Source: Acetobacteraceae bacterium (lineage in GTDB: Bacteria > Pseudomonadota > Alphaproteobacteria > Acetobacterales > Acetobacteraceae). From it: 64,000 nucleotides of DNA. The DNA lies in the NCBI GenBank assembly GCA_027451405.1, contig DAIDJM010000008.1, positions 1 through 64,000 on the forward strand, in the 5' to 3' direction. Each line of letters starts with the position of its first letter. Position 1 is the first letter of the stretch. The translations under genes and the position numbers were made by a program. The notes beneath the pieces were generated by a model, which was given only the letters and a program-made list of their open reading frames with translations, did no database searches and was not told where the DNA came from. This document shows, in pieces, positions 1-64,000 of the stretch.

Positions 1-764
1 ACCGCTACCGTACCCGCTCGGTCGAGCACGTCATCGCCGAGGTCAAGCAGATCCAGCGCGACTTTCCGCAGATGAAGGAATTGTTCTTCGACGACGATAC
101 CTTCACCGACAATCTGCCCCGCGCCGAAGCGATCGCGCGCGAGCTCGGCAAGCTCGGCGTCACCTGGTCGTGCAACGCGAAGGCCAATGTGCCGCGCGAC
201 ACGTTGAAAGTCCTGGCCGACAATGGTCTACGCCTGCTGCTGGTCGGCTACGAATCCGGCAACCAGCAGATCCTGCACAATATCAAAAAAGGCATGCGGA
301 TCGAGGTGGCCCGCCAGTTCACCAAGGATTGCCACGACCTCGGCATCAAGATCCACGGCACCTTCATCTTGGGCCTACCCGGCGAGACCCGCGAGACGAT
401 CGAGGAGACCATCCGCTTCGCGACCCGCATCAACCCGCACACGCTGCAGGTCTCGCTCGCGGCACCCTATCCCGGCACGTTCCTCTATCAGCAGGCGGTC
501 GAAAACGGCTGGCTCGACGCCGCCAACGCCGAGCTGATCGACGAGCACGGCATCCAGATCGCTCCCCTGCACTACCCGCATCTCTCGCACGCCGAGATTT
601 TCGACAACGTGGAGACGTTTTATAAGCGTTTCTACTTCCGCGCGCCGAAGATCGCGTCCATCGTGGGCGAGATGCTGACAAGCCCGCAGATGATGAAGCG
701 CCGCCTGCGCGAGGGCGTGGAGTTCTTCCAGTTCCTGCGGGAGCGGCATCAGACGGCGGCTTGA
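1..764 (+). CDS. hpnJ: HpnJ, hopanoid-associated radical SAM protein (5' truncated by window)
   Basis: The reading frame is already open at base 3 and ends with TGA at 762-764, so only the C-terminal ~253 residues are present. The segment LFFDDDTFTDN followed by a glycine-rich GLPGETRETIEE stretch is typical of the B12-binding/radical SAM family; the CxxxCxxC cluster and B12 domain must lie upstream of the window. In Burkholderia, HpnI, HpnK and HpnJ convert bacteriohopanetetrol into its cyclitol ether, with HpnJ doing the last, radical step. The neighbour hpnK supports this name. The 193 bases to hpnK hold a dispersed three-hairpin repeat. Confidence 0.9.
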   Translation, partial: RYRTRSVEHVIAEVKQIQRDFPQMKELFFDDDTFTDNLPRAEAIARELGKLGVTWSCNAKANVPRDTLKVLADNGLRLLLVGYESGNQQILHNIKKGMRIEVARQFTKDCHDLGIKIHGTFILGLPGETRETIEETIRFATRINPHTLQVSLAAPYPGTFLYQQAVENGWLDAANAELIDEHGIQIAPLHYPHLSHAEIFDNVETFYKRFYFRAPKIASIVGEMLTSPQMMKRRLREGVEFFQFLRERHQTAA

Positions 765-777
765 AAAAGGGTTTTTC

Positions 778-889
778 GTTCTTTTTTGAAAAAAAGAACC
801 AAAAAACTTTTTCGCATGAGACGAAGCCGTCCAGCCGCTCCGTCTAATGCGAGAACGTCTTTTTGCTTCTTTTTCTTCAGAAAAAGAAG
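778..889 (+). repeat. Three-hairpin dispersed repeat, copy A
   Basis: This 112-bp element has three consecutive hairpins. The first is GTTCTTTTTT paired with AAAAAAGAAC (778-799). The second pairs TCGCAT (812-817) with ATGCGA (847-852) and AGACG (819-823) with CGTCT (841-845). The third is a perfect 10-bp stem, CTTCTTTTTC (866-875) with GAAAAAGAAG (880-889) and loop TTCA. The outer hairpins and the flanking AAAAAACTTT match copies B and C, while the middle stem has its own sequence. It sits between hpnJ and hpnK and may end hpnJ transcription. Confidence 0.85.
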
Positions 890-957
890 ACCTTATACGG
901 TTGCGGCCACGACATGACCGGACGATGCGTAGGGCAGCCATTCCCGGTCCCGCCATC

Positions 958-1743
958 ATGACGGATCGCGCCGTCATCACGGTTGCCGACGATTTCGGGC
1001 TTTCGCCCGCGGTCAACGAGGCCGTCGAGCGCGCCCACCGGGAGGGCATCCTCACCAGCGCCAGCCTCATGGTCGCCGCCGATCATGCCGCCGACGCCAT
1101 CGCCCGGGCCCGCAGCCTGCCCGGGCTGCGTGTGGGCCTGCATCTCGTGGCGGTCGAAGGACCCGCCGCCCTTCCCGCCGCCGACCTGCCCGATCTCGTC
1201 GGCCCCGACGGCGGGTTCCCCGCCGCGCAAATCCGCCTGGCGCTGCGCTACGCCACGAGCCCCAGGGCGCGCCGCCAGCTCGCCCGGGAAATCCGCGCCC
1301 AGTTCGAGGCCTTCCGCCGCACGGGCCTCACGCTCGACCACGCGAACGCCCACAAGCACATGCATCTGCATCCGCTCGTGGGCCACCTGATGATCGAAAC
1401 CGGCCGCGAGTACGGGCTGCGGGCCATCCGTATCCCCCGCGAGGCCGGCGGCGGCGCGCTCGGCGCCTGGTGCCGCGTGCTACGCGCCCAGGCCCGCCGC
1501 GCGGGGCTCCGCACCAACGACTGGATCGCCGGCCTCGCCGACACCGGCCACATGACGCTGGAGCGCGTGCAGCACCATCTGGCGCATCTGCGCCCAGGGG
1601 TCACCGAACTCTATTTCCATCCCGCAACTGAAACCGACGCGATCCTGCGGCGCCGGATGCCGGACTATGCGCACGCGGCCGAACTCGACGCGCTGCTGCG
1701 CGCGCGGGTGCCGCAAGGCGTCAGGCTGACGACCTACACGTGA
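958..1743 (+). CDS. hpnK: HpnK, YdjC-like hopanoid deacetylase
   Basis: A 261-residue protein of the YdjC/ChbG carbohydrate-deacetylase fold. The metal-binding ADDFG motif is at residues 10-14, RVGLHL follows, and a histidine-rich HANAHKHMHLHP segment lies around residue 126; LYFHPA is near the end. HpnK removes the acetyl group from N-acetylglucosaminyl bacteriohopanetetrol before HpnJ acts. An upstream in-frame start near 847 would only translate repeat copy A (giving FSSEKE), so ATG 958, which begins MTDRAVITVADDFG, is chosen. Cytoplasmic, with no signal peptide. Confidence 0.9.
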   Translation: MTDRAVITVADDFGLSPAVNEAVERAHREGILTSASLMVAADHAADAIARARSLPGLRVGLHLVAVEGPAALPAADLPDLVGPDGGFPAAQIRLALRYATSPRARRQLAREIRAQFEAFRRTGLTLDHANAHKHMHLHPLVGHLMIETGREYGLRAIRIPREAGGGALGAWCRVLRAQARRAGLRTNDWIAGLADTGHMTLERVQHHLAHLRPGVTELYFHPATETDAILRRRMPDYAHAAELDALLRARVPQGVRLTTYT

Positions 1744-1751
1744 AGGGGATT

Positions 1752-1869
1752 CTTCCTTTTCTGAAGAAAAAGAAGCAAAAAGACTTTTGTTTGTCGGGCC
1801 CGATGCGCCGCTACCGCTCGGGTCCGAAACAGACGAAAGTTTTTTGGTTCTTTTTTTCAAAAAAGAACC
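1752..1869 (-). repeat. Three-hairpin dispersed repeat, copy B (inverted)
   Basis: This is the same element as copy A in reverse orientation, 118 bp long. CTTCCTTTTC (1752-1761) pairs with GAAAAAGAAG (1766-1775) with one mismatch. The middle stem is CGGGCCCGA (1795-1803) with TCGGGTCCG (1818-1826), nine pairs including one G-U. The last hairpin is an 11-bp perfect stem, GGTTCTTTTTT (1846-1856) with AAAAAAGAACC (1859-1869). It begins nine bases after the hpnK stop and ends 53 bases before the TspO-like start. Confidence 0.85.
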
Positions 1870-1922
1870 TCTTCTCCTCCCGACCGTTGCCACGAGGCGA
1901 ATACAGAGGGAGTCCGCCCCGC

Positions 1923-2408
1923 ATGAAGAACGACCGGCTCGTCGCCGCGGCACTCGCGGGCGGCAGCGTGCTCGCCGCCACCTGGGCCGGTAGCCGGTTC
2001 AGCCCCCGGACGGCCCGCACCGGCCTCTGGTACGCCTCGCTGCGAAAGCCACGTTACACGCCGCCCGGACCAGCGATCGGGGCGGTCTGGAGCGTGCTGG
2101 ACGTGCTGCTCGGCTACGCGGGCTATCGTCTGATCGCCGAACGCCACCGGCCCGGGGCGGTGGAGGCCATTGCGGCCTGGCTCACCACCGTGAGCGGGCT
2201 CGCGGGCTTTCAGGCCGCGTTCTTCGGCGCGAAGAGCCCGGCCGCCGGCACCGCGACCTCCGCGGCGATGTGCGCCGCCGCGACCACCACCGCAGGCCTG
2301 GCAAGCCGCATCGATCCGAGCGCGAGCGCGGCCATGGCGCCGCTGGCGCTATGGACCGGCTTCGCGACGTTTCTGAGCGAGGAGATCTGGCGCAGGAACC
2401 GCGCCTGA
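1923..2408 (+). CDS. tspO: TspO/MBR-family tryptophan-rich membrane protein
   Basis: A 161-residue membrane protein with the family signature WYASLRKPRYTPPGP at residues ~37-51, then a W-x-x-L helix and a C-terminal segment ending near LWTGFATFLSEEIWRRN. TspO proteins bind porphyrins or sterol-like ligands in the membrane, and placement beside hopanoid genes is suggestive but not proof of a link. An earlier in-frame start at 1740 would read through repeat copy B, so ATG 1923 (MKNDRLV) is preferred. About five membrane segments are expected. Confidence 0.8.
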   Translation: MKNDRLVAAALAGGSVLAATWAGSRFSPRTARTGLWYASLRKPRYTPPGPAIGAVWSVLDVLLGYAGYRLIAERHRPGAVEAIAAWLTTVSGLAGFQAAFFGAKSPAAGTATSAAMCAAATTTAGLASRIDPSASAAMAPLALWTGFATFLSEEIWRRNRA

Positions 2409-2454
2409 GGGCGGCGGGGCGGCGCTTTCGGGGAAAGCCCGCCGAAGGCGAGCC

Positions 2455-3687
2455 TCAACCCGAAGGCGCGCCGTTCGGGCCTCCGGGAGCGACGAACCGG
2501 CCCACGAAAAACCCATCGACTCCCATGGCCGGGGTCGAGCGGAAGAATCCCTCTGCCGTCCGTGCGTCCTCCATGCCCGCGATCGTCCCGAACGGCGCCG
2601 GTTCCAGCCCCGCCACGGCGCGAACGGCTTCCTCGGGCTGCAGCGAGCAGACCGCGTAGATCAAACGTCCCCCGGGCCTGAGCATCCGCGCCGCGGCCGC
2701 CGCGAGCCGGCCCTGGGCCGCCGCCGCCGCCACCACGTCGCGCGGGCGCTTCAGGTGGGGCACGTCGGGATGGCGCCGGATCGTGCCGGTGGCCGTGCAA
2801 GGCGCATCGAGCAGCACCGCATCGAACGGCGCGGGCGGCGTCCATTCGGCCGCATCGGCTTCGATGCACTCGGCTTCGAGGCGCAGCCGGGCCAAATTCT
2901 CCCGCAGACGCGCGAGCCTGCGCGGATCGCGCTCCACCGCCGTCACCCTCGCCCCCGAAGCCGCGAGCTGCGCGGTCTTGCCGCCCGGCGCGGCGCAAAG
3001 ATCGGCGATGCGCTCGCCTGGAAGCGGCGCGAGCAGCCGGGCCGGCATCGAGGCCGCGGCGTCCTGAACCCAGAACGCGCCCCGCTCGAACCCCTCGATT
3101 TCCGTCACGCGCGTGCCCGCCGGAAACCGGACCGACCCGTTCGGCAGCGCCGCGCCACCGGGTGGTGGCGCCTCGCCCGGCGCGAGCGTGAGGTCGAGCG
3201 GCGCCTCCTGCTGATGCGCTTCGGCAATCGCCCGGGCCTCGCCGCCCCATGACGCCCAAAGCCAGGCCGGCGTGTCCAGCCGCGGCGTGTCGAGCGCGTC
3301 GAGCAGCGCCGGCCCTTGCTCCGCGACCCGCCGCAGAACCGCATTCACGAGCCCGGCGAACGGCGTGAGCTTGGCGTCCCGCGCCAGCCCGACCGCGGTT
3401 GCGACCGCCGCATGGGCGGGCGTGCCGAGCAGCAGCAACCCGGCCGCGCCCAGCCGCAGAACTTGCCGCACGGGCTCCGGCGGCGCGCGCCGCAGATGCG
3501 GCTCGAGCACCGCATCGAGCGTGCCGGCGCGGCGCAGCACGGTCGCGGCCAGCCGGTGCGCGGCCGCCCGGTCGCGCGGATCGGCCGCGGGCAAGGCCTC
3601 CAGCGCTTCCTCCAGCGGCCGGCGCTGCTCGAAAACGCCCTGCAACAAAAGAAAGCCGAGGAAGCGCGCATCCATCCGGGGCACCAT
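2455..3687 (-). CDS. rsmB: RsmB, 16S rRNA cytosine-967 C5-methyltransferase
   Basis: A 410-residue protein with a NusB-like RNA-binding N-terminus (residues ~1-130) and a SAM-dependent m5C methyltransferase domain. The SAM site reads DLCAAPGGKTAQLA, and the two cysteines of the m5C mechanism are in DAPCTATG and YAVCSLQPEE. It methylates C967 of 16S rRNA. Start ATG 3687 (MVPRMDARFLG) is chosen; MDARF at 3675 is also possible. Longer upstream extensions run antisense through the adjacent glycosyltransferase. It is divergent from that gene, 36 bases away. Confidence 0.92.
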   Translation of the reverse strand: MVPRMDARFLGFLLLQGVFEQRRPLEEALEALPAADPRDRAAAHRLAATVLRRAGTLDAVLEPHLRRAPPEPVRQVLRLGAAGLLLLGTPAHAAVATAVGLARDAKLTPFAGLVNAVLRRVAEQGPALLDALDTPRLDTPAWLWASWGGEARAIAEAHQQEAPLDLTLAPGEAPPPGGAALPNGSVRFPAGTRVTEIEGFERGAFWVQDAAASMPARLLAPLPGERIADLCAAPGGKTAQLAASGARVTAVERDPRRLARLRENLARLRLEAECIEADAAEWTPPAPFDAVLLDAPCTATGTIRRHPDVPHLKRPRDVVAAAAAQGRLAAAAARMLRPGGRLIYAVCSLQPEEAVRAVAGLEPAPFGTIAGMEDARTAEGFFRSTPAMGVDGFFVGRFVAPGGPNGAPSG

Positions 3688-3723
3688 GGCGCAGCGCCGG
3701 GGCCGGTGATAGGCAGCCCCGCC

Positions 3724-5298
3724 ATGCAGACGCGGCCCCTTTCGCTCTATCGCCTGGGCCTCGTGCTGTTCTGTCTGGCCTGCTGGCTGCCGGGCTTCTT
3801 CACGCTGCCGCCCGGCGACCGGGACGAGAGCCGGTTCGCCGAAGCAACCAAGCAGATGCTGCTGACCGGCGACTATGTGCGCATCTGGAACGGCCACGAG
3901 GCGCGCAACCGCAAGCCGGTCGGCATCTACTGGCTGCAGGCGCCGTTCGCGGCGCTGCTGCCGGCGCCCACCAATCCGATCTGGCCTTACCGGATGCCGG
4001 CGCTGCTCGGCGGGATCGCGGCGGTGCTGGCCACCTTCGAGACCGGCCTCGCGCTGTTCGGCGAAGCCAGGCGGGCGGCGCTCGCGGCGGCGATGCTGGC
4101 CGCCTGCTTCGTGCTGAGCTTCGAGACCCATATCGCCAAGACCGACGCGGCGCTGCTGGGCGCCACGAGCTGGGCCCAGGCGATGCTGGCCCGCGCCTGG
4201 ATGCGGGGCGCGCTCGGGCGCGGCGAGGCGCTGGTTTTCTGGGTCGCGATGGGGCTGGGGATGCTCATCAAGGGGCCAATCACGCCGTTCGTCTCGGGGC
4301 TCACGGCGGGCGGGCTCGCGATCGCCGGGCGCAGCGGGCGCTGGCTCGGGGCATTGCGGCCGGCCTTCGGGGTGCCGCTGGCCCTCGCGCTGGTGGTGCC
4401 CTGGCTAATCGCTATCGGCATCGCGACGCATGGCCAGTTCTTCGTCGATTCCGTGGGGCACGATTTCGGCCGCAAACTGGTCAGCGGCCAGGACAGCCAT
4501 GGCTTCCCGCCCGGCTTCCACACGCTGCTGATCCCGCTGCTGGCCTTCCCGGCAAGCCTTGCGGTGGTGGCGGCCCTTCCGCAGGCCTGGCTGGCCCGCC
4601 GCGAGCGCGGCGTGCAGTTCCTGATCGCCTGGCTGCTGCCGGCCTGGCTCGTGTTTGAAGCGGTGCCGACCAAATTGCCGCACTACACGCTGCCGCTCTA
4701 CCCGGCGCTGTTTCTGCTCGCGGCCAGCTTCGGGCTGCGGCGTTCGATCAGCGGCGGGTTGGCGCTGGGGTTCGCGGGCATGCTGGTGGCCGGCCTCGCC
4801 ATTGCCGCCCCGCTGTTCCTGGGGGCGCCCTGGTGGCTCGGCATCCCGGCCGCCCTTGCCGCCGCGCTGGCGACCGGCCTCGGCCTGGCGGGTCGTCAGC
4901 GCCTGGCCCTGCTCAGCGCGCCTCTCCTGTATCTCGCCGTGCTGCAATGGGAGGTGCCGTGCCTGGCCCCGCTCTGGGTCGCGCCGCGCACGGCCGCGCT
5001 GCTCCGGGGCGAGCCGCACCGGGCGGCGAGCGGCGATGACATCGTGATCGCCGGCTACTCCGAGCCGAGCCTGATGTTTCTTCTCGGGCCCGATGTGCTC
5101 GAGGCGCCCGGCGGTGCCAGAGCGGCGGCCGCGCTGGCGAACGACCGGCGCTTCGCGATCGTGGAAGGCCGCGACGAGTCGGATTTCCTGGCGGCGGCGG
5201 CCCGGCATGCGCTCCACCCGCGGCCTCTGGGCGAAGTGGTGGGTTTCGACCCCGGCAGCGGCAGGCGCGTCAGCCTGAACGTGTTCGCCCGGAACTGA
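3724..5298 (+). CDS. ArnT/PMT-type membrane glycosyltransferase (GT39/GT83-like)
   Basis: A 524-residue polytopic membrane protein. The first periplasmic loop holds DRDESRFAEATKQML, then NGHEARNRKPVGIYW, the acidic and lysine motifs of ArnT-like polyprenyl-phosphate glycosyltransferases. Roughly ten hydrophobic segments follow and a soluble tail starts near residue 430. Such enzymes move a sugar from a lipid carrier to lipid A or another envelope acceptor; the acceptor here cannot be told from sequence. ATG 3724 (MQTRPLSLY) precedes the first membrane helix. The gene precedes the RND operon on the same strand by 85 bases. Confidence 0.8.
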   Translation: MQTRPLSLYRLGLVLFCLACWLPGFFTLPPGDRDESRFAEATKQMLLTGDYVRIWNGHEARNRKPVGIYWLQAPFAALLPAPTNPIWPYRMPALLGGIAAVLATFETGLALFGEARRAALAAAMLAACFVLSFETHIAKTDAALLGATSWAQAMLARAWMRGALGRGEALVFWVAMGLGMLIKGPITPFVSGLTAGGLAIAGRSGRWLGALRPAFGVPLALALVVPWLIAIGIATHGQFFVDSVGHDFGRKLVSGQDSHGFPPGFHTLLIPLLAFPASLAVVAALPQAWLARRERGVQFLIAWLLPAWLVFEAVPTKLPHYTLPLYPALFLLAASFGLRRSISGGLALGFAGMLVAGLAIAAPLFLGAPWWLGIPAALAAALATGLGLAGRQRLALLSAPLLYLAVLQWEVPCLAPLWVAPRTAALLRGEPHRAASGDDIVIAGYSEPSLMFLLGPDVLEAPGGARAAAALANDRRFAIVEGRDESDFLAAAARHALHPRPLGEVVGFDPGSGRRVSLNVFARN

Positions 5299-5383
5299 AC
5301 GCGGCCGGATCGAGGCCGCCGGCGCAGGTTCCATGCGCGCCGAGACCTGTTCCGCCGCTCCCGGCGCCCTTACATGGCGCGGC

Positions 5384-6475
5384 ATGTCATTCAAGCTTAC
5401 GGCCGCCTTATCGCTGCTGGGGCTCGCGCTGGCGGGGCCGCTTCCGGCCCTGGCCGACGAGCCCGTGCCCGTCGAGACCGCGCAGGTCCGGCGCCAGGAC
5501 GTGGCCGAGTTCGCGCGCGGCGTCGGCACCGTACAGGCCTACAACAATGTGCTGATCCGGGCCCGGGTGGACGGCACGATCGTGCGCATCGCCTTCCGCG
5601 AGGGGCAGGACGTTAAGGCCGGCGACCTGCTTGTGGTGATCGATCCGCGCCCCTACGCCGCCACGCTCGCGCAGGCAGAGGCCAAGCGGGCGGCCGACGA
5701 GGCGCTGCTCGAGAATGCGAAGCGCGACCTCGTGCGGTACACCAACCTCGCGCGCACCAATTTCGCCTCGCGCCAGCAGCTCGACACGCAAACCGCCACG
5801 GTGGCGCAGGACACGGCCAATCTGCAGGCGGACGAGGCGGCGATCGCAACGGCGCAACTCAATCTCTCCTTCTGCAGCATCACGAGCCCGATCGACGGCG
5901 TGGTCGGGCTGCGCCAGGTCGATATCGGCAATCTCGTGCATGCGACCGACAGCCAGGGCATCGTGACGGTGGCGCAAGTGCAGCCGATCGCGCTGGTGTT
6001 CACGCTGTCGGCCGATGACATCGAGCGCGTGCGCGAGGCCATGCGGTCGGGTCCGCCCCTCGTGCTCGCGACCACCACCGACGGCGCGACCGTGCTCTCG
6101 CGCGGCACATTGCTCACCCCGAACAACACCGTCGACACCTCGACCGGCACGATCGCGCTCAAGGCCATTTTCGCCAACACGGACCGCAAGCTGTGGCCCG
6201 GCCAGCCGGTCGGCGCGCGCATCCGCCTCGCGATCGATCATGATGCGATCGCCGTGCCGCCCAATGCCGTGCAGCACGGGCCGGACGGGCTGTATGTCTA
6301 TGTCGTCGGCGCGGACCACCGGGTGGCGAAACGCGACGTGCAGATTGGTTACGAGGACGATCAGGTCGCCGTGATCAAGGATGGGCTTGCGGCCGGCGAG
6401 ACCGTGGTGACGGCGGGCCAGGTGCGGCTGCAGCCGGGCGTGCTCGTCGCCGCCGACCCTCAGCCGAAAAGCTGA
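5384..6475 (+). CDS. RND efflux periplasmic adaptor (MdtA-like)
   Basis: A 363-residue membrane-fusion protein with a cleavable signal peptide (MSFKLTAALSLLG...ALADEP) and no lipobox cysteine. The biotinyl-lipoyl-like half RARVDGTIVRIAFREGQ, a coiled-coil hairpin (residues ~85-160), and the second half SPIDGVVGLRQVDIGN are in the usual order, followed by beta-barrel and membrane-proximal domains. It bridges the pump to an outer-membrane channel, which is not encoded here. ATG 5384 gives the signal peptide; starts upstream add a non-signal leader. Seven bases separate it from the pump gene. Confidence 0.9.
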   Translation: MSFKLTAALSLLGLALAGPLPALADEPVPVETAQVRRQDVAEFARGVGTVQAYNNVLIRARVDGTIVRIAFREGQDVKAGDLLVVIDPRPYAATLAQAEAKRAADEALLENAKRDLVRYTNLARTNFASRQQLDTQTATVAQDTANLQADEAAIATAQLNLSFCSITSPIDGVVGLRQVDIGNLVHATDSQGIVTVAQVQPIALVFTLSADDIERVREAMRSGPPLVLATTTDGATVLSRGTLLTPNNTVDTSTGTIALKAIFANTDRKLWPGQPVGARIRLAIDHDAIAVPPNAVQHGPDGLYVYVVGADHRVAKRDVQIGYEDDQVAVIKDGLAAGETVVTAGQVRLQPGVLVAADPQPKS

Positions 6476-6482
6476 GTTCGCT

Positions 6483-9400
6483 TTGAGCGTCTCCAGTCCC
6501 TTCATCCGGCGGCCGATCGCGACATCGCTGATTATGGCCGCGATCTTCCTGCTCGGGGTGGCGGTCTATCCGCTGCTGCCGGTGGCGCCGTTGCCGCAGG
6601 TGGAATTCCCGACGATCTCGATCTCGGCGAATTTCCCAGGCGCCAGCCCCGAAGTCATGGCAAGCTCGGTGGCCGAGCCGCTCGAGACCCAGCTCAGCCA
6701 GATACCGGGTCTGTCGCAGCTCACCTCGGTGAACGTGCTGGGCACCAGCAGCATCACCGCGCAATTCGATCTCAGCCGCAACATCGATGCGGCGGCCACC
6801 GACGTGCTCGAGGCGATCAACGGCGCGCAGGGCCAAGTGCCGAAAAACCTGCCGAGCCAGCCGACCTTCCGCAAGACCAATCCGGCCGATTCGCCGATCT
6901 TCCTGATTGCGGCGTCGTCGGATCTCGTGCCGCTCACCACCGTCGACGATTACGTGGAGAACGTGCTCAGTCAGCAGCTGAGCCAGGTGCCCGGCGTCGG
7001 CACGATCTTCGTCGCCGGCCAGCAGAAGCCGGCGATCCGCGTGCAGATCGACCCGGCGAAGCTCGCCGCCATGGGCATGACGCTCGAGGATGTGCGCAGC
7101 GCGCTGACCATCGCCACGGTCAATTCGCCGAAAGGCAGCATCGACGGCCCGCGCCGGAGCTTCACAATCCTCGACAATGATCAGCTGACGCAGCCCGGGC
7201 CTTACAACGATCTGATCGTCGCCTGGAAGAACGGCGCGCCGGTGCGCATCCGCGATATCGGCCAGGCGGTGCGCGGCCCGCAGAACCGCGAGCAGATTTC
7301 CTGGCAGAATGGCCGCAAGGGCGTCCTGCTGGTGATCTTCAAGCAGCCGGGCGCGAACGTCATTGCGACCGTCGAGCGGATCAAGCAGGAGTTGCCGCGC
7401 CTGCAGGCGAGCATCCCGCCCGCGATCCATCTCAAGACGATCGTCGATCGCACCCAGACCATCCGCGCGTCGATCAACGATGTCGAGCGCACGCTGGCGC
7501 TTTCGGTGGCGCTCGTCGTGCTCGTGATCTTTCTGTTCCTGCGCAGCCTCTGGGCCACCATCATCCCGAGCATCACGGTGCCGGTGGCGCTCGTGGGCAC
7601 GTGTGCGGCGATGTATTTCTTCGGCTTCAGCCTGGATAATCTTTCGCTGATGGGGCTCACCATCGCGGTCGGTTTCGTGGTCGACGATGCGATCGTGATG
7701 CTCGAAAACATCTACCGCCATGTCGAGGAGGGGATGACGCCGCTCGATGCAGCGCTCAAGGGCGCGGGCGAGATCGGCTTCACCATCGTCTCGATCAGCC
7801 TCTCGCTGATCGCCGTGTTCATCCCGCTCCTGCTGATGGGCGGTCTGGTCGGGCGGATTTTCCGGGAATTCGCGATGACCGTATCGCTGACGGTCGTGCT
7901 GTCGGCCATCGTCTCGCTGACGCTCACGCCGATGATGTGCGCGCGGTTCCTCAAGGCGGAGGACGGGCGGCACGGGCGGCTCTATCGCATCATCGAAGCG
8001 ATGTTCGACGGCATGCTTGCCTTCTATCGCCGCACGCTCGGGGTGGCGCTGCGCTTCCGGTTCGTGACCCTGATGGTGTTCCTCGCGACCGTGGCCCTCA
8101 CCGCCGTGCTCTTCACGATCATTCCGAAAGGGTTCTTTCCGCAGCAGGATATCGGCCTGATCATCGCGGTGACGAACGCGAATCAGGACACCAGCTACGA
8201 CCGCATGGTGCAGCTCCAGGAGGAGGTGAACCAGATCGTGCTGCACGATCCGGCGGTGGCGAGCTTCGCGTCGGTGCTCGGCGGCGGCAACGGCAGCACG
8301 CCGAACAACGGCCGGCTCTACATCAATCTGAAACCCTGGAATCAGCGCGAGCCGATCATGGATGTCATCGCGCGGCTGAGCCGGAAGGCCCAGGCCTTGC
8401 AGGGCGTGCAGCTTTTCATGCAGCCGGCCCAGGACATCACGGTCGGCGCCCGCAATGCCCGGACCTTGTATCAGTACACGCTGCAGGACGCGGATGCGAA
8501 TGAGCTCAACCAGTGGGCGCCACGCCTCCTGGAACGGCTGCAGAAATTGCCGCAATTGCGCGACGTCACCTCGGACCAGCAGATCGCCGGCACGACCGCG
8601 ACGCTGACGATCGATCGCGACGCCGCGGCTCGTTACGGTATCCAGCCGCAGCAGATCGACGACACGCTCTACGACGCGTTCGGCCAGCGGGAAGTGACCC
8701 AATATTTCACGCAGGTCAGCTCGTATTACGTGATCCTCGAAGTGCCGCCGCGACTCGAGGGCGATCTGCACACGCTCGGCAATCTCTACGTGAAAGGCGC
8801 CTCGGGGACGGCCGTGCCGCTCTCGGCGCTCGTGAGAATGACGACGAAGCCGGTGGCGCCGCTCGCGGTGAACCATCAGGGCCAGTTCCCGGCCGTCACG
8901 ATCAGCTTCAACCTCACGAACGGCGCGTCCCTCGGCGACGCCGTCAATGCCATCGCGAAACTGGAACAGCAGCTCGGCACGCCGGCCTCGCTGCAGGGCT
9001 CGTTCCAGGGCAACGCGGCGGCGTTCCAATCCTCGCTCGAGAGCGAACCCTATCTGATTGCCGCGGCCCTCATCGCCGTCTACATCATTCTCGGCATTCT
9101 CTATGAAAGCTACATCCTGCCGCTGACGATTCTCTCGACGCTGCCCTCGGCCGGCGTGGGCGCTCTGCTCATGCTGATGCTGGCCGGCCGCGACCTCTCT
9201 GTGATCGCGGTGATCGGCATCATCCTGCTGATCGGCATCGTGAAGAAGAACGGCATCATGATGGTCGATTTCGCGATCCATGCGGAGCGCGAGCAGGGCA
9301 AGACACCGCTCGAAGCGATCACGCAGGCCTGCCTGCTGCGCTTCCGGCCCATCATGATGACCACCATGGCCGCGCTCTTCTCGGGCCTGCCGCTGATGCT

Positions 9401-9608
9401 CGGCACCGGTGCGGGATCGGAACTGCGTCAGCCGCTCGGCTATGCCATGGTCGGCGGGCTCCTGCTCAGCCAGGCGCTCACGCTCTACACGACGCCGGTG
9501 ATCTATCTCTATCTCGACCGGATCCAGCACTACTTTGCGCCGACCGAGGCGGATGCGAGAATGCCGCGCCTGGCCCGAAAGCTGCGGGGCGCCACCGCCG
9601 CCGAGTGA
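6483..9608 (+). CDS. RND multidrug efflux permease (MdtB/MdtC-like)
   Basis: A 1041-residue inner-membrane RND pump of full family length. It begins SVSSPFIRRPIATSL, keeps the proton-relay helix motif GFVVDDAIVMLEN, and has the conserved lysine helix GIVKKNGIMMVDFA near the C-terminus. Proton influx drives drug export together with the adaptor encoded just upstream. The only sensible start is TTG 6483, seven bases after the adaptor stop; no ATG gives the conserved N-terminal IRRP helix. No regulator gene is adjacent. Confidence 0.93.
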   Translation: MSVSSPFIRRPIATSLIMAAIFLLGVAVYPLLPVAPLPQVEFPTISISANFPGASPEVMASSVAEPLETQLSQIPGLSQLTSVNVLGTSSITAQFDLSRNIDAAATDVLEAINGAQGQVPKNLPSQPTFRKTNPADSPIFLIAASSDLVPLTTVDDYVENVLSQQLSQVPGVGTIFVAGQQKPAIRVQIDPAKLAAMGMTLEDVRSALTIATVNSPKGSIDGPRRSFTILDNDQLTQPGPYNDLIVAWKNGAPVRIRDIGQAVRGPQNREQISWQNGRKGVLLVIFKQPGANVIATVERIKQELPRLQASIPPAIHLKTIVDRTQTIRASINDVERTLALSVALVVLVIFLFLRSLWATIIPSITVPVALVGTCAAMYFFGFSLDNLSLMGLTIAVGFVVDDAIVMLENIYRHVEEGMTPLDAALKGAGEIGFTIVSISLSLIAVFIPLLLMGGLVGRIFREFAMTVSLTVVLSAIVSLTLTPMMCARFLKAEDGRHGRLYRIIEAMFDGMLAFYRRTLGVALRFRFVTLMVFLATVALTAVLFTIIPKGFFPQQDIGLIIAVTNANQDTSYDRMVQLQEEVNQIVLHDPAVASFASVLGGGNGSTPNNGRLYINLKPWNQREPIMDVIARLSRKAQALQGVQLFMQPAQDITVGARNARTLYQYTLQDADANELNQWAPRLLERLQKLPQLRDVTSDQQIAGTTATLTIDRDAAARYGIQPQQIDDTLYDAFGQREVTQYFTQVSSYYVILEVPPRLEGDLHTLGNLYVKGASGTAVPLSALVRMTTKPVAPLAVNHQGQFPAVTISFNLTNGASLGDAVNAIAKLEQQLGTPASLQGSFQGNAAAFQSSLESEPYLIAAALIAVYIILGILYESYILPLTILSTLPSAGVGALLMLMLAGRDLSVIAVIGIILLIGIVKKNGIMMVDFAIHAEREQGKTPLEAITQACLLRFRPIMMTTMAALFSGLPLMLGTGAGSELRQPLGYAMVGGLLLSQALTLYTTPVIYLYLDRIQHYFAPTEADARMPRLARKLRGATAAE

Positions 9609-9633
9609 GGCCAGGCAGTTGGGGGAGCTGCCG

Positions 9634-9939
9634 ATGACACCGCCCGAACTGGTCCGGTTGCGCGAAAGCATCGACAATATCGATGCCGCGCTGATCTACC
9701 TGCTCGCCGAGCGGTTCAAATGCACGCAGAGCGTGGGCGAGCTCAAGGCGCGGCTCGGATTGCCGCCCGCGGATCCCGGACGCGAGGCGCAGCAGATCGC
9801 CCGGCTGCGCGCTCTGGCGGAGGGGGCGAAGCTCGATCCGGAGTTTGCGGAAAAGTTCCTCGCCTTCGTCATTCGCGAGGTCATCCATCACCATGAGCGG
9901 ATCGCCTCCGGCGGCCCGGGCGAGCCCCGCCGGGCTTGA
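9634..9939 (+). CDS. Chorismate mutase, AroQ type II
   Basis: A 101-residue all-helical protein containing LRESIDNIDAALIYLLAERF and then KCTQSVGELKARLGLPPADPGRE, typical of monofunctional AroQ mutases of alphaproteobacteria. It isomerises chorismate to prephenate for phenylalanine and tyrosine synthesis. ATG 9634 is preceded by GGGGGAG six bases upstream. It follows the RND pump by 25 bases and precedes pmbA by 90. No signal peptide, so it is cytoplasmic. Confidence 0.85.
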   Translation: MTPPELVRLRESIDNIDAALIYLLAERFKCTQSVGELKARLGLPPADPGREAQQIARLRALAEGAKLDPEFAEKFLAFVIREVIHHHERIASGGPGEPRRA

Positions 9940-10029
9940 ACCGGCCGAGCCGGGCGGCGAGCCGCTCGCTTCGGCGTCACGCTTGGCCGCCCCCTCTACT
10001 TGGAGGGTCGCTCGCGCTATGCTCCGCCC

Positions 10030-11358
10030 ATGACATTGGCAGCGCTTCAGGATCTGATCGAACACGCCCGAAAGGCCGGGGGCGACGCGGCGGACGCGGT
10101 GCTGTTCCGCGGCACCAGCGTCAGCGTCGAGCGGCGTCTCGGGCAAATGGAGCATCTCGAACGCGCCGAGTCGACCGATCTCGGCTTGCGCGTCTTCGTG
10201 GGTCACCGCGCCGCGATCGTCTCCGCGAGCAGTCTCGAGCCGGCGCGCTTCGCAAGCCTCGCGCAACGCGCGGTCGCCATGGCGCGGATCGTGCCCGAAG
10301 ACCCTTTTGCTGGGCTTTCGGAACAAAGTGACGCGCCCGAGGATCCCGCCGGTCTCGAGACCGCCGACCCCGCCGAGCCCTCGATCGCCGACCTCATCGA
10401 GCGCGCACAGACCGCCGAGGAAGCGGCGCTGCAGGTGGCGGGTGTCACGAACTCCGAAGGCGGCAGCGCCGGCTATTCGCGGACCGACATTTTTCTCGCG
10501 ACCAGCGCCGGCTTCGCGGGAAGCTACGCGCGCACCAGCCACTCGGTCTCCGCCTCCGTGCTGGCCGGCAGCGGCACGGCGATGCAGCGCGACTACGATT
10601 ACCATAGCGCGACGCACCTGGCCGATCTCGACGACCCGCAAACGATCGGAAGGCGTGCCGGTGACCGCGCGGTCGCGCGCCTCAATCCGATCCGGCCGCC
10701 GACCGCGCGGCTGCCAGTCGTCTACGATCCGCGCGTCGCGGGCAGCCTCATCGGCCACCTCGCCGGCGCCATCAACGGCGCCGCCATCGCCCGCGGCACC
10801 TCCTTCCTGAAAGACAAGCTCGGCCAACGGATCTTCGCGCCCGGCATCGTCGTGCGCGACGATCCGCGCCGGCCGCGCGGTCCTTCGAGCCGCACCTTCG
10901 ATGCCGAAGGCGTGCGCACGGCGGCGCGCGCCGTCATCGAGGACGGCGTGCTCACCACGTGGCTGCTCGACAGCCGCAGCGCCCGCCAGCTCGGTCTGCG
11001 CAGCACGGGCCACGCCTCCCGCGGCACCAGCGGCCCACCGATGCCCGCCGCGACCAATCTCTATCTCGCGGCCGGCCGCGAGACGCCCGCCGAGCTGATG
11101 GCCGACATCGCGGAAGGACTTTACGTGACCGAACTGATCGGCAACAGCCTCAATCCCACGACCGGCGATTACAGCCGCGGCGCCGCCGGCTTCATGATCC
11201 GGGGCGGGGCGCTGGCCGAGCCGGTTTCCGAAATCACCATCGCCGGCAATCTGATCGAGATGTGGAAAACCTTGCGGCCTGCCAATGATCTCGTCTTCCG
11301 CCGCGGCACCGACGCGCCCACGGTGCGCGTCGAAGGCATGGTGATGGCCGGCGCATGA
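10030..11358 (+). CDS. pmbA: PmbA/TldE, metallopeptidase-family protein
   Basis: A 442-residue member of the TldD/PmbA family. The C-terminal half has [11 protein letters not shown], the domain-3 [16 protein letters not shown] segment and [17 protein letters not shown], which mark PmbA/TldE rather than TldD. TldD and TldE together form a protease that processes peptides such as microcin B17 and acts on the CcdA antitoxin; TldD is not in the window. ATG 10030 is used. Its stop overlaps the bioB start by four bases (ATGA), implying co-translation. Confidence 0.88.
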
Positions 11359-12311
11359 ACGCGATTGCTCTCCGCCACGACTGGACGCGCGACGAGGTCG
11401 CGGCCCTCATGGCGCTGCCTCTGCCGGAACTCCTGTTCCGGGCGCAAACCATTCATCGCGCCCATCACGATCCGCTGAACATCGAGATCGCCACGCTGCT
11501 CTCGATCAAGACGGGCGGCTGCCCCGAGGATTGCGCCTACTGTCCCCAGAGCGCCGCCTTTGACACGGGTGTCGCCGCCGGCAAGCTGATGCCGCTCGAT
11601 GCGGTGCTCGATGCCGCGCGCGCGGCGCGCGCCTCGGGTGCCTCGCGCTTCTGCATGGGGGCGGCCTGGCGCAGCCCGAAAGAGCGCGACATCGACGCGG
11701 TCTGCGCCATGGTCGAAGGCGTGCGCGCGCTCGGGCTCGAGACCTGCGCCACGCTCGGCATGCTCACGCGCCCGCAGGCGCAGCGCCTGCGGGACGCCGG
11801 CCTCGACTACTACAACCACAATCTCGACACGTCCCCGGAATTTTACGGCGACATCATTTCCACCCGGACCTACGCCGATCGTCTCGAAACGCTGGCCCAT
11901 GTGCGGGACGCCGGCATCGCCGTCTGCTGCGGCGGTATTGTGGGATTGGGCGAGAGCGACGCCGACCGCGCCGGCCTGATCGCCACGCTCGCGAGCCTGC
12001 CGGCGCATCCCGAAAGCGTGCCGGTGAATGCGCTCGTGCGCGTCGCGGGCACGCCGCTCGCCGAGGCGCCGCCGGTCGATCCGCTCGACCTCGTGCGCGT
12101 GATCGCGGCTGCGCGCATCACCATGCCCAAATCCGTCGTGCGGCTTTCCGCCGGCCGCGAAACCATGACCGACGAGGCCCAGGCGCTTTGCTTCCTGGCT
12201 GGGGCCAACTCGATCTTTTACGGCGAGCGGCTGCTCACCACGGCCAATCCCGGCGCCGATCGCGATCGCGCGCTGCTCGCGAGGCTCGGGATGCGTGCCG
12301 GACAGAGCTGA
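11355..12311 (+). CDS. bioB: Biotin synthase BioB
   Basis: A 318-residue radical SAM enzyme. C56, C60 and C63 in [10 protein letters not shown] bind the SAM iron-sulfur cluster, and [13 protein letters not shown] is the dethiobiotin-binding segment. It inserts sulfur into dethiobiotin, the final step of biotin synthesis. The gene overlaps pmbA by four bases and bioA by 17. There is no separate promoter or BirA operator space upstream, so its expression should follow pmbA. Confidence 0.96.
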
Positions 12312-13548
12312 GGCGTCCGGGGACGCTCATCTCTGGCGTCCCTATACGCAAATGAAGACCGCCGCACCGCCGCTCCGCGCGGTGCGCACCGAGGGCTGCC
12401 GCATCACGCTCGAGGATGGGCGTGTGCTGATCGATGGCATCGCCAGCTGGTGGACCGCCTGCCACGGCTACAATCATCCGCACATCCGTGTCGCTGTCGA
12501 GGCACAGCTCGAGGCGATGCCGCATGTGATGTTCGGCGGATTGACCCATGATCCGGCCGAACGCCTCGCCGCGCGTCTGTGCCGGCGGCTGCCGGGCGAC
12601 CTGAACCACGTCTTCTTCGCCGACAGCGGCTCGGTCGCGGTCGAGGTGGCGATGAAAATGGCCGCGCAATCCTGGCTCAATCGCGGCATCAAGACGCGCA
12701 CGCGCTTTCTCGCTTTCCGGGGCGGCTATCACGGCGACACCTTCGCCACCATGGCGGTGTGCGATCCCGAAGAGGGCATGCATGCCCTGTTCGGTCCGCT
12801 TCTGCCGCAGCACAAGATCGTCGATCTGCCACGCGACCGGGCCAGCATCGCCGAATTCGACCGCGTGCTGGAAACCGAATCCCGCACGCTCACCGGCATA
12901 CTCGTCGAACCGCTCGTGCAAGGCGCGGGCGGCATGCTTTTCCACGACGCTTCCGTGCTGCGGTATCTGCGCGATGCTGCCGATCATTATGGACTGCCGC
13001 TGATCTTCGACGAGATCTTCACCGGTTTCGGCCGCACCGGTGCGATGTTCGCCTGCGAGCAGGCCGGCGTGATTCCCGACATCGTCACACTTTCGAAAGC
13101 GCTCACCGGCGGCACGATGGCGCTATCGGCCGCGATCGCCCGCACACCGATCTTCGAGGCGTTCTTGTCCGAGACGCCGAGTGCGGCCCTGATGCATGGC
13201 CCGACCTACATGGCCAATCCGCTGGCCTGCGCCGCCGCGAATGCCTCGCTCGATCTCTTCGAGCGCGAGGATCGCCTCTCACAGGTCATGAAGATCGAGA
13301 CGCAGCTACGGGCCGAACTCGCGCCATGCCGGCATTTCACCAGCGTGCGGGACGTGCGCGTGCGGGGCGCGATCGGCGTGGTGGAACTCGAGCGGATCCA
13401 CGCCCTGGACGCGCTGAAAGCCGAATTCGTCGCTCAGGGCGTGTGGGTCCGCCCGTTCCGCAACATCGTTTATCTGACGCCTGCGCTTACCATAACGGAG
13501 ACGGAACTGAGCGCGCTCACCCGCGCGATCCAGACTGTTCTGCGATAA
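12295..13548 (+). CDS. bioA: BioA, DAPA aminotransferase
   Basis: A 417-residue class-III PLP aminotransferase that converts 8-amino-7-oxononanoate to 7,8-diaminopelargonate using SAM as amino donor. LWRPYTQM near the N-terminus and [15 protein letters not shown] identify BioA rather than other class-III enzymes. D239 in [13 protein letters not shown] and K268 in TLSKALTGG are the PLP contacts. GTG 12295 lies inside the end of bioB, so the pair is translationally coupled. bioF, bioD and bioC are not in the window. Confidence 0.94.
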
Positions 13549-13597
13549 AAGGGCCGGGATTTGCGGGCGCAGGGGGGGCAGCCCGTTCCCGCCGCGG

Positions 13598-14512
13598 TCA
13601 AAACGGATATTTCACGCCCGTCAGGTCCTCCGACACCGACCACAGCCGGCGCCAGTCGGCGCGGTCCCGCGCATGGGGCCAGATGCGCGCCCGCGCGGGC
13701 GCGCCGCGAATTTCCATGAAGCCGTCAGGGCCCCAGTAATCGCCGTTCTTCGCGTCCGGCATCGTCGCCGCGTAAAGCCCCGGCAGCGCGCCGGCGGCAC
13801 CGCTTTGAAACGCGAACAAACCGATGGCATTGAACAGGAGCTGCACGGGCGCCGGCATGCCCGTCGCCTTCATGAAACCGGTGAGCGCCACGCCGGGATG
13901 CGCGGCCAGGCTCGCGAGCGCGCTGCCCGCCTCGGTCGACCGTGCCGCAAGCTCCTGCGCGAACATCAGATTGGCGAGCTTCGATTGCTCGTAAACCGGC
14001 CGGCCCTGATAATTCCGCTCGAATTGCAGATCGTCCCAATGCATGCGCCCGCGCCGGTGCGCGATGCTGGAGATCGTCACGACGCGCGGCGCCTCGGCGC
14101 GCAGCAGGACCGGCATCAGCAGGCCGGTGAGCGCGAAATGTCCGAGATGGTTGGTGGCGAATTGCCGTTCGAAACCGTCCGCGGTCACGGCACGCTGCGG
14201 TTGCAACCCGAGCCCCGCATTGTTGAGCAGCACGTCGATGCGCGGCAGGTCGATCACACGTTCGGCGAAGGCACGGACCGAAGCGAGGCTCGCCAGATCG
14301 AGCGCGCGCACTTCGATATTGGCCCGCGGATGCGCGGCACGCATCTCCGCTGCAGCCGCCTCGCCACGCGCCGTGTCGCGCACGGCCAGAATGAGCGTGG
14401 CGCCCTTGGCGGCAAGCGCCTTGGACGCCTCCAGTCCAATGCCGCTCGTGGCGCCGGTAATCACCGTCGTGCGGCCAGTCTGGTCAGGAATCTGGGCGGT
14501 GGTCCACGGCAT
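13598..14512 (-). CDS. Short-chain dehydrogenase/reductase (retinol dehydrogenase-like)
   Basis: A 304-residue classical SDR. TGATSGIG near residue 20 binds NAD(P), NNAG follows, and the catalytic Tyr-Lys pair is in YEQSKLAN. Length and sequence resemble the WW-oxidoreductase/retinol dehydrogenase-like branch; the substrate is unknown. A TTG at 14524 is in frame, but ATG 14512 has GGAG six bases upstream and is chosen. It is convergent with bioA, 49 bases from it. Confidence 0.85.
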   Translation of the reverse strand: MPWTTAQIPDQTGRTTVITGATSGIGLEASKALAAKGATLILAVRDTARGEAAAAEMRAAHPRANIEVRALDLASLASVRAFAERVIDLPRIDVLLNNAGLGLQPQRAVTADGFERQFATNHLGHFALTGLLMPVLLRAEAPRVVTISSIAHRRGRMHWDDLQFERNYQGRPVYEQSKLANLMFAQELAARSTEAGSALASLAAHPGVALTGFMKATGMPAPVQLLFNAIGLFAFQSGAAGALPGLYAATMPDAKNGDYWGPDGFMEIRGAPARARIWPHARDRADWRRLWSVSEDLTGVKYPF

Positions 14513-14584
14513 GGGAGTCTCCAAGGAGGCGCTGCTTCTTAGCAGGCTAGAGCAACCGCCGATCTGCCTGAAGCGCCAGCGCTA

Positions 14585-14649
14585 GGGCCTCCGGCGGGCA
14601 TGGGCTCTGCCCCTGCGCCCCGCTGGGGCCGAAAGGCCCCAGCCCCAGC
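14585..14649 (-). repeat. GC-rich double-hairpin repeat, copy 1
   Basis: This copy reads on the minus strand. The first hairpin is GCTGGGGCC / GGCCCCAGC with loop GAAA (14622-14643), and next to it is a GGGGCAGAGCCC-type stem and the CCGCCGGAGG tail (about 14587-14596). Three more copies are at 19202, 20852 and 56811. It lies between the SRPBCC gene and the SDR gene, both on the minus strand. Confidence 0.75.
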
Positions 14650-14651
14650 AC

Positions 14652-15110
14652 TTAGGCGGCTTTGGCGGGAAGGCGGTCGGTGCGCGGGAGGCTTTGGCCG
14701 GTCTCCAGGAAGGTCTTCAGGCTCGAGAGCACCTGCGGCCAGCCGTTCGACACCGCCTGGATATGCCGGTGCGGCTTGTCCGCCTCATGCGTGACCACCA
14801 GCTTCACCACGTCGCCATCATTCGTGATATCGAACGTGCAGCGCGTATCGCCGTCCGCCTTGTTCTCCGGGATGAACTCGTTCCGCCACCGCAGCACGAG
14901 CCGGTTCGGCGGATCGATCTCGAGCACCTCGCCGGCATCCGCCACCCATCCGTCAGCAGCGATCAGCTTCCACGATGCGCCCTTCTGCCAGCTGCACTCG
15001 TTATGAAAACCAAACCAAAACTGCCGGGTGAATTCGGGCGTCGTGATCGCTTCCCAAAGCTTTTCCTTGGTCGTGCGGATATAGGTGACATAGACGAACC
15101 GGTCATTCAT
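14652..15110 (-). CDS. SRPBCC/AHSA1-domain protein
   Basis: A 152-residue protein of the START-like AHSA1 superfamily. It begins with VYVTYIRTTKEKLWEAIT, and the typical TRQFW and GEVLEIDPPNRLVLRW segments follow. The family binds hydrophobic ligands or acts as a co-chaperone; the ligand here is unknown. It overlaps the upstream ArsR regulator gene by eight bases, a pairing seen in many proteobacteria, so the two form a small operon controlled from the operator at 15438. Confidence 0.85.
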   Translation of the reverse strand: MNDRFVYVTYIRTTKEKLWEAITTPEFTRQFWFGFHNECSWQKGASWKLIAADGWVADAGEVLEIDPPNRLVLRWRNEFIPENKADGDTRCTFDITNDGDVVKLVVTHEADKPHRHIQAVSNGWPQVLSSLKTFLETGQSLPRTDRLPAKAA

Positions 15111-15426
15111 CGCGCGTCTCCTCCAGCGTGCGTTTCAGTTCCGTCAGCGCAGCGAGCCGTGCCCGCTCGTAGCGACCGATCCAGCGCTCGGCGATTTCCT
15201 GGATCGGCAGCGGGTTCAGGTAATGGCGCTTTTCGCGGCCCCGCCGCTCGGTGGCGACGAGGTTGGCGGCTTCCAGCACAGCCAGGTGCTTGGTGACGGC
15301 CTGCCGGGTCATGCTTTCTCCCTCACAGAGTTCGCCGAGCGTCTGCCCGTTGCGCGCCCGCAACCGGTCGAGCAGCCGGCGACGGGCGGGGTCGGCCAGA
15401 GCGCGGAACACGGCGTCCATGCTCAT
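15103..15426 (-). CDS. ArsR-family winged-helix repressor
   Basis: A 107-residue regulator: FRALADPARRRLLDRL, then the recognition helix SMTRQAVTKHLAVLE and the wing GREKRHYLNP. No metal-binding cysteine pair is visible, so the effector is probably not a metal; members paired with SRPBCC genes are usually of this type. An alternative TTG at 15441 would sit inside the palindromic operator, so ATG 15426 (MSMDAVF) is preferred. It is co-transcribed with the SRPBCC gene. Confidence 0.88.
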   Translation of the reverse strand: MSMDAVFRALADPARRRLLDRLRARNGQTLGELCEGESMTRQAVTKHLAVLEAANLVATERRGREKRHYLNPLPIQEIAERWIGRYERARLAALTELKRTLEETRDE

Positions 15427-15437
15427 GCGAGGATCAT

Positions 15438-15453
15438 GCAACCATTCGGTTGC
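15438..15453. promoter_or_regulatory. Probable ArsR autoregulatory operator
   Basis: A perfect inverted repeat, GCAACC-ATTC-GGTTGC, lies 12 bases upstream of the ArsR ATG. Dyads of this size next to arsR-type genes are the usual autoregulatory sites. Binding here would block transcription of both the regulator and the SRPBCC gene. Confidence 0.6.
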
Positions 15454-15510
15454 CTTTTCAAGCGCGATGTGCGGCCGCCGGGGCGGAGCCCGCGCTCGCG
15501 GAAGGCAAGC

Positions 15511-16689
15511 TCAGTGTCCCGGATCGAGATAAAGCGGGCTGGCGCGATATCGCCGGAGCCAGAACCGGGCGAGGACGCCGACGGTCGCCGCCACCGGCAC
15601 CGCGAGCATCACGCCCAAGAAGCCGAACGCCGCTCCGCCGGCGAACAGCGCGAAGATCACCCAGGCCGCCGGCAGCTCCACGCGATCGCCGAGGAAGCGC
15701 GGATAGATCACATAGCCCTCGAAAATCTGCCCGATGATGAACACGCCGGCCACGCGCGCGACACCGGCCCAGGTCGGGAATTCCGCGAAGGCCAGCGCGA
15801 TCGCGGTGACGAAGCCGGTGATGCTCCCGACATAGGGGATGAAGCTCAGCGCGCCGGCGCCGATCCCCACCACGAGGCCGAGATCGAGCCCGACCACCGA
15901 CAAACCGACCGCGTAATAAAGCGCCAGCAGCACGCAGCAGGCGGCCTGGCCACGTACCCAGGCCGAAAGGATGCGGTCCACCTCATGGGCCTGCGCGCGG
16001 ACCGTCTCGCGGTAGCGCAGCGGCACCCAGCTATCGAGCAGGCCGACGATCCGCCGCCAGTCGCGCAGGAGATAGAACGCGACCACCGGCGTCACGACCA
16101 CAAAGGAAAGCACGTTGAACAGCGCGAACCCGCCGCCCACGATGCGCGTGAGCGCGCCCACCAGAAACGTGATGATCGAGCCCGCCTCGCCGCTCACGAG
16201 ATCGGACAATTTGGCATCCACGTAGTCGGGCCCGAGATGCTGCTGGAGCTTGGCGATGGTCGTGCCGGCAAAATTGCTCAAGCCCCGCACATAATCGGGC
16301 ACGCGGCCGACCAGGATCGCGATCTGGCTGAGGATCACGGGATAGAGCAGCAGAACGAAAAGCAGCGCCGCCGCGATCGCGCCGACGATCAGCAGCAGGG
16401 AAGCCAGCCCGCGGGGAATGCGGGCCCGCGTCATGCGGGTGCAGATCGGATCGAGCCCGTAGGCGATGCCGGCGGCGGCGACGAAAGGCAGCAGGATCGA
16501 GTTGAAGAGCTGCAGCGCGAGCAAGACCACGAGCGCGACGCCGGCGAGCAGCGCGATACGCTGCCCGCGCGTCGATTGCGTGCCGGTCTGCGCCGGCGCC
16601 GATATGGGAGTGGGAGGCGCCGACGGCGGGGACGGCGGGGGCGGCGCGGGCGGCACGGGCCGCAGCAGCGGCGGCGGGTCGGCTCTCAT
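15511..16689 (-). CDS. AI-2E family (PerM-like) permease
   Basis: A 392-residue membrane protein with about eight membrane helices and the family segments NVLSFVVVTPVVAFYLLRDW and SFIPYVGSITGF. The first ~35 residues are proline-rich and probably cytoplasmic and disordered. PerM-like proteins are proposed exporters or ion antiporters; substrate unknown. The start overlaps the stop of the upstream phosphatidyltransferase gene by four bases, so the two are one operon. A second family member lies at 47123. Confidence 0.85.
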   Translation of the reverse strand: MRADPPPLLRPVPPAPPPPSPPSAPPTPISAPAQTGTQSTRGQRIALLAGVALVVLLALQLFNSILLPFVAAAGIAYGLDPICTRMTRARIPRGLASLLLIVGAIAAALLFVLLLYPVILSQIAILVGRVPDYVRGLSNFAGTTIAKLQQHLGPDYVDAKLSDLVSGEAGSIITFLVGALTRIVGGGFALFNVLSFVVVTPVVAFYLLRDWRRIVGLLDSWVPLRYRETVRAQAHEVDRILSAWVRGQAACCVLLALYYAVGLSVVGLDLGLVVGIGAGALSFIPYVGSITGFVTAIALAFAEFPTWAGVARVAGVFIIGQIFEGYVIYPRFLGDRVELPAAWVIFALFAGGAAFGFLGVMLAVPVAATVGVLARFWLRRYRASPLYLDPGH

Positions 16690-17249
16690 GCGGGACGCAC
16701 CGTGCGGGCCAGATAGGCGGCGCCGCTGGCGATGGTGGTTCCGGCGACGATCCAGATGGCCGCCCAGCGCAATGGCGACAGCGCAACATTCAGCGCATCG
16801 AGCCCGAGTACGATCGCGACCAGTCCGATCTGCATGGCGGTGTTCAGCTTCGAGACCACGAGCGGCCGGATCGCCATTCCGTGTCCGAACATCCAGAGCA
16901 GCACCACGCCGCCCACGATCAGCAGGTCGCGGAAGACGATCAGGATCGCGATCCAGCTCGGCAATTCGCCGATCGCGGCCAGCGTCACCACCATCGAGAC
17001 CATCAGGGCCTTGTCGGCGAGCGGATCGAGCGCCGCCCCGAGCGCGGTGCCGCGTCCGCGCCTTGCGAGCCAGCCATCGATCGCATCGGAAATGCCCGCC
17101 GCCACGAACAGCGCGAAGGCCGCCGCCCAGTCCCGCCGGATCACCAGCCAGACCGCGACCGGCACCGCGCAGAGCCGGCCGAGGCTGATCGCGTTCGGCA
17201 GCGTCAGCACCGCGGTCCCTTGGGCCGGAAGCATGCCCTCGTCAGGCAT
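16686..17249 (-). CDS. CDP-alcohol phosphatidyltransferase (PgsA-like)
   Basis: A 187-residue integral membrane enzyme with the complete CDP-alcohol signature: SDAIDGWLARRG, then GAALDPLADK. Most likely it makes phosphatidylglycerophosphate from CDP-diacylglycerol and glycerol-3-phosphate, but other head groups use the same motif. ATG 17249 (MPDEGMLPAQG) has GAGG upstream; longer reading extends antisense into purM. It is divergent from purM, 69 bases apart, so the promoters share this short space. Confidence 0.82.
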   Translation of the reverse strand: MPDEGMLPAQGTAVLTLPNAISLGRLCAVPVAVWLVIRRDWAAAFALFVAAGISDAIDGWLARRGRGTALGAALDPLADKALMVSMVVTLAAIGELPSWIAILIVFRDLLIVGGVVLLWMFGHGMAIRPLVVSKLNTAMQIGLVAIVLGLDALNVALSPLRWAAIWIVAGTTIASGAAYLARTVRPA

Positions 17250-17318
17250 CGTCGCCTCGGATGGTGTTCGCCCGCATCCTAGCCTATCGAAGCGGCGCGG
17301 TGGGGAGTTCTTCGCGGC

Positions 17319-18359
17319 ATGACATCGTACCGGGATGCCGGCGTGGATATCGAGGCGGGCGAGGCGCTCGTCGATGCGATCCGTCCGGCGGCGGCGGCGA
17401 CCGCGCGGGCCGGGACGATGGGGGGGTTGGGCGGGTTCGGCGCGCTGTTCGATCTGCGCGCGGCCGGGTTCCGCGATCCGGTACTGGTGTCCTCGACCGA
17501 TGGGGTCGGAACGAAGCTGCTGGTCGCCATCGAAACGGGCCTGCACGACCATGTCGGCATCGATCTGGTCGCGATGTGCGTCAACGATCTGGTGGTGCAG
17601 GGAGCGGAGCCGCTCTTCTTTCTGGATTATTTCGCCACCGGCCGGCTCGCGGTCGCGGATGCGGCGCGGGTGGTGCGCGGCATCGCCGAAGGTTGCCGGC
17701 AAAGCGGCTGCGCGCTGGTCGGCGGCGAGACGGCCGAGATGCCGGGCATGTATGCGGCCGGCCATTACGATCTGGCGGGTTTCGCGGTCGGCGCCGCCGA
17801 GCGCGGGCGGCTGCTCCCCGAGGGGGTGGAAGCGGGCCAGACGATCCTCGGCCTGCCGAGCACTGGCGTCCATGCGAACGGCTTCTCGCTCGTGCGGCGC
17901 ATTCTGGCGGATGCGGGGCTCGGCTATGCGGCGCCGGCGCCGTTCGCGCCGGGGCAGAGCCTCGGCGAGGCGCTGATGGCGCCGACCCGGCTCTACGTGG
18001 CGCCCGTGCTGGCCCTGCACCGGGCGGGCCTGCTGCGCGCGGCCGCCCACATCACCGGCGGCGGGCTTCCCGGCAACCTGCCGCGCGTGCTGCCCCAGGG
18101 CACCGCGGCGCGGATCGACAAGCCCTGGCCGGTGCCGGAGGTATTTCGCTTTCTCGCCCGCACCGGGCGGGTCGGCGAGGCCGAGATGCTGCGGGTGTTC
18201 AATGCCGGAATCGGCATGGCGCTGGTGGTCGCGGATGAGGCCGCGGCACTCCGGCTGCTCGCCGAGCATGGCGAGGCCGCGCATCGGCTGGGCCGCGTGG
18301 TGGAGGCCGACGGGGGGAGCGAATTCGAGCTGGCCCTGCCGGAGGGATGGCTCGGGTGA
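17319..18359 (+). CDS. purM: Phosphoribosylformylglycinamidine cyclo-ligase PurM
   Basis: A 346-residue ATP-dependent AIR synthetase of purine biosynthesis. [20 protein letters not shown] and [19 protein letters not shown] are the conserved ATP/substrate segments, and GGETAEMPG follows. It overlaps purN by 13 bases, so the two are translated together. Cytoplasmic. Confidence 0.96.
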
Positions 18360-18994
18360 AGCGCCGGGTCGGCGTGCTGATCAGCGGGCGGGGCAGCAAT
18401 CTGGGCGCCCTGATCCGGGCGGCGGCGGCACCCGATTTCCCGGCATCCGTGGCGCTCGTGGTCTCCAACGAGCCTGCGGCGGCGGGGCTTGCGCTCGCGG
18501 CCGCCGCCGGGATCCCGACCCGCACGCTTCCCCATCGCCCGCATGGGCGCGACCGGGCGGCGCATGAGCAGGCGATCCAGGATACGCTCGAGGCGCATGC
18601 GATCGAGCTCGTCTGTCTTGCCGGCTATATGCGCCGGCTGACGCCGTTCCTGGTCGAGCGGTGGGCAGGGCGGATGCTGAACATCCATCCGAGCCTGCTG
18701 CCGGCATTTCCGGGCCTCGACACTCACGCCCGGGCGCTGGCGGCCGGGGTCGCGCTGCATGGCTGCACCGTTCACCTGGTGACCGCCGAGCTCGATTCCG
18801 GGCCTATCCTGGCCCAGGCGGCGGTTCCGGTGCTGCCGGGCGACAGCGAGTCCGAGCTGGCGGCCCGCGTGCTGGCCCAGGAGCATCTGCTCTACCCGGC
18901 GGCGCTGCGGGCGCACATCGAAGACCGTGCCATGCGCCCCGCACCGGGCGCCTCGCTCGCCAACCCCTTGCCGCAACTGCGAAGCGAGCCGTAA
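18347..18994 (+). CDS. purN: Phosphoribosylglycinamide formyltransferase PurN
   Basis: A 215-residue formyl-tetrahydrofolate-dependent GAR transformylase. [14 protein letters not shown] opens the protein, the catalytic Asn and His are in [12 protein letters not shown], and the catalytic Asp is in ELDSGPIL. It acts two steps before PurM in the purine pathway. ATG 18347 lies within the end of purM. Confidence 0.96.
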
Positions 18995-19028
18995 GTTTTT
19001 GCCTTGGTCCAGCCAAAGGAGCCTGCCC

Positions 19029-19187
19029 ATGGCGGAAACCGTTCACAGCTCGTCCGACGTGCCCACGACCGAGGAAGGATTCCTCCAGGACCGCCGTGCC
19101 TTCTGGGGCTCGACCACGCGCATCGTGACGTATGCGGTGGCCGGGCTGGCGGCGCTGCTGCTGGTCCTCTGGTGGTGGCTGGTCTGA
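19029..19187 (+). CDS. Small membrane protein, aa3-oxidase subunit IV-like
   Basis: A 52-residue protein with a polar N-terminus, TTEEGFLQDRRAFWG, and one C-terminal membrane helix ending LLLVLWWWLV. This resembles the single-helix bacterial aa3-type cytochrome c oxidase subunit IV, but the match rests on size and shape and no other oxidase genes are nearby. AAAGGAG eight bases upstream of ATG 19029 supports translation. It may be any single-pass protein. Confidence 0.5.
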   Translation: MAETVHSSSDVPTTEEGFLQDRRAFWGSTTRIVTYAVAGLAALLLVLWWWLV

Positions 19188-19201
19188 GCTAAAGGCGAAT
19201 A

Positions 19202-19259
19202 GGGTCTAGGGCCTTTCGGCCCCAGCGGGTGCGGGGCGGAGCCCTGCCCGCCGGAGGGG
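19202..19259 (+). repeat. GC-rich double-hairpin repeat, copy 2
   Basis: A plus-oriented copy with GGGCC-TTTC-GGCCC (19209-19222), followed by a GC-rich stem and the CCGCCGGAGG tail. It lies between the convergent ends of the small membrane protein gene and the SRAP peptidase gene, a place where it could end transcription from both sides. Confidence 0.75.
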
Positions 19260-19278
19260 CGGTCCGGACGATGCCGCT

Positions 19279-19938
19279 TTACAGAAGCAGCCCCCATCGA
19301 GGCTCGCTCGGGGGCGGCGGGTCCTGCCTCGCACCGGTCGCGACGATCTGCAGCAGTCCGTCCGGGGCTGGACATTGCAAGGCGAGCGCGTCGGCGAGGT
19401 CGGCCGTCAGCCAGGCATCGCAGGCGGCACCCGTGAGGATCACCGGCATCGCTTTCGCGTGCACCGGCGCGACGGTCGCGTTCGCTTCGGTGGTCAGAAA
19501 AGCGAAAAGCCAGTGTTCCCCGGCTTCGCCGCGGCGCGTTCCGGTCCAGGGACGCCATAGGCCAGCAAAGGCGAAGGGCGGGCGGTCCGGTCCGAGCGCG
19601 AACCAGTGCGGCACCTTCGGCGTGCTGTCGGAATATTCGCAGAAGGCGGTGGCCGGCACGAGACAGCGAAACGCCGGCTTGAGCCAGCCGCGCCAATAGG
19701 GCGAGCCGGTATTGCGAATGTTCGTCACGGGGCGGGTGCCGAGACGGGGCGGACACGGGAAGCCCCAGCGCATGGATAGCATGGTGCGCGCGCCGTCGGC
19801 TTCCTGCCGGATCACCGGGGCCATCTGATCGGGGAAGACCGCCGGGACCTCGGGCTGATTGCCGGTCCGATCGTGATCGACCTGGAAGAGTCGGCGGATG
19901 GCCTCGCGCGAGCGGGTGAGGGAATAGAGATTGCACAC
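19279..19938 (-). CDS. SOS response-associated peptidase (SRAP/YedK/HMCES)
   Basis: A 219-residue SRAP protein. GTG 19938 is chosen because it puts the catalytic cysteine at position 2 (MCNLYS), which is exposed when Met1 is removed and forms a thiazolidine crosslink with abasic sites in single-stranded DNA. CLVPATAFCEYS carries the conserved Glu, and HAKAMPVIL the conserved His. Longer reading would run antisense through tRNA-Ser. The protein shields abasic sites during replication. Confidence 0.88.
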   Translation of the reverse strand: MCNLYSLTRSREAIRRLFQVDHDRTGNQPEVPAVFPDQMAPVIRQEADGARTMLSMRWGFPCPPRLGTRPVTNIRNTGSPYWRGWLKPAFRCLVPATAFCEYSDSTPKVPHWFALGPDRPPFAFAGLWRPWTGTRRGEAGEHWLFAFLTTEANATVAPVHAKAMPVILTGAACDAWLTADLADALALQCPAPDGLLQIVATGARQDPPPPSEPRWGLLL

Positions 19939-19968
19939 GGCAAACAGCCTGCCACGAAACGGCGGGCA

Positions 19969-20058
<90 letters not shown>

Positions 20059-20115
20059 GTCGGGTGCGCCTCTATAGGAGGGGGCGCCGCCCGCTGGCAA
20101 ATCCGGCGCCGCCGA

Positions 20116-20145
20116 TTGACAGCGGGGACGGCACGCGGCTACCTC
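20116..20145 (+). promoter_or_regulatory. Probable promoter of rplU operon
   Basis: A consensus -35 TTGACA (20116-20121) is followed after 17 bases by CTACCT (20139-20144), a form often seen at strong alphaproteobacterial ribosomal and tRNA promoters. It lies ~115 bases upstream of the rplU start, with no other gene on that strand between. Confidence 0.6.
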
Positions 20146-20260
20146 CCCCGGCCGTTCGGGGTGAGCCCCGCGCGGCCCGGTGCGTTGCCTGCAACCGCCG
20201 GCCCGGGTGCGCCGTCACCCAATCATAAGAATTGAGCGCAACGACGCTCACGAGGTTCCG

Positions 20261-20575
20261 ATGTTCGCAGTCATCCGCACCGGCGGGAAACAGTATCGCG
20301 TCACCCCGTCCCAGGTGCTCAAGGTCGAGAAACTCGAGGCCGAGCCTGGTTCGGTTTTCACCTTCACCGACGTGCTCGCGGTAGGCACCGATTCTGGCGT
20401 GACCGTCGGCGCGCCGACCGTGCCGGGCGCGACGGTCACCGCAACGGTCATCGCGCAGGACCGGCTCGACAAGGTCATCATTTTCAAGAAGCGCCGGCGG
20501 CAGAACAGCCGCCGCAAGAACGGCCACCGCCAGCACGTGACCGTGCTGCGCGTCGCCGATATCCTCCCCGGCTGA
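20261..20575 (+). CDS. rplU: 50S ribosomal protein L21
   Basis: A 104-residue bL21. It begins [14 protein letters not shown] and carries [17 protein letters not shown] near the C-terminus, the rRNA-binding basic segment. CGAGG precedes ATG 20261 at normal distance. First gene of the rplU-rpmA-obgE-proB run, 18 bases before rpmA. Confidence 0.97.
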
Positions 20576-20593
20576 TTTCGCAGGAGCCCCGAC

Positions 20594-20842
20594 ATGGCAC
20601 ACAAGAAAGCAGGCGGCTCGTCGCGCAACGGCCGCGATACCGAAGGCAAGCGCCTCGGCGTCAAGAAATTCGGCGGCGAAAGCGTGATCGCCGGCAACAT
20701 CATCATCCGGCAGCGCGGCACGCGCTGGAAGCCGGGCCAGAATGTCGGTCTCGGGCGGGATCACACGATCTTCGCGCTGACCGAAGGGCGCGTGAAGTTC
20801 ACGCGCAAGGCCGAGGGGCGGGTGTTTGTTTCGGTAGAATAG
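20594..20842 (+). CDS. rpmA: 50S ribosomal protein L27
   Basis: An 82-residue bL27. It begins [20 protein letters not shown], the N-terminal tail that reaches the peptidyl transferase centre, and continues [19 protein letters not shown]. The start is directly MAHKKAGG, so no N-terminal prepeptide is present. CAGGAG lies upstream of ATG. Confidence 0.97.
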
Positions 20843-20851
20843 TTTTTTTCC

Positions 20852-20902
20852 GCAGGGGCTCTGCCCCTGCACCCCGCTGGGGCCGGAAGGCCCCAGACCC
20901 CG
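20852..20902 (-). repeat. GC-rich double-hairpin repeat, copy 3
   Basis: A minus-oriented copy. GCAGGGGC-TCT-GCCCCTGC (20852-20870) is a perfect 8-bp stem and CTGGGGCC-GGAA-GGCCCCAG (20877-20896) a second one. It fills most of the gap between rpmA and obgE and could reduce read-through between the ribosomal genes and obgE. Confidence 0.78.
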
Positions 20903-20906
20903 ATAG

Positions 20907-23125
<2,219 letters not shown>

Positions 23126-23217
23126 TGCGGGAATGATGCTTTCGGCGGGAGCGCGTCTTGGTCGAGAGGTGCCTCCCGGCAGCCGTCATAAGTCGGATCG
23201 ATCCCGGTCCGAATCCG

Positions 23218-23559
23218 CTATCGTGGGGCAGCAAAAGGGGCCGGAGCCTGAATCGTCGGCCGAGCCGGGATGCTTGAGCGGCCGAAATTGGCGCCGAGAC
23301 GTTCACGCGTGGCGGCCTGGTTGAACTGACCCGTCACGTTGCTCGGTGACGTGGCGCTGACCGGCGCGTCGAGCGACGATGGCCGGGCAGTCTCACGGGC
23401 AAACGCACCAAGTTGCCGGTTGAGGCAGGCATAGCCCTGCGCGGTGCCGGCCTCGACTTCGTTACAGTCCTGAGCGGCCGACGCCGCAGAAGGCGCGCCG
23501 ACCGTCTGGGCGCCGGATACGATCGGGAAAAGGAACAGGATCGCCGACCACCGGAGCAC
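23218..23559 (-). CDS. Small secreted protein of unknown function
   Basis: A 113-residue protein with a signal peptide (MLRWSAILFLFPIVSGAQT) and one pair of cysteines in DCNEVEAGTAQGYACLNRQL, probably a disulfide; the C-terminal half is low-complexity Pro/Ala/Arg. GTG 23559 has GGGAG seven bases upstream. It is the last gene of the eight-gene operon that begins with the TpsB gene. I do not recognise a family. Confidence 0.6.
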   Translation of the reverse strand: MLRWSAILFLFPIVSGAQTVGAPSAASAAQDCNEVEAGTAQGYACLNRQLGAFARETARPSSLDAPVSATSPSNVTGQFNQAATRERLGANFGRSSIPARPTIQAPAPFAAPR

Positions 23560-23576
23560 TCTTCATCTCCCTTTTT

Positions 23577-24452
23577 TCAGGGCTTCGTCACGTGCGCCAG
23601 CTCGATTTCGTCGACCCGCACCGGCTCTTGGCGAATCAAATTCGCGGCATAGGCCTGTTCGAGATCGTGCTGCTTTTGCGCGCGCATCAGGCGGATCAGG
23701 CCGGCGCGGACCTGGTCGAGCGGTGCCGGGCCGGCCGGACGGGTCGCCGCGAGCTTCACCAGCGCGCAGCCGGCCGGCGTGCAGACCGGGCCGCCGACCT
23801 GTCCTTCAGGTAGTCCCGAGACCACCGCCTTGACCGCTGGCTGCAGCCGGTTCTCCGGCACCCATCCGAGATCGGCATATTGCACGCCGCTTGCAAAGCG
23901 CGTCGCCGCGGCGAAAGCCGTTCGGGTGCGCAACATCTGCAGCCGCACGCTTGCGAGCTGCCGCCGGGCGGTTTCCTGCGCGGGGCCGGCGGCGACCAGG
24001 AACAGCTGTTCGATCCGATAGGCGCGCGGCTGGAGAAGCTGTGGCTTGGCGCGCTCATAGGCAGCCTGCAATTCGGCTTCGCTGGGATAGTTCGCCGGAA
24101 CCTGGGCCTGCGCCGCCAGGAAACTCTGCGCGACGGCATTGTCGTGCGCGCGCTGAGCCGCTTCGGCCACCTCTGGGCGTTGCTCCCAATGCTGCGCGGA
24201 GGCGGCCTCCAGGATCGCTTTCTGGAGCAACGTGTCGCGGAGCAGCGTCTGGATGCCCTCCGGCGCCGCCAGGAGCTTGGCTCGCGTGTCGGGGTCGAGC
24301 GACGCGATCAGGGCGCGGGCTTGCGGGACGGTGATCTGGTCCGGGCCACGTTCGGCCACCACCTGGGCGCGGGCGGGCAGGGCGAGCGCCAGCGCCGCGC
24401 AGAGCGCCAGTTCAGCGCGGCGGGATATATTCCTGATCCCTGATCTTGTCAT
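23577..24452 (-). CDS. Periplasmic parvulin-like (PpiC-type) prolyl isomerase/chaperone
   Basis: A 291-residue protein with an N-terminal export signal (LALCAALALALPARA). A SurA-like helical part follows, then a parvulin domain with YADLGWVPENRLQPAV and LPEGQVGGPV...GCALVKL. It likely helps fold the outer-membrane members of the same operon (TpsB and the porin). ATG 24452 has AGGA upstream and overlaps the preceding coiled-coil gene by 41 bases. Key parvulin residues cannot all be confirmed by eye, so activity could be lost. Confidence 0.75.
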   Translation of the reverse strand: MTRSGIRNISRRAELALCAALALALPARAQVVAERGPDQITVPQARALIASLDPDTRAKLLAAPEGIQTLLRDTLLQKAILEAASAQHWEQRPEVAEAAQRAHDNAVAQSFLAAQAQVPANYPSEAELQAAYERAKPQLLQPRAYRIEQLFLVAAGPAQETARRQLASVRLQMLRTRTAFAAATRFASGVQYADLGWVPENRLQPAVKAVVSGLPEGQVGGPVCTPAGCALVKLAATRPAGPAPLDQVRAGLIRLMRAQKQHDLEQAYAANLIRQEPVRVDEIELAHVTKP

Positions 24453-25032
24453 CGTAATCCTGTACCATGTTCTGCAGCCTGACCTTCGCGAGACCAAGGA
24501 CGGGCTCGTAGCTGCGCAGCAGAATGCCGCGGAAGCTCTCGCTCTCGTAGAGGTGAAGAATATCCTCTGCAACGGCGATGAGCTTGGTGTTCGCGGTTTT
24601 ACAGGTCTGTAGTGCCGTCAGGTTCGATTTGAGACCCGCTTCCGTGCGGGCCATCTCGGCGTCCCGGGCTTGAGCCGTCTGCTCGGCCGCGGTGGCTTGA
24701 CCCTGGATACGCAAGAGGGCCGACTGCAACTGCCGGTTCTGTCCCGCCTCGGCCTGCAGCTGGGCTTGCAAGGCCGCGATCTCTCCCGGCTTGACCGCAT
24801 CCTTGCCCTGCATTGCGGCGAGCTTTGCATTCGCGGCATCGAGCTGCTGCTTGGTCGATGCGAGTTCGGCTTGCGCTTGTGCCAGGGACGACTGCGCCGT
24901 GGCGGCTTGGTCCTGCGCCGCGCGCATCTCCTGCACCGATTGCCGCAACGCCTCGCGCAGCCGGTCTTCCGGACTCTGATCGTCGGCCAGCGCGAGTGCC
25001 GGGAAGAGAAGGAGGAATACGAGATGGCGCAC
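24412..25032 (-). CDS. Periplasmic coiled-coil protein
   Basis: A 206-residue protein with a signal peptide (MRHLVFLLLFPALALA), then an Ala/Gln-rich coiled coil over residues ~20-130. The C-terminal part has one cysteine (LQTCKTAN) and a globular-looking segment, SFRGILLRSYEPVLGLAKVR. It has no enzymatic signature and could be an adaptor between the energy-transducing complex and outer-membrane parts. It starts two bases after the porin stop. Confidence 0.7.
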   Translation of the reverse strand: MRHLVFLLLFPALALADDQSPEDRLREALRQSVQEMRAAQDQAATAQSSLAQAQAELASTKQQLDAANAKLAAMQGKDAVKPGEIAALQAQLQAEAGQNRQLQSALLRIQGQATAAEQTAQARDAEMARTEAGLKSNLTALQTCKTANTKLIAVAEDILHLYESESFRGILLRSYEPVLGLAKVRLQNMVQDYDDKIRDQEYIPPR

Positions 25033-25034
25033 GA

Positions 25035-26798
25035 TCAGAAGCTCGATAGAAGATCGAACTGCACGACGTCGTTGTTGTAGCGGGGCCCGGAGATCGAGGT
25101 GGCGCTGAACCAGCGCAGCGAGAGCTGCGTGTTGGCGGCAACACCGAGATTGCCGGCTAGGATGTAGCCTCGTGCATTGGTGCCGCCGAGATGGAAATCG
25201 GCATCGGCAATGGAATCGAGCGTCGAGTCCGTCTCCAGGTAGCGGTAGGAGAGCGCCACGTTCCAGTCCCAGGCTTTGTGGAGCGCAAACTTGCCGACGA
25301 TCAGCTTGGCCATGTAGCCGGTGTCGCCGCCCTGGTAGAAGCCGTTGTTGCCAATATTATTCTGCGGTCCAACCGTATTGATGATCGCGCTGCCGCCAAA
25401 GCCAGGCTGCCGCGGACCATGATTGAGGATGTCGCTGCGACTGTAGGCCAGGTTTTTGATGAACTCGGCTTCGATGGCGATGTCGATCGGATGATAGGTG
25501 TAGATCTCGAAACGCGGATGGATGTCGAGCACGTTGAATTTCGATGCCAACCCAAAATACTGTGGGTCGGGCGGCGTGGCGGTGCCGGGCACTGGGACCA
25601 GATTGCGAATGGCGTAGACCGTATTGCCGAACTGAAGAAAGGGCGGTCTCGTATTGTCGGTATTGCAGTAATAGATGGGGTTGGTGACGGTCGAGCCCTG
25701 CTGGTAATTGCATAGCGAGGAGACCGCCCCCTGCACGCCCAGGAAGTCGAACAGTCCGACCCCGAGGGTCGCCTGGTACTCGGGCGTGACGTTCCACCTT
25801 AGCCCAGCTTGAATGCCGGCGAGATAAGCATCCCGACTGGCATATTTGGTGGTATTGGTTGTCGAGAAATCAAACGCGGTGTTGGAAACCGGGAAAGCGC
25901 CTGCGGTACCGAAAGCCGTGAGTCCGTCGTCGATGGCTTGCGACCCGACCGCGGCCACACCGTCGAACGACAAATCGGGATAGAACATCAGGTCGGACGG
26001 CAGGAACGGATTGTACATGCGCCCAGCGAACAGGGTCACTTGCTGCAGTGGCGTGAGCTTGAAATAGGCCTTGTCGACCCACAGCTGGTATTTATTGAAA
26101 TCGCCCGGCTGGCCGAGGGTCTGGTTCGGTGAAACGGGCCCCGCATCCGAACCGGTACCGATCCGTACGTCCGCTGTCACCCAGTCATCCAGAGCCACAT
26201 CGACCCCGACCCGCGCACGGACGCGATAGAGATTGCGATTTTCAGTGGTGTTGAGGAAGGGCGGCGGCGAGCCGGTCCCGTTGGCGTATCCGAAAATGTC
26301 GAATGGGGAGCCGTTGTTGATGGCATTGAAGTTGACGAACTGATTGCTGTTCGACTTGTCGAAGATGTCGCCTTGATACCGCATCCTCAGATCGCCATAG
26401 ATCCGGATCCGGTTGATCCACTCCGGCAGCGAGGAGGGCTGAGCGATACCCTCTTCCTGCGACTGGCTCACCACTTCCGCCCGCACCTCGTCGGCGATCT
26501 GCTCGCGGATGAATTGCGGCACGTACGTCACGCGGATCTGGCCGGGCACCGGGGTTTCGGGCGTTTCCTGGGGCGCTGGCGCCGACACCGAGGCACGCGA
26601 CGCGGCACGGCGGGTTCTTGCGGACGTGCCGGTTTCACGCAGCAGATCCTTGGCCTGGCCTGGACTCAGAATGCCTTTCGCGATCAGCAGCTGGATGAGC
26701 CGCACCGTCTGCTCATCGGCCTGTGCCGAAGGAGCCCCGAGCGCGACCAGAGTGCAGACGAGCGCAGCGCGCGCAAGCCAGGTTGTTCGGCCCGTCAT
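25035..26798 (-). CDS. Putative outer-membrane porin (Porin_5-like)
   Basis: A 587-residue protein. A signal peptide ends near APSAQADEQ, followed by a helical periplasmic segment (residues ~25-110) containing LLIAKGILSPGQAKDLL. A long beta-rich region follows, beginning RIRIYGDLRMRYQGD, with alternating aromatic strands and a terminal Phe (LLSSF), typical of a porin. ATG 26798 follows GGGGGAA. The TonB-like gene lies just upstream, so this channel may be energised or gated, but no TonB box or plug is recognisable. Confidence 0.8.
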   Translation of the reverse strand: MTGRTTWLARAALVCTLVALGAPSAQADEQTVRLIQLLIAKGILSPGQAKDLLRETGTSARTRRAASRASVSAPAPQETPETPVPGQIRVTYVPQFIREQIADEVRAEVVSQSQEEGIAQPSSLPEWINRIRIYGDLRMRYQGDIFDKSNSNQFVNFNAINNGSPFDIFGYANGTGSPPPFLNTTENRNLYRVRARVGVDVALDDWVTADVRIGTGSDAGPVSPNQTLGQPGDFNKYQLWVDKAYFKLTPLQQVTLFAGRMYNPFLPSDLMFYPDLSFDGVAAVGSQAIDDGLTAFGTAGAFPVSNTAFDFSTTNTTKYASRDAYLAGIQAGLRWNVTPEYQATLGVGLFDFLGVQGAVSSLCNYQQGSTVTNPIYYCNTDNTRPPFLQFGNTVYAIRNLVPVPGTATPPDPQYFGLASKFNVLDIHPRFEIYTYHPIDIAIEAEFIKNLAYSRSDILNHGPRQPGFGGSAIINTVGPQNNIGNNGFYQGGDTGYMAKLIVGKFALHKAWDWNVALSYRYLETDSTLDSIADADFHLGGTNARGYILAGNLGVAANTQLSLRWFSATSISGPRYNNDVVQFDLLSSF

Positions 26799-26820
26799 CG
26801 AAATTCCCCCGCAATTCCAA

Positions 26821-27537
26821 CTAGCCGCGAGCGTGCGCGCTGAAACGCACCACCCAGGGCTTGCCGCCATTCGCCATGTCGGATGGCAGCGACTCGCCGG
26901 CCGCCACTTGCTGCAGTGCGCGGACCACGTCGGCCCGCGTATCCGGCGGGCCGCTGTAATCCTGAAGCTGCACGCTGACCGCATGCCCATTGCGGTCAAA
27001 TATCAATGCCACGACGCCACTGTAGTGCGCGAAACGCAGCCGCTCATCCTGCTCCAGAGCGCGCACGACGGCGCTGTTGACGAGGCTCCGGTAGTAATCG
27101 CCGGCGTCCCCGCCGCCATTACCGTTGCCGCAGCCCTCGCCGATACAGTCGCCGCCGCCGCCATTGCCGTTGCCGAGCGCACCAGGACCGTTGCCGCTGA
27201 TCGAGGTCGTGGCAGCGGCGGGCGGTGATGGTGCCTTCGGCGCTTTGACCGGCGTCGGACGCGGCACCTTCGTGGGGGCAGCTTTTGCCTGCTCGGTTTT
27301 GGTGGGCGGTGGCGGCGTTTTCGGCGGCGGTGGCGGCGGCGGCGGTGGTGGCAATTTCACATTCAGAACATGCAGCTCATGATGAGGACGCGGCGATGGA
27401 CCGCCATGATGGAGAAGCTTGAACAGAAAAAACCCGCTGAAGCCGACGAGAACAAGGGCAGCCCCGGGCAGTGCCGCGCGCTGCCAGAACGGTCGCTTGG
27501 GATCCGCGTAGGGATCGATCTCGTCGTCGCCAAGCAT
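26821..27537 (-). CDS. TonB-like energy transducer
   Basis: A 238-residue protein with one N-terminal membrane helix (GAALVLVGFSGFFLFKLL), a proline/lysine-rich periplasm-spanning region (PPPPPPP, KTPPPPTKTEQ), a glycine-rich linker with a Cys pair (DCIGEGC), and a C-terminal domain RSLVNSAVVRALEQDERLRF...GVVALIFDRNG like TonB C-domains. It should carry ExbB/ExbD energy to an outer-membrane partner. Three bases separate it from exbD. Confidence 0.82.
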   Translation of the reverse strand: MLGDDEIDPYADPKRPFWQRAALPGAALVLVGFSGFFLFKLLHHGGPSPRPHHELHVLNVKLPPPPPPPPPPKTPPPPTKTEQAKAAPTKVPRPTPVKAPKAPSPPAAATTSISGNGPGALGNGNGGGGDCIGEGCGNGNGGGDAGDYYRSLVNSAVVRALEQDERLRFAHYSGVVALIFDRNGHAVSVQLQDYSGPPDTRADVVRALQQVAAGESLPSDMANGGKPWVVRFSAHARG

Positions 27538-27540
27538 GGC

Positions 27541-27948
27541 TCAGCTACCTGACGGGCTGCGCTGGGTGGCCAGCCCGACCGAAGTGATCCCGATATTGCC
27601 GCAAATATCGAGCACGTCCATGATCTTTTGGTATTGGACGGAACGGTCGCCCTTGATGACGACCTGAAGGTCGGGAGTTGTCGCCTTGAAGGCGCGCAGC
27701 TTCGCCTGGAGCTCCGCCATGCTCGCCGGCACCGCATCGATGCTTATGTTGCCGCTGTTGGTGACGGAAATCAGCTTGGTCTTGTTGTTCACGAGCGTCT
27801 GAGTCGAGCTGCCATGCGGGAGATCGACCTTCGTGCCCTGCACCGAGGCAGTGGTCATGATAATGAAGATGACGACCAGCACGTAGGCGAGGTCGAGCAT
27901 CGGCGTGATGTTGATGTCGTCGTAGGGTTTGTCCTCGTTGATCTGCAT
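27541..27948 (-). CDS. exbD: Biopolymer transporter ExbD
   Basis: A 135-residue ExbD/TolR protein. DINITPMLDLAYVLVVIFII contains the membrane helix with the conserved proton-carrying Asp, and the periplasmic domain ends VLDICGNIGITSVGLAT. It partners with the adjacent ExbB-like protein to form the proton-driven motor. It starts ten bases after the ExbB gene. Confidence 0.9.
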   Translation of the reverse strand: MQINEDKPYDDINITPMLDLAYVLVVIFIIMTTASVQGTKVDLPHGSSTQTLVNNKTKLISVTNSGNISIDAVPASMAELQAKLRAFKATTPDLQVVIKGDRSVQYQKIMDVLDICGNIGITSVGLATQRSPSGS

Positions 27949-27958
27949 GGCCGCGCCC

Positions 27959-29845
27959 CTATTCCGCGGCCTTCGCGACCGCCGCCTGAACGCAGGCTTC
28001 GGCCACTCGGGTGACCACCTCGTCCACGAACACGATCATCTCGTTGGTCATGGTCTTGATGCGCGTTTGCAAATAGTTGTAGCCGAACAGGGCAGGAATC
28101 GCGACGAACATGCCGGTCGCCGTGGCAAGCAGAGCGGCGGAAATGCCGGGCGCGATCGAATTGACATTGACATCGCCCGCGGCCGCAACGGCCGCGAAAG
28201 TGATCATGACGCCGACCACCGTGCCGAGCAGACCGACGAACGGCCCGCCGGAGATCGCGATCGTGAGCAGCACCATGAGATTGTTGAGTTTCGCGGCTTC
28301 GCGGGTGAGCTGCGCGTTCATGGACGCGCGGATCGCCTCGAGCGAGCGCGCGCTGATCGTGCCGTCGGCCTTCACCCGCCCGCCCGAAAGCCGCTCATCG
28401 AGCTCGCGGCGCCCGATGTCGTAGATATGGAACAGACTAGCCGGCCGCACCGACGGCATGGCCTTGGGCGGCACGGGCGGCATCGGTTCGTGCGCGTGCG
28501 GCCCGCGCATCGCCTCGTGCATCGCAGCGCGGAACCGCAGATTGGCCTTGGCCGTGCGACCGATTTGCCGGGCCTTGCTGACCATCACGAACCAGGAACT
28601 GACCATCATCAGAATCAGGATTCCGATGATGACCCAGGCATCGAGCGTAACGTTGCTGAGGATGATGCCAATATAGCCGGTGCTCCAACTGCTCGTCTGC
28701 TCGGGTGCTTCGAAGCCCAACAGGTTAGCCTGCGGCCCCTGGCCGTGCACGGCAACCTCGATCGTGCCTGGCGGGCGCACGGTTTTGCTGATTTCGAGCT
28801 CATCGACTTCGCCGACGAACCCGGGCGCAGGCGTTGCGGCCGGAGCAACACCGGATGACGTCGATGCGGTGGGCGAAGGTGGTGGCGCCACCGCCGCGCC
28901 GCCGAGCAGGGCAGTACCGCTGATCGGCGGCAGCGACCCCGGAGCCTCGGCTACTTTCGTGCCATCGACATAAATCACGATCTTGTCCGATGCCGTGACC
29001 GTGATGAGGTGCCAGAGATCGGGCGTGACCGGCGACGCGGCTTGGACGCGCAGTGCGGCGCCGGCCGCTGGCGTGGTCTGCGCGTAAGGCTCGCCCGCGG
29101 CGAGGCCGATCTGCAGATCGGCGACGCCGCCCGCGTCCCGCTGATCAAACAGCACACTCGTCTGATTGGCGGGAGCCGGCTTCGCCCAGATTTGCCAGGT
29201 GTAGGGTTGCGCTGCCGCGATATTCAGCGTGGGGTTCGCGGCGAGCTTGATCGGCAATTGGCCATCCAGCTTGGCGCCGAGCCCGATCAGTCCGGCATCG
29301 TCGCGCCTGACCGGTGTCTGACCGTCATTGTGGTAAGCTGTCGCATCGCGCGGGGCGCCGGTCGGGTCGGCAAAATGCCAGACGAGCAACTGATCGGCAT
29401 CGTAGGTCGCAGCCGCATCCTCGGCAGCGTTTGCCTTGTCGTTGCCCCAATACACATAGAAGCTCGTGACGGAGCCTGGGGCGATGGCCGGCAGATCGAC
29501 CCAGACGAGCCCGACCTGATCGACGAGCGGATCCCATTTCTCGATATGGAAATGAAGCGGCGTCTTGTTGTCTGCGGCGACGAACCGAAGATCGCTGCCG
29601 TCCGCCTTGGCCGTGTCAAACTTGAAATTGCCGTCATGCAGACGGACGAGCACCTGGGTGCGACCGATCGCATCACCGATACCGGCCCCCTTCGGCGTCG
29701 TATCGACATCGATTTTCATGCGATACTGCCATTGCCCGTCCCACCAGGCCGCCAGCGCCGCACGCGGGCTCAAGGCGCAGAAGGTGATTGCCAGAAAGGC
29801 CAGCATCCACCAGCGCCGCGCATTTGCCATCCGCCGCATCGGCAT
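27959..29845 (-). CDS. ExbB/TolQ proton channel fused to DUF2341 and LamG-like domains
   Basis: A 628-residue fusion. After a signal-like helix, WWDGQWQYRMKIDVD starts a DUF2341 domain (~35-180), followed by a concanavalin-like LamG region (~190-335). A membrane helix (WVIIGILILMMVSSWFVMV) leads into the ExbB core with GGPFVGLLGTVVGVMITF. Ordinary ExbB is ~240 residues, so about 380 extra residues face the periplasm and may sense or bind a glycan or protein. The start overlaps the TpsB stop by one base. The combination occurs in other proteobacteria but its role is not clear. Confidence 0.88.
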   Translation of the reverse strand: MPMRRMANARRWWMLAFLAITFCALSPRAALAAWWDGQWQYRMKIDVDTTPKGAGIGDAIGRTQVLVRLHDGNFKFDTAKADGSDLRFVAADNKTPLHFHIEKWDPLVDQVGLVWVDLPAIAPGSVTSFYVYWGNDKANAAEDAAATYDADQLLVWHFADPTGAPRDATAYHNDGQTPVRRDDAGLIGLGAKLDGQLPIKLAANPTLNIAAAQPYTWQIWAKPAPANQTSVLFDQRDAGGVADLQIGLAAGEPYAQTTPAAGAALRVQAASPVTPDLWHLITVTASDKIVIYVDGTKVAEAPGSLPPISGTALLGGAAVAPPPSPTASTSSGVAPAATPAPGFVGEVDELEISKTVRPPGTIEVAVHGQGPQANLLGFEAPEQTSSWSTGYIGIILSNVTLDAWVIIGILILMMVSSWFVMVSKARQIGRTAKANLRFRAAMHEAMRGPHAHEPMPPVPPKAMPSVRPASLFHIYDIGRRELDERLSGGRVKADGTISARSLEAIRASMNAQLTREAAKLNNLMVLLTIAISGGPFVGLLGTVVGVMITFAAVAAAGDVNVNSIAPGISAALLATATGMFVAIPALFGYNYLQTRIKTMTNEMIVFVDEVVTRVAEACVQAAVAKAAE

Positions 29846-31443
29846 CAGAACTCCTCATAAACGCGGAACAGCACGCGATTGGTGCCTGCCCGCGTGTTCG
29901 GACCATTGTTCAGCGCTTCCGCATCCTGCACCGAACCATTGAGATATCCCCACAGATTGACGCGCGTGCCGACTCCGACCGAGCTCAATCCATAGCTGGT
30001 GCGCTCATGCTGCGTGGTGATCGCGTTGCGGATGCCGACTACGCCGGTATCCCCGAACAGGTGGAAGCGCCAACTGTGCACCGGGCCGCCGATATAGCGC
30101 GCGATCGAGGGGCTGCGCAGCTCCGTCTGCAGCGAGACGCCGTAATCACCGAGCGTCTCGGCCTCGAGATAGCCCCGGATGCTTTCGGCACCACCGAGTG
30201 CGAGTTGCTCGCTCTGCACCAGGGAATCGTTGGTGTATTGGCCTTGAACACTGCCCCAGAGCTGAATGTCGTGCGGCAGATCCTGCTCGCGTGTGAGCGA
30301 GGCCCGAAGCAGGGAAAATCCAGGAACCGCGGCGTAGCGCTTGTTGTCGTATTGAAGGATGTTGCTGCCCAGATGATCGACGCCGAGCTCGGCGCTGAGC
30401 GTCAGATCGGTCGTGCTGCCGGTCTGCATGCGATCGTCGAAATGGTTCCAGCTGGCCGCGTATGCCGCGTTGAGCGGATAGTAGGTGACGGGCGCCGACG
30501 TCGTACCCGTCGTCTTGAACGTGTCTAGCTCATAGTATTTTTTGTAGTCCCAGCCAATGCTGAGAGAATGCGTAAAGCTCGTCGTCTGGCCGAGCGGAAT
30601 CAGCAGCCGAAATCCAGCCGTCGTGCCACGGCCGACCACATCGGTGGTGCCCAGCGCCAAAACATTACTGTTGGAGTGTAAATAGCTCAGCAGCAAGGAC
30701 ATGCGGCTGTCCGGAATATGGAACAGATAGCTCGCACTCTCGATTTCTGCATCCGCCACGTTCTCGGGCGCCACGGAGTAGGTGACGGTTCCAGAATCTC
30801 CGCGCTGGAAGAAATTGCCGTAGGTGAGGGAGGCGTTCAGCCGCAGCGCCGTGGTATCGGCGTTGTAACGGTTATTGAGCTCAAGCGAGCCGTGCAGCGG
30901 AAACTTGTCCGCTACGTCGAGATCGACATCCATGGTGTCCGGCTCGCGCCCGGGCCGGAGCGCCGGCGTCACGGTGCGGTCCGGCAACTGGTTCAGGCCC
31001 ACAAGGTCCCTTTTGACCGCGTCCAGTCGCGGCAGGCTGCCGGGCGAGAGAGACGGCGCAGCAGCACGCACAGCGTTGGGCACAAAATAACGCGCGCCCA
31101 CCACCCGCAGCCGCTCGACGCGACGCTCGATCACCTGCAGATGCACGACACCGTGGCTCTCGGCCAGACTCTGGCGCGGCACCGTCACCGTCACCGTGAT
31201 GTAGCCGGCCTGCCGGTAGGCTTTTTCGAGTGCGGCCCGCGCGGCATAAATGTCCTGCACCGTCTTGTCCGGGCCGAGATACGGGTAGACGGTCTCCTCG
31301 ACCGTTTCCTGCGGCAGCGCCGTGGCCCCGTCGATGCGAAATTCGTCCAGATCGAAATGAACGCGTTGGGCAGGCACGTCTGCGCGCGCGGCAAAGCTTG
31401 CGCTGGCGGCAGCCAACGCGAGCCACAGGCGCGCCAGACCCAT
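29845..31443 (-). CDS. TpsB/ShlB-type outer-membrane transporter (Omp85 superfamily)
   Basis: A 532-residue protein with a signal peptide (MGLARLWLALAAASASFAARA), two POTRA domains (~25-180), including FRIDGATALPQETVEETV and VTVTVPRQSLAESHG, and a 16-strand-type barrel. GGAESIRGYLEAE is the conserved loop-6 RGY motif, and the C-terminus is FRVYEEF. It should secrete a partner protein or insert one into the membrane. A TTG at 31464 is in frame, but ATG 31443 gives the clean signal peptide. First gene of the operon, 95 bases below the PHO box; no TpsA gene is adjacent. Confidence 0.88.
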   Translation of the reverse strand: MGLARLWLALAAASASFAARADVPAQRVHFDLDEFRIDGATALPQETVEETVYPYLGPDKTVQDIYAARAALEKAYRQAGYITVTVTVPRQSLAESHGVVHLQVIERRVERLRVVGARYFVPNAVRAAAPSLSPGSLPRLDAVKRDLVGLNQLPDRTVTPALRPGREPDTMDVDLDVADKFPLHGSLELNNRYNADTTALRLNASLTYGNFFQRGDSGTVTYSVAPENVADAEIESASYLFHIPDSRMSLLLSYLHSNSNVLALGTTDVVGRGTTAGFRLLIPLGQTTSFTHSLSIGWDYKKYYELDTFKTTGTTSAPVTYYPLNAAYAASWNHFDDRMQTGSTTDLTLSAELGVDHLGSNILQYDNKRYAAVPGFSLLRASLTREQDLPHDIQLWGSVQGQYTNDSLVQSEQLALGGAESIRGYLEAETLGDYGVSLQTELRSPSIARYIGGPVHSWRFHLFGDTGVVGIRNAITTQHERTSYGLSSVGVGTRVNLWGYLNGSVQDAEALNNGPNTRAGTNRVLFRVYEEF

Positions 31444-31467
31444 CTTGCTCGCTGACCCGGACAAAGC

Positions 31468-31505
31468 GGATAAACCCTCGGCCAGTGATCACGGGCCGTT
31501 TATCC
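31468..31505. promoter_or_regulatory. Inverted repeat in leader of TpsB operon
   Basis: GGATAAAC (31468-31475) and GTTTATCC (31498-31505) are perfect 8-bp arms around a 22-base interior that has its own CGGCC/GGCCG pairing. It lies between the PHO box and the TpsB start codon. It could be an operator or an RNA hairpin in the leader; there is no T-tract, so a simple terminator is unlikely. Confidence 0.5.
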
Positions 31506-31537
31506 CGCGAAGCAAGCCGCTGTCACGCCATTCAGGT

Positions 31538-31555
31538 GTGACAGATTCATGACAA
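31538..31555 (-). promoter_or_regulatory. PHO box (PhoB site) of TpsB-ExbBD-TonB operon
   Basis: Read on the minus strand the site is TTGTCAT-GAAT-CTGTCAC, two seven-base repeats with a four-base spacer. It matches the PhoB consensus CTGTCAT-AWAW-CTGTMAY at 16 of 18 positions. It points toward the TpsB gene, 95 bases from its ATG. An oppositely oriented CTGTCAC half-site is at 31520-31526. Confidence 0.75.
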
Positions 31556-31767
31556 AGATCTTTTATGTTGGCATCTAAATCTGGCACTCAACCTGAAGGA
31601 CAGGCTTCGGCGGCAAACGGGCCATAATCGTCTCAACGCGAGCCAATATTCGCACGGATCGAGACGTGACCCATAAGAACCGACATATAGGCTTGAGAGG
31701 TCCAAATCCGCAGGGCAGCCGCAATGAATGACTACAAATCCGCGGTCTAGGCTTGATCGTGACCGGA

Positions 31768-31818
31768 ACGTCAAGGAACTGTAACCGATCTATCCCCCGA
31801 TCGTCACGGAACTGCCAC
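31768..31818 (+). promoter_or_regulatory. Tandem PHO-like sites upstream of PstS-like gene
   Basis: Two sites of 7-4-7 layout share a GGAA spacer: ACGTCAA-GGAA-CTGTAAC (31768-31785) and TCGTCAC-GGAA-CTGCCAC (31801-31818). They are exactly 33 bases apart, three DNA turns. Each alone is weak (about 12-13 of 18 consensus positions). The second ends 65 bases before the PstS-like ATG. Confidence 0.5.
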
Positions 31819-31883
31819 GGGTTTCTGCTACGTAGCCGCCCGCGGTCCCTCGCGTGACCGTGTTCTCTAGGGGAAACACCGTT

Positions 31884-33272
31884 ATGTCTCGCACCCATCT
31901 GCTGGGCGCCGCTTCCGCGGTCGCGCTTAGCTGCGCCGCGCTCGGCGCTCAGGCCGCGTCCGTCGTCAATGGCGGCGGCTCTACGCTCGCTCAGTTCGTC
32001 TATGGCAACGGCGCACCTTACACGACGCCGACGCCGAATGAATTCAATCTCTGGAACACGCAGGTCCCCGCTCCGGCCGCGACCTTCGGCAGCTACTGGG
32101 AATCGGGATCGGGCGCCGGTCAGCTCGGCTTCCTCACCGATAACCTCACTTGCGTGATCGAAAAGTCGCAGGGTGCCAGCACGATCTGCACGGGCACGCC
32201 GGGTGGCGCGAACACCCAGCATTACGGCGCCTCGGATGCGACGCTCACCACGACGCAGACCTCGAGCTGGGCGACGCTGACGGTCGGCCAGAGCCTTTCG
32301 GGCAACCTCATCCAGCTTCCGACCATCGGCGTCGGCGTGGCGATCCCGGTCAAGAACGCCGCCCTGACGAAGAACGGTGCGCTGGTTTTCACCGACAACG
32401 ATCTCTGCGGCATCTTCTCGGGGAAGATCACCAATTTCAGCCAGATCACCGATAGCCCCGTGGCGCCCACCGCCGGTGCGATCACGGTCGTTTATCGTGC
32501 GGATGGATCGGGGACGACGTTCCTGCTGACCAATCACCTCTCCGACCCGAACGTCTGCAACAGCAGCAACACGAACTCCGGCTTCACCTTCGTCCCGACG
32601 CTGACCTTCGCCAGCCTTTTCGGCGGCACACCGCCCGCCAACTTCCATGGCGAGAATGGCAGCAGCGGCATCGCCGACGCGCTCAGCGGCCTTGGCGATC
32701 TTGGGACCAATCCGAAAAACATTGTCACCTATCTGACGCCGGACCTGACCACGATCGCGCCGAAATCGACCGCGACTCTGTCGAACGGCACGCATAGCAA
32801 GCTCAAGGTTGTTGCCGTAACGAGTGGCGCGGTGACGGCGGCCCTGCCATTGGTTGGGAATATCATTCTTGGTCTCAAGAGTGTCATCGACGGCACCAAC
32901 AAGACTCCGCCCACGAACGCCACGGCAGGCGCGAACCCGCTCAACTGGGTTCCGACGGTGGCCACGGTCTCGGCCGGCTATCCGATCGTCGGCTACACGA
33001 CCGCGGATTTTGCGCAGTGCTACGCGGACCCGAACGTGGCCGCCGCCGTCAAGGGCTGGCTCACCGACAATTACAAAAACACGGCCTACCAGAGCGTGGA
33101 AAAGAACAATGGCTTCGTGCCGCTGGTAAGCAGCAAAGCCGCACCGTTCTACACCTATATCGCGAACCACATCCTGTCGAACTCGACTCTGAATGGCGGG
33201 CCGTGGAACACCGACATCGAAAACACCAAGGTCTGCAAGGCGGTGGGCGGTTCCACCTACGCCGGCCGCTGA
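31884..33272 (+). CDS. Secreted PstS-like phosphate-binding protein
   Basis: A 462-residue periplasmic or exported protein with a signal peptide (MSRTHLLGAASAVALS...GAQAA). NGGGSTLAQFVY, SGSGAGQ, HYGASDATL and YRADGSGTT correspond to the phosphate-binding loops of PstS. It is ~130 residues longer than transport PstS and no pstCAB genes are adjacent, so it may be an exoprotein or scavenger. ATG 31884 gives the signal peptide. Divergent from the TpsB operon; a strong terminator follows at 33294. Confidence 0.85.
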   Translation: MSRTHLLGAASAVALSCAALGAQAASVVNGGGSTLAQFVYGNGAPYTTPTPNEFNLWNTQVPAPAATFGSYWESGSGAGQLGFLTDNLTCVIEKSQGASTICTGTPGGANTQHYGASDATLTTTQTSSWATLTVGQSLSGNLIQLPTIGVGVAIPVKNAALTKNGALVFTDNDLCGIFSGKITNFSQITDSPVAPTAGAITVVYRADGSGTTFLLTNHLSDPNVCNSSNTNSGFTFVPTLTFASLFGGTPPANFHGENGSSGIADALSGLGDLGTNPKNIVTYLTPDLTTIAPKSTATLSNGTHSKLKVVAVTSGAVTAALPLVGNIILGLKSVIDGTNKTPPTNATAGANPLNWVPTVATVSAGYPIVGYTTADFAQCYADPNVAAAVKGWLTDNYKNTAYQSVEKNNGFVPLVSSKAAPFYTYIANHILSNSTLNGGPWNTDIENTKVCKAVGGSTYAGR

Positions 33273-33293
33273 TCACAAGCGCAACGTACGGGG

Positions 33294-33323
33294 AAAGGGG
33301 AGCCTTCGGGCTCCCCTTTTTTT
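33294..33323 (+). terminator. Intrinsic terminator of PstS-like gene
   Basis: AAAGGGGAGCC-TTCG-GGCTCCCCTTT forms an 11-bp stem with a TTCG tetraloop and continues into a T-tract (TTTTTTT). It starts 22 bases after the stop codon and isolates the gene from rlpA. Confidence 0.93.
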
Positions 33324-33362
33324 GTCCGAAACCCTGCGCTCGAACCCGCCGTTCCCGCCGAC

Positions 33363-33944
33363 ATGCGCCCTTTTCGGGCTTTCCTGCTTGGCTTCCTCAC
33401 GCTCGGCGCGGCACCCCTCGACGCGCCCGGCACGGTGGCCGGCGAGCGCCATGCGGACGCGCTGGCGCGATCACCCGCCGTGCCGCCGCCACCGGGTCAT
33501 CGGATCATCACGGATCGCTCGGGCCGCAAAGAGATCGGCAAGGCATCCGTCTACGCGCACCATTTCGCACGACGTCCCATGGCCGACGGAAAACGCTATC
33601 TGCCCTCCGCGAACGTCGCCGCGAGTCGCATGCTGCCACTCGGTTCGACAGCGAAAGTGACGGATTTACAGACTGGCCGCAGTGCGGTCGTCAAGGTCGA
33701 GGACCGCGGGCCATTTGTCGATGGACGCGTGGTCGATCTCAGCCCGCATGTCGCAAGACAGATCGGGCTCGAGCACCAGCGCGGCGTAGCGCCCGTCGTG
33801 GTCGCGCCGATTGCCGTGCCACAGAGGAACGGAGCGGTCACAGCCGGCGCCGGCGCCTCGTCGCTGCCGCAGGCACGTTCGCCGACCGCTCAACCGATGC
33901 CGATCCGCTCCAGCACGCGCGTGACCACATCGGATTCACAATAA
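33363..33944 (+). CDS. rlpA: RlpA-like lytic transglycosylase (DPBB domain)
   Basis: A 193-residue exported protein. A signal segment (FRAFLLGFLTLGAAP) is followed by a double-psi beta-barrel: GKASVYAHHFARRPMADGKR, then VKVEDRGPFVDGRVVDLS, which contains the catalytic-site Asp of RlpA. It cleaves naked glycan strands at the septum. No SPOR domain and no lipobox are visible; the C-terminal ~40 residues are low complexity. The gene end overlaps the convergent glycosyltransferase gene by 55 bases. Confidence 0.85.
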   Translation: MRPFRAFLLGFLTLGAAPLDAPGTVAGERHADALARSPAVPPPPGHRIITDRSGRKEIGKASVYAHHFARRPMADGKRYLPSANVAASRMLPLGSTAKVTDLQTGRSAVVKVEDRGPFVDGRVVDLSPHVARQIGLEHQRGVAPVVVAPIAVPQRNGAVTAGAGASSLPQARSPTAQPMPIRSSTRVTTSDSQ

Positions 33945-34993
33945 AGTTGCATGGCGCGGGCGCGGCCTGCCTCACCCATGCGGCGCCGAAGGTCCGGGTC
34001 GGACGCGAGCGTGCGCAGCGCCGCCCCGAGCGGGCCCACGCGTCTCGGCGGGACGAGAAATCCGGTCTCGAGCGGCACGACCTGCTCGCGCGGGCCGCTG
34101 ATGTCGGTCGCGATCACGGGGAGCGCGCAGAACATCGCCTCGATCACCGACATCGGTAGCCCCTCGAAATGGCTCGGCAGCGCGAAGATGTCCGCGGCGG
34201 CCAGCAGAGAAGCCACGTCGCTGCGATAGCCGAGACGGCGCAGCCGAGGGCCCAGGCCGCTTGCGGCAAAGAGTGGCTCGATATCTTCACCGCGATCGGT
34301 GGGCAGGCGCTCTCCCACGATCCAGAGTTCCGCGCTCACCTCGCGCATCGCCGCGAGCAGCTCGGGGTAGCCCTTGTGACGCACGAGGCGCGAGACCGCG
34401 ATCACGACGACGGTGTCGTCCGCGACACGGAGTTCATGCCGAATGCGTGCCCGCGCCAGCGGATCGGGGCGAAACAGTCCGGGATCGCGCCCGTTGCCGA
34501 CCGCAACCGCCGCGGGATGGATGCGCAGCCGGCGGGCGTCGCGAGCTTCCTCTTCCGAAACTGTCAGGAACACGTCCGTGATGCGCCCGGCCGCGAGTTC
34601 GGCCGCAAGACTGGCGGCACGGCGCAGTGGCGAGCCCGGCTGATTGAACAGGAAACCATGGCAGGTATAGGCGATGCGCGGCACGCCGGCTTGCCTGGCC
34701 GCGAGCCGGGCGAGCAGGCCGCTGATCGGCATATGCGCATGCACGATGTCGGGCCGCTCGCGACGGATCAGCGCAAGCAGCGCGCGGTAGGCGCGCAGTT
34801 GCGCCACTGCATCGAGCCGGCGCTCCATCGGCACCGTCTCCACGCGAAAGCCTTCCGCCCGGACATCGTCGAGCAGCCCCCCCTCGGCACATACGCCCAC
34901 TGCCTCATGGCCGCGGCCGCGAATCCCGCGCATGAGCGGAAGCAGGAAATGGCGGAGCGAGAAATCGACGTTGGTGACCTGAAGAATTTTCAT
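33890..34993 (-). CDS. GT4-family glycosyltransferase
   Basis: A 367-residue GT-B enzyme. It begins MKILQVTNVDFSLRHFLLPL, has ERPDIVHAHMPISGLLARL, and the donor-binding half has VSRLVRHKGYPELLAAM and SHFEGLPMSVIEAM (the E-x7-E region). It probably adds a hexose to an envelope or exopolysaccharide glycan. Upstream in-frame codons to 35101 would translate repeat copy C; ATG 34993 matches the family start. The 3' hairpin of that repeat lies just before the start codon. Confidence 0.88.
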   Translation of the reverse strand: MKILQVTNVDFSLRHFLLPLMRGIRGRGHEAVGVCAEGGLLDDVRAEGFRVETVPMERRLDAVAQLRAYRALLALIRRERPDIVHAHMPISGLLARLAARQAGVPRIAYTCHGFLFNQPGSPLRRAASLAAELAAGRITDVFLTVSEEEARDARRLRIHPAAVAVGNGRDPGLFRPDPLARARIRHELRVADDTVVVIAVSRLVRHKGYPELLAAMREVSAELWIVGERLPTDRGEDIEPLFAASGLGPRLRRLGYRSDVASLLAAADIFALPSHFEGLPMSVIEAMFCALPVIATDISGPREQVVPLETGFLVPPRRVGPLGAALRTLASDPDLRRRMGEAGRARAMQLYCESDVVTRVLERIGIG

Positions 34994-34997
34994 TTCT

Positions 34998-35109
34998 CTT
35001 CTTTTTCGAGGGAAAAAGAAGCAAGGAGATCGCTTCGTACTAGGACCGACCTTCCACAACCTCGTACAAACGCGAAGAAGTTTTTTGGTTCTTTTTTTCA
35101 AAAAAGAAC
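34998..35109 (-). repeat. Three-hairpin dispersed repeat, copy C (inverted)
   Basis: A third copy, 112 bp, in the orientation of copy B. CTTCTTTTTC (34998-35007) pairs perfectly with GAAAAAGAAG (35012-35021). The middle stem GTACTAGG (35037-35044) pairs with CCTCGTAC (35060-35067) with one mismatch and is extended by CGC/GCG. The last hairpin is GTTCTTTTTT (35088-35097) with AAAAAAGAAC (35100-35109). It fills the gap between the heparinase stop and the glycosyltransferase start. Confidence 0.85.
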
Positions 35110-35113
35110 ATCG

Positions 35114-36694
35114 TCATGCAACCTTCGTGATAGCCCACTTCACATGCTGCGGCGAATCGGCCAGCCCGCTGAGCACCACCTGCTCGCTGCGCCGTGGCTC
35201 CTGCCCGGCCAGATAGACACTTTCCTCGAGAGCCACGCGGGCCCCCTCGGCCCGCAGCCGCCAGCCACCGCCGGGCAGCCGCAGCAGCACGGCCGCGCCG
35301 TCCTGTTGCACGCTGGCAATGACGCTCGGATGCAGATGGAAGCGCACGGCCCAGGGCAGGCCGCTATCCGCCTCGACCAGATCCTCGCCGCGAATATCCT
35401 CGCCGCTCTCGGCGACATAGAGCCGGCGTCGGTGGAGCGCGCCGAACGGCCGCTTCCAGCCATCATGGCTGAGCTCGAGCCAGTGCGCGCCGTCCGCCTC
35501 CTGGCGTGTCACCTCGACGCGTTCCGGGCGGCGCCCCAGCCCCACCGGCTTCAGCTCCGATGAGCTGGTATCGGCAACAACCAGCGTCGAGTGCGCGGCG
35601 GTGGCACGCGCCGCGTCGTGCCAGGGGCCGCCGTTGGCGGGTGCTGCGCCGCAATTGACGATCATGCGCTCGCGGCCCACCGAAAGCTCGAAACTCAGCG
35701 TGCCGGCATGGGCGTGCCGGTCCTGTCCGGGCGGCGGCGGCGCGCCGGCATCGACAATCAGGACGGTGCGGCCGGCCTGCAGGCGCTCGAAACCGGTATC
35801 GGGCAGGCGGGCCGGCGCACGCCCGCCTCGAGCCGCCTGCGCGAGCACGAGATCGATCAACGTCGCCGGCTCGTCCCGCGTGCCGTTGAACAGGGCGAGC
35901 CCGCCATCGCCGTGACGCATCAGCCGCAACGCGCCGGCCATGCGGTCGATCGCGGAAGCCAGCGGCGGCACGGATGGCACGCCGGCAGCCACCAGCATGA
36001 AGCGGATCTCCAGAAGGTCCTTCAGCGCGCGAAGCTGAGCGGCGGGACTGCGCTCGACATGGCCACCATCCTCGCGCACCTGACGGGCGATCTCCGCGGG
36101 GAGGAATTTGAGCGCACGCGCGAGATAGGGAGCGTGTTCCGGGACCGCAACGGCGGCGGCGATCAGGCCTTTGAGCGCGGTGAGCGCGCGGCCGTCCATC
36201 TCCTCCACCGGCATGGCGGCGGAGAGCTGGCGCGCGTCCCAGATCAGCCTGCCCATCAGCGCGTGGCGGAAATCGTCATCGGCGGACGCGGCGAAAAAAT
36301 CGAAATGACTGAGCCAAGCGGCGACGCGTGCGCCAGCCACCTCGGGCCGTTCAGCGATGTCCTCGCGGCTCGTCTCGATCCAGTCGGCGACGAGCGCACG
36401 GGCCCGCATCCGCGCCGCGTCCGTGCCGATCACCCGCAGATCGCGCAACCAGGTGAAGCCGTGCGCGTGCGCCCGCAGCGCGGCGCCGCCGGCCGGCTCG
36501 CTCCATGCCCCGGGCCGCAGCGGCCGCACCCCGCCTTCATAGGCGAGTTCTCCCTTGAGCAGCCGAGAGCCGCGCACCGGATCGCCGGGCCAGGGCTCGC
36601 GCACGGCGGCCGAGGGGGCGTCGGGCACGCTGATCCGAAGCGCGGGAAGCCGGGCCCAGCGACGGCGCCATTCGCGCCAGGACAAGCCGCTCAA
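35114..36694 (-). CDS. Heparinase II/III-family protein
   Basis: A 526-residue protein. An alpha-helical N-terminal toroid covers ~1-290, with HGFTWLRDLRVIG early on. The beta-sandwich part has QDRHAHAGTLSFELSVGRERMIVNCG, the conserved heparinase II/III core with its histidine. No signal peptide is seen. Such genes are common in alphaproteobacteria but the polysaccharide substrate is unknown. The start is a TTG at 36694, as no ATG or GTG fits. It is probably transcribed with the downstream GT4 gene across repeat copy C. Confidence 0.82.
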   Translation of the reverse strand: MSGLSWREWRRRWARLPALRISVPDAPSAAVREPWPGDPVRGSRLLKGELAYEGGVRPLRPGAWSEPAGGAALRAHAHGFTWLRDLRVIGTDAARMRARALVADWIETSREDIAERPEVAGARVAAWLSHFDFFAASADDDFRHALMGRLIWDARQLSAAMPVEEMDGRALTALKGLIAAAVAVPEHAPYLARALKFLPAEIARQVREDGGHVERSPAAQLRALKDLLEIRFMLVAAGVPSVPPLASAIDRMAGALRLMRHGDGGLALFNGTRDEPATLIDLVLAQAARGGRAPARLPDTGFERLQAGRTVLIVDAGAPPPPGQDRHAHAGTLSFELSVGRERMIVNCGAAPANGGPWHDAARATAAHSTLVVADTSSSELKPVGLGRRPERVEVTRQEADGAHWLELSHDGWKRPFGALHRRRLYVAESGEDIRGEDLVEADSGLPWAVRFHLHPSVIASVQQDGAAVLLRLPGGGWRLRAEGARVALEESVYLAGQEPRRSEQVVLSGLADSPQHVKWAITKVA

Positions 36695-36758
36695 GGTCGG
36701 GCCGGGACGTTCGACATCTTCCGTGTATTACGCAGCGCCGGCAGCGTTGCGCCAGGGC

Positions 36759-37337
36759 TCACGGGAACAGGCGCCAGGTTTCCCAAGCCTCGCCCGCGCG
36801 CCGAAAGACCAACCGATCGTGCAGACGAAACGGCATATCCTGCCAGAATTCGAAATATTCAGGGCGCACTCTCGTGCCTGACCAGTGCGGCGGACGCGGG
36901 ATGTCCTCCCCCGGAAAGCGGGCATCCGCCTCGGCGACCCGCGACTCCAGCAAGGCGCGGTCGGCGAGTGGGCGCGACTGCTCGGATGCCCAGGCGCCGA
37001 GCCGCGAGAGGCGCGGCCTCGAGGCGAAATAGGCATCGGCTTCCGCCTCGCTCACCCTCTCCGTCGGACCTTCGATCCGCACCTGGCGCAGCGCCGATTT
37101 CCAGTGGAACAGCAACGCCGCCCGCGGATTGGCGGCGAGTTCGCCGCCCTTGCGGCTTTCGTTGTTCGTGTAGAAAACGAACCCTCGCGCATCATATTCT
37201 TTAAGCAAAACGATACGCGCGCTCGGATGGCCCTCGCGGGTCGCGGTCGCGAGCGTCATGGCATTGGGATCGTTGGGCTCACTGGCCTCCGCTTCGGCGA
37301 ACCAGCGGGCAAAAAGCGCGAAAGGGTCGGCGTCCAT
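36759..37337 (-). CDS. pdxH: Pyridoxamine 5'-phosphate oxidase PdxH
   Basis: A 192-residue FMN-dependent oxidase making pyridoxal phosphate. [22 protein letters not shown] and [19 protein letters not shown] bind FMN, and [10 protein letters not shown] and WETWRLFP close the protein as in PdxH. Start ATG 37337. It ends 64 bases before the heparinase start on the same strand. Confidence 0.95.
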
Positions 37338-37701
37338 GGCAACGGGCTCGTGGCTCGGGCGGGGAGGGTCTCGGCTAAGCCGCCAGCTCGGTCCTAAGCC
37401 GCTGATCTCTTTGTATTTCGGTCAGGCGCTGGCGGCGCCATGTAGCAGCTCGGTGGACTGCCTGGCAATGCTGGCGCGTCGAGGGATCGAGGTTGATCCG
37501 GCCATGTAAGTGCCTCCGATGTTCCCTGATCGCGCCGTCCGGCGGCCCAGGCGACACCGCACGCCATCGGTAACAATGATCGGATCACACGTGGACGGCA
37601 GGGTTTGCTGATGGAGACGGTGGCGCGAACGGACTTTGCGCTCTGCTCCGGGCGCGAGCCTGGTCTGGTAACGGGCGTCGGGCGCGGATAATGTTTCACA
37701 C
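37338..37701. other. Intergenic region with diverged repeat copy E1
   Basis: This is 364 bases between pdxH and the divergent AraC-type gene. Short reading frames on the minus strand (37394-37699 and 37422-37739) do not resemble known proteins. The only structure I see is the diverged repeat at 37487-37570. Confidence 0.6.
37487..37570. repeat. Diverged 85-bp repeat, copy E1
   Basis: This segment aligns with 42791-42875 with one indel and about three-quarters identity. The last 19 bases, CGACACCGCACGCCATCGG, are identical, and CGCGCCGTC is shared in the middle. Function unknown; it may be a relic of a mobile element. Confidence 0.6.
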
Positions 37702-38730
37702 ATGGCTGCCTCCGCCTTGCCGCACATCCATTTCGACACCGACGACCTGCCCCCGCCGCTTCGCTTCCCCTATTTCCGCGACAGCATGGCCGTCGCCTTC
37801 GACGTCGCCCTGCACGAGACGCCCGAGGCCGAGTTCGGCGTGCGCGCCGATATCTGGCGCCTCGGCCAGATCACCGTGAACAGCCGCGAGGTGCGCGCCG
37901 GCCTGCGATTCGAACGCGACACCCGCCGCGTCCGCACCGACGGCATCGACCACTACCTGCTTATCCTCATGCACCAGGGCGGCTGGGTCGGCCAGGCCGA
38001 TGGCGTTGACATGGTGGTGCCGCAGGGCGCGGTTGCGGTGCTCGACCTCGCCCGCACCATGCGCTCGGTCACCCCCCGCAACCTTTCGGTGAGCCTGACC
38101 GTGCCGCGCGACGGGCTCGAACCCCTACTCCCGCTTGGTACCCACCGCCACGGCCTCGTCGTGCAGGGCGCCGCGGGCGGCCTGCTCGCCGACTATCTCG
38201 GCTCGCTCGAACGCCGCCTGCCCTACCTCACCGAGGACGAGGTCCCGCATATCGAGCGCGGCACGTGCGACCTGATCGCCGCCTGCGTTGCCCCCACCCG
38301 CGAACGCCTCGAGCGTGCCGGCGCCCAACTCGCCGCCGCCCAGCGCCTTGAAGCCAAGCGCGTCATCGACGAACGCCTCGCCGACCCCGAGCTCGCCCCC
38401 GAACACGTTGCCGCGGCACTCCGCCTCTCCCGCACCACCCTCTACGCGCTGTTTGAGCGCGATGGCGGCGTCGCCGCCTTCATCCGTCGCCGCCGCCTGC
38501 GCGCGATCAGCCGCGCGCTCATCAACCCCGCCGAACGCCGCCGCATCTCCGAAATCGCCTTCGCCTGCGGGTTCAAGAGCGAGGCGCATTTCTCCCGCGC
38601 TTTCCGTCAGGAATTCGGCGCCACCCCGAGCGACGTCCGCGCCGAAGGCCTCGCGAGCACCACCCGCCGCGACGACGTCCCCGATCTCGGCGAGCGCTAC
38701 AAGCGTTGGATCCGCCTGCAGGACGAATGA
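37702..38730 (+). CDS. AraC-family transcriptional regulator
   Basis: A 342-residue regulator. The N-terminal ~190 residues form an AraC-binding-like cupin (DHYLLILMHQGGWVGQADG). Two helix-turn-helix units follow: LAPEHVAAALRLSRTTLYALF and RISEIAFACGFKSEAHFSRAFRQEFGATPS. It resembles the OxyR-like/AraC_binding_2 group that often controls nearby catabolic or secreted-protein genes; the two secreted proteins 118 bases downstream are candidate targets. Effector unknown. Confidence 0.88.
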   Translation: MAASALPHIHFDTDDLPPPLRFPYFRDSMAVAFDVALHETPEAEFGVRADIWRLGQITVNSREVRAGLRFERDTRRVRTDGIDHYLLILMHQGGWVGQADGVDMVVPQGAVAVLDLARTMRSVTPRNLSVSLTVPRDGLEPLLPLGTHRHGLVVQGAAGGLLADYLGSLERRLPYLTEDEVPHIERGTCDLIAACVAPTRERLERAGAQLAAAQRLEAKRVIDERLADPELAPEHVAAALRLSRTTLYALFERDGGVAAFIRRRRLRAISRALINPAERRRISEIAFACGFKSEAHFSRAFRQEFGATPSDVRAEGLASTTRRDDVPDLGERYKRWIRLQDE

Positions 38731-38847
38731 ACACAGCAGGCCGGACGCACGGTCAAATCTTCGGACGGGCGTGCAAAGACAGTCTAGCTGGTAAACCGTA
38801 GGTTTCCTCCGGCCGCCGCGAGCGGCAAAGATCGAGAGGAGACAACT

Positions 38848-39225
38848 GTGAAACCAATCCATCTCGCCGTTCTGGCGATCCTGGCTGGCGCCTCCACGGC
38901 GCAGGCCCAGACCTTCGCAACCGGCCCCATCTATGGCGGTCCGACCCAGACCACCGGCATCTGCACGCTCTACAACGCCGGAACGGTCTCGGTTTCCCTC
39001 GCGAGCGCGGACATCCGCGACCAGAACGGCAATGTGCCGACCGCGACCACGGGCTGTCCTGTCACGCTGGTACCGGGCGCGGCCTGCCGGATCACCCTCG
39101 CGCTGCCCGCTACCGGCCTCGCCTATGCGTGCGAGGCCGCTGCCGGCGCGCCTTCCTCGCTCCGCGGTTCGTTCTCGCTCGAGAACAGCACCGGCGTCGT
39201 CCTGAACAGCCAGCCGCTGCGCTGA
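38848..39225 (+). CDS. Small secreted cysteine-containing protein (paralogue 1)
   Basis: A 125-residue exported protein with a signal peptide (MKPIHLAVLAILAGASTAQA). The mature part begins TFATGPIYGGPTQTTGICTLYN and has four cysteines in a beta-rich chain. GTG 38848 has GAGAGGAG upstream. It shares the YGG...C.LYN/LFN start, cysteine order and C-terminal LRG...L..S motif with the next gene. I do not recognise a named family. Confidence 0.75.
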   Translation: MKPIHLAVLAILAGASTAQAQTFATGPIYGGPTQTTGICTLYNAGTVSVSLASADIRDQNGNVPTATTGCPVTLVPGAACRITLALPATGLAYACEAAAGAPSSLRGSFSLENSTGVVLNSQPLR

Positions 39226-39281
39226 GCGCCCGGCATCGTCATCCCCCGCCCACGCGCGGAAAGTCCAAGGGAGTTTATTCC

Positions 39282-39683
39282 ATGCGCACAACATGCCTGG
39301 CGGCCGCGATCGCCCTCGCCGCCACGACCGCCTCCGCCACGACCCTCGCCTCCTCGCCGCTCTACGGCGGCACGTCGCAGCACTACGCCGTCTGCTATCT
39401 GTTCAACGCGTCCAAGGGGCTCGTCACCGTCACGTCATCCTCGATCGTCATCGAGAGCAACGGCAACGATACGCTCAATTCCGACTCCTGCACCGGCAAC
39501 ACGCTGCGCCCGCACCACAGCTGCGCCTTCGGCGCCACCTTCAGCGACCCGGTCGACCAAATCGCCACGCATGTCTGCCAGGTGACCCTGACGGGACTCT
39601 CCGGCGCCCTCAAAGGCATGCGCGGAACGATCGACCTGCGCGACACCAGCGCGAAGATCCTGTCCTCGGCCCCGATGAACTGA
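39282..39683 (+). CDS. Small secreted cysteine-containing protein (paralogue 2)
   Basis: A 133-residue exported protein with a signal peptide (MRTTCLAAAIALAATTASA). The mature part starts TLASSPLYGGTSQHYAVCYL and has four cysteines matching paralogue 1. ATG 39282 is preceded by AAGGGAG. It is 56 bases downstream of paralogue 1, so the two probably form one transcript and arose by tandem duplication. A G-rich hairpin follows the stop codon. Confidence 0.75.
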   Translation: MRTTCLAAAIALAATTASATTLASSPLYGGTSQHYAVCYLFNASKGLVTVTSSSIVIESNGNDTLNSDSCTGNTLRPHHSCAFGATFSDPVDQIATHVCQVTLTGLSGALKGMRGTIDLRDTSAKILSSAPMN

Positions 39684-39689
39684 GCGCGT

Positions 39690-39733
39690 GGGGTGGGGTG
39701 GGGTGGGGTGGGGTGCCGCTCTGCACCCCACCC
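39690..39733 (+). repeat. (GGGGT)5 tandem repeat with overlapping 10-bp hairpin
   Basis: Five GGGGT units (39690-39714) begin six bases after the stop codon of paralogue 2. The last two units pair with a downstream complement: GGGTGGGGTG (39706-39715), an 8-base loop, then CACCCCACCC (39724-39733). The same strand can therefore form either a G-quadruplex or a stem-loop. No T-tract follows. Confidence 0.85.
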
Positions 39734-39849
39734 TGCGGCAGCCTTGAGAACCGTGGTCGACAGGCCACCCCACTTTCAAGACTTGCCTGAAATTTGTCTG
39801 TGGGTAGCCAGTCGACAAGGTCGGATCCACATTCCGACCGGCTGCAGAA

Positions 39850-40274
39850 TTTTGCTGGCCAACCCCCGCGATCATTTGCCCAAAGCCAGCGATGATCAAT
39901 CCCAGCCCGCGCTCGAACGCCAGGCCATAATCCACGAACATCGCCGGACTGATCGGCTTCATGATCGAGCAGCAGGCATCGAGCCGAAGGTTGGTGCATA
40001 AACGATCTGTTCCTGTTTTGTAAAACAGAGCGCCGCCTGGTCGGCATTGACGCACTGGTCGGCGAACATGCGAAGCGTCGCTTCCATCACGCCAAAGACC
40101 TCCGGACTTCGGACGCGCGTGCCCGCCACCATCCGCGCCCCATCGCGATAGCGCAGCAGCATGGCGCGCAGCTTCCGGGCGACATGGCGCGTCAGCTCTG
40201 GCCAGGCCGTGGGGAGAGGCGAACCTGAAAGCTCGGGGCTGAACGGGCCACTCTTGAGCAGGCGTTCTTCTCAA
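39850..40274 (-). pseudogene. Truncated, frameshifted TetR-type regulator
   Basis: The frame ELTRHVARKLRAMLLRYRDG, followed by ARMVAGTR and VMEATLRMFADQCVNADQAAL, matches the ligand-binding half of tetracycline-repressor proteins. It then runs out of frame; the last helix AFERGLGLIIAGFGQMI continues in another frame near 39910-39860. A stop codon precedes residue one at 40275-40277 and the DNA-binding N-terminus is missing. The gene cannot encode a working repressor. Confidence 0.7.
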
Positions 40275-40301
40275 GTCACGGGGGCTGAGACCTACGGCGT
40301 T

Positions 40302-40338
40302 CCGGCCACGGGGCATGTCGCACCTGCCCCGTGGCCGG
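40302..40338. terminator. Perfect 14-bp hairpin below S53 peptidase gene
   Basis: CCGGCCACGGGGCA (40302-40315) pairs perfectly with TGCCCCGTGGCCGG (40325-40338) around a 9-base loop. It lies 13 bases after the stop of the minus-strand peptidase gene and could stop or protect its transcript. There is no T-tract on the minus strand. Confidence 0.6.
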
Positions 40339-40350
40339 AGGTTTTGGGGC

Positions 40351-42330
40351 TTACGGGTTCGTCGTGGCGTAGCTGATCAGCGCGGCCGGATTGGCGACAC
40401 CGAGGCCGGTGACGTCGTCCCAGCCAGGCTTGGTGCGCAGGCCGCTGTCAGTGCCGAAAGTCAGCACGTAGGCCAGGCCAGGCTGGTCCGGATAGTTCCA
40501 GATCGCCGAGAGGAACATTTTTGTCGTGACCAGCGGCTGTGCCAGAGCGGCGGCGCCTTCGCGGATTTTGCCGGTCGAAGTCGAGATCAGGCCCCGCACA
40601 TTGTTGGCCGACGTCACCGGCAGGATGTCACTGACTACGCCAGACGGAGCGCCGTAGAGGATAGGCGAGGCTTGGCCAAGATTCGTGCCGGCAGCCTGGT
40701 TGGCGATAGCCCAGAGCGCGCTGAACATTGGACAGGCGAGGCTAGTACCGCCATAGACCGTGAAGACAGTCGGGCTGATGCCGGTTTCGGTGATCGCGAT
40801 GACGGCACCGGTGAACGGATCGCCAAGCCAAGAAATGTCCGGCAGCTTGCGGTATTTGCCGCTGAGGCCCGACTGGTATGCAGGTTTGGAAAACACGCCG
40901 CTTGCGCCGCCGCCGGACCCATATTGGAAGCCGAAATTGAGCGACGGGACCGGCAGGAATCCCGGCTGCGCGATCAGGGTGGCATTCGAGCCCCAGCCCG
41001 CTTGCCACTGGATGGCATTGGTCTTGTCGAGGGCAAGCGAGATGCCGCCGACCGCAACTGCGTAGGGCGAGTCCGCGGGTGAGGAGACCGAGGGTGGAGC
41101 CCCCACGTCGAAGGTGAAATCGCCGGAGTCACCGGTGGAGAAATCCATTGAGATGCCGACGCTGGCTCCGGACTCAAGAATGAAGCTCTGCAACTGGACC
41201 ACGGCCGGCGGAGTGTAGAGTTCCTCGCTGCCATAGCTGTTCGAGGTGATGTTGGCGACATCGTTTTCGACGAGATAGAGCAGCCCGGAATCGACGTCCT
41301 GGAAAGTTGCGCTCGGCGGCACCAGCAGCACGAGGTTGGCGCCCGGCGCGATAGCGTGCGCCCACTCGACATCGATGTTGATTTCTGGATCGGGGGCGGA
41401 ACAATAGGACGGAGCGGGGTAGTTGACGATCGAGAAGTTGCTCGAAGTGAGCGCCGGCAGGCCATATTTGGCCGAAAAAACGTTGGCATCGTGAAGTATG
41501 GTGGGTGAACCACACCAATCGAGGATCGCGATGGTCTGGCCGGTGCCGTCGAGACCCTGCGTGTAGAGGGAGGTCAGTCCGTAAGCGGCCTGAATCTCAG
41601 GTGGGGTGTAGCCGCATTGGCCGGTCGGCGCATACCGTAATCCAGTAAAGGTGCCGGTGGGCTGGACGCCGCCCGAGCTGTAGGTCTGGGTAGCCGCGCT
41701 GCCGAAGCAGACATTCGAAAAGCCAGTGCCCGCGCGCGCGGCTGTCGCGGCAGGCGACGAAACAGGAGCGCCCTGGCGGATATTGTGATGCGCAAGGGTG
41801 AGATCATCAAGGCCCTGCACCGCCATTACATAGGCGCCGGCGGGATCGGCGATCATCGGATCGCTGAGATTGACGCGGTGGGTGCTTCCAGCGAAGCTTA
41901 CATACGCGAGTTTCGTGTTGAAAGCGGTCTCGATGGCCGCGGCCGTGCCGCGCAGGCGGAGCGACAGGTTGAACTTGTCACGCGCGACGATACCGAGATG
42001 GTTACGCTGCGCAAACGCGCTGACGGCGCTTACCGCGCTGTCCGGCGGCGCGACCAGGGCGCGCAGCGCGTCGCGGCTGAGAAAATGGTGGTATTCTGGA
42101 GATTTCCTGTCGTAGAGTCGCGCCACCGTAGCATCGAGGACGGATCGATTGGCAGGATTGAGCCAAACGGTCACGTCAATCACTTGCGCCCCATTGACGG
42201 CGGAAACGCTCTGCGACCGCGCGACAATGGGAGGCGTGTTTCCGGCAATTCGGTAGCCGATGGTTGCCGCCTGGCTACAAGCGAGACCGGCCGCGAACAG
42301 AATGGTGGAAGCCGAAAGGAGACGACGCAT
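40351..42330 (-). CDS. S53 (sedolisin/pro-kumamolisin) peptidase
   Basis: A 659-residue secreted acid protease with a signal peptide (SASTILFAAGLACSQA) and an activation propeptide to ~residue 200 (YHHFLSRDAL). The catalytic E316 and D320 are in PEINIDVEW, the oxyanion D401 is in STGDSG, and S530 is in GGTSLACP. The C-terminal PGWDDVTGLGVANP is the calcium site. All key residues are present. ATG 42330 has GGAGG six bases upstream, better than the in-frame TTG 42336. S53 enzymes work at low pH, which fits an acidophile. Confidence 0.93.
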   Translation of the reverse strand: MRRLLSASTILFAAGLACSQAATIGYRIAGNTPPIVARSQSVSAVNGAQVIDVTVWLNPANRSVLDATVARLYDRKSPEYHHFLSRDALRALVAPPDSAVSAVSAFAQRNHLGIVARDKFNLSLRLRGTAAAIETAFNTKLAYVSFAGSTHRVNLSDPMIADPAGAYVMAVQGLDDLTLAHHNIRQGAPVSSPAATAARAGTGFSNVCFGSAATQTYSSGGVQPTGTFTGLRYAPTGQCGYTPPEIQAAYGLTSLYTQGLDGTGQTIAILDWCGSPTILHDANVFSAKYGLPALTSSNFSIVNYPAPSYCSAPDPEINIDVEWAHAIAPGANLVLLVPPSATFQDVDSGLLYLVENDVANITSNSYGSEELYTPPAVVQLQSFILESGASVGISMDFSTGDSGDFTFDVGAPPSVSSPADSPYAVAVGGISLALDKTNAIQWQAGWGSNATLIAQPGFLPVPSLNFGFQYGSGGGASGVFSKPAYQSGLSGKYRKLPDISWLGDPFTGAVIAITETGISPTVFTVYGGTSLACPMFSALWAIANQAAGTNLGQASPILYGAPSGVVSDILPVTSANNVRGLISTSTGKIREGAAALAQPLVTTKMFLSAIWNYPDQPGLAYVLTFGTDSGLRTKPGWDDVTGLGVANPAALISYATTNP

Positions 42331-42790
42331 GAACAACCTCCGGGAATTTCCGTGAGATCAGTCATGCATGGATCGTAAAATTCCGCCAGCGATGTTTTAT
42401 GTCTCTATGAACGAAAGTCGCAGTCGGCGGCGGGATTTAATGCGATATAGCTACCCGGATGCACGATTTCGGACGGGACAGTTCGACTGCCAGTTGCGCG
42501 CCCCCGTAATCTTCTGGCGGACGCCCTCGATGTGCCCGGACGGGGGCTGTCGTCCCAACGCTTTAGCCCGGGGGATCGGCCGCTTGGGTCAATTTAGAAA
42601 TAACCGGAAACGATACGTCATGGTAGACCAGCAGACTCAGCCGAAACTTCATACGATCGTGCAAGAGGTCGAACGCCGCGGCGATGCCGCCGCTGTCGTC
42701 ATAGCGCAGCCATGGAACCGAGACTCACCGGTTCATTCTCCTAAGATTGCAAGAATGCACCGTCGAACCCTGGATGAGACAAATCGCTTG

Positions 42791-42875
42791 TCGAGATTCA
42801 TCCCGCCATGTCCGTACCTTCCGCTTTCCCTAAACGCGCCGTCGGGCAACGCCATCCGACACCGCACGCCATCGG
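42791..42875. repeat. Diverged 85-bp repeat, copy E2
   Basis: This is the partner of 37487-37570, identical over its final 19 bases (42857-42875) and about three-quarters identical overall. It lies ~450 bases from tRNA-Gln, which leaves open a link to an old insertion. Confidence 0.6.
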
Positions 42876-43133
42876 GCGTGAATTCAAGGCGTTTTCCGCC
42901 TGAAGCCGGTAGGGCAATGCCGGCAGCAGAATAAGGGAGGCGTTCGCGCGGTCGAGAATGGCGCGATAATCAAGAAGCGACGCATGACCGCGCGCGACAT
43001 CACGCAGGATGGCTTTGACGGTGTCCGGCGCGAGCCGGCCGGCGCTGAGGTCGCGCGCCAGGATCGCGCTCACGAATGTCATGGCCGCCCCCAACCGCCG
43101 CGCGACCCTCGTGTCCGTAGACCCAAGGCTCAC
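42798..43133 (-). CDS. Hypothetical protein, uncertain
   Basis: A possible 111-residue protein from GTG 43133. Residues ~18-75 look helical and protein-like (TFVSAILARDLSAGRL, PDTVKAILRDVARGHASLL). The C-terminal third reads straight through repeat copy E2, which suggests the true end has been lost or that the frame is spurious. No family recognised and no strong ribosome-binding site. Confidence 0.3.
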   Translation of the reverse strand: MSLGSTDTRVARRLGAAMTFVSAILARDLSAGRLAPDTVKAILRDVARGHASLLDYRAILDRANASLILLPALPYRLQAENALNSRPMACGVGWRCPTARLGKAEGTDMAG

Positions 43134-43324
43134 CTGAAAAATGGTTGGAGGGCCGTCCTAGCCGGTCAAACGTTTTCGCCAGTAGTAGACCGCGCCGCGC
43201 CGGAAGACGTGCTGAGCGGCTGGCATTGTGCGGCACCTTTGTGTACCAAGTGGGTGCATCACCGCGGCACGGCTGCCCCCGCTTATGCCGGGGAAGCAGG
43301 AGTTTCAAAGGCTTAGGGGATTCC

Positions 43325-43399
43325 TGGCTGGGGCGGGAGGATTCGAACCTCCGCATGGCGGAATCAAAATCCGCTGCCTTACCGCTTGGCGACGCCCCA
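43325..43399 (-). tRNA. tRNA-Gln (UUG)
   Basis: On the minus strand the acceptor TGGGGCG pairs with CGCCCCA, followed by discriminator G and an encoded CCA (43325-43327). The anticodon loop TTTTGAT gives anticodon TTG, and GGTTCGAATCC is the T arm. Length 75 nt with CCA. It sits just downstream of ispE on the same strand. Confidence 0.96.
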
Positions 43400-43413
43400 T
43401 CCGGGCCCGCTGA

Positions 43414-44313
43414 CTAGCGGCTGACCGCCTCGGGCGCAAACGGGGAGCCACCCCAGACCCACCAGCCGGGCCGGCGCAGCGCCGGTGCCGCCCGTTCCGC
43501 CGCCGCCGCGCTCGGAAACAGGCCGAAACAGGTCGCGCCAGAGCCGCTCATCGCGGCGAAACGGCAGGCCGGGGCGGCCGCCAGCGCGGACAGAACCTCC
43601 ACGATCGGCGGACAGAGTTGCTCCGCCGGCGACTGCAGATCGTTCCCCAGCGCCCGCAGGTCATGCGCGAGCGCATCGAGGTCCGGCCAGGCCTCGGGCA
43701 GCACCGGCCGTGACGAAAAGCCCGCCGATCGCGCGCGGAACACGTCCGCGGTGGCGACCGCGACGCCCGGATTGACGAGCACCAGGCCGAACGGCGGCAG
43801 GCGGGGGGCACGGGAGAGGATTTCACCCACCCCCTCCATGCGGGCCGGCGCGCAGGCGAGACAGACCGGCACATCGGCGCCGAGGCGCAAGGCCAGCGCG
43901 GCCAGCCGATCGGGATCGAGGGACAGTCCCCACATCCGGCTCAGCAGGCGCAGCGCGGCCGCGGCGTCGGCCGAGCCGCCACCGATGCCGGACGCGACCG
44001 GCAGATGCTTGTCCAGGTGGAGGCTCGCGCATGGCGCGATGCCGGCCTCCGACGCGAGCGCCCGCGCGGCCCGCAGCACCAGATTGTCGGGCTCGGTCGC
44101 GAGGCCAGCGCCGAAAGGGCCGGCGAGGCCGAGCGTCAGGGCCTCCGGGTCGGCCCGGGCGGTGAGAATGTCGCCGGCCGCGGCGAAGACCGCGAGCGAA
44201 TCGAGCCGGTGGTAGCCGTCGGGGCGGCGGCCGACGACGCGGAGATAGAGATTGAGCTTTGCGGGGGCGGGTTCCTGCAAAGCGGCCGGCAGGGAAAACC
44301 CTGCCTCGAACAT
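43414..44313 (-). CDS. ispE: IspE, CDP-methylerythritol kinase
   Basis: A 299-residue GHMP kinase of the non-mevalonate isoprenoid pathway, which also feeds hopanoid synthesis. PAPAKLNLYLRVVGRRPDGYH opens the fold, the ATP loop is LPVASGIGGGSADAAAALR, and MSGSGATCFGLF is the third GHMP motif. ATG 44313 (MFEAGFSLPAAL) is used; longer starts overlap the TPR gene antisense region. It is 35 bases below the TPR gene on the same strand. Confidence 0.95.
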   Translation of the reverse strand: MFEAGFSLPAALQEPAPAKLNLYLRVVGRRPDGYHRLDSLAVFAAAGDILTARADPEALTLGLAGPFGAGLATEPDNLVLRAARALASEAGIAPCASLHLDKHLPVASGIGGGSADAAAALRLLSRMWGLSLDPDRLAALALRLGADVPVCLACAPARMEGVGEILSRAPRLPPFGLVLVNPGVAVATADVFRARSAGFSSRPVLPEAWPDLDALAHDLRALGNDLQSPAEQLCPPIVEVLSALAAAPACRFAAMSGSGATCFGLFPSAAAAERAAPALRRPGWWVWGGSPFAPEAVSR

Positions 44314-44348
44314 CCCAAGCCGCTGGAGCCCGACAGCCCCGGACCCCG

Positions 44349-45959
44349 TCACTTCGCGCTCGCCGTCGCCCGTTTGAGGCGTGTCTCGATCCGTGCCGCG
44401 TCGTCCGGCTCGGGGTTCAGCACCAGCGCACGCCGCCACTGATCTTCGGCCTCCACGTGCCGGCCGGCCGCCCAGTAGGCGTCGCCCAGATGGCCGGTGA
44501 TCGTGGGATCGTTCGGCTCGAGCTCCGCGGCCCGCTCCAGCGTGCGCACGGCTCCCGCCACATCCCCCTGCCGCAACATCACCCAGCCGAGACTATCGAC
44601 GATCGCGCCATCGTCGGGCCGCTGCTGCAGCGCGCGCTCGATCATGTCGCGCGCCTGCTTGAGGTTGCGGTTTTCCTCGGTCCAGGAGAACCCCAGGAAA
44701 TTCAGCGCGAAGGGCTGATCCGGCGCGAGCTTCAACGCCGTCTGCATGTCGGACTCGGCGGCATGCGCGTCGTGGGCCCGCTCTTCCGCCGTGCCACGCA
44801 GATAGAACAGCGCCCATTCGTTCTTGCCCGGGTGCGGCACCCGGGCGATCGCGTCGCTGTAGGCGGCGATCGCGTCCTTGTAGCGGTGCTCGTCCGAATA
44901 GAGATTGCCGAGCGCGCTCAGCGGATCGGGGCTGTCCGGATGCTCGCGCGCCAGCGTTTCGAGCATAGACTGAGCCTTCTGCGTCTGGCCGAGCCGGGCC
45001 TCGATGCCGGCAAGTCGCAATTGCGCCAGCGGCGCCAGCGGGTCGGACGCCGGGAAAGCGGCCAGGTCGGCGGCCGCGAGCTTATCCTGGTGGTCGTTCG
45101 CCGCGAGTTCGGCGGCAATCAGACGCGCCTCGCCGAGATCGGGGTTCATCGCGAGCGCCAGGCGCAACAGCAGCGCCGGCAATGCCCCATCCTCCTGCCC
45201 ATGCAGCACGCCGGCGACGCTGGCATAGGCTTCCGCGATGCCCTGCTTCGCATCGCCCACCTGCACCTGGTCCATGGATGCGAGCAGGCCCTGCTTGACG
45301 ATGCGGAGGTCCGGCAGGCCCCGCACCGCAGCGTCGATCGTCGCCCGCGCCTGATCCGGATGGCCGCTGCGCGCCTGCCAGCTCGCCAGGATCTGCGCGA
45401 GGCGCAGGTTGAGCCCCGCGGCAGCATGCTGGAGCTCTCCGTAGAGACGGGCGGCAAGGCCGTCGCGGTGATCGACGTCGGCGATCAGCGCCGCATGGAG
45501 CAGGTAGAAAACGGTCAGATGGTCGCCTGCCATGGCGGCCTGCAGCGTCTGCAGCGCCCGGTCGGTGCGGCCCTGCGCCTGCTGCGCCCAGGCGACGAGC
45601 ATCGGCCGGAGCGTGTCGAGCGCGCCCTGATGCGGCAGCTCGGCATAGATCAGCTCCGCGCCCTGCCAGTCGCCGGCGCGGGCCTTGGCGTTGGCGAGAA
45701 CGAGCTGCGCCGCCGGATCGTCCGGCAAATCCGCCGCGAGCGACGCGGCCTCCGGGCGGCCGGCGAGCAGGGACAGCGTGAACGCGTCCCGCCGCAGCGC
45801 CGCGCTGCCCGGATCGGCATCGAGCGCATCCATCATGTCGGTGGCGGCAGCGCCGAAATCCCCTTGCGAGGCGGCGAACTGGCCGGCCAGGAAGGCGCCG
45901 AAATCGGTGGCGCGGGCGGCCGGGGCGAGGAGCAGGAGAGCGATGAGCAGGCGCTTCAT
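44349..45959 (-). CDS. TPR-repeat exported protein
   Basis: A 536-residue protein with a signal peptide (MKRLLIALLLLAPAARA). Tandem tetratricopeptide repeats fill the rest; the clearest are near the C-terminus (DPLSALGNLYSDEHRYKDAIAAYSDAI, GAIVDSLGWVMLRQGDVAGAV, ITGHLGDAYWAAGRHVEAEDQWRRAL). Such proteins scaffold envelope complexes; the partner is unknown. Upstream of ispE in the same direction, so probably co-transcribed, a linkage common in alphaproteobacteria. Divergent from the RodZ-like gene. Confidence 0.85.
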   Translation of the reverse strand: MKRLLIALLLLAPAARATDFGAFLAGQFAASQGDFGAAATDMMDALDADPGSAALRRDAFTLSLLAGRPEAASLAADLPDDPAAQLVLANAKARAGDWQGAELIYAELPHQGALDTLRPMLVAWAQQAQGRTDRALQTLQAAMAGDHLTVFYLLHAALIADVDHRDGLAARLYGELQHAAAGLNLRLAQILASWQARSGHPDQARATIDAAVRGLPDLRIVKQGLLASMDQVQVGDAKQGIAEAYASVAGVLHGQEDGALPALLLRLALAMNPDLGEARLIAAELAANDHQDKLAAADLAAFPASDPLAPLAQLRLAGIEARLGQTQKAQSMLETLAREHPDSPDPLSALGNLYSDEHRYKDAIAAYSDAIARVPHPGKNEWALFYLRGTAEERAHDAHAAESDMQTALKLAPDQPFALNFLGFSWTEENRNLKQARDMIERALQQRPDDGAIVDSLGWVMLRQGDVAGAVRTLERAAELEPNDPTITGHLGDAYWAAGRHVEAEDQWRRALVLNPEPDDAARIETRLKRATASAK

Positions 45960-46082
45960 GCCGCCCTTTTTATCAGGGGCTGCGCGCCGCGTCTCGCCCC
46001 AAGCCGCACTGCGCGGCCGCTTGGCGCGCCAGATCGCCCCTTGTATCAACTGCCGCGTAGTACGCCGGCAGGCGAGGGAAGA

Positions 46083-47171
46083 ATGGAGCAGGTCGAGCAG
46101 CTTGCGCCGGCCACCAGGCTCGGCTCGGAATTGCGCGCCGCGCGCGAGCGGCTCGGCTGGGCGCTGCCGGAACTCGCGCAAAGCCTGCGCATCCGGCAGG
46201 CCTATCTCGAGGCGATCGAGAGCGGCCGCATCCAGGATCTGCCCGGCCCCACCTACGCGCTCGGATTCCTCCGCACCTACGCGACCGCGCTCGGCTTGCC
46301 GGCGCAGGAGGTGGCCAGACGCTTCCGGGCCGAGACGCGGGTCGAGGCGCGGCAGAATCTGAGTTTTCCGGTGCCGGTGCCGCAGCGTGGCGTGCCGGCC
46401 GGCGCGCTCATGCTGCTCGGCATCGTGATCCTGGCCGGCGCCTATGGCGGCTGGTACTGGTTCAGCGAACACCGCGCCACCCCGGTCGAGACCGTCCCGC
46501 CGATCCCCGACCGGCTGCTGCCGCCCGAAGCGCCGAAGCCCGCCCCATCCCCGCAGGTGGCCTCGATGCTGCCCTCGACCGCGGCGCCTTCGCCCGCGCC
46601 CGCCACCCCCTCGCCCGCCACCCCTGCCCCGCCAGGCCCGCCGGTCGGCCAGCCCGCGGGTGTGCAGGCCACAGCCGGCCACCCAGCGGCCACCGCAGCG
46701 CCGCCGCCGAGCGCGACGCCGGCGAAGCCGGTCCCGTCTGCCCCGCAAACCGCGCCGGCGCCGGCCGCGCCACCGCCCGCCGCCGCCCCCGTCCCGACGG
46801 CGCCGGCGCCGTCACAGCCCGTTTCAGCGGCCCCGGCCGAAGGCCGCATGGTCGTCACGGCAACCGCCGACGCCTGGGTCACGATCAAACCTCGGAGCGG
46901 GGGCGCGCCGGTGTTCAACCGGCTGATGCATGCAGGGGATCGCTGGCCCGTGCCGGCCGGCGCCGACCTGCTGCTCACCACCGGCAATGCCGGCGGCACC
47001 GTGATCGAGGTGGATGGCAAGCCGGCCCCGGTGTCGCTCGGCGGCAGCGGCATGGTCCGGCGCGACATGCCGCTCGATGCCGAGAAGCTGAAATCAGGCC
47101 AGGTGCCGCCCTCGTTGCCGCGTCACGCGAAACCTGCCGCGGCCGGCGCGGGCGCCCCGGCGCCCGGCTGA
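46083..47171 (+). CDS. RodZ-like HTH membrane protein
   Basis: A 362-residue protein. An N-terminal helix-turn-helix (LGSELRAARERLGWALPELA, SLRIRQAYLEAIESG) is followed by one membrane helix near residues 105-120 (LMLLGIVILAGAYGGWYW), a Pro/Ala-rich linker (~130-265) and a C-terminal DUF4115 domain (MVVTATADAWVTIK). This is the RodZ plan; RodZ links the MreB cytoskeleton to the cell-wall machinery. ATG 46083 follows GAGGGAAG. Its end overlaps the convergent permease gene by 49 bases. Confidence 0.82.
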   Translation: MEQVEQLAPATRLGSELRAARERLGWALPELAQSLRIRQAYLEAIESGRIQDLPGPTYALGFLRTYATALGLPAQEVARRFRAETRVEARQNLSFPVPVPQRGVPAGALMLLGIVILAGAYGGWYWFSEHRATPVETVPPIPDRLLPPEAPKPAPSPQVASMLPSTAAPSPAPATPSPATPAPPGPPVGQPAGVQATAGHPAATAAPPPSATPAKPVPSAPQTAPAPAAPPPAAAPVPTAPAPSQPVSAAPAEGRMVVTATADAWVTIKPRSGGAPVFNRLMHAGDRWPVPAGADLLLTTGNAGGTVIEVDGKPAPVSLGGSGMVRRDMPLDAEKLKSGQVPPSLPRHAKPAAAGAGAPAPG

Positions 47172-49102
47172 GCGCCCGGCAGATTTTTCAGAGGCTCGCC
47201 GGCCGCCGCTTCCAGCACGAGCGCCACTGCCTCGCGCAGCGTTCCGGCGATCGCATCGGGGCCGATGATGCCCTGCAGATCGCGTTCGGGCGGCGGCGGC
47301 TCACTGCCCTGCCAAAGCCCGAGCACGATGACGGCGCGCGGCGCCCGGACGCGCAACCGCCGCAGCAGATAGCGCAGATGCGCGGGCGACCCGGTCGCCG
47401 CCATGTAGGAGACGCAGATCGCGCCCACGCCGGCGAGGTCGAGCCACGCGATGCGCTCGCGCGACACGGCGCTGTTCTTCTCGCAGCGCGCGCCGAGCCC
47501 CTGCTTGCGCAGCAGTTGCGCCACCATCGCCGCCGCCGCGTCATCCAGCGCCGTGCGGCCGCCCACGCAAAGCACCGGCTGCGCCGCATTCCAGCCCGGC
47601 GGCAAGCGGGCCGGCGCCGGGACCGCGACGGACACGCGCTCCGCTAGGCTGGGCTCCGCCGCCGGCCCGGCAGGGACCTCCGGCCGCTTCTCCGGGCCCA
47701 CATCCTCATGGTCCTCGAGATCCGCCACGAGTCCGCAGATCGCGCTGCGCATCTGCGCCTGCCGCTCGCGGATCAGCACACCGCGCGCCGCATCGTCGGC
47801 CGCCATCTTCAGGCTGCGCAGCACGATCTCGTCGTAATAGGCGGCGAGCGGCCGCTCGCGCAGCAACTGCTCGGCCTGGGTCGCGGCCTCATCCGGATCG
47901 TCGGCCAGCATGCGCTGGTAGAGCGTCTCGGTGGGCGACAGGGCCGGGCGGTCGCCGAGCAGCACGTCGAGGAATTCGAGCCGCTCCACATGGCGGCCGA
48001 GCACGACCAGGCAGAGCGTGAGCGGGGTCGAGAGCAGGAGCCCGATCGGGCCCCAGATCCAGGTCCAGAAGACCGCGGCGATCATCACCGAGACCGGGGA
48101 CAGTCCGGTGCTGCGGCCATAGGCGAGCGGCTCGATCGCCTGGCCCACCGCGGCCTCGACGCAAAAGAAGAGCGCCACCGTCCAGAGTGCCGTCCCCCAG
48201 CCGGGATCGACCGCGGCGGCCAGCGTGACCGGCAGGATCGCCGCGAGCGGCACGCCGACATAGGGCACGAACCGCATCAGGCCGGCGATCAGCCCCCAGA
48301 TCGCCGGACTCGGCAGGCCGATCAGGAACAGCCCGACACTGATGACGAGTCCAAAACAGGCATTGATCGTGGCCTGCGCCAGGAAATAGCGCGAAAGCCG
48401 CCGCGCCGCGTCGTTGAGCGCGAGCGTGGTGCGGTGCAGGTCGGAGGCGCCGAACAGGCGGATCACCCGGTCGCGCAGATCCTCCTGCTGCAGCAGAACG
48501 AACACGGTGATCACGAGGACGAGCGCCCCGGTGCCGATCGGCGCCACCACCGGCCCCAGGAACTGCCTGGCGAGATCGAACGGGCTCGGCGGCGGCGGTT
48601 CGACGCGCACCGTCACCGGATTCTGCGCGGTGCCTTGCGGGCGTGCCAGTCCGGCGGCCGGAGGGCCCGGCGCGGACGGACGCTCGAGCGCCACCTGGAT
48701 GCGCTTTTCGACCGCGCTCAGTTCGCCGCCGGCCGCATGTTCGACGGCGCTCACCTTCCCTTCCAGGATCGCCTCGTAATAGGGCAGCTCCGGGCCGAGG
48801 CTCGCTACCTGCGTGCCGATCACGGCGCCGATCCCGAGGGAGAGCGCGAGGGCCAGGATCACCGTCGCGAGCACCGCGGGCACGCGGCGCCCGAAGAAAG
48901 CGCGCCGCAGCAGCGAGACGATCGGCGCCAGCAGGAAACTCAGCAACACCGAGAGCGTGATCGGGATCAGCACGTCGCGGCCGACATAGAGCGCGCCGAT
49001 CACGACGACGCCCACCGCCAGCGTGATCAGCGCGCCGGTCTTCGGCAGTTCCGGCGGCTCGACCTCGTTACGCGGCGCGGACGGATCGATTGGGTCGGAC
49101 AT
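47123..49102 (-). CDS. AI-2E family permease with long C-terminal extension
   Basis: A 659-residue protein. The N-terminal ~390 residues are a PerM-like permease (ITLAVGVVVIGALYVG, MRFVPYVGVPLAAILPV, GPIGLLLSTPLTLCLVVLGRH). The remaining ~270 residues are cytoplasmic: a helical segment (SPTETLYQRMLADDPDEA), then an alpha/beta domain starting PVLCVGGRTALDDAAAAMVAQ, with GVGAICVSYMAATG, that resembles a B12-binding-type Rossmann fold without the cobalamin-binding DxHxxG. The extension may be regulatory. ATG 49102. Confidence 0.82.
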   Translation of the reverse strand: MSDPIDPSAPRNEVEPPELPKTGALITLAVGVVVIGALYVGRDVLIPITLSVLLSFLLAPIVSLLRRAFFGRRVPAVLATVILALALSLGIGAVIGTQVASLGPELPYYEAILEGKVSAVEHAAGGELSAVEKRIQVALERPSAPGPPAAGLARPQGTAQNPVTVRVEPPPPSPFDLARQFLGPVVAPIGTGALVLVITVFVLLQQEDLRDRVIRLFGASDLHRTTLALNDAARRLSRYFLAQATINACFGLVISVGLFLIGLPSPAIWGLIAGLMRFVPYVGVPLAAILPVTLAAAVDPGWGTALWTVALFFCVEAAVGQAIEPLAYGRSTGLSPVSVMIAAVFWTWIWGPIGLLLSTPLTLCLVVLGRHVERLEFLDVLLGDRPALSPTETLYQRMLADDPDEAATQAEQLLRERPLAAYYDEIVLRSLKMAADDAARGVLIRERQAQMRSAICGLVADLEDHEDVGPEKRPEVPAGPAAEPSLAERVSVAVPAPARLPPGWNAAQPVLCVGGRTALDDAAAAMVAQLLRKQGLGARCEKNSAVSRERIAWLDLAGVGAICVSYMAATGSPAHLRYLLRRLRVRAPRAVIVLGLWQGSEPPPPERDLQGIIGPDAIAGTLREAVALVLEAAAGEPLKNLPGAQPGAGAPAPAAAGFA

Positions 49103-49240
49103 GTCTCCCCCGGGCGCACGATCGACGGGCGCCGGCGAGCAAGACGCGGCACGCGGTCGACCGTTGCCCGAGCGGCGCGAAACTTTCGCGCACCCGTGCT
49201 CGTTCTGCGGCGCGTCCGGCTTCCAAACGGAGCACACGCC

Positions 49241-49504
49241 ATGTCCATCATTGCCTGGCTTATTCTTGGTCTGATCGCTGGTTTCATCGCCAGCAAGATC
49301 GTCAATCACACCGGCTCGGGGATTCTGCTCGATATCGTGCTCGGCATCGTCGGCGCGATCGTCGGGGGCTACATTTTCGCCTTCTTCGGCGCGACGCCGG
49401 TGACCGGCTTCAACGTATGGAGCCTGGTCGTAGCCGTCGTGGGCGCGGTTGTCGTGCTCTTCCTCTATCACGCCCTGTTCGGCCGGCGCGCAACGACGGT
49501 TTAG
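49241..49504 (+). CDS. GlsB/YeaQ/YmgE-family membrane protein
   Basis: An 87-residue protein of three hydrophobic glycine-rich helices. It begins MSIIAWLILGLIAGFIASKI and has LLDIVLGIVGAIVGGYIF, the family signature (transglycosylase-associated protein). Members are stress-linked, but their biochemical role is not settled. ATG 49241 has GGAG ten bases upstream. Divergent from the permease gene. Confidence 0.9.
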   Translation: MSIIAWLILGLIAGFIASKIVNHTGSGILLDIVLGIVGAIVGGYIFAFFGATPVTGFNVWSLVVAVVGAVVVLFLYHALFGRRATTV

Positions 49505-49532
49505 GATCCGCGCGCGAACGGATGGCGCGGTC

Positions 49533-50588
49533 ATGAACGGCGACTGCGCCATCTCCCGGCGCGATACCCTGCCGGGGCCGGACCTTCGGCGGGTCGCGTC
49601 CCATCCCGATCATTGGTATCCGGTGGCCTGGTCGCGGGACATCGCGCCAGGACGCGCCGTGCCTGCGCGTTTCGCGTCCGAGCCGATCGTCCTGGTGCGG
49701 CCGCGCAACGGCCCGCTTTTCGCGCTCGAGAATCGTTGCGCGCACCGGCAGGTTCCACTGGAACATGGCGTGGTGCAAGGCTGCGCGATCCGCTGCGGCT
49801 ATCATGGCTGGACCTACGACGCGACCGGCGCCTGCGTGGACGTGCCCTATCTCGGGCGCGGCAAGCAGCCCAATGGCGTGCGCGCCTATCCGTGCCGCGA
49901 GGCGGCCGGACTCGTCTTCGTCTATCCCGGCGATCCGGCGCGCATCGCCGCCGTGCCTTTTCCCGACCTGTCGGCGGCTCTCGACCGCGGCTGGAAAACC
50001 CGCCGGTTCGGCCGCGTCGTCGGCTGCCACTACAGTTTCATGCACGAGAACCTGATGGATATGAACCATCAGTTCCTGCATCGCCGGCAGATGGGCCGGA
50101 TTGCGCCGCGCTTCTGCGGCATGCGCAGCGGCGAGAGCTGGTTCGAGGTCGCCTACACCTTTGCCCGCACGGCGGGCCGCCAGCCGATCGGCGAGGCGGC
50201 GATCCTTGGCCGCCGCGCCTCGGCCGACCACGCCGACCGGATGACCATCCGCACCGATTACCCATACCAGAGCCTGCGCATCGAGACCGGCGGCCAGCCG
50301 GTCATGCGCCTGTGGATCGGCTACACGCCGCAGGACGCGGCGCAGCGCAGCAACCGCACCTTCGGCATGATCTCGGTCCGCCGCCCGCGGCTCGGCTTCC
50401 TGCTCGATCTCGCCTGGCCGCTGCTGGTCTGGTTCACCGAGCGCATCTTCGCCGAGGATCGATGGATCGTGGAGCTCGAGCAGCAAGCCCATGACGCCCA
50501 GGGCGCGGACTGGAACCAGGAGGTTTTTCCGCCGATCCGGGAGTTGCGGGGCCTGCTGACGCGCTGCGGCGCCGGAACCCTCGCTTGA
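49533..50588 (+). CDS. Rieske non-haem iron oxygenase
   Basis: A 351-residue oxygenase alpha-type subunit. The Rieske cluster ligands are C69, H71, C88 and H91 (CAHRQ..., CGYHGW). The mononuclear iron site is in HENLMDMNHQFLH: D176, H179 and H183. The second spacing is H-x3-H, one shorter than the usual H-x4-H of VanA-like enzymes. No ferredoxin or reductase gene is adjacent, so electrons must come from elsewhere. Substrate unknown; probably a demethylase or hydroxylase. ATG 49533. Confidence 0.85.
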   Translation: MNGDCAISRRDTLPGPDLRRVASHPDHWYPVAWSRDIAPGRAVPARFASEPIVLVRPRNGPLFALENRCAHRQVPLEHGVVQGCAIRCGYHGWTYDATGACVDVPYLGRGKQPNGVRAYPCREAAGLVFVYPGDPARIAAVPFPDLSAALDRGWKTRRFGRVVGCHYSFMHENLMDMNHQFLHRRQMGRIAPRFCGMRSGESWFEVAYTFARTAGRQPIGEAAILGRRASADHADRMTIRTDYPYQSLRIETGGQPVMRLWIGYTPQDAAQRSNRTFGMISVRRPRLGFLLDLAWPLLVWFTERIFAEDRWIVELEQQAHDAQGADWNQEVFPPIRELRGLLTRCGAGTLA

Positions 50589-50598
50589 GGCGCGCCCT

Positions 50599-51870
50599 CT
50601 ATGCCGGATCCGCGGGAACCGCGTCGCCGGCGCCCCAGACCGGCCAGGGTCTCTCGCTCTGCGCGGCGATCTGCAGCGAGGGATGGACGCGATTGCGGCC
50701 GCGCTGCTTGGCCGAATAAAGCGCGTTGTCCGCCGCGGCCAGAAGCTGCTCGACGCTGCCCTCGCGGTCGGGCCGCGCGACCGCGACGCCGATGCTGACC
50801 GTGACGAGATCGATCCCCGGTCCGCCATGCGGCAGGCGCAAGGCCTCGATGGCCTGGCGTAACCGCTCGGCGCTCCGGAGCGCGTCCTCAAGTTCGACAC
50901 GCGGCAGGATCGCCGCAAACTCCTCGCCGCCGTAGCGCGCGAGCGTATCGAGCCCATCGCGCAGCTGTTCGCCGAGCGCCGCCGCCACCTGCGCGAGGCA
51001 GGTATCGCCGGCCTGGTGTCCCTTCGCATCGTTGAACGCCTTGAAATGATCGATATCGATCATGAGCAGCGCGACCGGTTCGCGCGCGGCGGCGGCATGC
51101 GTCCAGGCGCGCTCCAGCCGGGCGGCGAAATCGCGGCGATTGGCGATGCCGGTCAGCCAGTCGGTGGTGGAGATGGTGGAGAGGGCCGCGTTGCTGTCGG
51201 CCAGGTCGGCGGCGTCGAGCTGCTGGCGGAGCATCATCAGATAGGCGCGGCGCTCGGCGGCCTCGACCGTGTAGTTGGCATAGAGCGTGGCGACGCCCGT
51301 GCAGACGAAGCCGAGAGCCAGTTGCCATCGTGCGCCGAGACAGATGCCCGGGTGCAGCAGGATGGCCGGTATGACGGAAGCGGAGGCGGTCAGCGTGAAC
51401 AGCAGCGCCCAGCCGAAGCGCAGGCGCATGACCACGTTGGCGAACAGGAGATAGAGCGCGAAACAGGCGCCGGTATAGCCGGTGTCGGGCTGGTTGGAGG
51501 CGCGGAACAGCAGGACCGAGCCCGCGAGCGCGGCCAGCACCGCCAGGGACGCCAAGGCCTCGCGCCACACCAGATGCCGGGTGCGGGCCAGATAGAGGGT
51601 CGTGAGCAGGCCGAGCGGGGTGACGATCCCGAGATGGAGCAGCCAGTCGGCGCGCAGCACGTCGGGAAGGGTGAGGCAGTCGGCGCTCAGATAGAGATTG
51701 TAGGCCGTCAGGGCGGCAAGCCCGGCGCGCAGCAGATGACGCGCGCGGCGGGCGCGCATGTCGCGCTCGAACTGGGCTTCGAGGACAGGGGCGAAGCCGA
51801 GCCGAAGCCCGGCGCGGGCCAGCTCGATGGCGATCGCCTGGCGCAACGGCGCCCGCTCGTGCGCGGCCAC
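50599..51870 (-). CDS. Membrane diguanylate cyclase (GGDEF)
   Basis: A 423-residue protein. About six membrane helices lie within residues ~45-205, forming a MASE-like sensor. The GGDEF domain follows: STTDWLTGIANRRDF, the metal-binding IDIDHFKAFND and the active-site GGEEF at 314-318, so it should make cyclic di-GMP. The inhibitory RxxD site is not kept; the position reads DGLD. No EAL domain. It ends 11 bases from the convergent Rieske gene. Confidence 0.9.
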   Translation of the reverse strand: MAAHERAPLRQAIAIELARAGLRLGFAPVLEAQFERDMRARRARHLLRAGLAALTAYNLYLSADCLTLPDVLRADWLLHLGIVTPLGLLTTLYLARTRHLVWREALASLAVLAALAGSVLLFRASNQPDTGYTGACFALYLLFANVVMRLRFGWALLFTLTASASVIPAILLHPGICLGARWQLALGFVCTGVATLYANYTVEAAERRAYLMMLRQQLDAADLADSNAALSTISTTDWLTGIANRRDFAARLERAWTHAAAAREPVALLMIDIDHFKAFNDAKGHQAGDTCLAQVAAALGEQLRDGLDTLARYGGEEFAAILPRVELEDALRSAERLRQAIEALRLPHGGPGIDLVTVSIGVAVARPDREGSVEQLLAAADNALYSAKQRGRNRVHPSLQIAAQSERPWPVWGAGDAVPADPA

Positions 51871-51948
51871 GTTCTCCCCTCCGTATCCGTTGCCGTGACG
51901 GGAGAGATTACGACAGAAAACCGAGAAATGGGTTAACGCCGCGTTGGC

Positions 51949-51976
51949 TTGCCGCGCCGCCGCCGCCGCTGATAAT
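51949..51976 (+). promoter_or_regulatory. Probable promoter of tRNA-Gly
   Basis: TTGCCG (51949-51954), a 16-base spacer and GATAAT (51971-51976) form a good sigma-70-type promoter, with the tRNA 5' end 14 bases beyond the -10 box. Confidence 0.5.
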
Positions 51977-51990
51977 CAGCCTCGGAGCGG

Positions 51991-52064
51991 GCGGGCGTAG
52001 CATAGTGGTAATGCTCCAGCCTTCCAAGCTGGCTAGGAGGGTTCGATTCCCTTCGCCCGCTCCA
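51991..52064 (+). tRNA. tRNA-Gly (UCC)
   Basis: The acceptor GCGGGCG (51991-51997) pairs with CGCCCGC (52054-52060), followed by T and an encoded CCA. The anticodon loop CTTCCAA gives TCC for GGA/GGG codons, and GGTTCGATTCC is the T arm. It is 74 nt long and lies just upstream of the kdp operon. Confidence 0.96.
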
Positions 52065-52191
52065 GCACCGCGCGCCTCGCGCGGATGCCCCTCAAGGCCC
52101 GCGCCCTTCGCCAGGGTCGCCGCAATCACATAGCGATTTTATGCCTGAGCGGCCTAATCGCCCGGCACGGAATGGAGGCGTTCCTGCCGTG

Positions 52192-52272
52192 ATGGACACC
52201 ATCGTCGTCGTTCTGGGCACCGGAGCCATCCTGCTGATGGCGGCCTATGCCGAACTCTGCGAGCGCATTTGA
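52192..52272 (+). CDS. 26-residue membrane peptide upstream of kdpF
   Basis: This small ORF encodes one hydrophobic helix (TIVVVLGTGAILLMAAYA) ending in ELCERI. Its TGA overlaps the kdpF ATG (TGATG), so the two are translationally coupled. GGAGG lies at 52174-52178; GTG 52189 just upstream is an alternative start giving better spacing. Short peptides ending in LCERL/LCDRL before kdpF are familiar to me from other kdp operons, but I know of no assigned function. Confidence 0.6.
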   Translation: MDTIVVVLGTGAILLMAAYAELCERI

Positions 52273-52358
52273 TGCTCGACCTCGTCATCGGCGGCGCCGT
52301 CTCCGCGCTGCTGGCTGTCTATCTGATCTGGGCACTCGTCCGGCCGGAAGATTTCTGA
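52272..52358 (+). CDS. kdpF: KdpF, small subunit of K+-transporting ATPase
   Basis: A 28-residue single-helix peptide (LVIGGAVSALLAVYLIWAL, ending RPEDF), the typical KdpF size and C-terminus. It stabilises the KdpFABC complex in the inner membrane. It starts within the stop of the upstream small ORF and ends 13 bases before kdpA. Confidence 0.88.
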   Translation: MLDLVIGGAVSALLAVYLIWALVRPEDF

Positions 52359-52371
52359 AGGAACCATCGGC

Positions 52372-54081
52372 ATGACCTGGAACGGCTCGGCGCAGATCGC
52401 GCTGGTGCTGACGCTCGTGTTCGTCTCGGCCTTCCCGGTTGGACGATACATGGCAGTGGTGTTCGAAGGCAGGCGCACCTGGCTCTCGCCGGCGCTCGCG
52501 CCCGTGGAGCGCGGATTTTACGCGCTCGCCGGCGTCGATCCGCAACGCGGCATGGGCTGGAAAGAATACGCTTTCGCGCTGATCCTGATCAACGCGCTGC
52601 ATTTCCTGCTGCTCTACGCGATATTGCGCCTGCAGTACTATCTGCCCTGGAATCCGCAAGGCATTGCCGGCATGTCGCCGCGGCTCGCCTTCAACACCGG
52701 GGCGAGCTTCGTCACCAACACGAACTGGCAGGCCTATTCGCCGGAAAGCCAGATTTCGTATGGCGCGCAGATGCTCGGCCTCACCGTGCACAATTATCTG
52801 TCGGCGGCGACCGGGATCGCGGCGGGCGTCGCCGTGGTGCGGGCCTTCGCGGCCGGCGGCCTCCGCACGCTCGGCAATTTTTGGGCGGATCTCACGCGCT
52901 GCACACTCTATCTCCTGCTCCCGATCGGCACCGTGGCGGCGATCCTGCTGCTGGTCTCGGGCGTGCCCGAGACGCTCGCCGCCTACGCGCAGGCGAGCCC
53001 GCTCGACGGCGGCAGCCAGACCATCGCGCTCGGCCCAGTCGCGTTCCAGGAAGCGATCAAGGAGCTCGGCACCAATGGCGGCGGCTTCTTCAACGCCAAC
53101 GCGGCCCATCCTTTCGAGAATCCGACGGCGCTGAGCAACGTCCTCGAAAACTGGCTGCTGCTCCTGATCCCGTTTTCGCTGGCCATCATGCTCGGCCATA
53201 TGGTTCGTGAGCCGAAACAGGGTCGCGCGCTGTTCGCGGTGATGGCGGTGCTGCTGACCCTCGGCGTGTTCGGCGCCTATGCGGCCGAGGCCGGCGGCAA
53301 CCCGCTGCTCGCCCATGCCGGCGTCAGCCCCGCCATGGGCAACATGGAAGGCAAGGAGGTGCGGTTCGGCGTGGCCCTGTCCTCCCTGTTCAATGTCAGC
53401 GCCACCGGCACCTCGACCGGCGCCGTCGACAGCTTCACCGACAGCTACCTGCCGCTCGGCGGACTGGTCCCGATGTTCCTGATGCAGCTCGGCGAGGCGA
53501 CGCCGGGCGGCGTCGGCTCCGGCCTCTACACGATCGTGGTGTTCGCGCTGCTCTCGGTGTTCGTCGCGGGACTCATGGTCGGCCGCACACCGGAATATCT
53601 CGGCAAGAAGGTGCAGGCGAGGGAGATCAAGCTCGCGATGCTCGCGGTGCTGATCCTCACGCTCTTCATCCTGTGCGGCGCCAGCCTGTCGCTCTCCCTG
53701 CCGAGCGGGCTCTCCTCCCTCGCCAATGCCGGGCCGCACGGGCTCTCCGAAATGCTTTACGGCTGGACCTCGGCCACCGAGAACAACGGCAGCGCCATGG
53801 CGGGGTTGAGCGCGGATACGCCGCTGCTCGATTACGGGCTCGGCGCCGCCATGATCTTCGGCCGTTTCGCTTTCATGATCCCGGTGCTCGCGATCGCGGG
53901 CTCGCTCGCCGCGAAGCCGAAACTACCGCCGAGCGCCGGCACGTTCCCGACCACGGGCGCGCTCTTCGTCGGGCTCATGATCGGCGTGATCCTCATCCTG
54001 GGCGGCCTGCAATTCATGCCGGCCGACGCGCTCGGCCCGCTTGCGGAACATTTTGCCATGCTGGCCGGCAAGACCTACTGA
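52372..54081 (+). CDS. kdpA: KdpA, K+-translocating subunit
   Basis: A 569-residue channel-like subunit with the four selectivity-loop regions visible: [49 protein letters not shown] and [13 protein letters not shown]. About ten membrane helices. It binds and selects potassium at high affinity for KdpB-driven uptake. ATG 52372 follows GAAGGAAC. Confidence 0.96.
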
Positions 54082-54097
54082 TCTCGGGAGCATAGAC

Positions 54098-56131
54098 ATG
54101 GCACAGGCCGAAACCATCGGACTGTTCGACGGTCCCATCCTCGCCCGCGCCGCCGGCGACAGCTTTCTCAAACTCAACCCGGTCACGCTGATGCGCAACC
54201 CGGTGATCTTCGTCACCGAAGTTGTCGCGGTGCTGACGACCTTCATCGGCATCGAGGATCTGCTGCGCGGAGCGCCCGCCGCGTTTCCGCTGGCAATCGC
54301 GGCCTGGCTCTGGCTCACCGTGCTGTTCGCGACCTTCGCCGAGGCGGTCGCCGAGGGCCGCGGCCGCGCGCGCGCCGAGAGTCTCCGCCGCGCCCGCACC
54401 GACACCATGGCCAAGATGCTGCTGAACCCGGCCGACCGCGCGCTCTACAAACCGGTTCCGGCCGCGCAACTGAAAGCCGGCACGCTGGTGCTTGTGGAAG
54501 CGGGCGACCTGATCCCGTCCGACGGCGAGATCGTCGAAGGTGTCGCCAGCGTCAACGAGAGCGCCATCACCGGCGAATCGGCGCCGGTGATCCGGGAGGC
54601 CGGGGGCGACCGCTCCGCGGTCACCGGCGGCACGCTCGTCGTCTCCGACTGGCTCGTCGTGCGCATCACCGCCGAACCCGGCCAGACCTTCATCGACCGC
54701 ATGATCAAGCTGGTCGAAGGCGCCGAACGCCGCAAGACGCCCAATGAAATCGCGCTCGACATCCTGCTCGCCGGACTGACGATCATTTTCCTCATCGCCG
54801 TCGTCACCCTGCCCGGCTTCGCCGGCTATTCACGGACCCCGATCGGCATCCCCGTGCTCGCCGCGCTCCTGGTCACGCTGATTCCCACGACCATCGGCGG
54901 GCTGCTTTCCGCGATCGGCATCGCCGGCATGGACCGGCTGATCCGTTTCAACGTCGTGGCGACCTCCGGCCGCGCGGTCGAGGCCGCCGGCGACGTGGAT
55001 GCGCTGCTGCTCGACAAGACCGGCACCATCACCTTCGGCAACCGGATGGCGGCGGCGATCCACCCGGTCCCGGGCGTCGCCGAGCGCGACCTCGCGGAGG
55101 CCGCCGTGCTCGCGAGCCTCGGCGACGACACGCCGGAAGGCCGCTCGATCCTGAGCTTCATGCGCGACCGTTACGGCATCGGCGCCGAACGGCCCGCCGA
55201 CGCGGCTGTCATTCCGTTCACGGCACAGACCCGCGTCTCCGGCCTCGACCATGCAGGCCGGTCCTGGCGGAAAGGTGCCGTGGACAGCGTCCTGAAGCGC
55301 GTGGGCGCCCCGGCGCCCGCCGCCTTCGCGCAGACCGTCGATCGCGTCGCCCGCGCCGGCTCGACGCCGCTTGCCGTCGCCGCCGATGGCCGCCTGCTTG
55401 GGCTCGTGGAACTCAAGGATGTCGTCAAACCCGGCATCCGCGAGCGTTTCGCGGAATTGCGCCGCATGGGCATCCGCACGGTGATGGTGACCGGCGACAA
55501 CCGCGTGACGGCCGCCGCGATCGCGACCGAAGCCGGCGTCGATGATTTCATCGCCGAAGCGACACCCCAGGACAAACTCGCCTATATCCGCCGCGTGCAG
55601 GCCGAGGGGAGGCTCGTCGCCATGTGCGGCGACGGCACCAACGACGCGCCGGCGCTGGCGCAAGCCGATGTCGGCGTCGCCATGCAGACCGGGACGCAGG
55701 CGGCGCGCGAGGCCGGCAACATGATCGACCTCGACAGCGATCCCACGAAACTCATCGAGATCGTCGAGATCGGCAAGCAATTGCTGATCACCCGTGGCGC
55801 GCTCACCACCTTCTCGATCGCCAACGACATCAGCAAATATTTCGCGATCCTGCCGGCGATCTTCGTGGCGACCTATCCCGAGCTCGGCGCGCTCAACATC
55901 ATGCGGCTCTCGACGCCGGAGAGCGCGATCCTGAGCGCCGTGATCTTCAACGCCGTGATCATCGTCATCCTGGTGCCGCTCGCGCTGCGCGGCGTGAAAT
56001 TCCGCGCGGTCGGCGCGGCGTCGCTCCTGCGCCGCAACCTGCTGATCTATGGGCTGGGCGGCATCGTCGCACCCTTCGCCGGCATCAAGGCGATCGACCT
56101 CCTGCTCACGGCCCTTCATATTTTCGCCTGA
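54098..56131 (+). CDS. kdpB: KdpB, P-type ATPase subunit
   Basis: A 677-residue P-type ATPase. The actuator TGES motif is in [12 protein letters not shown], the phosphorylated D306 is in [11 protein letters not shown], and the hinge [19 protein letters not shown] is intact. ATP hydrolysis here drives K+ import through KdpA. ATG 54098 (MAQAETIG) has GGGAG upstream; an earlier in-frame start at 54041 overlaps kdpA. Confidence 0.97.
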
Positions 56132-56141
56132 GGCACACGCC

Positions 56142-56747
56142 ATGCTCTCGCACTTGCGTCCCGCGATCGTGCTCATCGCGCTCTCCACGGCCCTGACCGG
56201 CGTCGCCTTCCCGCTGCTCTTCACCTACGCCGGCAATGCCATCCTGCCGTTTCAAGCAGGCGGCAGCCTCATCGTGCAGAATGGCCGCGTGATCGGCTCC
56301 GCGCTGATCGGCCAGAACTTCACGAGCGACCGATATTTCCACGGCCGCCCCTCGGCGCTCACCGGCACCGATCCGAAGGACCCGAGCAAAACGGTGCCGA
56401 CGCCTTATGACGCGAGCGAATCGGGCGCCTCGAACCTCGCGCCGACCTCAAAGGCGCTGCTCGACCGCGTCGCCGGCGATGTCAAAGCCTATGGCGGCCA
56501 CGACGTGCCGGCCGACGCGGTCACGACCTCGGGCTCCGGCCTCGATCCGCAGATTTCGCCCGAGACCGCCGCGTTGCAGGTGGCGCGGGTCGCGAAAGCC
56601 CGCCACATGGCCGCGGCCGATGTGCAGAAGATCGTCGATGCGCACACGGAAGGGCGTTATTTCGGGTTGCTGGGCGAGCCGCGGGTGAACGTGCTCGAAC
56701 TCAACCTGGCACTGGACGGCTCGCGCGTGAGCGTCGCGAAGGAGTAA
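56142..56747 (+). CDS. kdpC: KdpC, assembly/nucleotide-affinity subunit
   Basis: A 201-residue subunit with one N-terminal membrane helix (LRPAIVLIALSTALTGVAFPL). The periplasmic domain has GSALIGQNF, YFHGRPSA, YDASESGASNLAPTSKAL and SGSGLDPQISPETA, all standard for KdpC. It stabilises the complex. Ten bases follow kdpB; 128 bases with repeat copy 4 precede kdpD. Confidence 0.96.
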   Translation: MLSHLRPAIVLIALSTALTGVAFPLLFTYAGNAILPFQAGGSLIVQNGRVIGSALIGQNFTSDRYFHGRPSALTGTDPKDPSKTVPTPYDASESGASNLAPTSKALLDRVAGDVKAYGGHDVPADAVTTSGSGLDPQISPETAALQVARVAKARHMAAADVQKIVDAHTEGRYFGLLGEPRVNVLELNLALDGSRVSVAKE

Positions 56748-56810
56748 GACCGGGGGGGCTTTTCCCCCCAGGACCCAGGCTGGGCCGGCAGACTCCAACC
56801 CTTTCGCGAC

Positions 56811-56870
56811 GGGGTCTGGGGCCTTTCGGCCCCAGGGGGGTGCAGGGGCAAAGCCCGTGCCCGCCGGAGG
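56811..56870 (+). repeat. GC-rich double-hairpin repeat, copy 4 (supplies kdpD ribosome site)
   Basis: CTGGGGCC-TTTC-GGCCCCAG (56816-56835) is a perfect 8-bp hairpin; GCAGGGGC and GCCCGTGC (56842-56860) form the second stem with one mismatch. The CCGCCGGAGG tail ends at 56870, five bases before the kdpD GTG. The GGAGG of the repeat is thus the Shine-Dalgarno sequence of kdpD. Confidence 0.8.
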
Positions 56871-56875
56871 CAAGC

Positions 56876-59506
56876 GTGAACCGCCCCGACCCCGAAGCCC
56901 TCCTCCTCGCCGCCGCGAAAGAAGGCAAGGGCCACCTCAAGGTCTTTCTCGGCGCCGCCCCCGGGGTCGGCAAAACCTGGGAAATGCTCGCCGCCGCCCG
57001 GCGCGCCCGCGACGAAGGCCGTGACGTGCTGATCGGCGTGGTGGAGACGCATGGCCGCGCCGGCACGCAATCCATGATCGGCGACTTGCCGCTGCTGCCC
57101 CGCAAGCGCATCGACCATCGCGGCCAGGGCTTCGAGGAATTCGACATCGACGCGGCGCTCGCCCGCCGCCCGGGCCTGCTGCTCGTCGACGAGCTCGCCC
57201 ATACCAACGTGCCGGGCAGCCGTCATGCCAAGCGCTGGGAGGATGTGGCCGAGCTGCTCGAGCACGGCATCGATGTCTGGGCGACGCTGAACATCCAGCA
57301 TCTCGAAAGCCTCAATGACGACATCGCCCGCATCACCGGCGTGCGCGTCGCCGAGACGCTGCCCGACCGCGTGCTGGAAATGGCCGACGCGATCGAGTTC
57401 ATCGATCTTCCGCCTGCGGAACTGCGGGCGCGCCTGCGCCAGGGCCTGATCTATCCGGCTCCCACCGCCTCCCGCGCGCTCGACAATTTCTTCCGCGAGG
57501 GCAATCTCGCCGCGCTGCGCGAAATCGGCCTGCGGCGCGCGGCCCAGCGCGTCGACCAGGACGTGCGCGACTATATGCGCAGCCACGCGGTCGCCGGCCC
57601 CTGGCCGGCCGCCGAGCGCGTGCTGGCGCTCGTCGGCAACGATGCGGCGGCCGGCACGGTCGTCCGCCGCGCCAAACGCCTGGCCGACGCGCTCCGCGCA
57701 CCCTGGATCGCGCTTTACGTGGAGCGCGCGGGAACACCGGAATCGCCGCGCGCGGCACTCGATCTGGCCGCGCAACTGGGTGCCGCGATCGAAATCCGCG
57801 CCGGCGGCGACCTGGTCGGCACCGCGGTCGCGCTCGCGCGCGAGCGCAACGTCACCCATATCCTGATCGGCCGCAGCGGGCGCAGCCGGCTGCGCCGCCT
57901 CATGGGACGCACGCTCGCGGCCGCGCTGCTGCGCCAGGCACCGGATTTCGCGCTGCATATCGCCCCCGCGGGCGGCGGCCGGGTTTCGCGCCCGGGCGCC
58001 CGCGCGCTCCGGCCCGGGCTCGTGCCCTGGGCGGGCTCGACGGTCCTGGTCGCAATCGTCGTTGCGTCTGGCGAATTGTTCTCCCGCGTGCTGCAGCACG
58101 AGGCGCTCGGCATGATGTTCCTGGCCGCGGTGGTCGGCGCCGCGACCCTGTGGGGCCTCGCGATCGCCATCTACGCCGCCGCGATCAGCTTCCTCTGCTG
58201 GAATTTCTTTTTCATTCCACCGATTTATCAACTCACCATCGGCGAGCCGCGCGACGTCGTCGCCATCCTGGTGTTCCTCGCGGTCGCCGTCGCCACCGGA
58301 TGGCTCGCGAGCCGGGTCCGGCGCGAGGCCGACGCCGCGCAGGGGCGCATCGCCACCCTCCGCCGTATCAGCGCCTTTTCGCGAAGGCTCGGCGCGCCCG
58401 CGACCGAGGCGGAATTGCTGCCCGAAATCGCGGCACTCGCCGCCGACGTCGCGGCCCCTTCCGTGGTGATGACCGAGGCGGACGGCGATATCGACATCCG
58501 GGCCGCCGTGCCCGCGTCGCTCGACACGATGGACGAGGGAAGCTGGGCCGCGGCGCGCTGGGCGCACGCGAAACAGGAAGCGGCCGGACGCGGCACCGCC
58601 ACCCTGCCTTCCAGCGCCTGGCGCTTCGTGCCGATGCAAACGGTGCGCGGTCATTTCGGCATCATCGGCGTGCGGCCCGATGCGCCGCTCGATGCCGGCG
58701 CCGTGCAGACCCTGCAGGCGCTCGCCGATCAGGCCGCAACCGCGGTCGAGCGCGTGCGGCTCGCGACCGATGCCGCCCGCAGCGCCGCGCAGCAGGAAAC
58801 CCAGAAACTGCGCGTCGCCCTCCTCAACAGCCTGAGCCACGATCTGCGCACGCCGCTCGCCGGCATCCGCGCCGCGGCGAGCGCGCTGCGCGGGGCCTGG
58901 AACGAGCTCGCTGCCGACGCGCGGCGCGACCTGCTCGTCAGCATCGAGCAGGATACCGTGCGCATGACGCGCTTTCTCGCGAACATTCTGGACATGACGC
59001 GCATCGAGACCGGCGAGGTGACGCCGCGCATCGAGCGCGTGGCACTCGCGCCGGCGGTGGAAGCGGCGGTCGCGCGCGTGCCGGGCCTCGGCCAGGTGGC
59101 GCTCGACCTGCCGGACGATCTGCCCGCCGCACTCGCCGATCCGGCCCTGCTCGAGCAGGTGCTGGTCAATTTGCTCGAGAACGCGGCGAAATACGGGCCC
59201 GAGGGCGGGATCGTGCGTGTCTCGGCCCGTATCTGTCCGGAAGGGCTGCGGCTCGCGATCGCCGATGAAGGCCCCGGCATCCCGCCCGACGATCTGCCCC
59301 ATGTGTTCGACAGTTTCTTCCGCGCGCGGCGCGGCGATCGCGTGGTGCCGGGCACCGGACTCGGGCTCGCGATCGCGCATGGTCTGATGGAAGCGATGGG
59401 CGGCGCGATCGCGGCGCGCAGCCCCCGCCCGGACGCGCCCCGCGACGGCGCGCCCGGCACGGACCTGGAACTGACGCTGCCGGCCGCGTCCCGGCCCGCG
59501 GCATGA
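56876..59506 (+). CDS. kdpD: KdpD, sensor histidine kinase
   Basis: An 876-residue sensor. The N-terminal KdpD domain has Walker A GAAPGVGKT and DELAHTNVPGS; a USP-like domain covers ~240-365; four membrane helices lie around 385-490 (DUF4118); a GAF-like part follows; the phospho-accepting H655 is in SLSHDLRTPL; and the ATPase domain has NLLENAAKYGPEG. It senses K+ limitation and salt stress. GTG 56876 is chosen because GGAGG lies five bases upstream. Overlaps kdpE by four bases. Confidence 0.95.
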   Translation: MNRPDPEALLLAAAKEGKGHLKVFLGAAPGVGKTWEMLAAARRARDEGRDVLIGVVETHGRAGTQSMIGDLPLLPRKRIDHRGQGFEEFDIDAALARRPGLLLVDELAHTNVPGSRHAKRWEDVAELLEHGIDVWATLNIQHLESLNDDIARITGVRVAETLPDRVLEMADAIEFIDLPPAELRARLRQGLIYPAPTASRALDNFFREGNLAALREIGLRRAAQRVDQDVRDYMRSHAVAGPWPAAERVLALVGNDAAAGTVVRRAKRLADALRAPWIALYVERAGTPESPRAALDLAAQLGAAIEIRAGGDLVGTAVALARERNVTHILIGRSGRSRLRRLMGRTLAAALLRQAPDFALHIAPAGGGRVSRPGARALRPGLVPWAGSTVLVAIVVASGELFSRVLQHEALGMMFLAAVVGAATLWGLAIAIYAAAISFLCWNFFFIPPIYQLTIGEPRDVVAILVFLAVAVATGWLASRVRREADAAQGRIATLRRISAFSRRLGAPATEAELLPEIAALAADVAAPSVVMTEADGDIDIRAAVPASLDTMDEGSWAAARWAHAKQEAAGRGTATLPSSAWRFVPMQTVRGHFGIIGVRPDAPLDAGAVQTLQALADQAATAVERVRLATDAARSAAQQETQKLRVALLNSLSHDLRTPLAGIRAAASALRGAWNELAADARRDLLVSIEQDTVRMTRFLANILDMTRIETGEVTPRIERVALAPAVEAAVARVPGLGQVALDLPDDLPAALADPALLEQVLVNLLENAAKYGPEGGIVRVSARICPEGLRLAIADEGPGIPPDDLPHVFDSFFRARRGDRVVPGTGLGLAIAHGLMEAMGGAIAARSPRPDAPRDGAPGTDLELTLPAASRPAA

Positions 59507-60213
59507 GCGCGCCCCGCCCGCTCGTGCTCCTCGTCGATGACGAGACGCAGCTGCACCGGATCCTGCGGCCGGCGCTGGAAGCCGCCGGCTACGCGATCGA
59601 AAGCGCGCTCACCGGCGAGGACGCGCTGCGGCTCGCGGCCGCGCACGGACCGGCCTGCGTGCTGCTCGATCTCGGGCTGCCCGACATGGAAGGTCGCGAG
59701 GTGCTGCGGCGCATGCGGGGCTTCCTGCCCTCGCCGGTGCTGGTCGTCTCCGCGCGCGACCGGGTCGCCGAAAAGATCGCGGCTCTCGATGCCGGTGCTG
59801 CCGATTATGTCGAGAAACCGTTCGACACCGGCGAGCTGCTCGCGCGCATCCGCGCGGCGCTGCGGGCGCATCCGCCAGGCCCGGAACAAACGCCCCGCTT
59901 CCGCGCGCCTCCGCTCGAGGTCGATTTCGAACGCCGCACGGTGCGGGTCGAGGGCGCGGCCGTGACGCTCACGCCGCGGGAATACGCGCTGCTCGTGATG
60001 CTGATCCGCAATGTCGGCCGGGTTCTGACCCACCGGCAAATCCTGCACGCCGTGTGGGGACCGGCGCATGGCGAGGACGTCCAATATTTGAGAGTGTACA
60101 TCCAGCATTTGCGCCGGAAGCTCGGCCGCGAGACGGCCGCGATGCTGCAAACCGAACCGGGCATCGGTTATCGCTTCCGCGAGCCGGAAGCCGCTGCGGC
60201 CTCAGAGGCTTAG
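59503..60213 (+). CDS. kdpE: KdpE, response regulator
   Basis: A 236-residue OmpR-family regulator. The acidic pair D12-D13 (LLVDDE), phospho-accepting D56 in VLLDLGLPDMEG and the lysine in VEKPFDTGE form the receiver. The winged helix has LTPREYALLVMLIRNVGRVLTHRQIL and LRVYIQHLRRKLG. When phosphorylated by KdpD it activates the kdp operon. ATG overlaps the kdpD stop. Confidence 0.95.
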   Translation: MSAPRPLVLLVDDETQLHRILRPALEAAGYAIESALTGEDALRLAAAHGPACVLLDLGLPDMEGREVLRRMRGFLPSPVLVVSARDRVAEKIAALDAGAADYVEKPFDTGELLARIRAALRAHPPGPEQTPRFRAPPLEVDFERRTVRVEGAAVTLTPREYALLVMLIRNVGRVLTHRQILHAVWGPAHGEDVQYLRVYIQHLRRKLGRETAAMLQTEPGIGYRFREPEAAAASEA

Positions 60214-60332
60214 GCGCCCCACACCGGGACTCGGACCCGGAAGAATTGGGGGTGTGTGAAACGGATCACACGCGCCGGACCATGGAACCTCATACAGATT
60301 CTGCGAGATCATGAAGCGCGAGAGGCGGTGCC

Positions 60333-60737
60333 ATGGATACGTTGCGTCCGAAACTCGGGGGCGCCATCGTCGCGTTCCGAGCGCGCATTTCCGCATCCGC
60401 CAGCCTCACGCTGCTCGACCGCATGGAAGTCGTGCGGTGGCACGAGCAAGCGCAGCGGTTCGGCTACGATCGCCTGGTGATCCATGAGCGGCTGGCCGGC
60501 GATCCGCCCGAAGTGGGCAGTTTCCTCTCGGTCTACCGCCGCGGCGAGCCCTGGTCGCGCTTCGGCATCACGCGCCTCGGCGGACGCATCCTCGCCTGGT
60601 GCTGCGTCACCGGCGCCGATATCGGCCGTTTCGATAGCGTCGCGGAAGCGCTGATGGCCCTGCTGCCGGCCGACGTCACGCCGATGGCGGCGGTCGCCGG
60701 CCCGGCGCTGCCCGACAACGTCATCCCGTTCAACTGA
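60333..60737 (+). CDS. Hypothetical protein
   Basis: A 134-residue soluble protein without signal peptide or membrane helix. It contains [18 protein letters not shown], then a beta-rich segment ([21 protein letters not shown]) and a tail ending NVIPFN. Codon use is like its neighbours and GAGAGG lies upstream of ATG 60333, so it is probably real. No family recognised. Its end overlaps the convergent thioesterase gene by eight bases. Confidence 0.65.
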
Positions 60738-61176
60738 CCGCGGGCCCGATCCGCGCGAGCGCGTCGCGCAGCGCGCGCGGAACCGGCACCGGCCGGCGCG
60801 AGTCGCGGTCGACGAAAACATGCACGAACCAGCCGAGTGCGGCGGGTTCGGCCGAGCCGGGGCGAAACAGGCCGATCCCATAGCGGACAGAGCTGCGGCC
60901 GAGCGTCTCGACCCGCAATCCCGCTTCGACCGGTTCGGGAAAAGCGAGCGAACCCAGGAACCGGCAATGGGACTCGGCGCAGACTCCGATCACCGCGCTG
61001 GCCTGGATGTCGAAACCGCCCGCCTCGATCAGATAGGCGTTTATCACGGTGTCGAAATAGCTGTAATAGGTCACGTTGTTCACGTGGCCATAGATGTCGT
61101 TGTCCATCCAGCGCGTCGGAATCTGCCGGAAATGCCGGAAATCGGCCCGGCCGGCGGTGGCGGCGGGCTCAGCCAA
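60730..61176 (-). CDS. Acyl-CoA thioesterase (4HBT hotdog fold)
   Basis: A 148-residue hotdog-fold protein. [21 protein letters not shown] carries the conserved 4HBT active-site segment, and [19 protein letters not shown] is the central strand region. It hydrolyses an acyl- or hydroxybenzoyl-CoA; the substrate is unknown. No ATG lies before the conserved domain; TTG 61176, overlapping the cysK stop by eight bases, is the likeliest start and implies coupling to cysK. Confidence 0.78.
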
Positions 61177-62161
61177 GGCCGGTGAAAAGCGGCGTCGAGA
61201 GATAGCGCTCGGCGAATGAGGGCGCGATGCCGACGATGAGTCGGCCGGCATTCTCGGGCGCGCGGGCGAGTTCGATCGCGGCATGCAGCATCGCCCCCCC
61301 TGAGATACCGAGCGGCAAACCCTCGAGCCGCGCCGCGCGGCGGGCGCTGGCGAGCGCCTCGCGCTCCGAGACCGTGATGATCCGGTCGATCTGCCCGCGT
61401 TCGAGCACCCGTGGCACGAAGCCCGGGCCGATGCCCTGAATCCCGTGCGGCCCGGGCTCGTCGCCCGAGAGCACGGCACTTTCCGCCGGCTCCACTCCGA
61501 CGATGGTCAGACCCGGCCGGCGCGGGCGCAGCGCGCGGCCGATCCCGGTCAGCGTGCCGCCGGTGCCGGCACCTCCCACCACGAGGTCCACGGCGCCCGC
61601 GCTGTCCACCCAGATTTCCTCGGCCGTGGTGGCCGCATGGATCGCGGGATTGGCCTCGTTTTCGAACTGCCGCGCCATCCAGCCCCCTGGTGTCGCGGCG
61701 ACGATCTCCTCGGCGCGGGCAATGGCCCCCGCCATCCCGAGCCGGGGCGGGGTGAGTTCGAGCTCGGCCCCCATGAGCCGAAGCATGCGCCGGCGCTCGA
61801 TCGAGGCGTTCTCCGGCATCGTGACGATCAGACGGTAGCCGCGGGCGGCCGCCACGAAAGCGAGCGCGATGCCGGTATTGCCGCTCGTCGGCTCGACGAG
61901 CACCGAGCGGCCTGGCGCGATCTCGCCCTTGGCCTCGGCGGCATCGACCATGGCCAGCCCGATCCGGTCCTTCACGGAGCCGAGCGGGTTGAAGAATTCG
62001 AGTTTGAGCGCGAGGTCGGCCACGAACCCGTCCTCGGCGGCGATACGCGGCAGGCGGACCATGGGTGTGCCGCCCACGGTCTCGAGCACGCTGCCATAGA
62101 TGCGGCCCCGCGGCGCGGCGGTCGCCGGGGTGCGGGGCAAGGCCGCGCTTTCGTTGGACAA
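61169..62161 (-). CDS. cysK: Cysteine synthase A (O-acetylserine sulfhydrylase)
   Basis: A 330-residue PLP enzyme. [15 protein letters not shown] begins the fold, the PLP lysine is in [23 protein letters not shown] binds the substrate carboxylate, and [15 protein letters not shown] cradles the PLP phosphate. It makes cysteine from O-acetylserine and sulfide. TTG 62161 is preferred because GGGGAGG lies six bases upstream; ATG 62200 is in frame but would include the ribosome site in the coding region. Divergent from the Rrf2 regulator. Confidence 0.92.
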
Positions 62162-62243
62162 GGCGGTCCTCCCCGCGCAATCTACGTTTTCTTCTCGCAT
62201 ATCTTGGCTGGGAGTAGGGGTTGGCCGGTCCGGGAACAAGATC

Positions 62244-62693
62244 GTGATCCTGCGGCGCGACCGTTTCATGCTGGCGGTCCTGATCCTGCTGGATGTGGCG
62301 TTCCATGCCGGCCGGACCAGCACGGTCAGCGCCGCCGACATCGCCGAGCGCGCGGGCCTGGCCCGGCGCGGGATCGAGCCGCTGCTCCAATTGCTGTCGC
62401 GCTCCGGCCTGCTCGAGAGTATCCGCGGCCCGCGCGGCGGCTACCGTCTGGGACGGCCGCGGCGCGACATCCATCTGGATGAGGTCGTCCGGGTGGCGAC
62501 CTCGGAAGACGCGGCCGCCGAGGACGGGCCGGGCGGCGATCTGCACCGCAAGGTCGTGGAGCCGCTCTGGGCCGAGCTCGACACGGAACTGGCGGGCAAG
62601 CTGCGCGCGCTGACGCTCGAGGACCTGATCCGGCGCGGCGAGGCGGCGGGCCTGGTTCGGCCGTCGGCGGAGCCGATCACCTTCTCGATCTAA
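62244..62693 (+). CDS. Rrf2-family regulator, CymR-like
   Basis: A 149-residue winged-helix regulator. SAADIAERAGLARRGIEPLLQLLSRSGLLES and RGPRGGYRLGRPRRDI are the HTH and wing of Rrf2 proteins. It lacks the three cysteines that bind an iron-sulfur cluster in IscR, so it more likely senses cysteine metabolism like CymR. Position between cysK and cysI supports control of sulfur assimilation. GTG 62244 gives the usual family start. Confidence 0.82.
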   Translation: MILRRDRFMLAVLILLDVAFHAGRTSTVSAADIAERAGLARRGIEPLLQLLSRSGLLESIRGPRGGYRLGRPRRDIHLDEVVRVATSEDAAAEDGPGGDLHRKVVEPLWAELDTELAGKLRALTLEDLIRRGEAAGLVRPSAEPITFSI

Positions 62694-62715
62694 GGGCTGT
62701 TGCCTCCGGGAGCCT

Positions 62716-62732
62716 GGGAGGCTCTGCCTCCC
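62716..62732. other. GC-rich hairpin after rrf2-type gene
   Basis: GGGAGGC-TCT-GCCTCCC is a perfect 7-bp stem 22 bases after the regulator stop. Without a T-tract it is weak as a terminator by itself, but it lies upstream of the hairpin at 62812. Confidence 0.5.
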
Positions 62733-62811
62733 TGCCCCCTCGGCTGCCGAAGGCACGCGCAATCCCTGGAACTGCAGCCGCCCATCGCCATTTGCATGCC
62801 ATCGCCGCGTT

Positions 62812-62836
62812 AAAAACGCCCGAGCGTAGCGTTTTT
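62812..62836. terminator. Bidirectional terminator-like hairpin before cysI
   Basis: AAAAACGC (62812-62819) and GCGTTTTT (62829-62836) form a perfect 8-bp stem with a T-run on the plus strand. It lies 118 bases after the Rrf2 gene and 62 bases before the cysI start, so it either ends the regulator transcript or acts in the cysI leader. Confidence 0.6.
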
Positions 62837-62898
62837 CATGTTTAAGCGGCAACACCGCGTGCTATGCGCAGCCACCCTGAGCCGGATGGGATAAAGAC

Positions 62899-64000
62899 GT
62901 GGCCGAACCCAAACTCTCCGCCGTCGAGACGCTCAAGCGCGAAAGCCGGGGCCTGCGTGGCCGGATCGCCGAGGAGCTGGCCGAGGGTGGGATCCAGGTC
63001 AGCGAGGACACCTACCAGCTGCTCAAATTCCACGGCAGCTACGAGCAGTTCGACCGTGATACGGCGACGCTGCGCAAACAGCACGGGCACGAGAAGGAGT
63101 ATCAGTTCATGCTCCGCGTGCGGATGCCGGGCGGCCGGCTCACCGCGCGCCAATATCTCCTGCTCGACGCGCTCGCCAACGATCGCGGCAACGGGACGAT
63201 CCGCCTCACGACGCGCCAGGGGATCCAATTCCACGGCATCCTGAAGGGTGATCTGCAACCCGCGATCGCGGCCGTGAATGACAGCCTGCTGACCACCATG
63301 TCCGCCTGCGGCGACGTGGTGCGCAACATCACCGCTTCGCCGACGCCGCGGCGGGATGCGCGCCACGCGCGCGTTGCGGAGGACGCGTTCCGGCTTTCGG
63401 AACATCTGAAGCCGAAATCCCGCGCCTATTACCAGCTGTTCCTCGGCGAGGCGCCGGATGCGGGCGCGGACGAGACGGAGACGCTCTACGGGCCCACCTA
63501 CCTGCCGCGCAAATTCAAGGTCGGCATCACGATCGAGGACGACAACACGATCGACGTGCTGACCAACGATCTCGGCATCGTCGCGCTGTTCGAGGGCGAC
63601 ACGCTGCTCGGCTACAATATCGCGCTCGGCGGCGGTCTCGGCATGACGCACAACAATGCGCGCACCTATCCGCGGCTCGCCACGCCGCTCGCCTTCGTGC
63701 CGCCGGAAGACCTGGTCGCCATGGTCGACGCGGTGATCAAGCTTCAGCGCGATTATGGGGACCGAACCAATCGCCGCCGCGCCCGGCTGAAATATGTGCT
63801 CGACGATCGCGGGCTGGATTGGGTGCGCGAGACGCTGGCCGCCTATTTCGGCAAACCCTTCGCCCCCGCGCGCCCGATGCGGCTCGCGGTGCCCAGCCTG
63901 CTCGGCTGGCACGCGCAAGGGGACGGCAAGCTGTGGCTCGGCGTGCCGGTCGCTTCCGGCCGCGTGGCGGACCCCGAGGATGGGCCCCGGATCCGCACGG
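62899..64000 (+). CDS. cysI: CysI, sulfite reductase haemoprotein (3' truncated by window)
   Basis: The open frame from GTG 62899 to the window end gives 367 residues without a stop. LKFHGSYEQFDRD, TIRLTTRQGIQFHGI, YLPRKFKVGITI and GGGLGMTHNN match the first half of the assimilatory sulfite reductase beta subunit. The siroheme/4Fe-4S cysteines lie beyond the window. It reduces sulfite to the sulfide used by CysK. Sulfite rather than nitrite reductase is preferred from the overall match to CysI. Confidence 0.92.
   Translation, partial: MAEPKLSAVETLKRESRGLRGRIAEELAEGGIQVSEDTYQLLKFHGSYEQFDRDTATLRKQHGHEKEYQFMLRVRMPGGRLTARQYLLLDALANDRGNGTIRLTTRQGIQFHGILKGDLQPAIAAVNDSLLTTMSACGDVVRNITASPTPRRDARHARVAEDAFRLSEHLKPKSRAYYQLFLGEAPDAGADETETLYGPTYLPRKFKVGITIEDDNTIDVLTNDLGIVALFEGDTLLGYNIALGGGLGMTHNNARTYPRLATPLAFVPPEDLVAMVDAVIKLQRDYGDRTNRRRARLKYVLDDRGLDWVRETLAAYFGKPFAPARPMRLAVPSLLGWHAQGDGKLWLGVPVASGRVADPEDGPRIRT

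Follow-up and report, generated by a model that had tools for sequence, protein, structure and literature searches.

A repeat family of the Acetobacteraceae that is MITE-like in distribution and resembles bidirectional intrinsic terminators in placement and anatomy

The window, by which we mean the whole stretch of 64,000 nucleotides that we analyzed (the start of contig DAIDJM010000008.1, from a bacterium of the family Acetobacteraceae), contains three copies, A, B, and C, of a short element (Table 1). Each consists of two AT-rich hairpin arms, which are conserved almost base for base across the family of elements, and a middle that is variable and mostly GC rich. Copy A is in the opposite orientation to copies B and C. 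Copy A lies 13 bp past the stop codon of a gene for a radical SAM protein (which ends at 764), copy B lies 8 bp past the stop codon of a gene for a YdjC-like protein (which ends at 1743), and copy C lies 4 bp beyond the 3' end of a gene for a heparinase II/III-like protein, which is on the minus strand. On its other side, copy C is 4 bp from the start of a glycosyltransferase gene, which is also on the minus strand. Because only these 4 bp separate copy C from the start codon, the purine-rich end of the element (AAGAAGAGAAATG on the minus strand; window 34990-35000) may be the ribosome-binding site of the glycosyltransferase gene. Across the source genome, 24 of 51 distances from an element to the 5' end of a gene were within 25 bp. 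The window also contains a second GC-rich palindromic repeat (GCAGGGGCTCTGCCCCTGCACCCCGCTGGGGCC...), at 14587-14667, 20852-20921, and 56810-56871; these copies are 80-92% alike and occur in two orientations.

Table 1. Positions of the three copies and of the neighboring genes in the window
Feature	Position	Strand	Basis or detail
Copy A, whole element	778..889	-	sequence, alignment, covariance-model match
Copy A, left arm	854..889	-	hairpin CTTCTTTTTC-TGAA-GAAAAAGAAG and linker CAAAAAGACGTT
Copy A, variable middle (43 nt)	811..853	-	stem TCGCAT/ATGCGA and GACGGAGC/GCTTCGTC
Copy A, right arm (AAAGTTTTTTGGTTCTTTTTTTCAAAAAAGAAC)	778..810	-	sequence, alignment
Copy B, whole element (117 bp)	1752..1868	+	sequence, alignment, covariance-model match
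Copy B, left arm	1752..1787	+	sequence, alignment
Copy B, variable middle (48 nt)	1788..1835	+	stem CGGGCCCGA/TCGGGTCCG
Copy B, right arm (same as A's)	1836..1868	+	sequence, alignment
Copy C, whole element (left arm degenerate)	34998..35109	+	sequence, alignment, covariance-model match
Copy C, left arm (mutated: loop CGAGGG, linker CAAGGAGATCGC)	34998..35033	+	
Copy C, variable middle (43 nt)	35034..35076	+	stem GTACTAGG/CCTCGTAC
Copy C, right arm	35077..35109	+	sequence, alignment
Radical SAM protein gene, upstream of A	72..764	+	Pfam PF04055; start as in ORF list, may begin before the window
YdjC-like protein gene, between A and B	958..1743	+	Pfam PF04794
TspO/MBR family gene, downstream of B	1923..2408	+	Pfam PF03073
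Glycosyltransferase gene, starts beside C	33890..34993	-	Pfam PF00534
Heparinase II/III-like protein gene, ends at C	35114..36628	-	Pfam PF07940

The 33-bp right arm is the same in A and B and differs by one change in C. Relative to the 36-bp left arm (CTTCTTTTTCTGAAGAAAAAGAAGCAAAAAGACTTT), A and B have one change each and C has several. The initial annotation of this DNA, which was made from the sequence alone, gave exact coordinates for A and C, but B ends at 1868 rather than at 1869. It also described the outer hairpins as nearly identical base for base, which is true of A, of B, and of the right arm of C, but not of C's degenerate left arm. As it claimed, the middle stems of the three copies differ in sequence and yet pair. 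If up to three mismatches are allowed, a shared 20-mer (GTTTTTTGGTTCTTTTTTTC) occurs at just three sites in the window, which are the three copies, and none would be expected (100 shuffles); the 24-bp left hairpin is likewise restricted to three sites in the window, with none expected in shuffles. A covariance model that was built from 34 copies from the source genome, including A, B, and C, returned exactly the coordinates of these three.

The folds of copies A and B are much more stable than those of shuffled sequences (z = -5.4 for A on the minus strand and -6.5 for B). The fold of copy C is weak on the plus strand (z = -1.99, with 4 of 200 shuffles as good) and z is -2.7 on the minus strand. 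The two arms can partly pair with each other, so the folds predicted for A and B vary between a three-hairpin form and a single long hairpin: the single long hairpin is the minimum-energy fold of A, while for B the minimum-energy fold is three hairpins and the centroid is one long hairpin.

For most copies, a stem followed by a T-tract can be read directly on both strands, which, judging from sequence, is how a bidirectional intrinsic terminator would be built. A generic scan for terminators picked out none of the middle stems in the three copies, but its limits on loops and tails exclude many such stems. The two ends of the element tend to be of opposite types: one is CTTC..GAAG and the other is GTTC..GAAC in 150 of 230 elements, whereas the class frequencies alone would give about 85. 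Opposite types lead to mismatches between the ends if the element folds as one long hairpin, so separate hairpins would be favored. The lengths of the homopolymer runs are also constrained. In the GAC-type arm, the three runs are equal (5-5-5, 6-6-6, or 4-4-4) in 194 of 196 arms, and in the other type of arm they follow the pattern n, n+1, n in 370 of 397. Pairing within the hairpin explains two of the three runs but not the run in the linker. The patterns in end types and run lengths may be due in part to descent from a small number of subfamilies.

The source genome (3.37 Mb in 67 contigs) contains many more copies. A genome-wide search with a covariance model, as the initial annotation had suggested, gave at least 119 distinct matches in this genome (150 were listed, of which 31 were at the same place on the other strand). 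An exact pattern for the right arm matched 75 times, with no matches for a reversed-pattern control, and there were 146 matches to the left arm. The middles fall mostly into two length classes, 40-50 and 71-86 nt, and most of the middles of 80-86 nt share an apex that resembles ATGCGANTCGCAT. At one locus of the source genome (L050; C35:129234-131613), three copies are in tandem with a period of 176 bp, spacer included. A dispersed repeat with CTGCGCTCCGGTGCTCACGG lies in or beside some elements and looks nested (L002, before position 1500; L300, around 800; and L274).

Among 100 genera of Acetobacteraceae, each represented by one genome and with the source genome included, 29 carry the motif. 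Presence is patchy within the Acetobacteraceae, and the spread in copy number between carrier genera is extreme, with 1 to 812 hits each. The carriers include Gluconacetobacter, Roseomonas, Pseudoroseomonas, Acidiphilium, and many metagenome-assembled genomes from the Acetobacteraceae or Rhodospirillales. In a draw of 289 genomes from the class, the source genome was the sole carrier: the three other Acetobacteraceae in the draw lacked the motif, and so did all of the other alphaproteobacteria (0 of about 285). In the genomes that were sampled, then, the family is confined to the Acetobacteraceae. The right arm by itself has a few matches in other groups. The exact 33-base right arm is found in contigs that are labelled as Oscillospiraceae (L086, L139, and L150), in L190, and in one Microviridae record (MG945182). 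In the genome contigs among these, it mostly follows a hairpin similar to GCGAAGCG and sometimes precedes a ribosome-binding site. Convergence, transfer, or mis-binning could account for these matches. Also, 29 stretches from IMG/VR that are classed as viral (L320-L348) contain the right arm, and most contain the left arm as well; these could be proviruses or misclassified host DNA.

We used a simple codon-based gene caller to place the elements relative to genes. In the source genome, the median distance from an element to the 3' end of a gene is 7 bp, and 66 of 79 elements are within 25 bp. A genus with five species (g34) gives a similar picture, with a median of 9 bp and 57 of 62 within 25 bp. 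Overlap with coding sequence is rare (3 overlapping versus 65 placed at the source-genome loci; 0 versus 45 in g34). In g34, we considered stretches of up to 20 kb that were picked for their density of elements: of the gaps of 60 bp or more, 18 of the 35 that are convergent contain an element, as compared to 1 of the 48 that are divergent (Fisher P = 9e-8). Gap counts from the source genome are biased because its loci were chosen for holding elements. Two plasmids of Pseudoroseomonas cervicalis provide further examples: on pL11-B, a copy fills a 130-bp gap between convergent genes, and on pL11-A, a copy starts about 6 bp past a stop codon. The elements were unannotated in the plasmid records that we checked; a search of plasmids with a stretch that was mostly coding gave only gene similarity. 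Either arm can face the gene that is ending (19 and 17 copies). The initial annotation, which saw no fixed orientation relative to transcription, is thus right about the order of the arms, but it missed that the complete element goes with the 3' ends of genes. This position lends support to a role at transcription boundaries, which was one of the roles it had proposed. Not every genome has this placement: in the sample from G079, there was no bias towards gene ends, and elements occupied 5 of 19 convergent and 4 of 21 divergent gaps, though gene calls there were sparse.

Another role that had been proposed is in RNA processing. An element that stabilizes the 3' ends of mRNAs (similar to REP) or that is cleaved by an RNase III-type activity, and that is not a terminator, might also have long paired stems immediately after stop codons, and the potential of A and B to fold as one long duplex would suit it. 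Nevertheless, processing needs neither T-tracts on both strands nor a preference for convergent gaps, and we find this explanation very improbable.

The placement of the elements, and the conservation of their arms, also brings to mind the DNA uptake signals of Neisseria and Pasteurellaceae. Uptake signals are conserved and repeated and, as inverted pairs, serve as terminators at the ends of many operons (PMC1852404). So the arms might be a signal for DNA uptake or for chromosome organization that happens to sit in terminators: as has been reported for uptake signals, they are specific to a family, highly conserved, and repeated as inverted pairs at gene ends (PMC1852404). However, uptake signals are about 9-11 nt and are generally present in at least 1,000 copies (PMC1852404), while the arms are about 33-36 bp, the source genome is far below 1,000 copies even by the counts of individual arms, and the elements are seldom within coding sequence. 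Also, an uptake signal itself forms the stem of its terminator, while here the arms are conserved and the stem varies. Arm length, copy number, and location all disfavor this reading, and we consider its chances to be slim.

Comparisons between the five species of g34 suggest that the element is gained or lost as a unit. At about six orthologous gene ends, the whole unit is found in some species and not in others, and the neighboring genes are conserved on both sides. For example, at one site, G243 has GCGCTC-TAAGAAAGAGT-element-ATACTTCCTT-GCTTGAGGAG, while in G033 and G211 the flanks are joined and the stop codon is different. Both arms and the outer AAGNAAG/CTTNCTT ends appear and vanish together at the orthologous sites. 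Because the extra stretch contains both of these outer motifs, which are outside the hairpins, we place the ends of the unit at AAGNAAG/CTTNCTT. The inserted stretch thus has terminal inverted repeats, made up of the imperfect inverted arms and these outer motifs. No target-site duplication is evident at the g34 junctions, where the flanks have diverged. Filled and empty sites support the suggestion in the initial annotation that the element could be non-autonomous and mobile, although any single site might reflect loss by deletion of a palindrome. At one of these sites (L228, near 3426), G033 may have a remnant of the element.

These sites bear on whether the family could be an ordinary type of host terminator that evolves in place by mutation, with the likeness of the arms maintained by selection or gene conversion rather than by movement. 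That would account for the placement at gene ends and the two-way anatomy, and it might be argued from the near identity of the arms in distant genera. But it does not sit well with the absence of the whole unit from about six orthologous sites in congeners that retain both neighbors, with the joint gain or loss of the arms and the outer motifs, or with the extreme spread in copy number between genera. We consider it quite unlikely.

What might mobilize the element? We searched for Y1 transposases only (PF01797) and did not find a mobilizer. The source genome, G079, G020, and several other carriers have no match to this family, and G033, G095, G061, and G031 have a single match each. As they are absent from the source genome and from G079, Y1 transposases are ruled out as the mobilizer in those two genomes.

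The initial annotation was based on just three middles, and its central claim was that the middle changes sequence but always pairs. Two kinds of tests bear out the paired change. First, in a MAFFT alignment of the 34 copies from the source genome, which was not fitted to the structure, the covariation score was 0.133, versus 0.092 (standard deviation 0.008) for shuffles, and none of 500 shuffles scored as high. The score of the three-hairpin structure also exceeded those of all six slid registers. Only 57-63% of the cells in the two main middle helices were paired, in part because the middles align poorly in this alignment. Second, in an approach that does not require an alignment, we compared the pairing of each copy's own middle arms to that of arms combined across copies, with 2,000 permutations. 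Own arms paired better, with z = -6.2 in the source genome (n = 67), -8.8 in g34 (n = 46), and -14.5 for other loci (n = 121). Each of these three results was beyond all 2,000 permutations, with statistics that ignore shared descent among the copies. With a second method for finding elements, z was -5.8 for the source genome, -6.8 for g34, -12.7 for named genome contigs, and -1.9 for contigs from viral collections. Paired changes are also seen in the end hairpins: 5 of 34 copies have G-C in place of C-G at the base of the left one.

On the other hand, "always" is too strong. The middle is weak in 5 of 67 copies from the source genome, and in G079, own arms do not pair better than arms from different copies do (z = +1.3, n = 15). 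The finding that was to speak against the claim, namely further copies with unpaired middles and no significant covariation, was made in this one genome, although covariation and pairing are significant overall. So the claim of paired change holds in most lineages, but not in all.

The initial annotation took paired change as a sign of selection on a folded RNA or a cruciform. The change is indeed paired, but this by itself is not proof of selection, as templated correction of imperfect palindromes can give the same result. Templated correction is a known mutational process for quasipalindromes. If it operates on these elements during replication, then own arms would likewise pair better than cross-combined arms do, with no selection on structure. 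However, the two ends of the element are near-complementary and should have been evened out too, yet they stay unlike (opposite types in 150 of 230), and G079 has the arms but not the paired middles. That the paired changes arose in this way strikes us as unlikely.

G079 is a difficulty for the idea that these elements are terminators, as it is by far the richest in the motif but shows neither gene-end bias nor paired middles. It would fit with a selfish MITE-like repeat that builds up between genes, often right after stop codons, because selection removes insertions elsewhere, and whose behavior as a terminator is incidental or was adopted in some genera. The differences between species in whether a site has the whole unit, the tandem copies in the source genome, and the conservation of the arms, which is far above what a terminator needs, could all be cited in its favor. 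But the divergent gaps of g34 are as free of coding sequence as the convergent gaps are, and they are almost devoid of elements; also, the middle pairs better than cross-combined arms do in most lineages. We see a primarily selfish origin of these patterns as unlikely, though worth keeping in mind.

We rate the family as terminator-associated, MITE-like repeats for which we found no description and which are absent from Rfam. At gathering scores, Rfam 15 matches just three tRNAs in the window and does not match the element. Our literature search, which covered few subscription journals, found no paper that prints the arm sequences and, in work on repeats and terminators of Acetobacteraceae, no description of the family. 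There are several systems that resemble it in part. Bidirectional Rho-independent terminators, with an A-tract, a stem, and a T-tract (PMC1852404), are similar in having a stem flanked by A- and T-rich tracts, in being at the 3' ends of genes, and in being enriched between convergent genes. But normal terminators have neither 33-36 bp arms that are common to a genome or a family nor two additional AT hairpins, and they do not come and go as a fixed unit. REP elements and BIMEs, with their REP-associated tyrosine transposases (PMC2817692, PMC3733652), are palindromic, extragenic, high in copy number, and near the 3' ends of genes, as these elements are. However, REP elements are 20-40 bp and have a GTAG or CGTC tag, while members of our family are about 112-155 bp, with three hairpins and AAG/CTT ends; and REP systems have a Y1 transposase, which the source genome and G079 lack. 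REPs of the CGTC type are reported to be missing from the Acetobacteraceae (PMC3733652). The Correia repeat enclosed elements of Neisseria (PMC2649163) are also short and non-autonomous, with inverted ends, the potential to fold, and signs of mobilization between strains. They act on neighboring genes (PMC2649163), which we count as another likeness. As far as can be judged from descriptions, they differ in having a conserved core, sites for IHF and RNase III, and promoters, instead of a variable paired core that lies after stop codons. Finally, Gluconobacter oxydans has a 100-bp bidirectional terminator after GOX0028, which its authors found to be efficient by RNA-seq (PMC7055074). It is from the same bacterial family, is of similar length, and works in both directions. 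We liken it to our elements by description, not by sequence, and do not claim that it is one of them, but it is the nearest experimental hint of termination.

Overall, the distribution of the family resembles that of a MITE, and, as far as its letters tell, its placement and anatomy resemble those of a bidirectional intrinsic terminator. The explanation that we favor, and which we think is probable though far from certain, is that this MITE-like repeat of the Acetobacteraceae spread as a whole unit and that most of the lineages that we examined retain it as a bidirectional intrinsic terminator. In either direction, RNA from the gene that is ending would first include a conserved AT hairpin and an A-tract and then the variable middle hairpin. 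The T-tract would come next (AAAGTTTTTTGGTTCTTTTTTT on one strand and AAAGTCTTTTTGCTTCTTTTT on the other), and RNA polymerase would let go. We propose that the letters of the middle drift in pairs because its pairing is what counts. The arms would supply both of the T-tracts, and they are probably also recognized by a putative mobilizing enzyme or by another protein. We infer that the element terminates transcription, that it moves by transposition and is not just lost, and what its arms do, while the family and its distribution, the placement at gene ends in two genera, the paired change, and the presence or absence of the unit between congeners are observations.

Several observations count against this explanation. 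G079, the genome with the most hits to the motif, has neither hallmark of terminator use. The generic scan called none of the three middle stems, some middles pair weakly, and we found neither a Y1 transposase in the source genome or G079 nor a target-site duplication. Finally, conservation of 33 bases per arm is more than a terminator requires. Given that G079 lacks both the placement bias and the pairing of the middle, this small sample suggests that spread and use as a terminator are separable and that the latter was adopted in some lineages. A bolder version, which we offer tentatively and would not bet on, is that the element moves as a ready-made two-way terminator: a putative enzyme would recognize the asymmetric arms with their length-locked A/T runs, the inner stem would be rewritten between copies under the constraint of pairing, and insertions would set new ends of transcription units throughout the family.

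If the element both terminates transcription and moves, then the ends of some operons were placed by insertion and not by point mutation. Because some carriers have up to about 800 hits to the motif, and because roughly half of the convergent gaps that we considered in g34 are occupied, its copies could make up a substantial fraction of the operon ends there. The combination of conserved arms with a variable stem also makes for a clean case in which to weigh selection on structure against templated mutation of palindromes. And as the Acetobacteraceae include the industrial acetic acid bacteria, these elements would provide ready-made two-way terminators for hosts from this family.

Follow-up and report, generated by a model that had tools for sequence, protein, structure and literature searches.

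The window, the whole 64,000-nucleotide stretch of Acetobacteraceae DNA that was analysed, contains eight minus-strand open reading frames (ORFs), which overlap or are separated by 2–22 bases, and one divergent plus-strand ORF (Table 1). A sequence-only reading had described these as an eight-gene operon facing a gene for a secreted protein, and we found the ORFs at about the same coordinates, with better starts for TpsB (ATG 31443), the porin (ATG 26798), PpiC (ATG 24452), and the divergent DING gene (ATG 31884).

Table 1. Genes and predicted regulatory sites of the locus, in window coordinates
Feature	Position	Strand	Basis
Small secreted protein, conserved RLGxNFGRS motif	23218..23559	-	Orthologues in most relatives
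PpiC-type parvulin peptidyl-prolyl isomerase/chaperone, PA0699-like	23577..24452	-	Pfam Rotamase_2 7e-16
Secreted/periplasmic coiled-coil protein, PA0697 position	24412..25032	-	Same-position orthologues in relatives
Porin_5 outer-membrane porin, PA0696-like	25035..26798	-	Pfam 3e-167; same position as PA0696
TonB: transmembrane helix, proline-rich linker, TonB-type C-terminal domain	26821..27537	-	Orthologues and model
ExbD	27541..27948	-	Pfam ExbD 3e-29
ExbB with N-terminal periplasmic DUF2341 and LamG (ConA-like) domains	27959..29845	-	Pfam
TpsB, ShlB/FhaC-type transporter, PdtB-like	29845..31443	-	Pfam ShlB 4e-20 and POTRA_2
Predicted Pho box TTGTCATGAATCTGTCAC in tpsB promoter	31538..31555	-	About 75-95 bp upstream of start
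Five predicted Pho half-sites, 11-bp spacing, upstream of DING gene	31768..31818	+	27/35 matches, p about 0.003
DING/LapA-type secreted phosphate-binding protein, divergent	31884..33272	+	Pfam PBP_like_2 7e-12; phmmer

The operon encodes a TonB–ExbB–ExbD motor, consisting of an ExbB channel, ExbD, and a TonB with the fold of the C-terminal domain. The ExbB protein matched the Pfam families ExbB (2e-27), DUF2341 (1.5e-13), and Laminin_G_3 (7e-11), and it is the only protein in the genome with a DUF2341 domain. The TonB-like ORF had no Pfam match of its own, while its orthologues exceeded the TonB_2 cut-off in a profile search and an AlphaFold model of its C-terminal domain resembled those of HasB, TonB, and TolA (Foldseek probability 1.0, E 1e-3 to 6e-3). 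No specific family was found for the coiled-coil protein. The best PDB relative of TpsB was CdiB, and TpsB shared 37–68% identity with its orthologues in relatives. In most TpsBs, an H1 helix and a linker of about 30 residues are predicted before POTRA1, although they do not define the family. The POTRA region of the window TpsB begins about 7 residues past the predicted signal peptide, so that it has neither an H1 plug helix nor a 30-residue linker; in the TpsB members compared, this distance was about 7–30 residues. An AlphaFold model of TpsB made from a 4-row alignment was too poor for use (pLDDT 47).

Neighbourhood comparison found the gene order again in 14 genomes of the same family, as far as their contigs reach, and also in Luteibacter and Alcanivorax. 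It recurs on plasmids too, and those of Klebsiella quasipneumoniae and Methylosinus bear self-contained tpsA–tpsB–exbB–exbD–tonB–porin modules. Kinship with the Pseudomonas aeruginosa pdt region, proposed in the sequence-only reading, was likewise upheld by a shared gene order (PMC7035377, PMC4971064): pdtB–exbB2–exbD2–tonB4–PA0696 to PA0700 (PUMA3/VreI, PhoB regulon) has the order TpsB–ExbB–ExbD–TonB–porin–coiled coil–(YbjN)–PpiC in common with the window. PA0696 is a putative porin (PMC7035377), and PA0692–PA0699, which include the functional two-partner secretion (TPS) pair PdtAB, are controlled by PhoB and the sigma factor VreI (PMC7035377, PMC4971064). The likeness extends to Pho control, here predicted, to a giant TpsA, and, in the island of relatives, a DING/LapA-type protein together with a type II secretion system (T2SS). 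Unlike in P. aeruginosa, the tpsA gene of this genome is not adjacent, tpsB has the DING gene as its direct divergent neighbour, and the operon lacks a YbjN gene, phdA, and vreAIR. No vreAIR-like sigma/anti-sigma genes were found among the ORFs around the operon; Luteibacter and the plasmids of Klebsiella and Methylosinus do have such genes. The locus is thus a further example of the already known Pdt operon type, a system that is known but poorly understood in Pseudomonas.

The candidate Pho box in the tpsB promoter scored 13/14 (p 0.001–0.005 against random windows), and no other site in the 3.37-Mb genome matches YTGTMAYNNNNCTGTMAY exactly. Together with the half-sites upstream of the DING gene, it supports the prediction that the operon and the DING gene are under phosphate/PhoB control, bearing out what had been proposed earlier; that phosphate starvation turns on the operon is predicted with near certainty. 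Pho boxes were only partly conserved across relatives (5 of 18 loci at p <= 0.02, the window included), the tpsA promoter had no convincing site (10/14), and the genome's two further DING genes (on C54) lacked a clear Pho box.

A search of the genome, a draft in 67 contigs, found one TPS-domain protein, a TpsA of 4264 aa with a DUF3739 domain (G000 contig C1:2467-15261). No tpsA lies next to the operon, as the sequence-only reading had observed, and the search for an unlinked one, which that reading had called for, recovered a dedicated candidate. This TpsA matches those encoded just downstream of the same operon type in Luteibacter (29% identity over 1922 aa, 2.5e-130) and Alcanivorax, and in the closest relative (G156) tpsA is the divergent neighbour of tpsB. 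Of 397 genomes of the order, 15 carry its family, and the very same 15 carry the DUF2341-ExbB (Fisher 2e-27). Phylum-wide, both occur in 11 genomes, with ExbB in 13 and TpsA in 12. As the genomes counted are related, these counts are not independent. TpsA and the operon share a contig in 9 of the 15 genomes. With an N-terminal TPS domain on this TpsA and POTRA and ShlB-barrel regions in TpsB, the pair is predicted to form a type Vb system, and the operon would most likely serve to place a single giant adhesin-like protein, whose gene lies elsewhere in the genome, at the cell surface.

The genome encodes a second ShlB-type TpsB on another contig, C52, giving two such proteins against one assembled TPS-domain protein, so it might be this second TpsB that exports the TpsA, with the window TpsB having lost its partner. 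Since the second tpsB lies at a contig end, 134 bp upstream of the break, its own partner may have been cut off, and the pairing proposed here rests on homology and co-occurrence. We consider the exchange of partners very unlikely because this TpsA family adjoins the window operon type elsewhere and co-occurs with it in 15 of 15 genomes. We regard as likely both the Pdt-type identity of the system and the role of the unlinked TpsA as the cargo of the window TpsB.

The divergent gene had been read as encoding a secreted PstS-like protein that could be the cargo or partner of TpsB. Its position was confirmed, but in phmmer the protein matched DING/LapA-type proteins (1e-24 to 1e-28) better than it did PstS (1e-7), with DING proteins and 5jk4 ("alkaline phosphatase") as best matches. 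Its linkage to the system is close: the DING gene is divergent and adjacent to the operon in the window, G374, and G299, 10 of the 11 DING-bearing genomes (among 382 of the order) carry the module, and in 9 of 9 relatives with both, DING shares a contig with the operon or TpsA. As a TpsB substrate, however, it would lack a TPS domain, and the module occurs without a DING match in G156 and others and on a plasmid without DING nearby. In P. aeruginosa, the homologue LapA/PA0688 is secreted by the Hxc T2SS (PMC4899797, table), 7 of 7 relatives tested have GspE genes on the contig of the operon or of TpsA, and DING and type II secretion genes share one island in relatives. Given the dedicated TpsA and the T2SS route, we rejected the DING protein as cargo, a role we hold to be highly improbable; it is a member of the island, and the one-to-one co-occurrence of TpsA and ExbB points to TpsA as the likely substrate. 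A dedicated TpsA substrate encoded elsewhere is also what the sequence-only reading had itself named as speaking against its proposal.

All complete motor-linked TpsAs inspected end, after DUF3739 and an Ala-rich linker, in the motif PS[IV]xxVxVLGFG (peptide type PSIITVEVLGYGG), a class-specific tail motif that is new here. A motif matrix trained on 10 sequences was applied to 16 in other families; 14 scored higher than every one of 5400 shuffles, and two more were variants. The Klebsiella and Methylosinus TpsAs also carry the motif. It was absent from 11 TpsAs in these genomes that have no motor, and their C-terminus is quite different. In sequence, the motif resembles a TonB box in its beta-strand-like [IV]xxVxV core but lacks the acidic-Thr start of classical boxes. 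It could thus be unrelated to TonB, capping the beta-helix or binding TpsB, PpiC, or the coiled-coil protein, a reading to which we give only slightly less than an even chance: the motif is not a canonical TonB box, it follows DUF3739 and the end of the beta-helix, and in many homologues a second conserved motif, QVLGxG, comes next. Against this reading, the motif is set apart from the beta-helix by about 40 residues of Ala/Ser/Gln-rich linker, and the motor-less TpsAs have different C-termini.

Type V/TPS export is generally held to run without a motor or energy source (PMC5422565), and the earlier view that a TpsB with its own Ton motor is notable was judged right. In agreement with this rule, TpsB could be passive as in FHA/CDI, and the motor could energise another partner, such as Porin_5, an unlinked TonB-dependent receptor, or envelope anchoring via the lectin-like DUF2341/LamG region. 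Porin_5 is always in the operon in the relatives compared, and ExbB does bear a large periplasmic lectin-like domain. Porins, however, are not known to have a plug or a TonB box, and the conserved operon has no TonB-dependent receptor gene. The strict co-occurrence of TpsA and ExbB and the confinement of the motif to motor-linked TpsAs further tie the motor to TpsA, which leads us to regard another partner as unlikely, if still a serious contender. FhaB/FhaC and CdiA/CdiB share with the window system a TPS-domain exoprotein and an Omp85-superfamily POTRA transporter, whereas the window operon adds a dedicated Ton motor, TonB, a porin, and PpiC, its TpsB family lacks the H1 helix and linker, and its TpsA ends in DUF3739 and the TonB-box-like motif. 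That a Ton system can power the export of a protein through the outer membrane has a precedent in Oar, which secretes PopC in Myxococcus in a TonB-dependent manner (PMC6434023), although Oar is a TonB-dependent receptor with a plug and a TonB box and the Omp85-type TpsB has neither. We found no paper proposing Ton-powered TPS or describing DUF3739.

From these comparisons we infer the cargo, the motor target, and the direction and purpose of the force as follows. Under phosphate starvation, PhoB would turn on the operon, and TpsB would export the one giant TpsA made elsewhere in the genome, with PpiC and the coiled-coil protein probably holding it unfolded in the periplasm. The ExbB-DUF2341/ExbD/TonB motor would belong to this machine and, as its most likely target, act on the TpsA–TpsB pair, which we consider quite possible while stopping short of calling it probable. 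In the step we favour, TonB would bind the TonB-box-like C-terminal strand of TpsA, which would stay periplasmic below the Ala-rich linker threaded through TpsB, and a pull on this tail would drive, finish, or regulate export, anchoring, or release. More tentatively still, these systems may form a distinct, widespread TPS class whose Omp85-type TpsB is worked by a proton-driven Ton motor via this strand. If so, the power for export, anchoring, or release would come from the inner membrane, and the ExbB-DUF2341 domain would belong to a secretion motor. This proposes a role for the DUF2341 ExbB proteins, which were listed with function unassigned in 2025 (PMC12505986), and for the uncharacterised exbB2–exbD2–tonB4 of P. 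aeruginosa. Since the tail motif is limited to motor-linked TpsAs, energised two-partner secretion becomes testable, and a TPS subclass hardly ever parted from its own Ton motor offers a precise test of the no-energy rule. The DING protein would be a co-regulated phosphate scavenger that probably exits via the type II system, which may explain the joint secretion of DING phosphate-binding proteins and giant haemagglutinins in phosphate-starved cells (PMC5082522).

The small secreted protein at the end of the operon matched no family in Pfam or NCBIfam, and the place of its gene within the cluster varies among relatives.

ORF calls, the sequence itself and Pfam searches bore out all genes named in the sequence-only reading, and the operon, whose genes overlap or stand 2-22 bases apart, is real. 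The TonB-like product had no Pfam match of its own; its orthologues passed the TonB_2 cut-off, and its modelled C-terminal domain (pLDDT about 80) had the C-terminal domains of HasB, TonB and TolA as top PDB matches (probability 1.0; E 1e-3 to 6e-3). In P. aeruginosa, the phdA promoter gives a transcript of phdA, pdtB, exbB2D2, tonB4 and PA0696-PA0701 (PMC4971064), in which PA0696 is a putative porin, PA0698 a YbjN protein and PA0699 a PpiC isomerase (PMC7035377), bearing out the proposed kinship with the pdtA-pdtB region. Since clustered TPS, ExbBD and PA0696 homologues were already noted in several genera by Llamas et al. 2009 (PMC2729926), the window locus is one more example of an already described kind of cluster rather than a new system. 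The small secreted proteins (window 23218-23559; relatives' loci L010:5386-5760 and L013:4283-4897) share a conserved RLGxNFGRS motif; this family has no Pfam or NCBIfam model, and its place and strand inside the cluster vary among other genomes.

Features of the Pdt-type operon, its divergent neighbour and the TpsA of the same genome
Feature	Position	Strand	Remark
TpsB	31443-29845	minus	1st in transcription order
ExbB	29845-27959	minus	2nd
ExbD	27948-27541	minus	3rd
TonB	27537-26821	minus	4th
Porin_5	26798-25035	minus	5th
Coiled coil protein	25032-24412	minus	6th
PpiC	24452-23577	minus	7th
Small secreted protein	23559-23218	minus	8th
Secreted phosphate-binding protein (DING/LapA-type)	31884-33272	plus	divergent from operon
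Predicted Pho box TTGTCATGAATCTGTCAC	31538-31555	minus	about 75-95 bp upstream of tpsB
Five half-sites, 11-bp phase	31768-31818		DING promoter; p about 0.003
TpsA, open frame of 4264 codons	contig C1, 2467-15261	plus	TPS domain + DUF3739
Tail motif PSVVDAEVVSIG	residues 4239-4250		TpsA of this genome

The operon encodes a Pdt-type two-partner secretion (TPS) system whose dedicated TpsA lies elsewhere in the genome. As had been stated, no TpsA gene adjoins it; a genome search for an unlinked one detected exactly one TPS-domain protein, on contig C1. The window contig extends at least 23 kb on either side of the operon, and distant linkage is possible, the assembly being a draft. The operon type recurs in Luteibacter, Alcanivorax and plasmids, and the C1 TpsA matched those encoded directly downstream of it in Luteibacter (29% identity over 1922 aa, E 2.5e-130) and downstream in Alcanivorax (40% over the TPS region). 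Among 397 genomes of the order, 15 had the DUF2341-ExbB region, and the same 15, with no others, had the N-terminal region of TpsA, each in single copy (Fisher 2e-27; 9 genera; kinship of the genomes lowers the true significance); in a phylum set of 398 genomes, 13 had ExbB and 12 had TpsA, with 11 genomes having both. Operon and TpsA shared a contig in 9 of the 15, and in the closest relative the TpsA gene is divergent from tpsB, at the position of the window's DING gene. Klebsiella quasipneumoniae and Methylosinus plasmids carry complete modules with their own TpsA and vreAIR-like sigma/anti-sigma genes. Together, homology, strict co-occurrence, shared contigs and plasmid modules indicate that the C1 TpsA is the expected substrate of the window TpsB. 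A second ShlB-type transporter of this genome ends about C52:23220 (L018), 134 bp before its contig does; its TpsA may be absent from the assembly.

The system is probably under phosphate control, as had been claimed. A search of the 3.37-Mb genome for YTGTMAYNNNNCTGTMAY gave a single exact hit, the site upstream of tpsB; the reversed control pattern gave no more than one match per strand although one mismatch was permitted. The score of this box was equalled by 0.1-0.5% of random windows, and the DING promoter also has predicted half-sites, but scores among relatives were mixed: of 18 regions upstream of tpsB, counting that of the window, 5 reached p <= 0.02. The predicted boxes thus support, but do not prove, PhoB control.

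The divergent protein had been read as PstS-like and as possible TpsB cargo. A phosphate-binding protein is indeed encoded there, but it matched DING proteins and the 5jk4 'alkaline phosphatase' (1e-24 to 1e-28) far better than PstS (about 1e-7), and is therefore DING/LapA-type. Of 382 genomes of the order, 11 encoded DING proteins, and the module was present in 10 of these 11 (Fisher 2e-15); the DING gene shared a contig with the operon or TpsA in 9/9 relatives having both, and GspE genes did so in 7/7 relatives tested. In P. aeruginosa, the counterpart PA0688/LapA appears among the listed substrates of the Hxc type II system (T2SS) as a phosphate-binding protein (PMC4899797), and P. fluorescens SBW25 at low phosphate secretes a DING protein along with a large exoprotein resembling FhaB (PMC5082522). 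These results indicate that the DING gene is a co-regulated island member whose product most likely leaves via its own T2SS route. Its role as TpsB cargo is unsupported, the dedicated, ExbB-paired TpsA being the expected substrate. Two more DING-like genes stand in tandem on another contig of this genome (L118, C54:41176-43516), with no clear Pho boxes. In three relatives (L058:2639-4528, L059:5076-6896, L061:15699-17726), the gene immediately preceding tpsB, in the same orientation, encodes a larger protein of ~600 aa that is only weakly similar to DING.

Since TPS export is thought to run without external energy (PMC5422565), the constant Ton motor calls for explanation. This subclass is distinguished by two features, one in TpsB and one in TpsA. 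In the motor-linked TpsBs, only about 7-30 residues separate the signal peptide from POTRA1, so that the H1 helix and the 30-residue linker reported for FhaC (PMC5422565) are absent. Their TpsAs end, in order, with the beta-helix end (DUF3739), a linker of about 40 residues rich in Ala, Ser and Gln, and a strand-like PS[IV]xxVxVLGFG, which in the homologues tested lies 4-65 residues before the C-terminus. A matrix built from ten same-family TpsAs and tested against 5400 shuffles placed the motif above all shuffles in 14 of 16 TpsAs from other families, a divergent version being in place in two further ones, and found it in 0 of 11 motor-less TpsAs from the same genomes, most of which end in LP[DN][VI]xxRD[YF]. 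Motor-less TpsAs of relatives (L138-L150) mostly show LP[DN][VI][AS]xRD[YF], the final residue being aromatic. In receptors, the TonB box is a short beta strand at the periplasmic end; hence, on the simplest interpretation, TonB from this operon would grip the TpsA tail at the strand-like motif, which, unlike classical TonB boxes, has no acidic-Thr start. Ton-driven export has a precedent in Myxococcus, where it is known for PopC through Oar (PMC6434023). The DUF2341 extension of ExbB is listed as of unknown function (PMC12505986). As far as we searched the literature, the strict TpsA-motor pairing and class-specific tail are new, and they make energised two-partner secretion a directly testable question.

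The tail motif also occurs in plasmid TpsAs of Klebsiella (PSTISVEILGYG) and Methylosinus (PSIITVEVLGYG). Plasmid-borne Pdt-type operons were seen at L158 (NZ_CP084804.1), L160 (NZ_AP022333.1) and L159 (NZ_CP017750.1). On the Methylosinus plasmid, a substrate-binding-domain protein (L161:1-76; NZ_AP022333.1 45354-47075) adjoins the giant TpsA, recalling the DING association; on a Cupriavidus plasmid the operon adjoins T2SS genes, and the K. quasipneumoniae plasmid is conjugative, with two giant haemagglutinin genes as well as its vreAIR-like genes.
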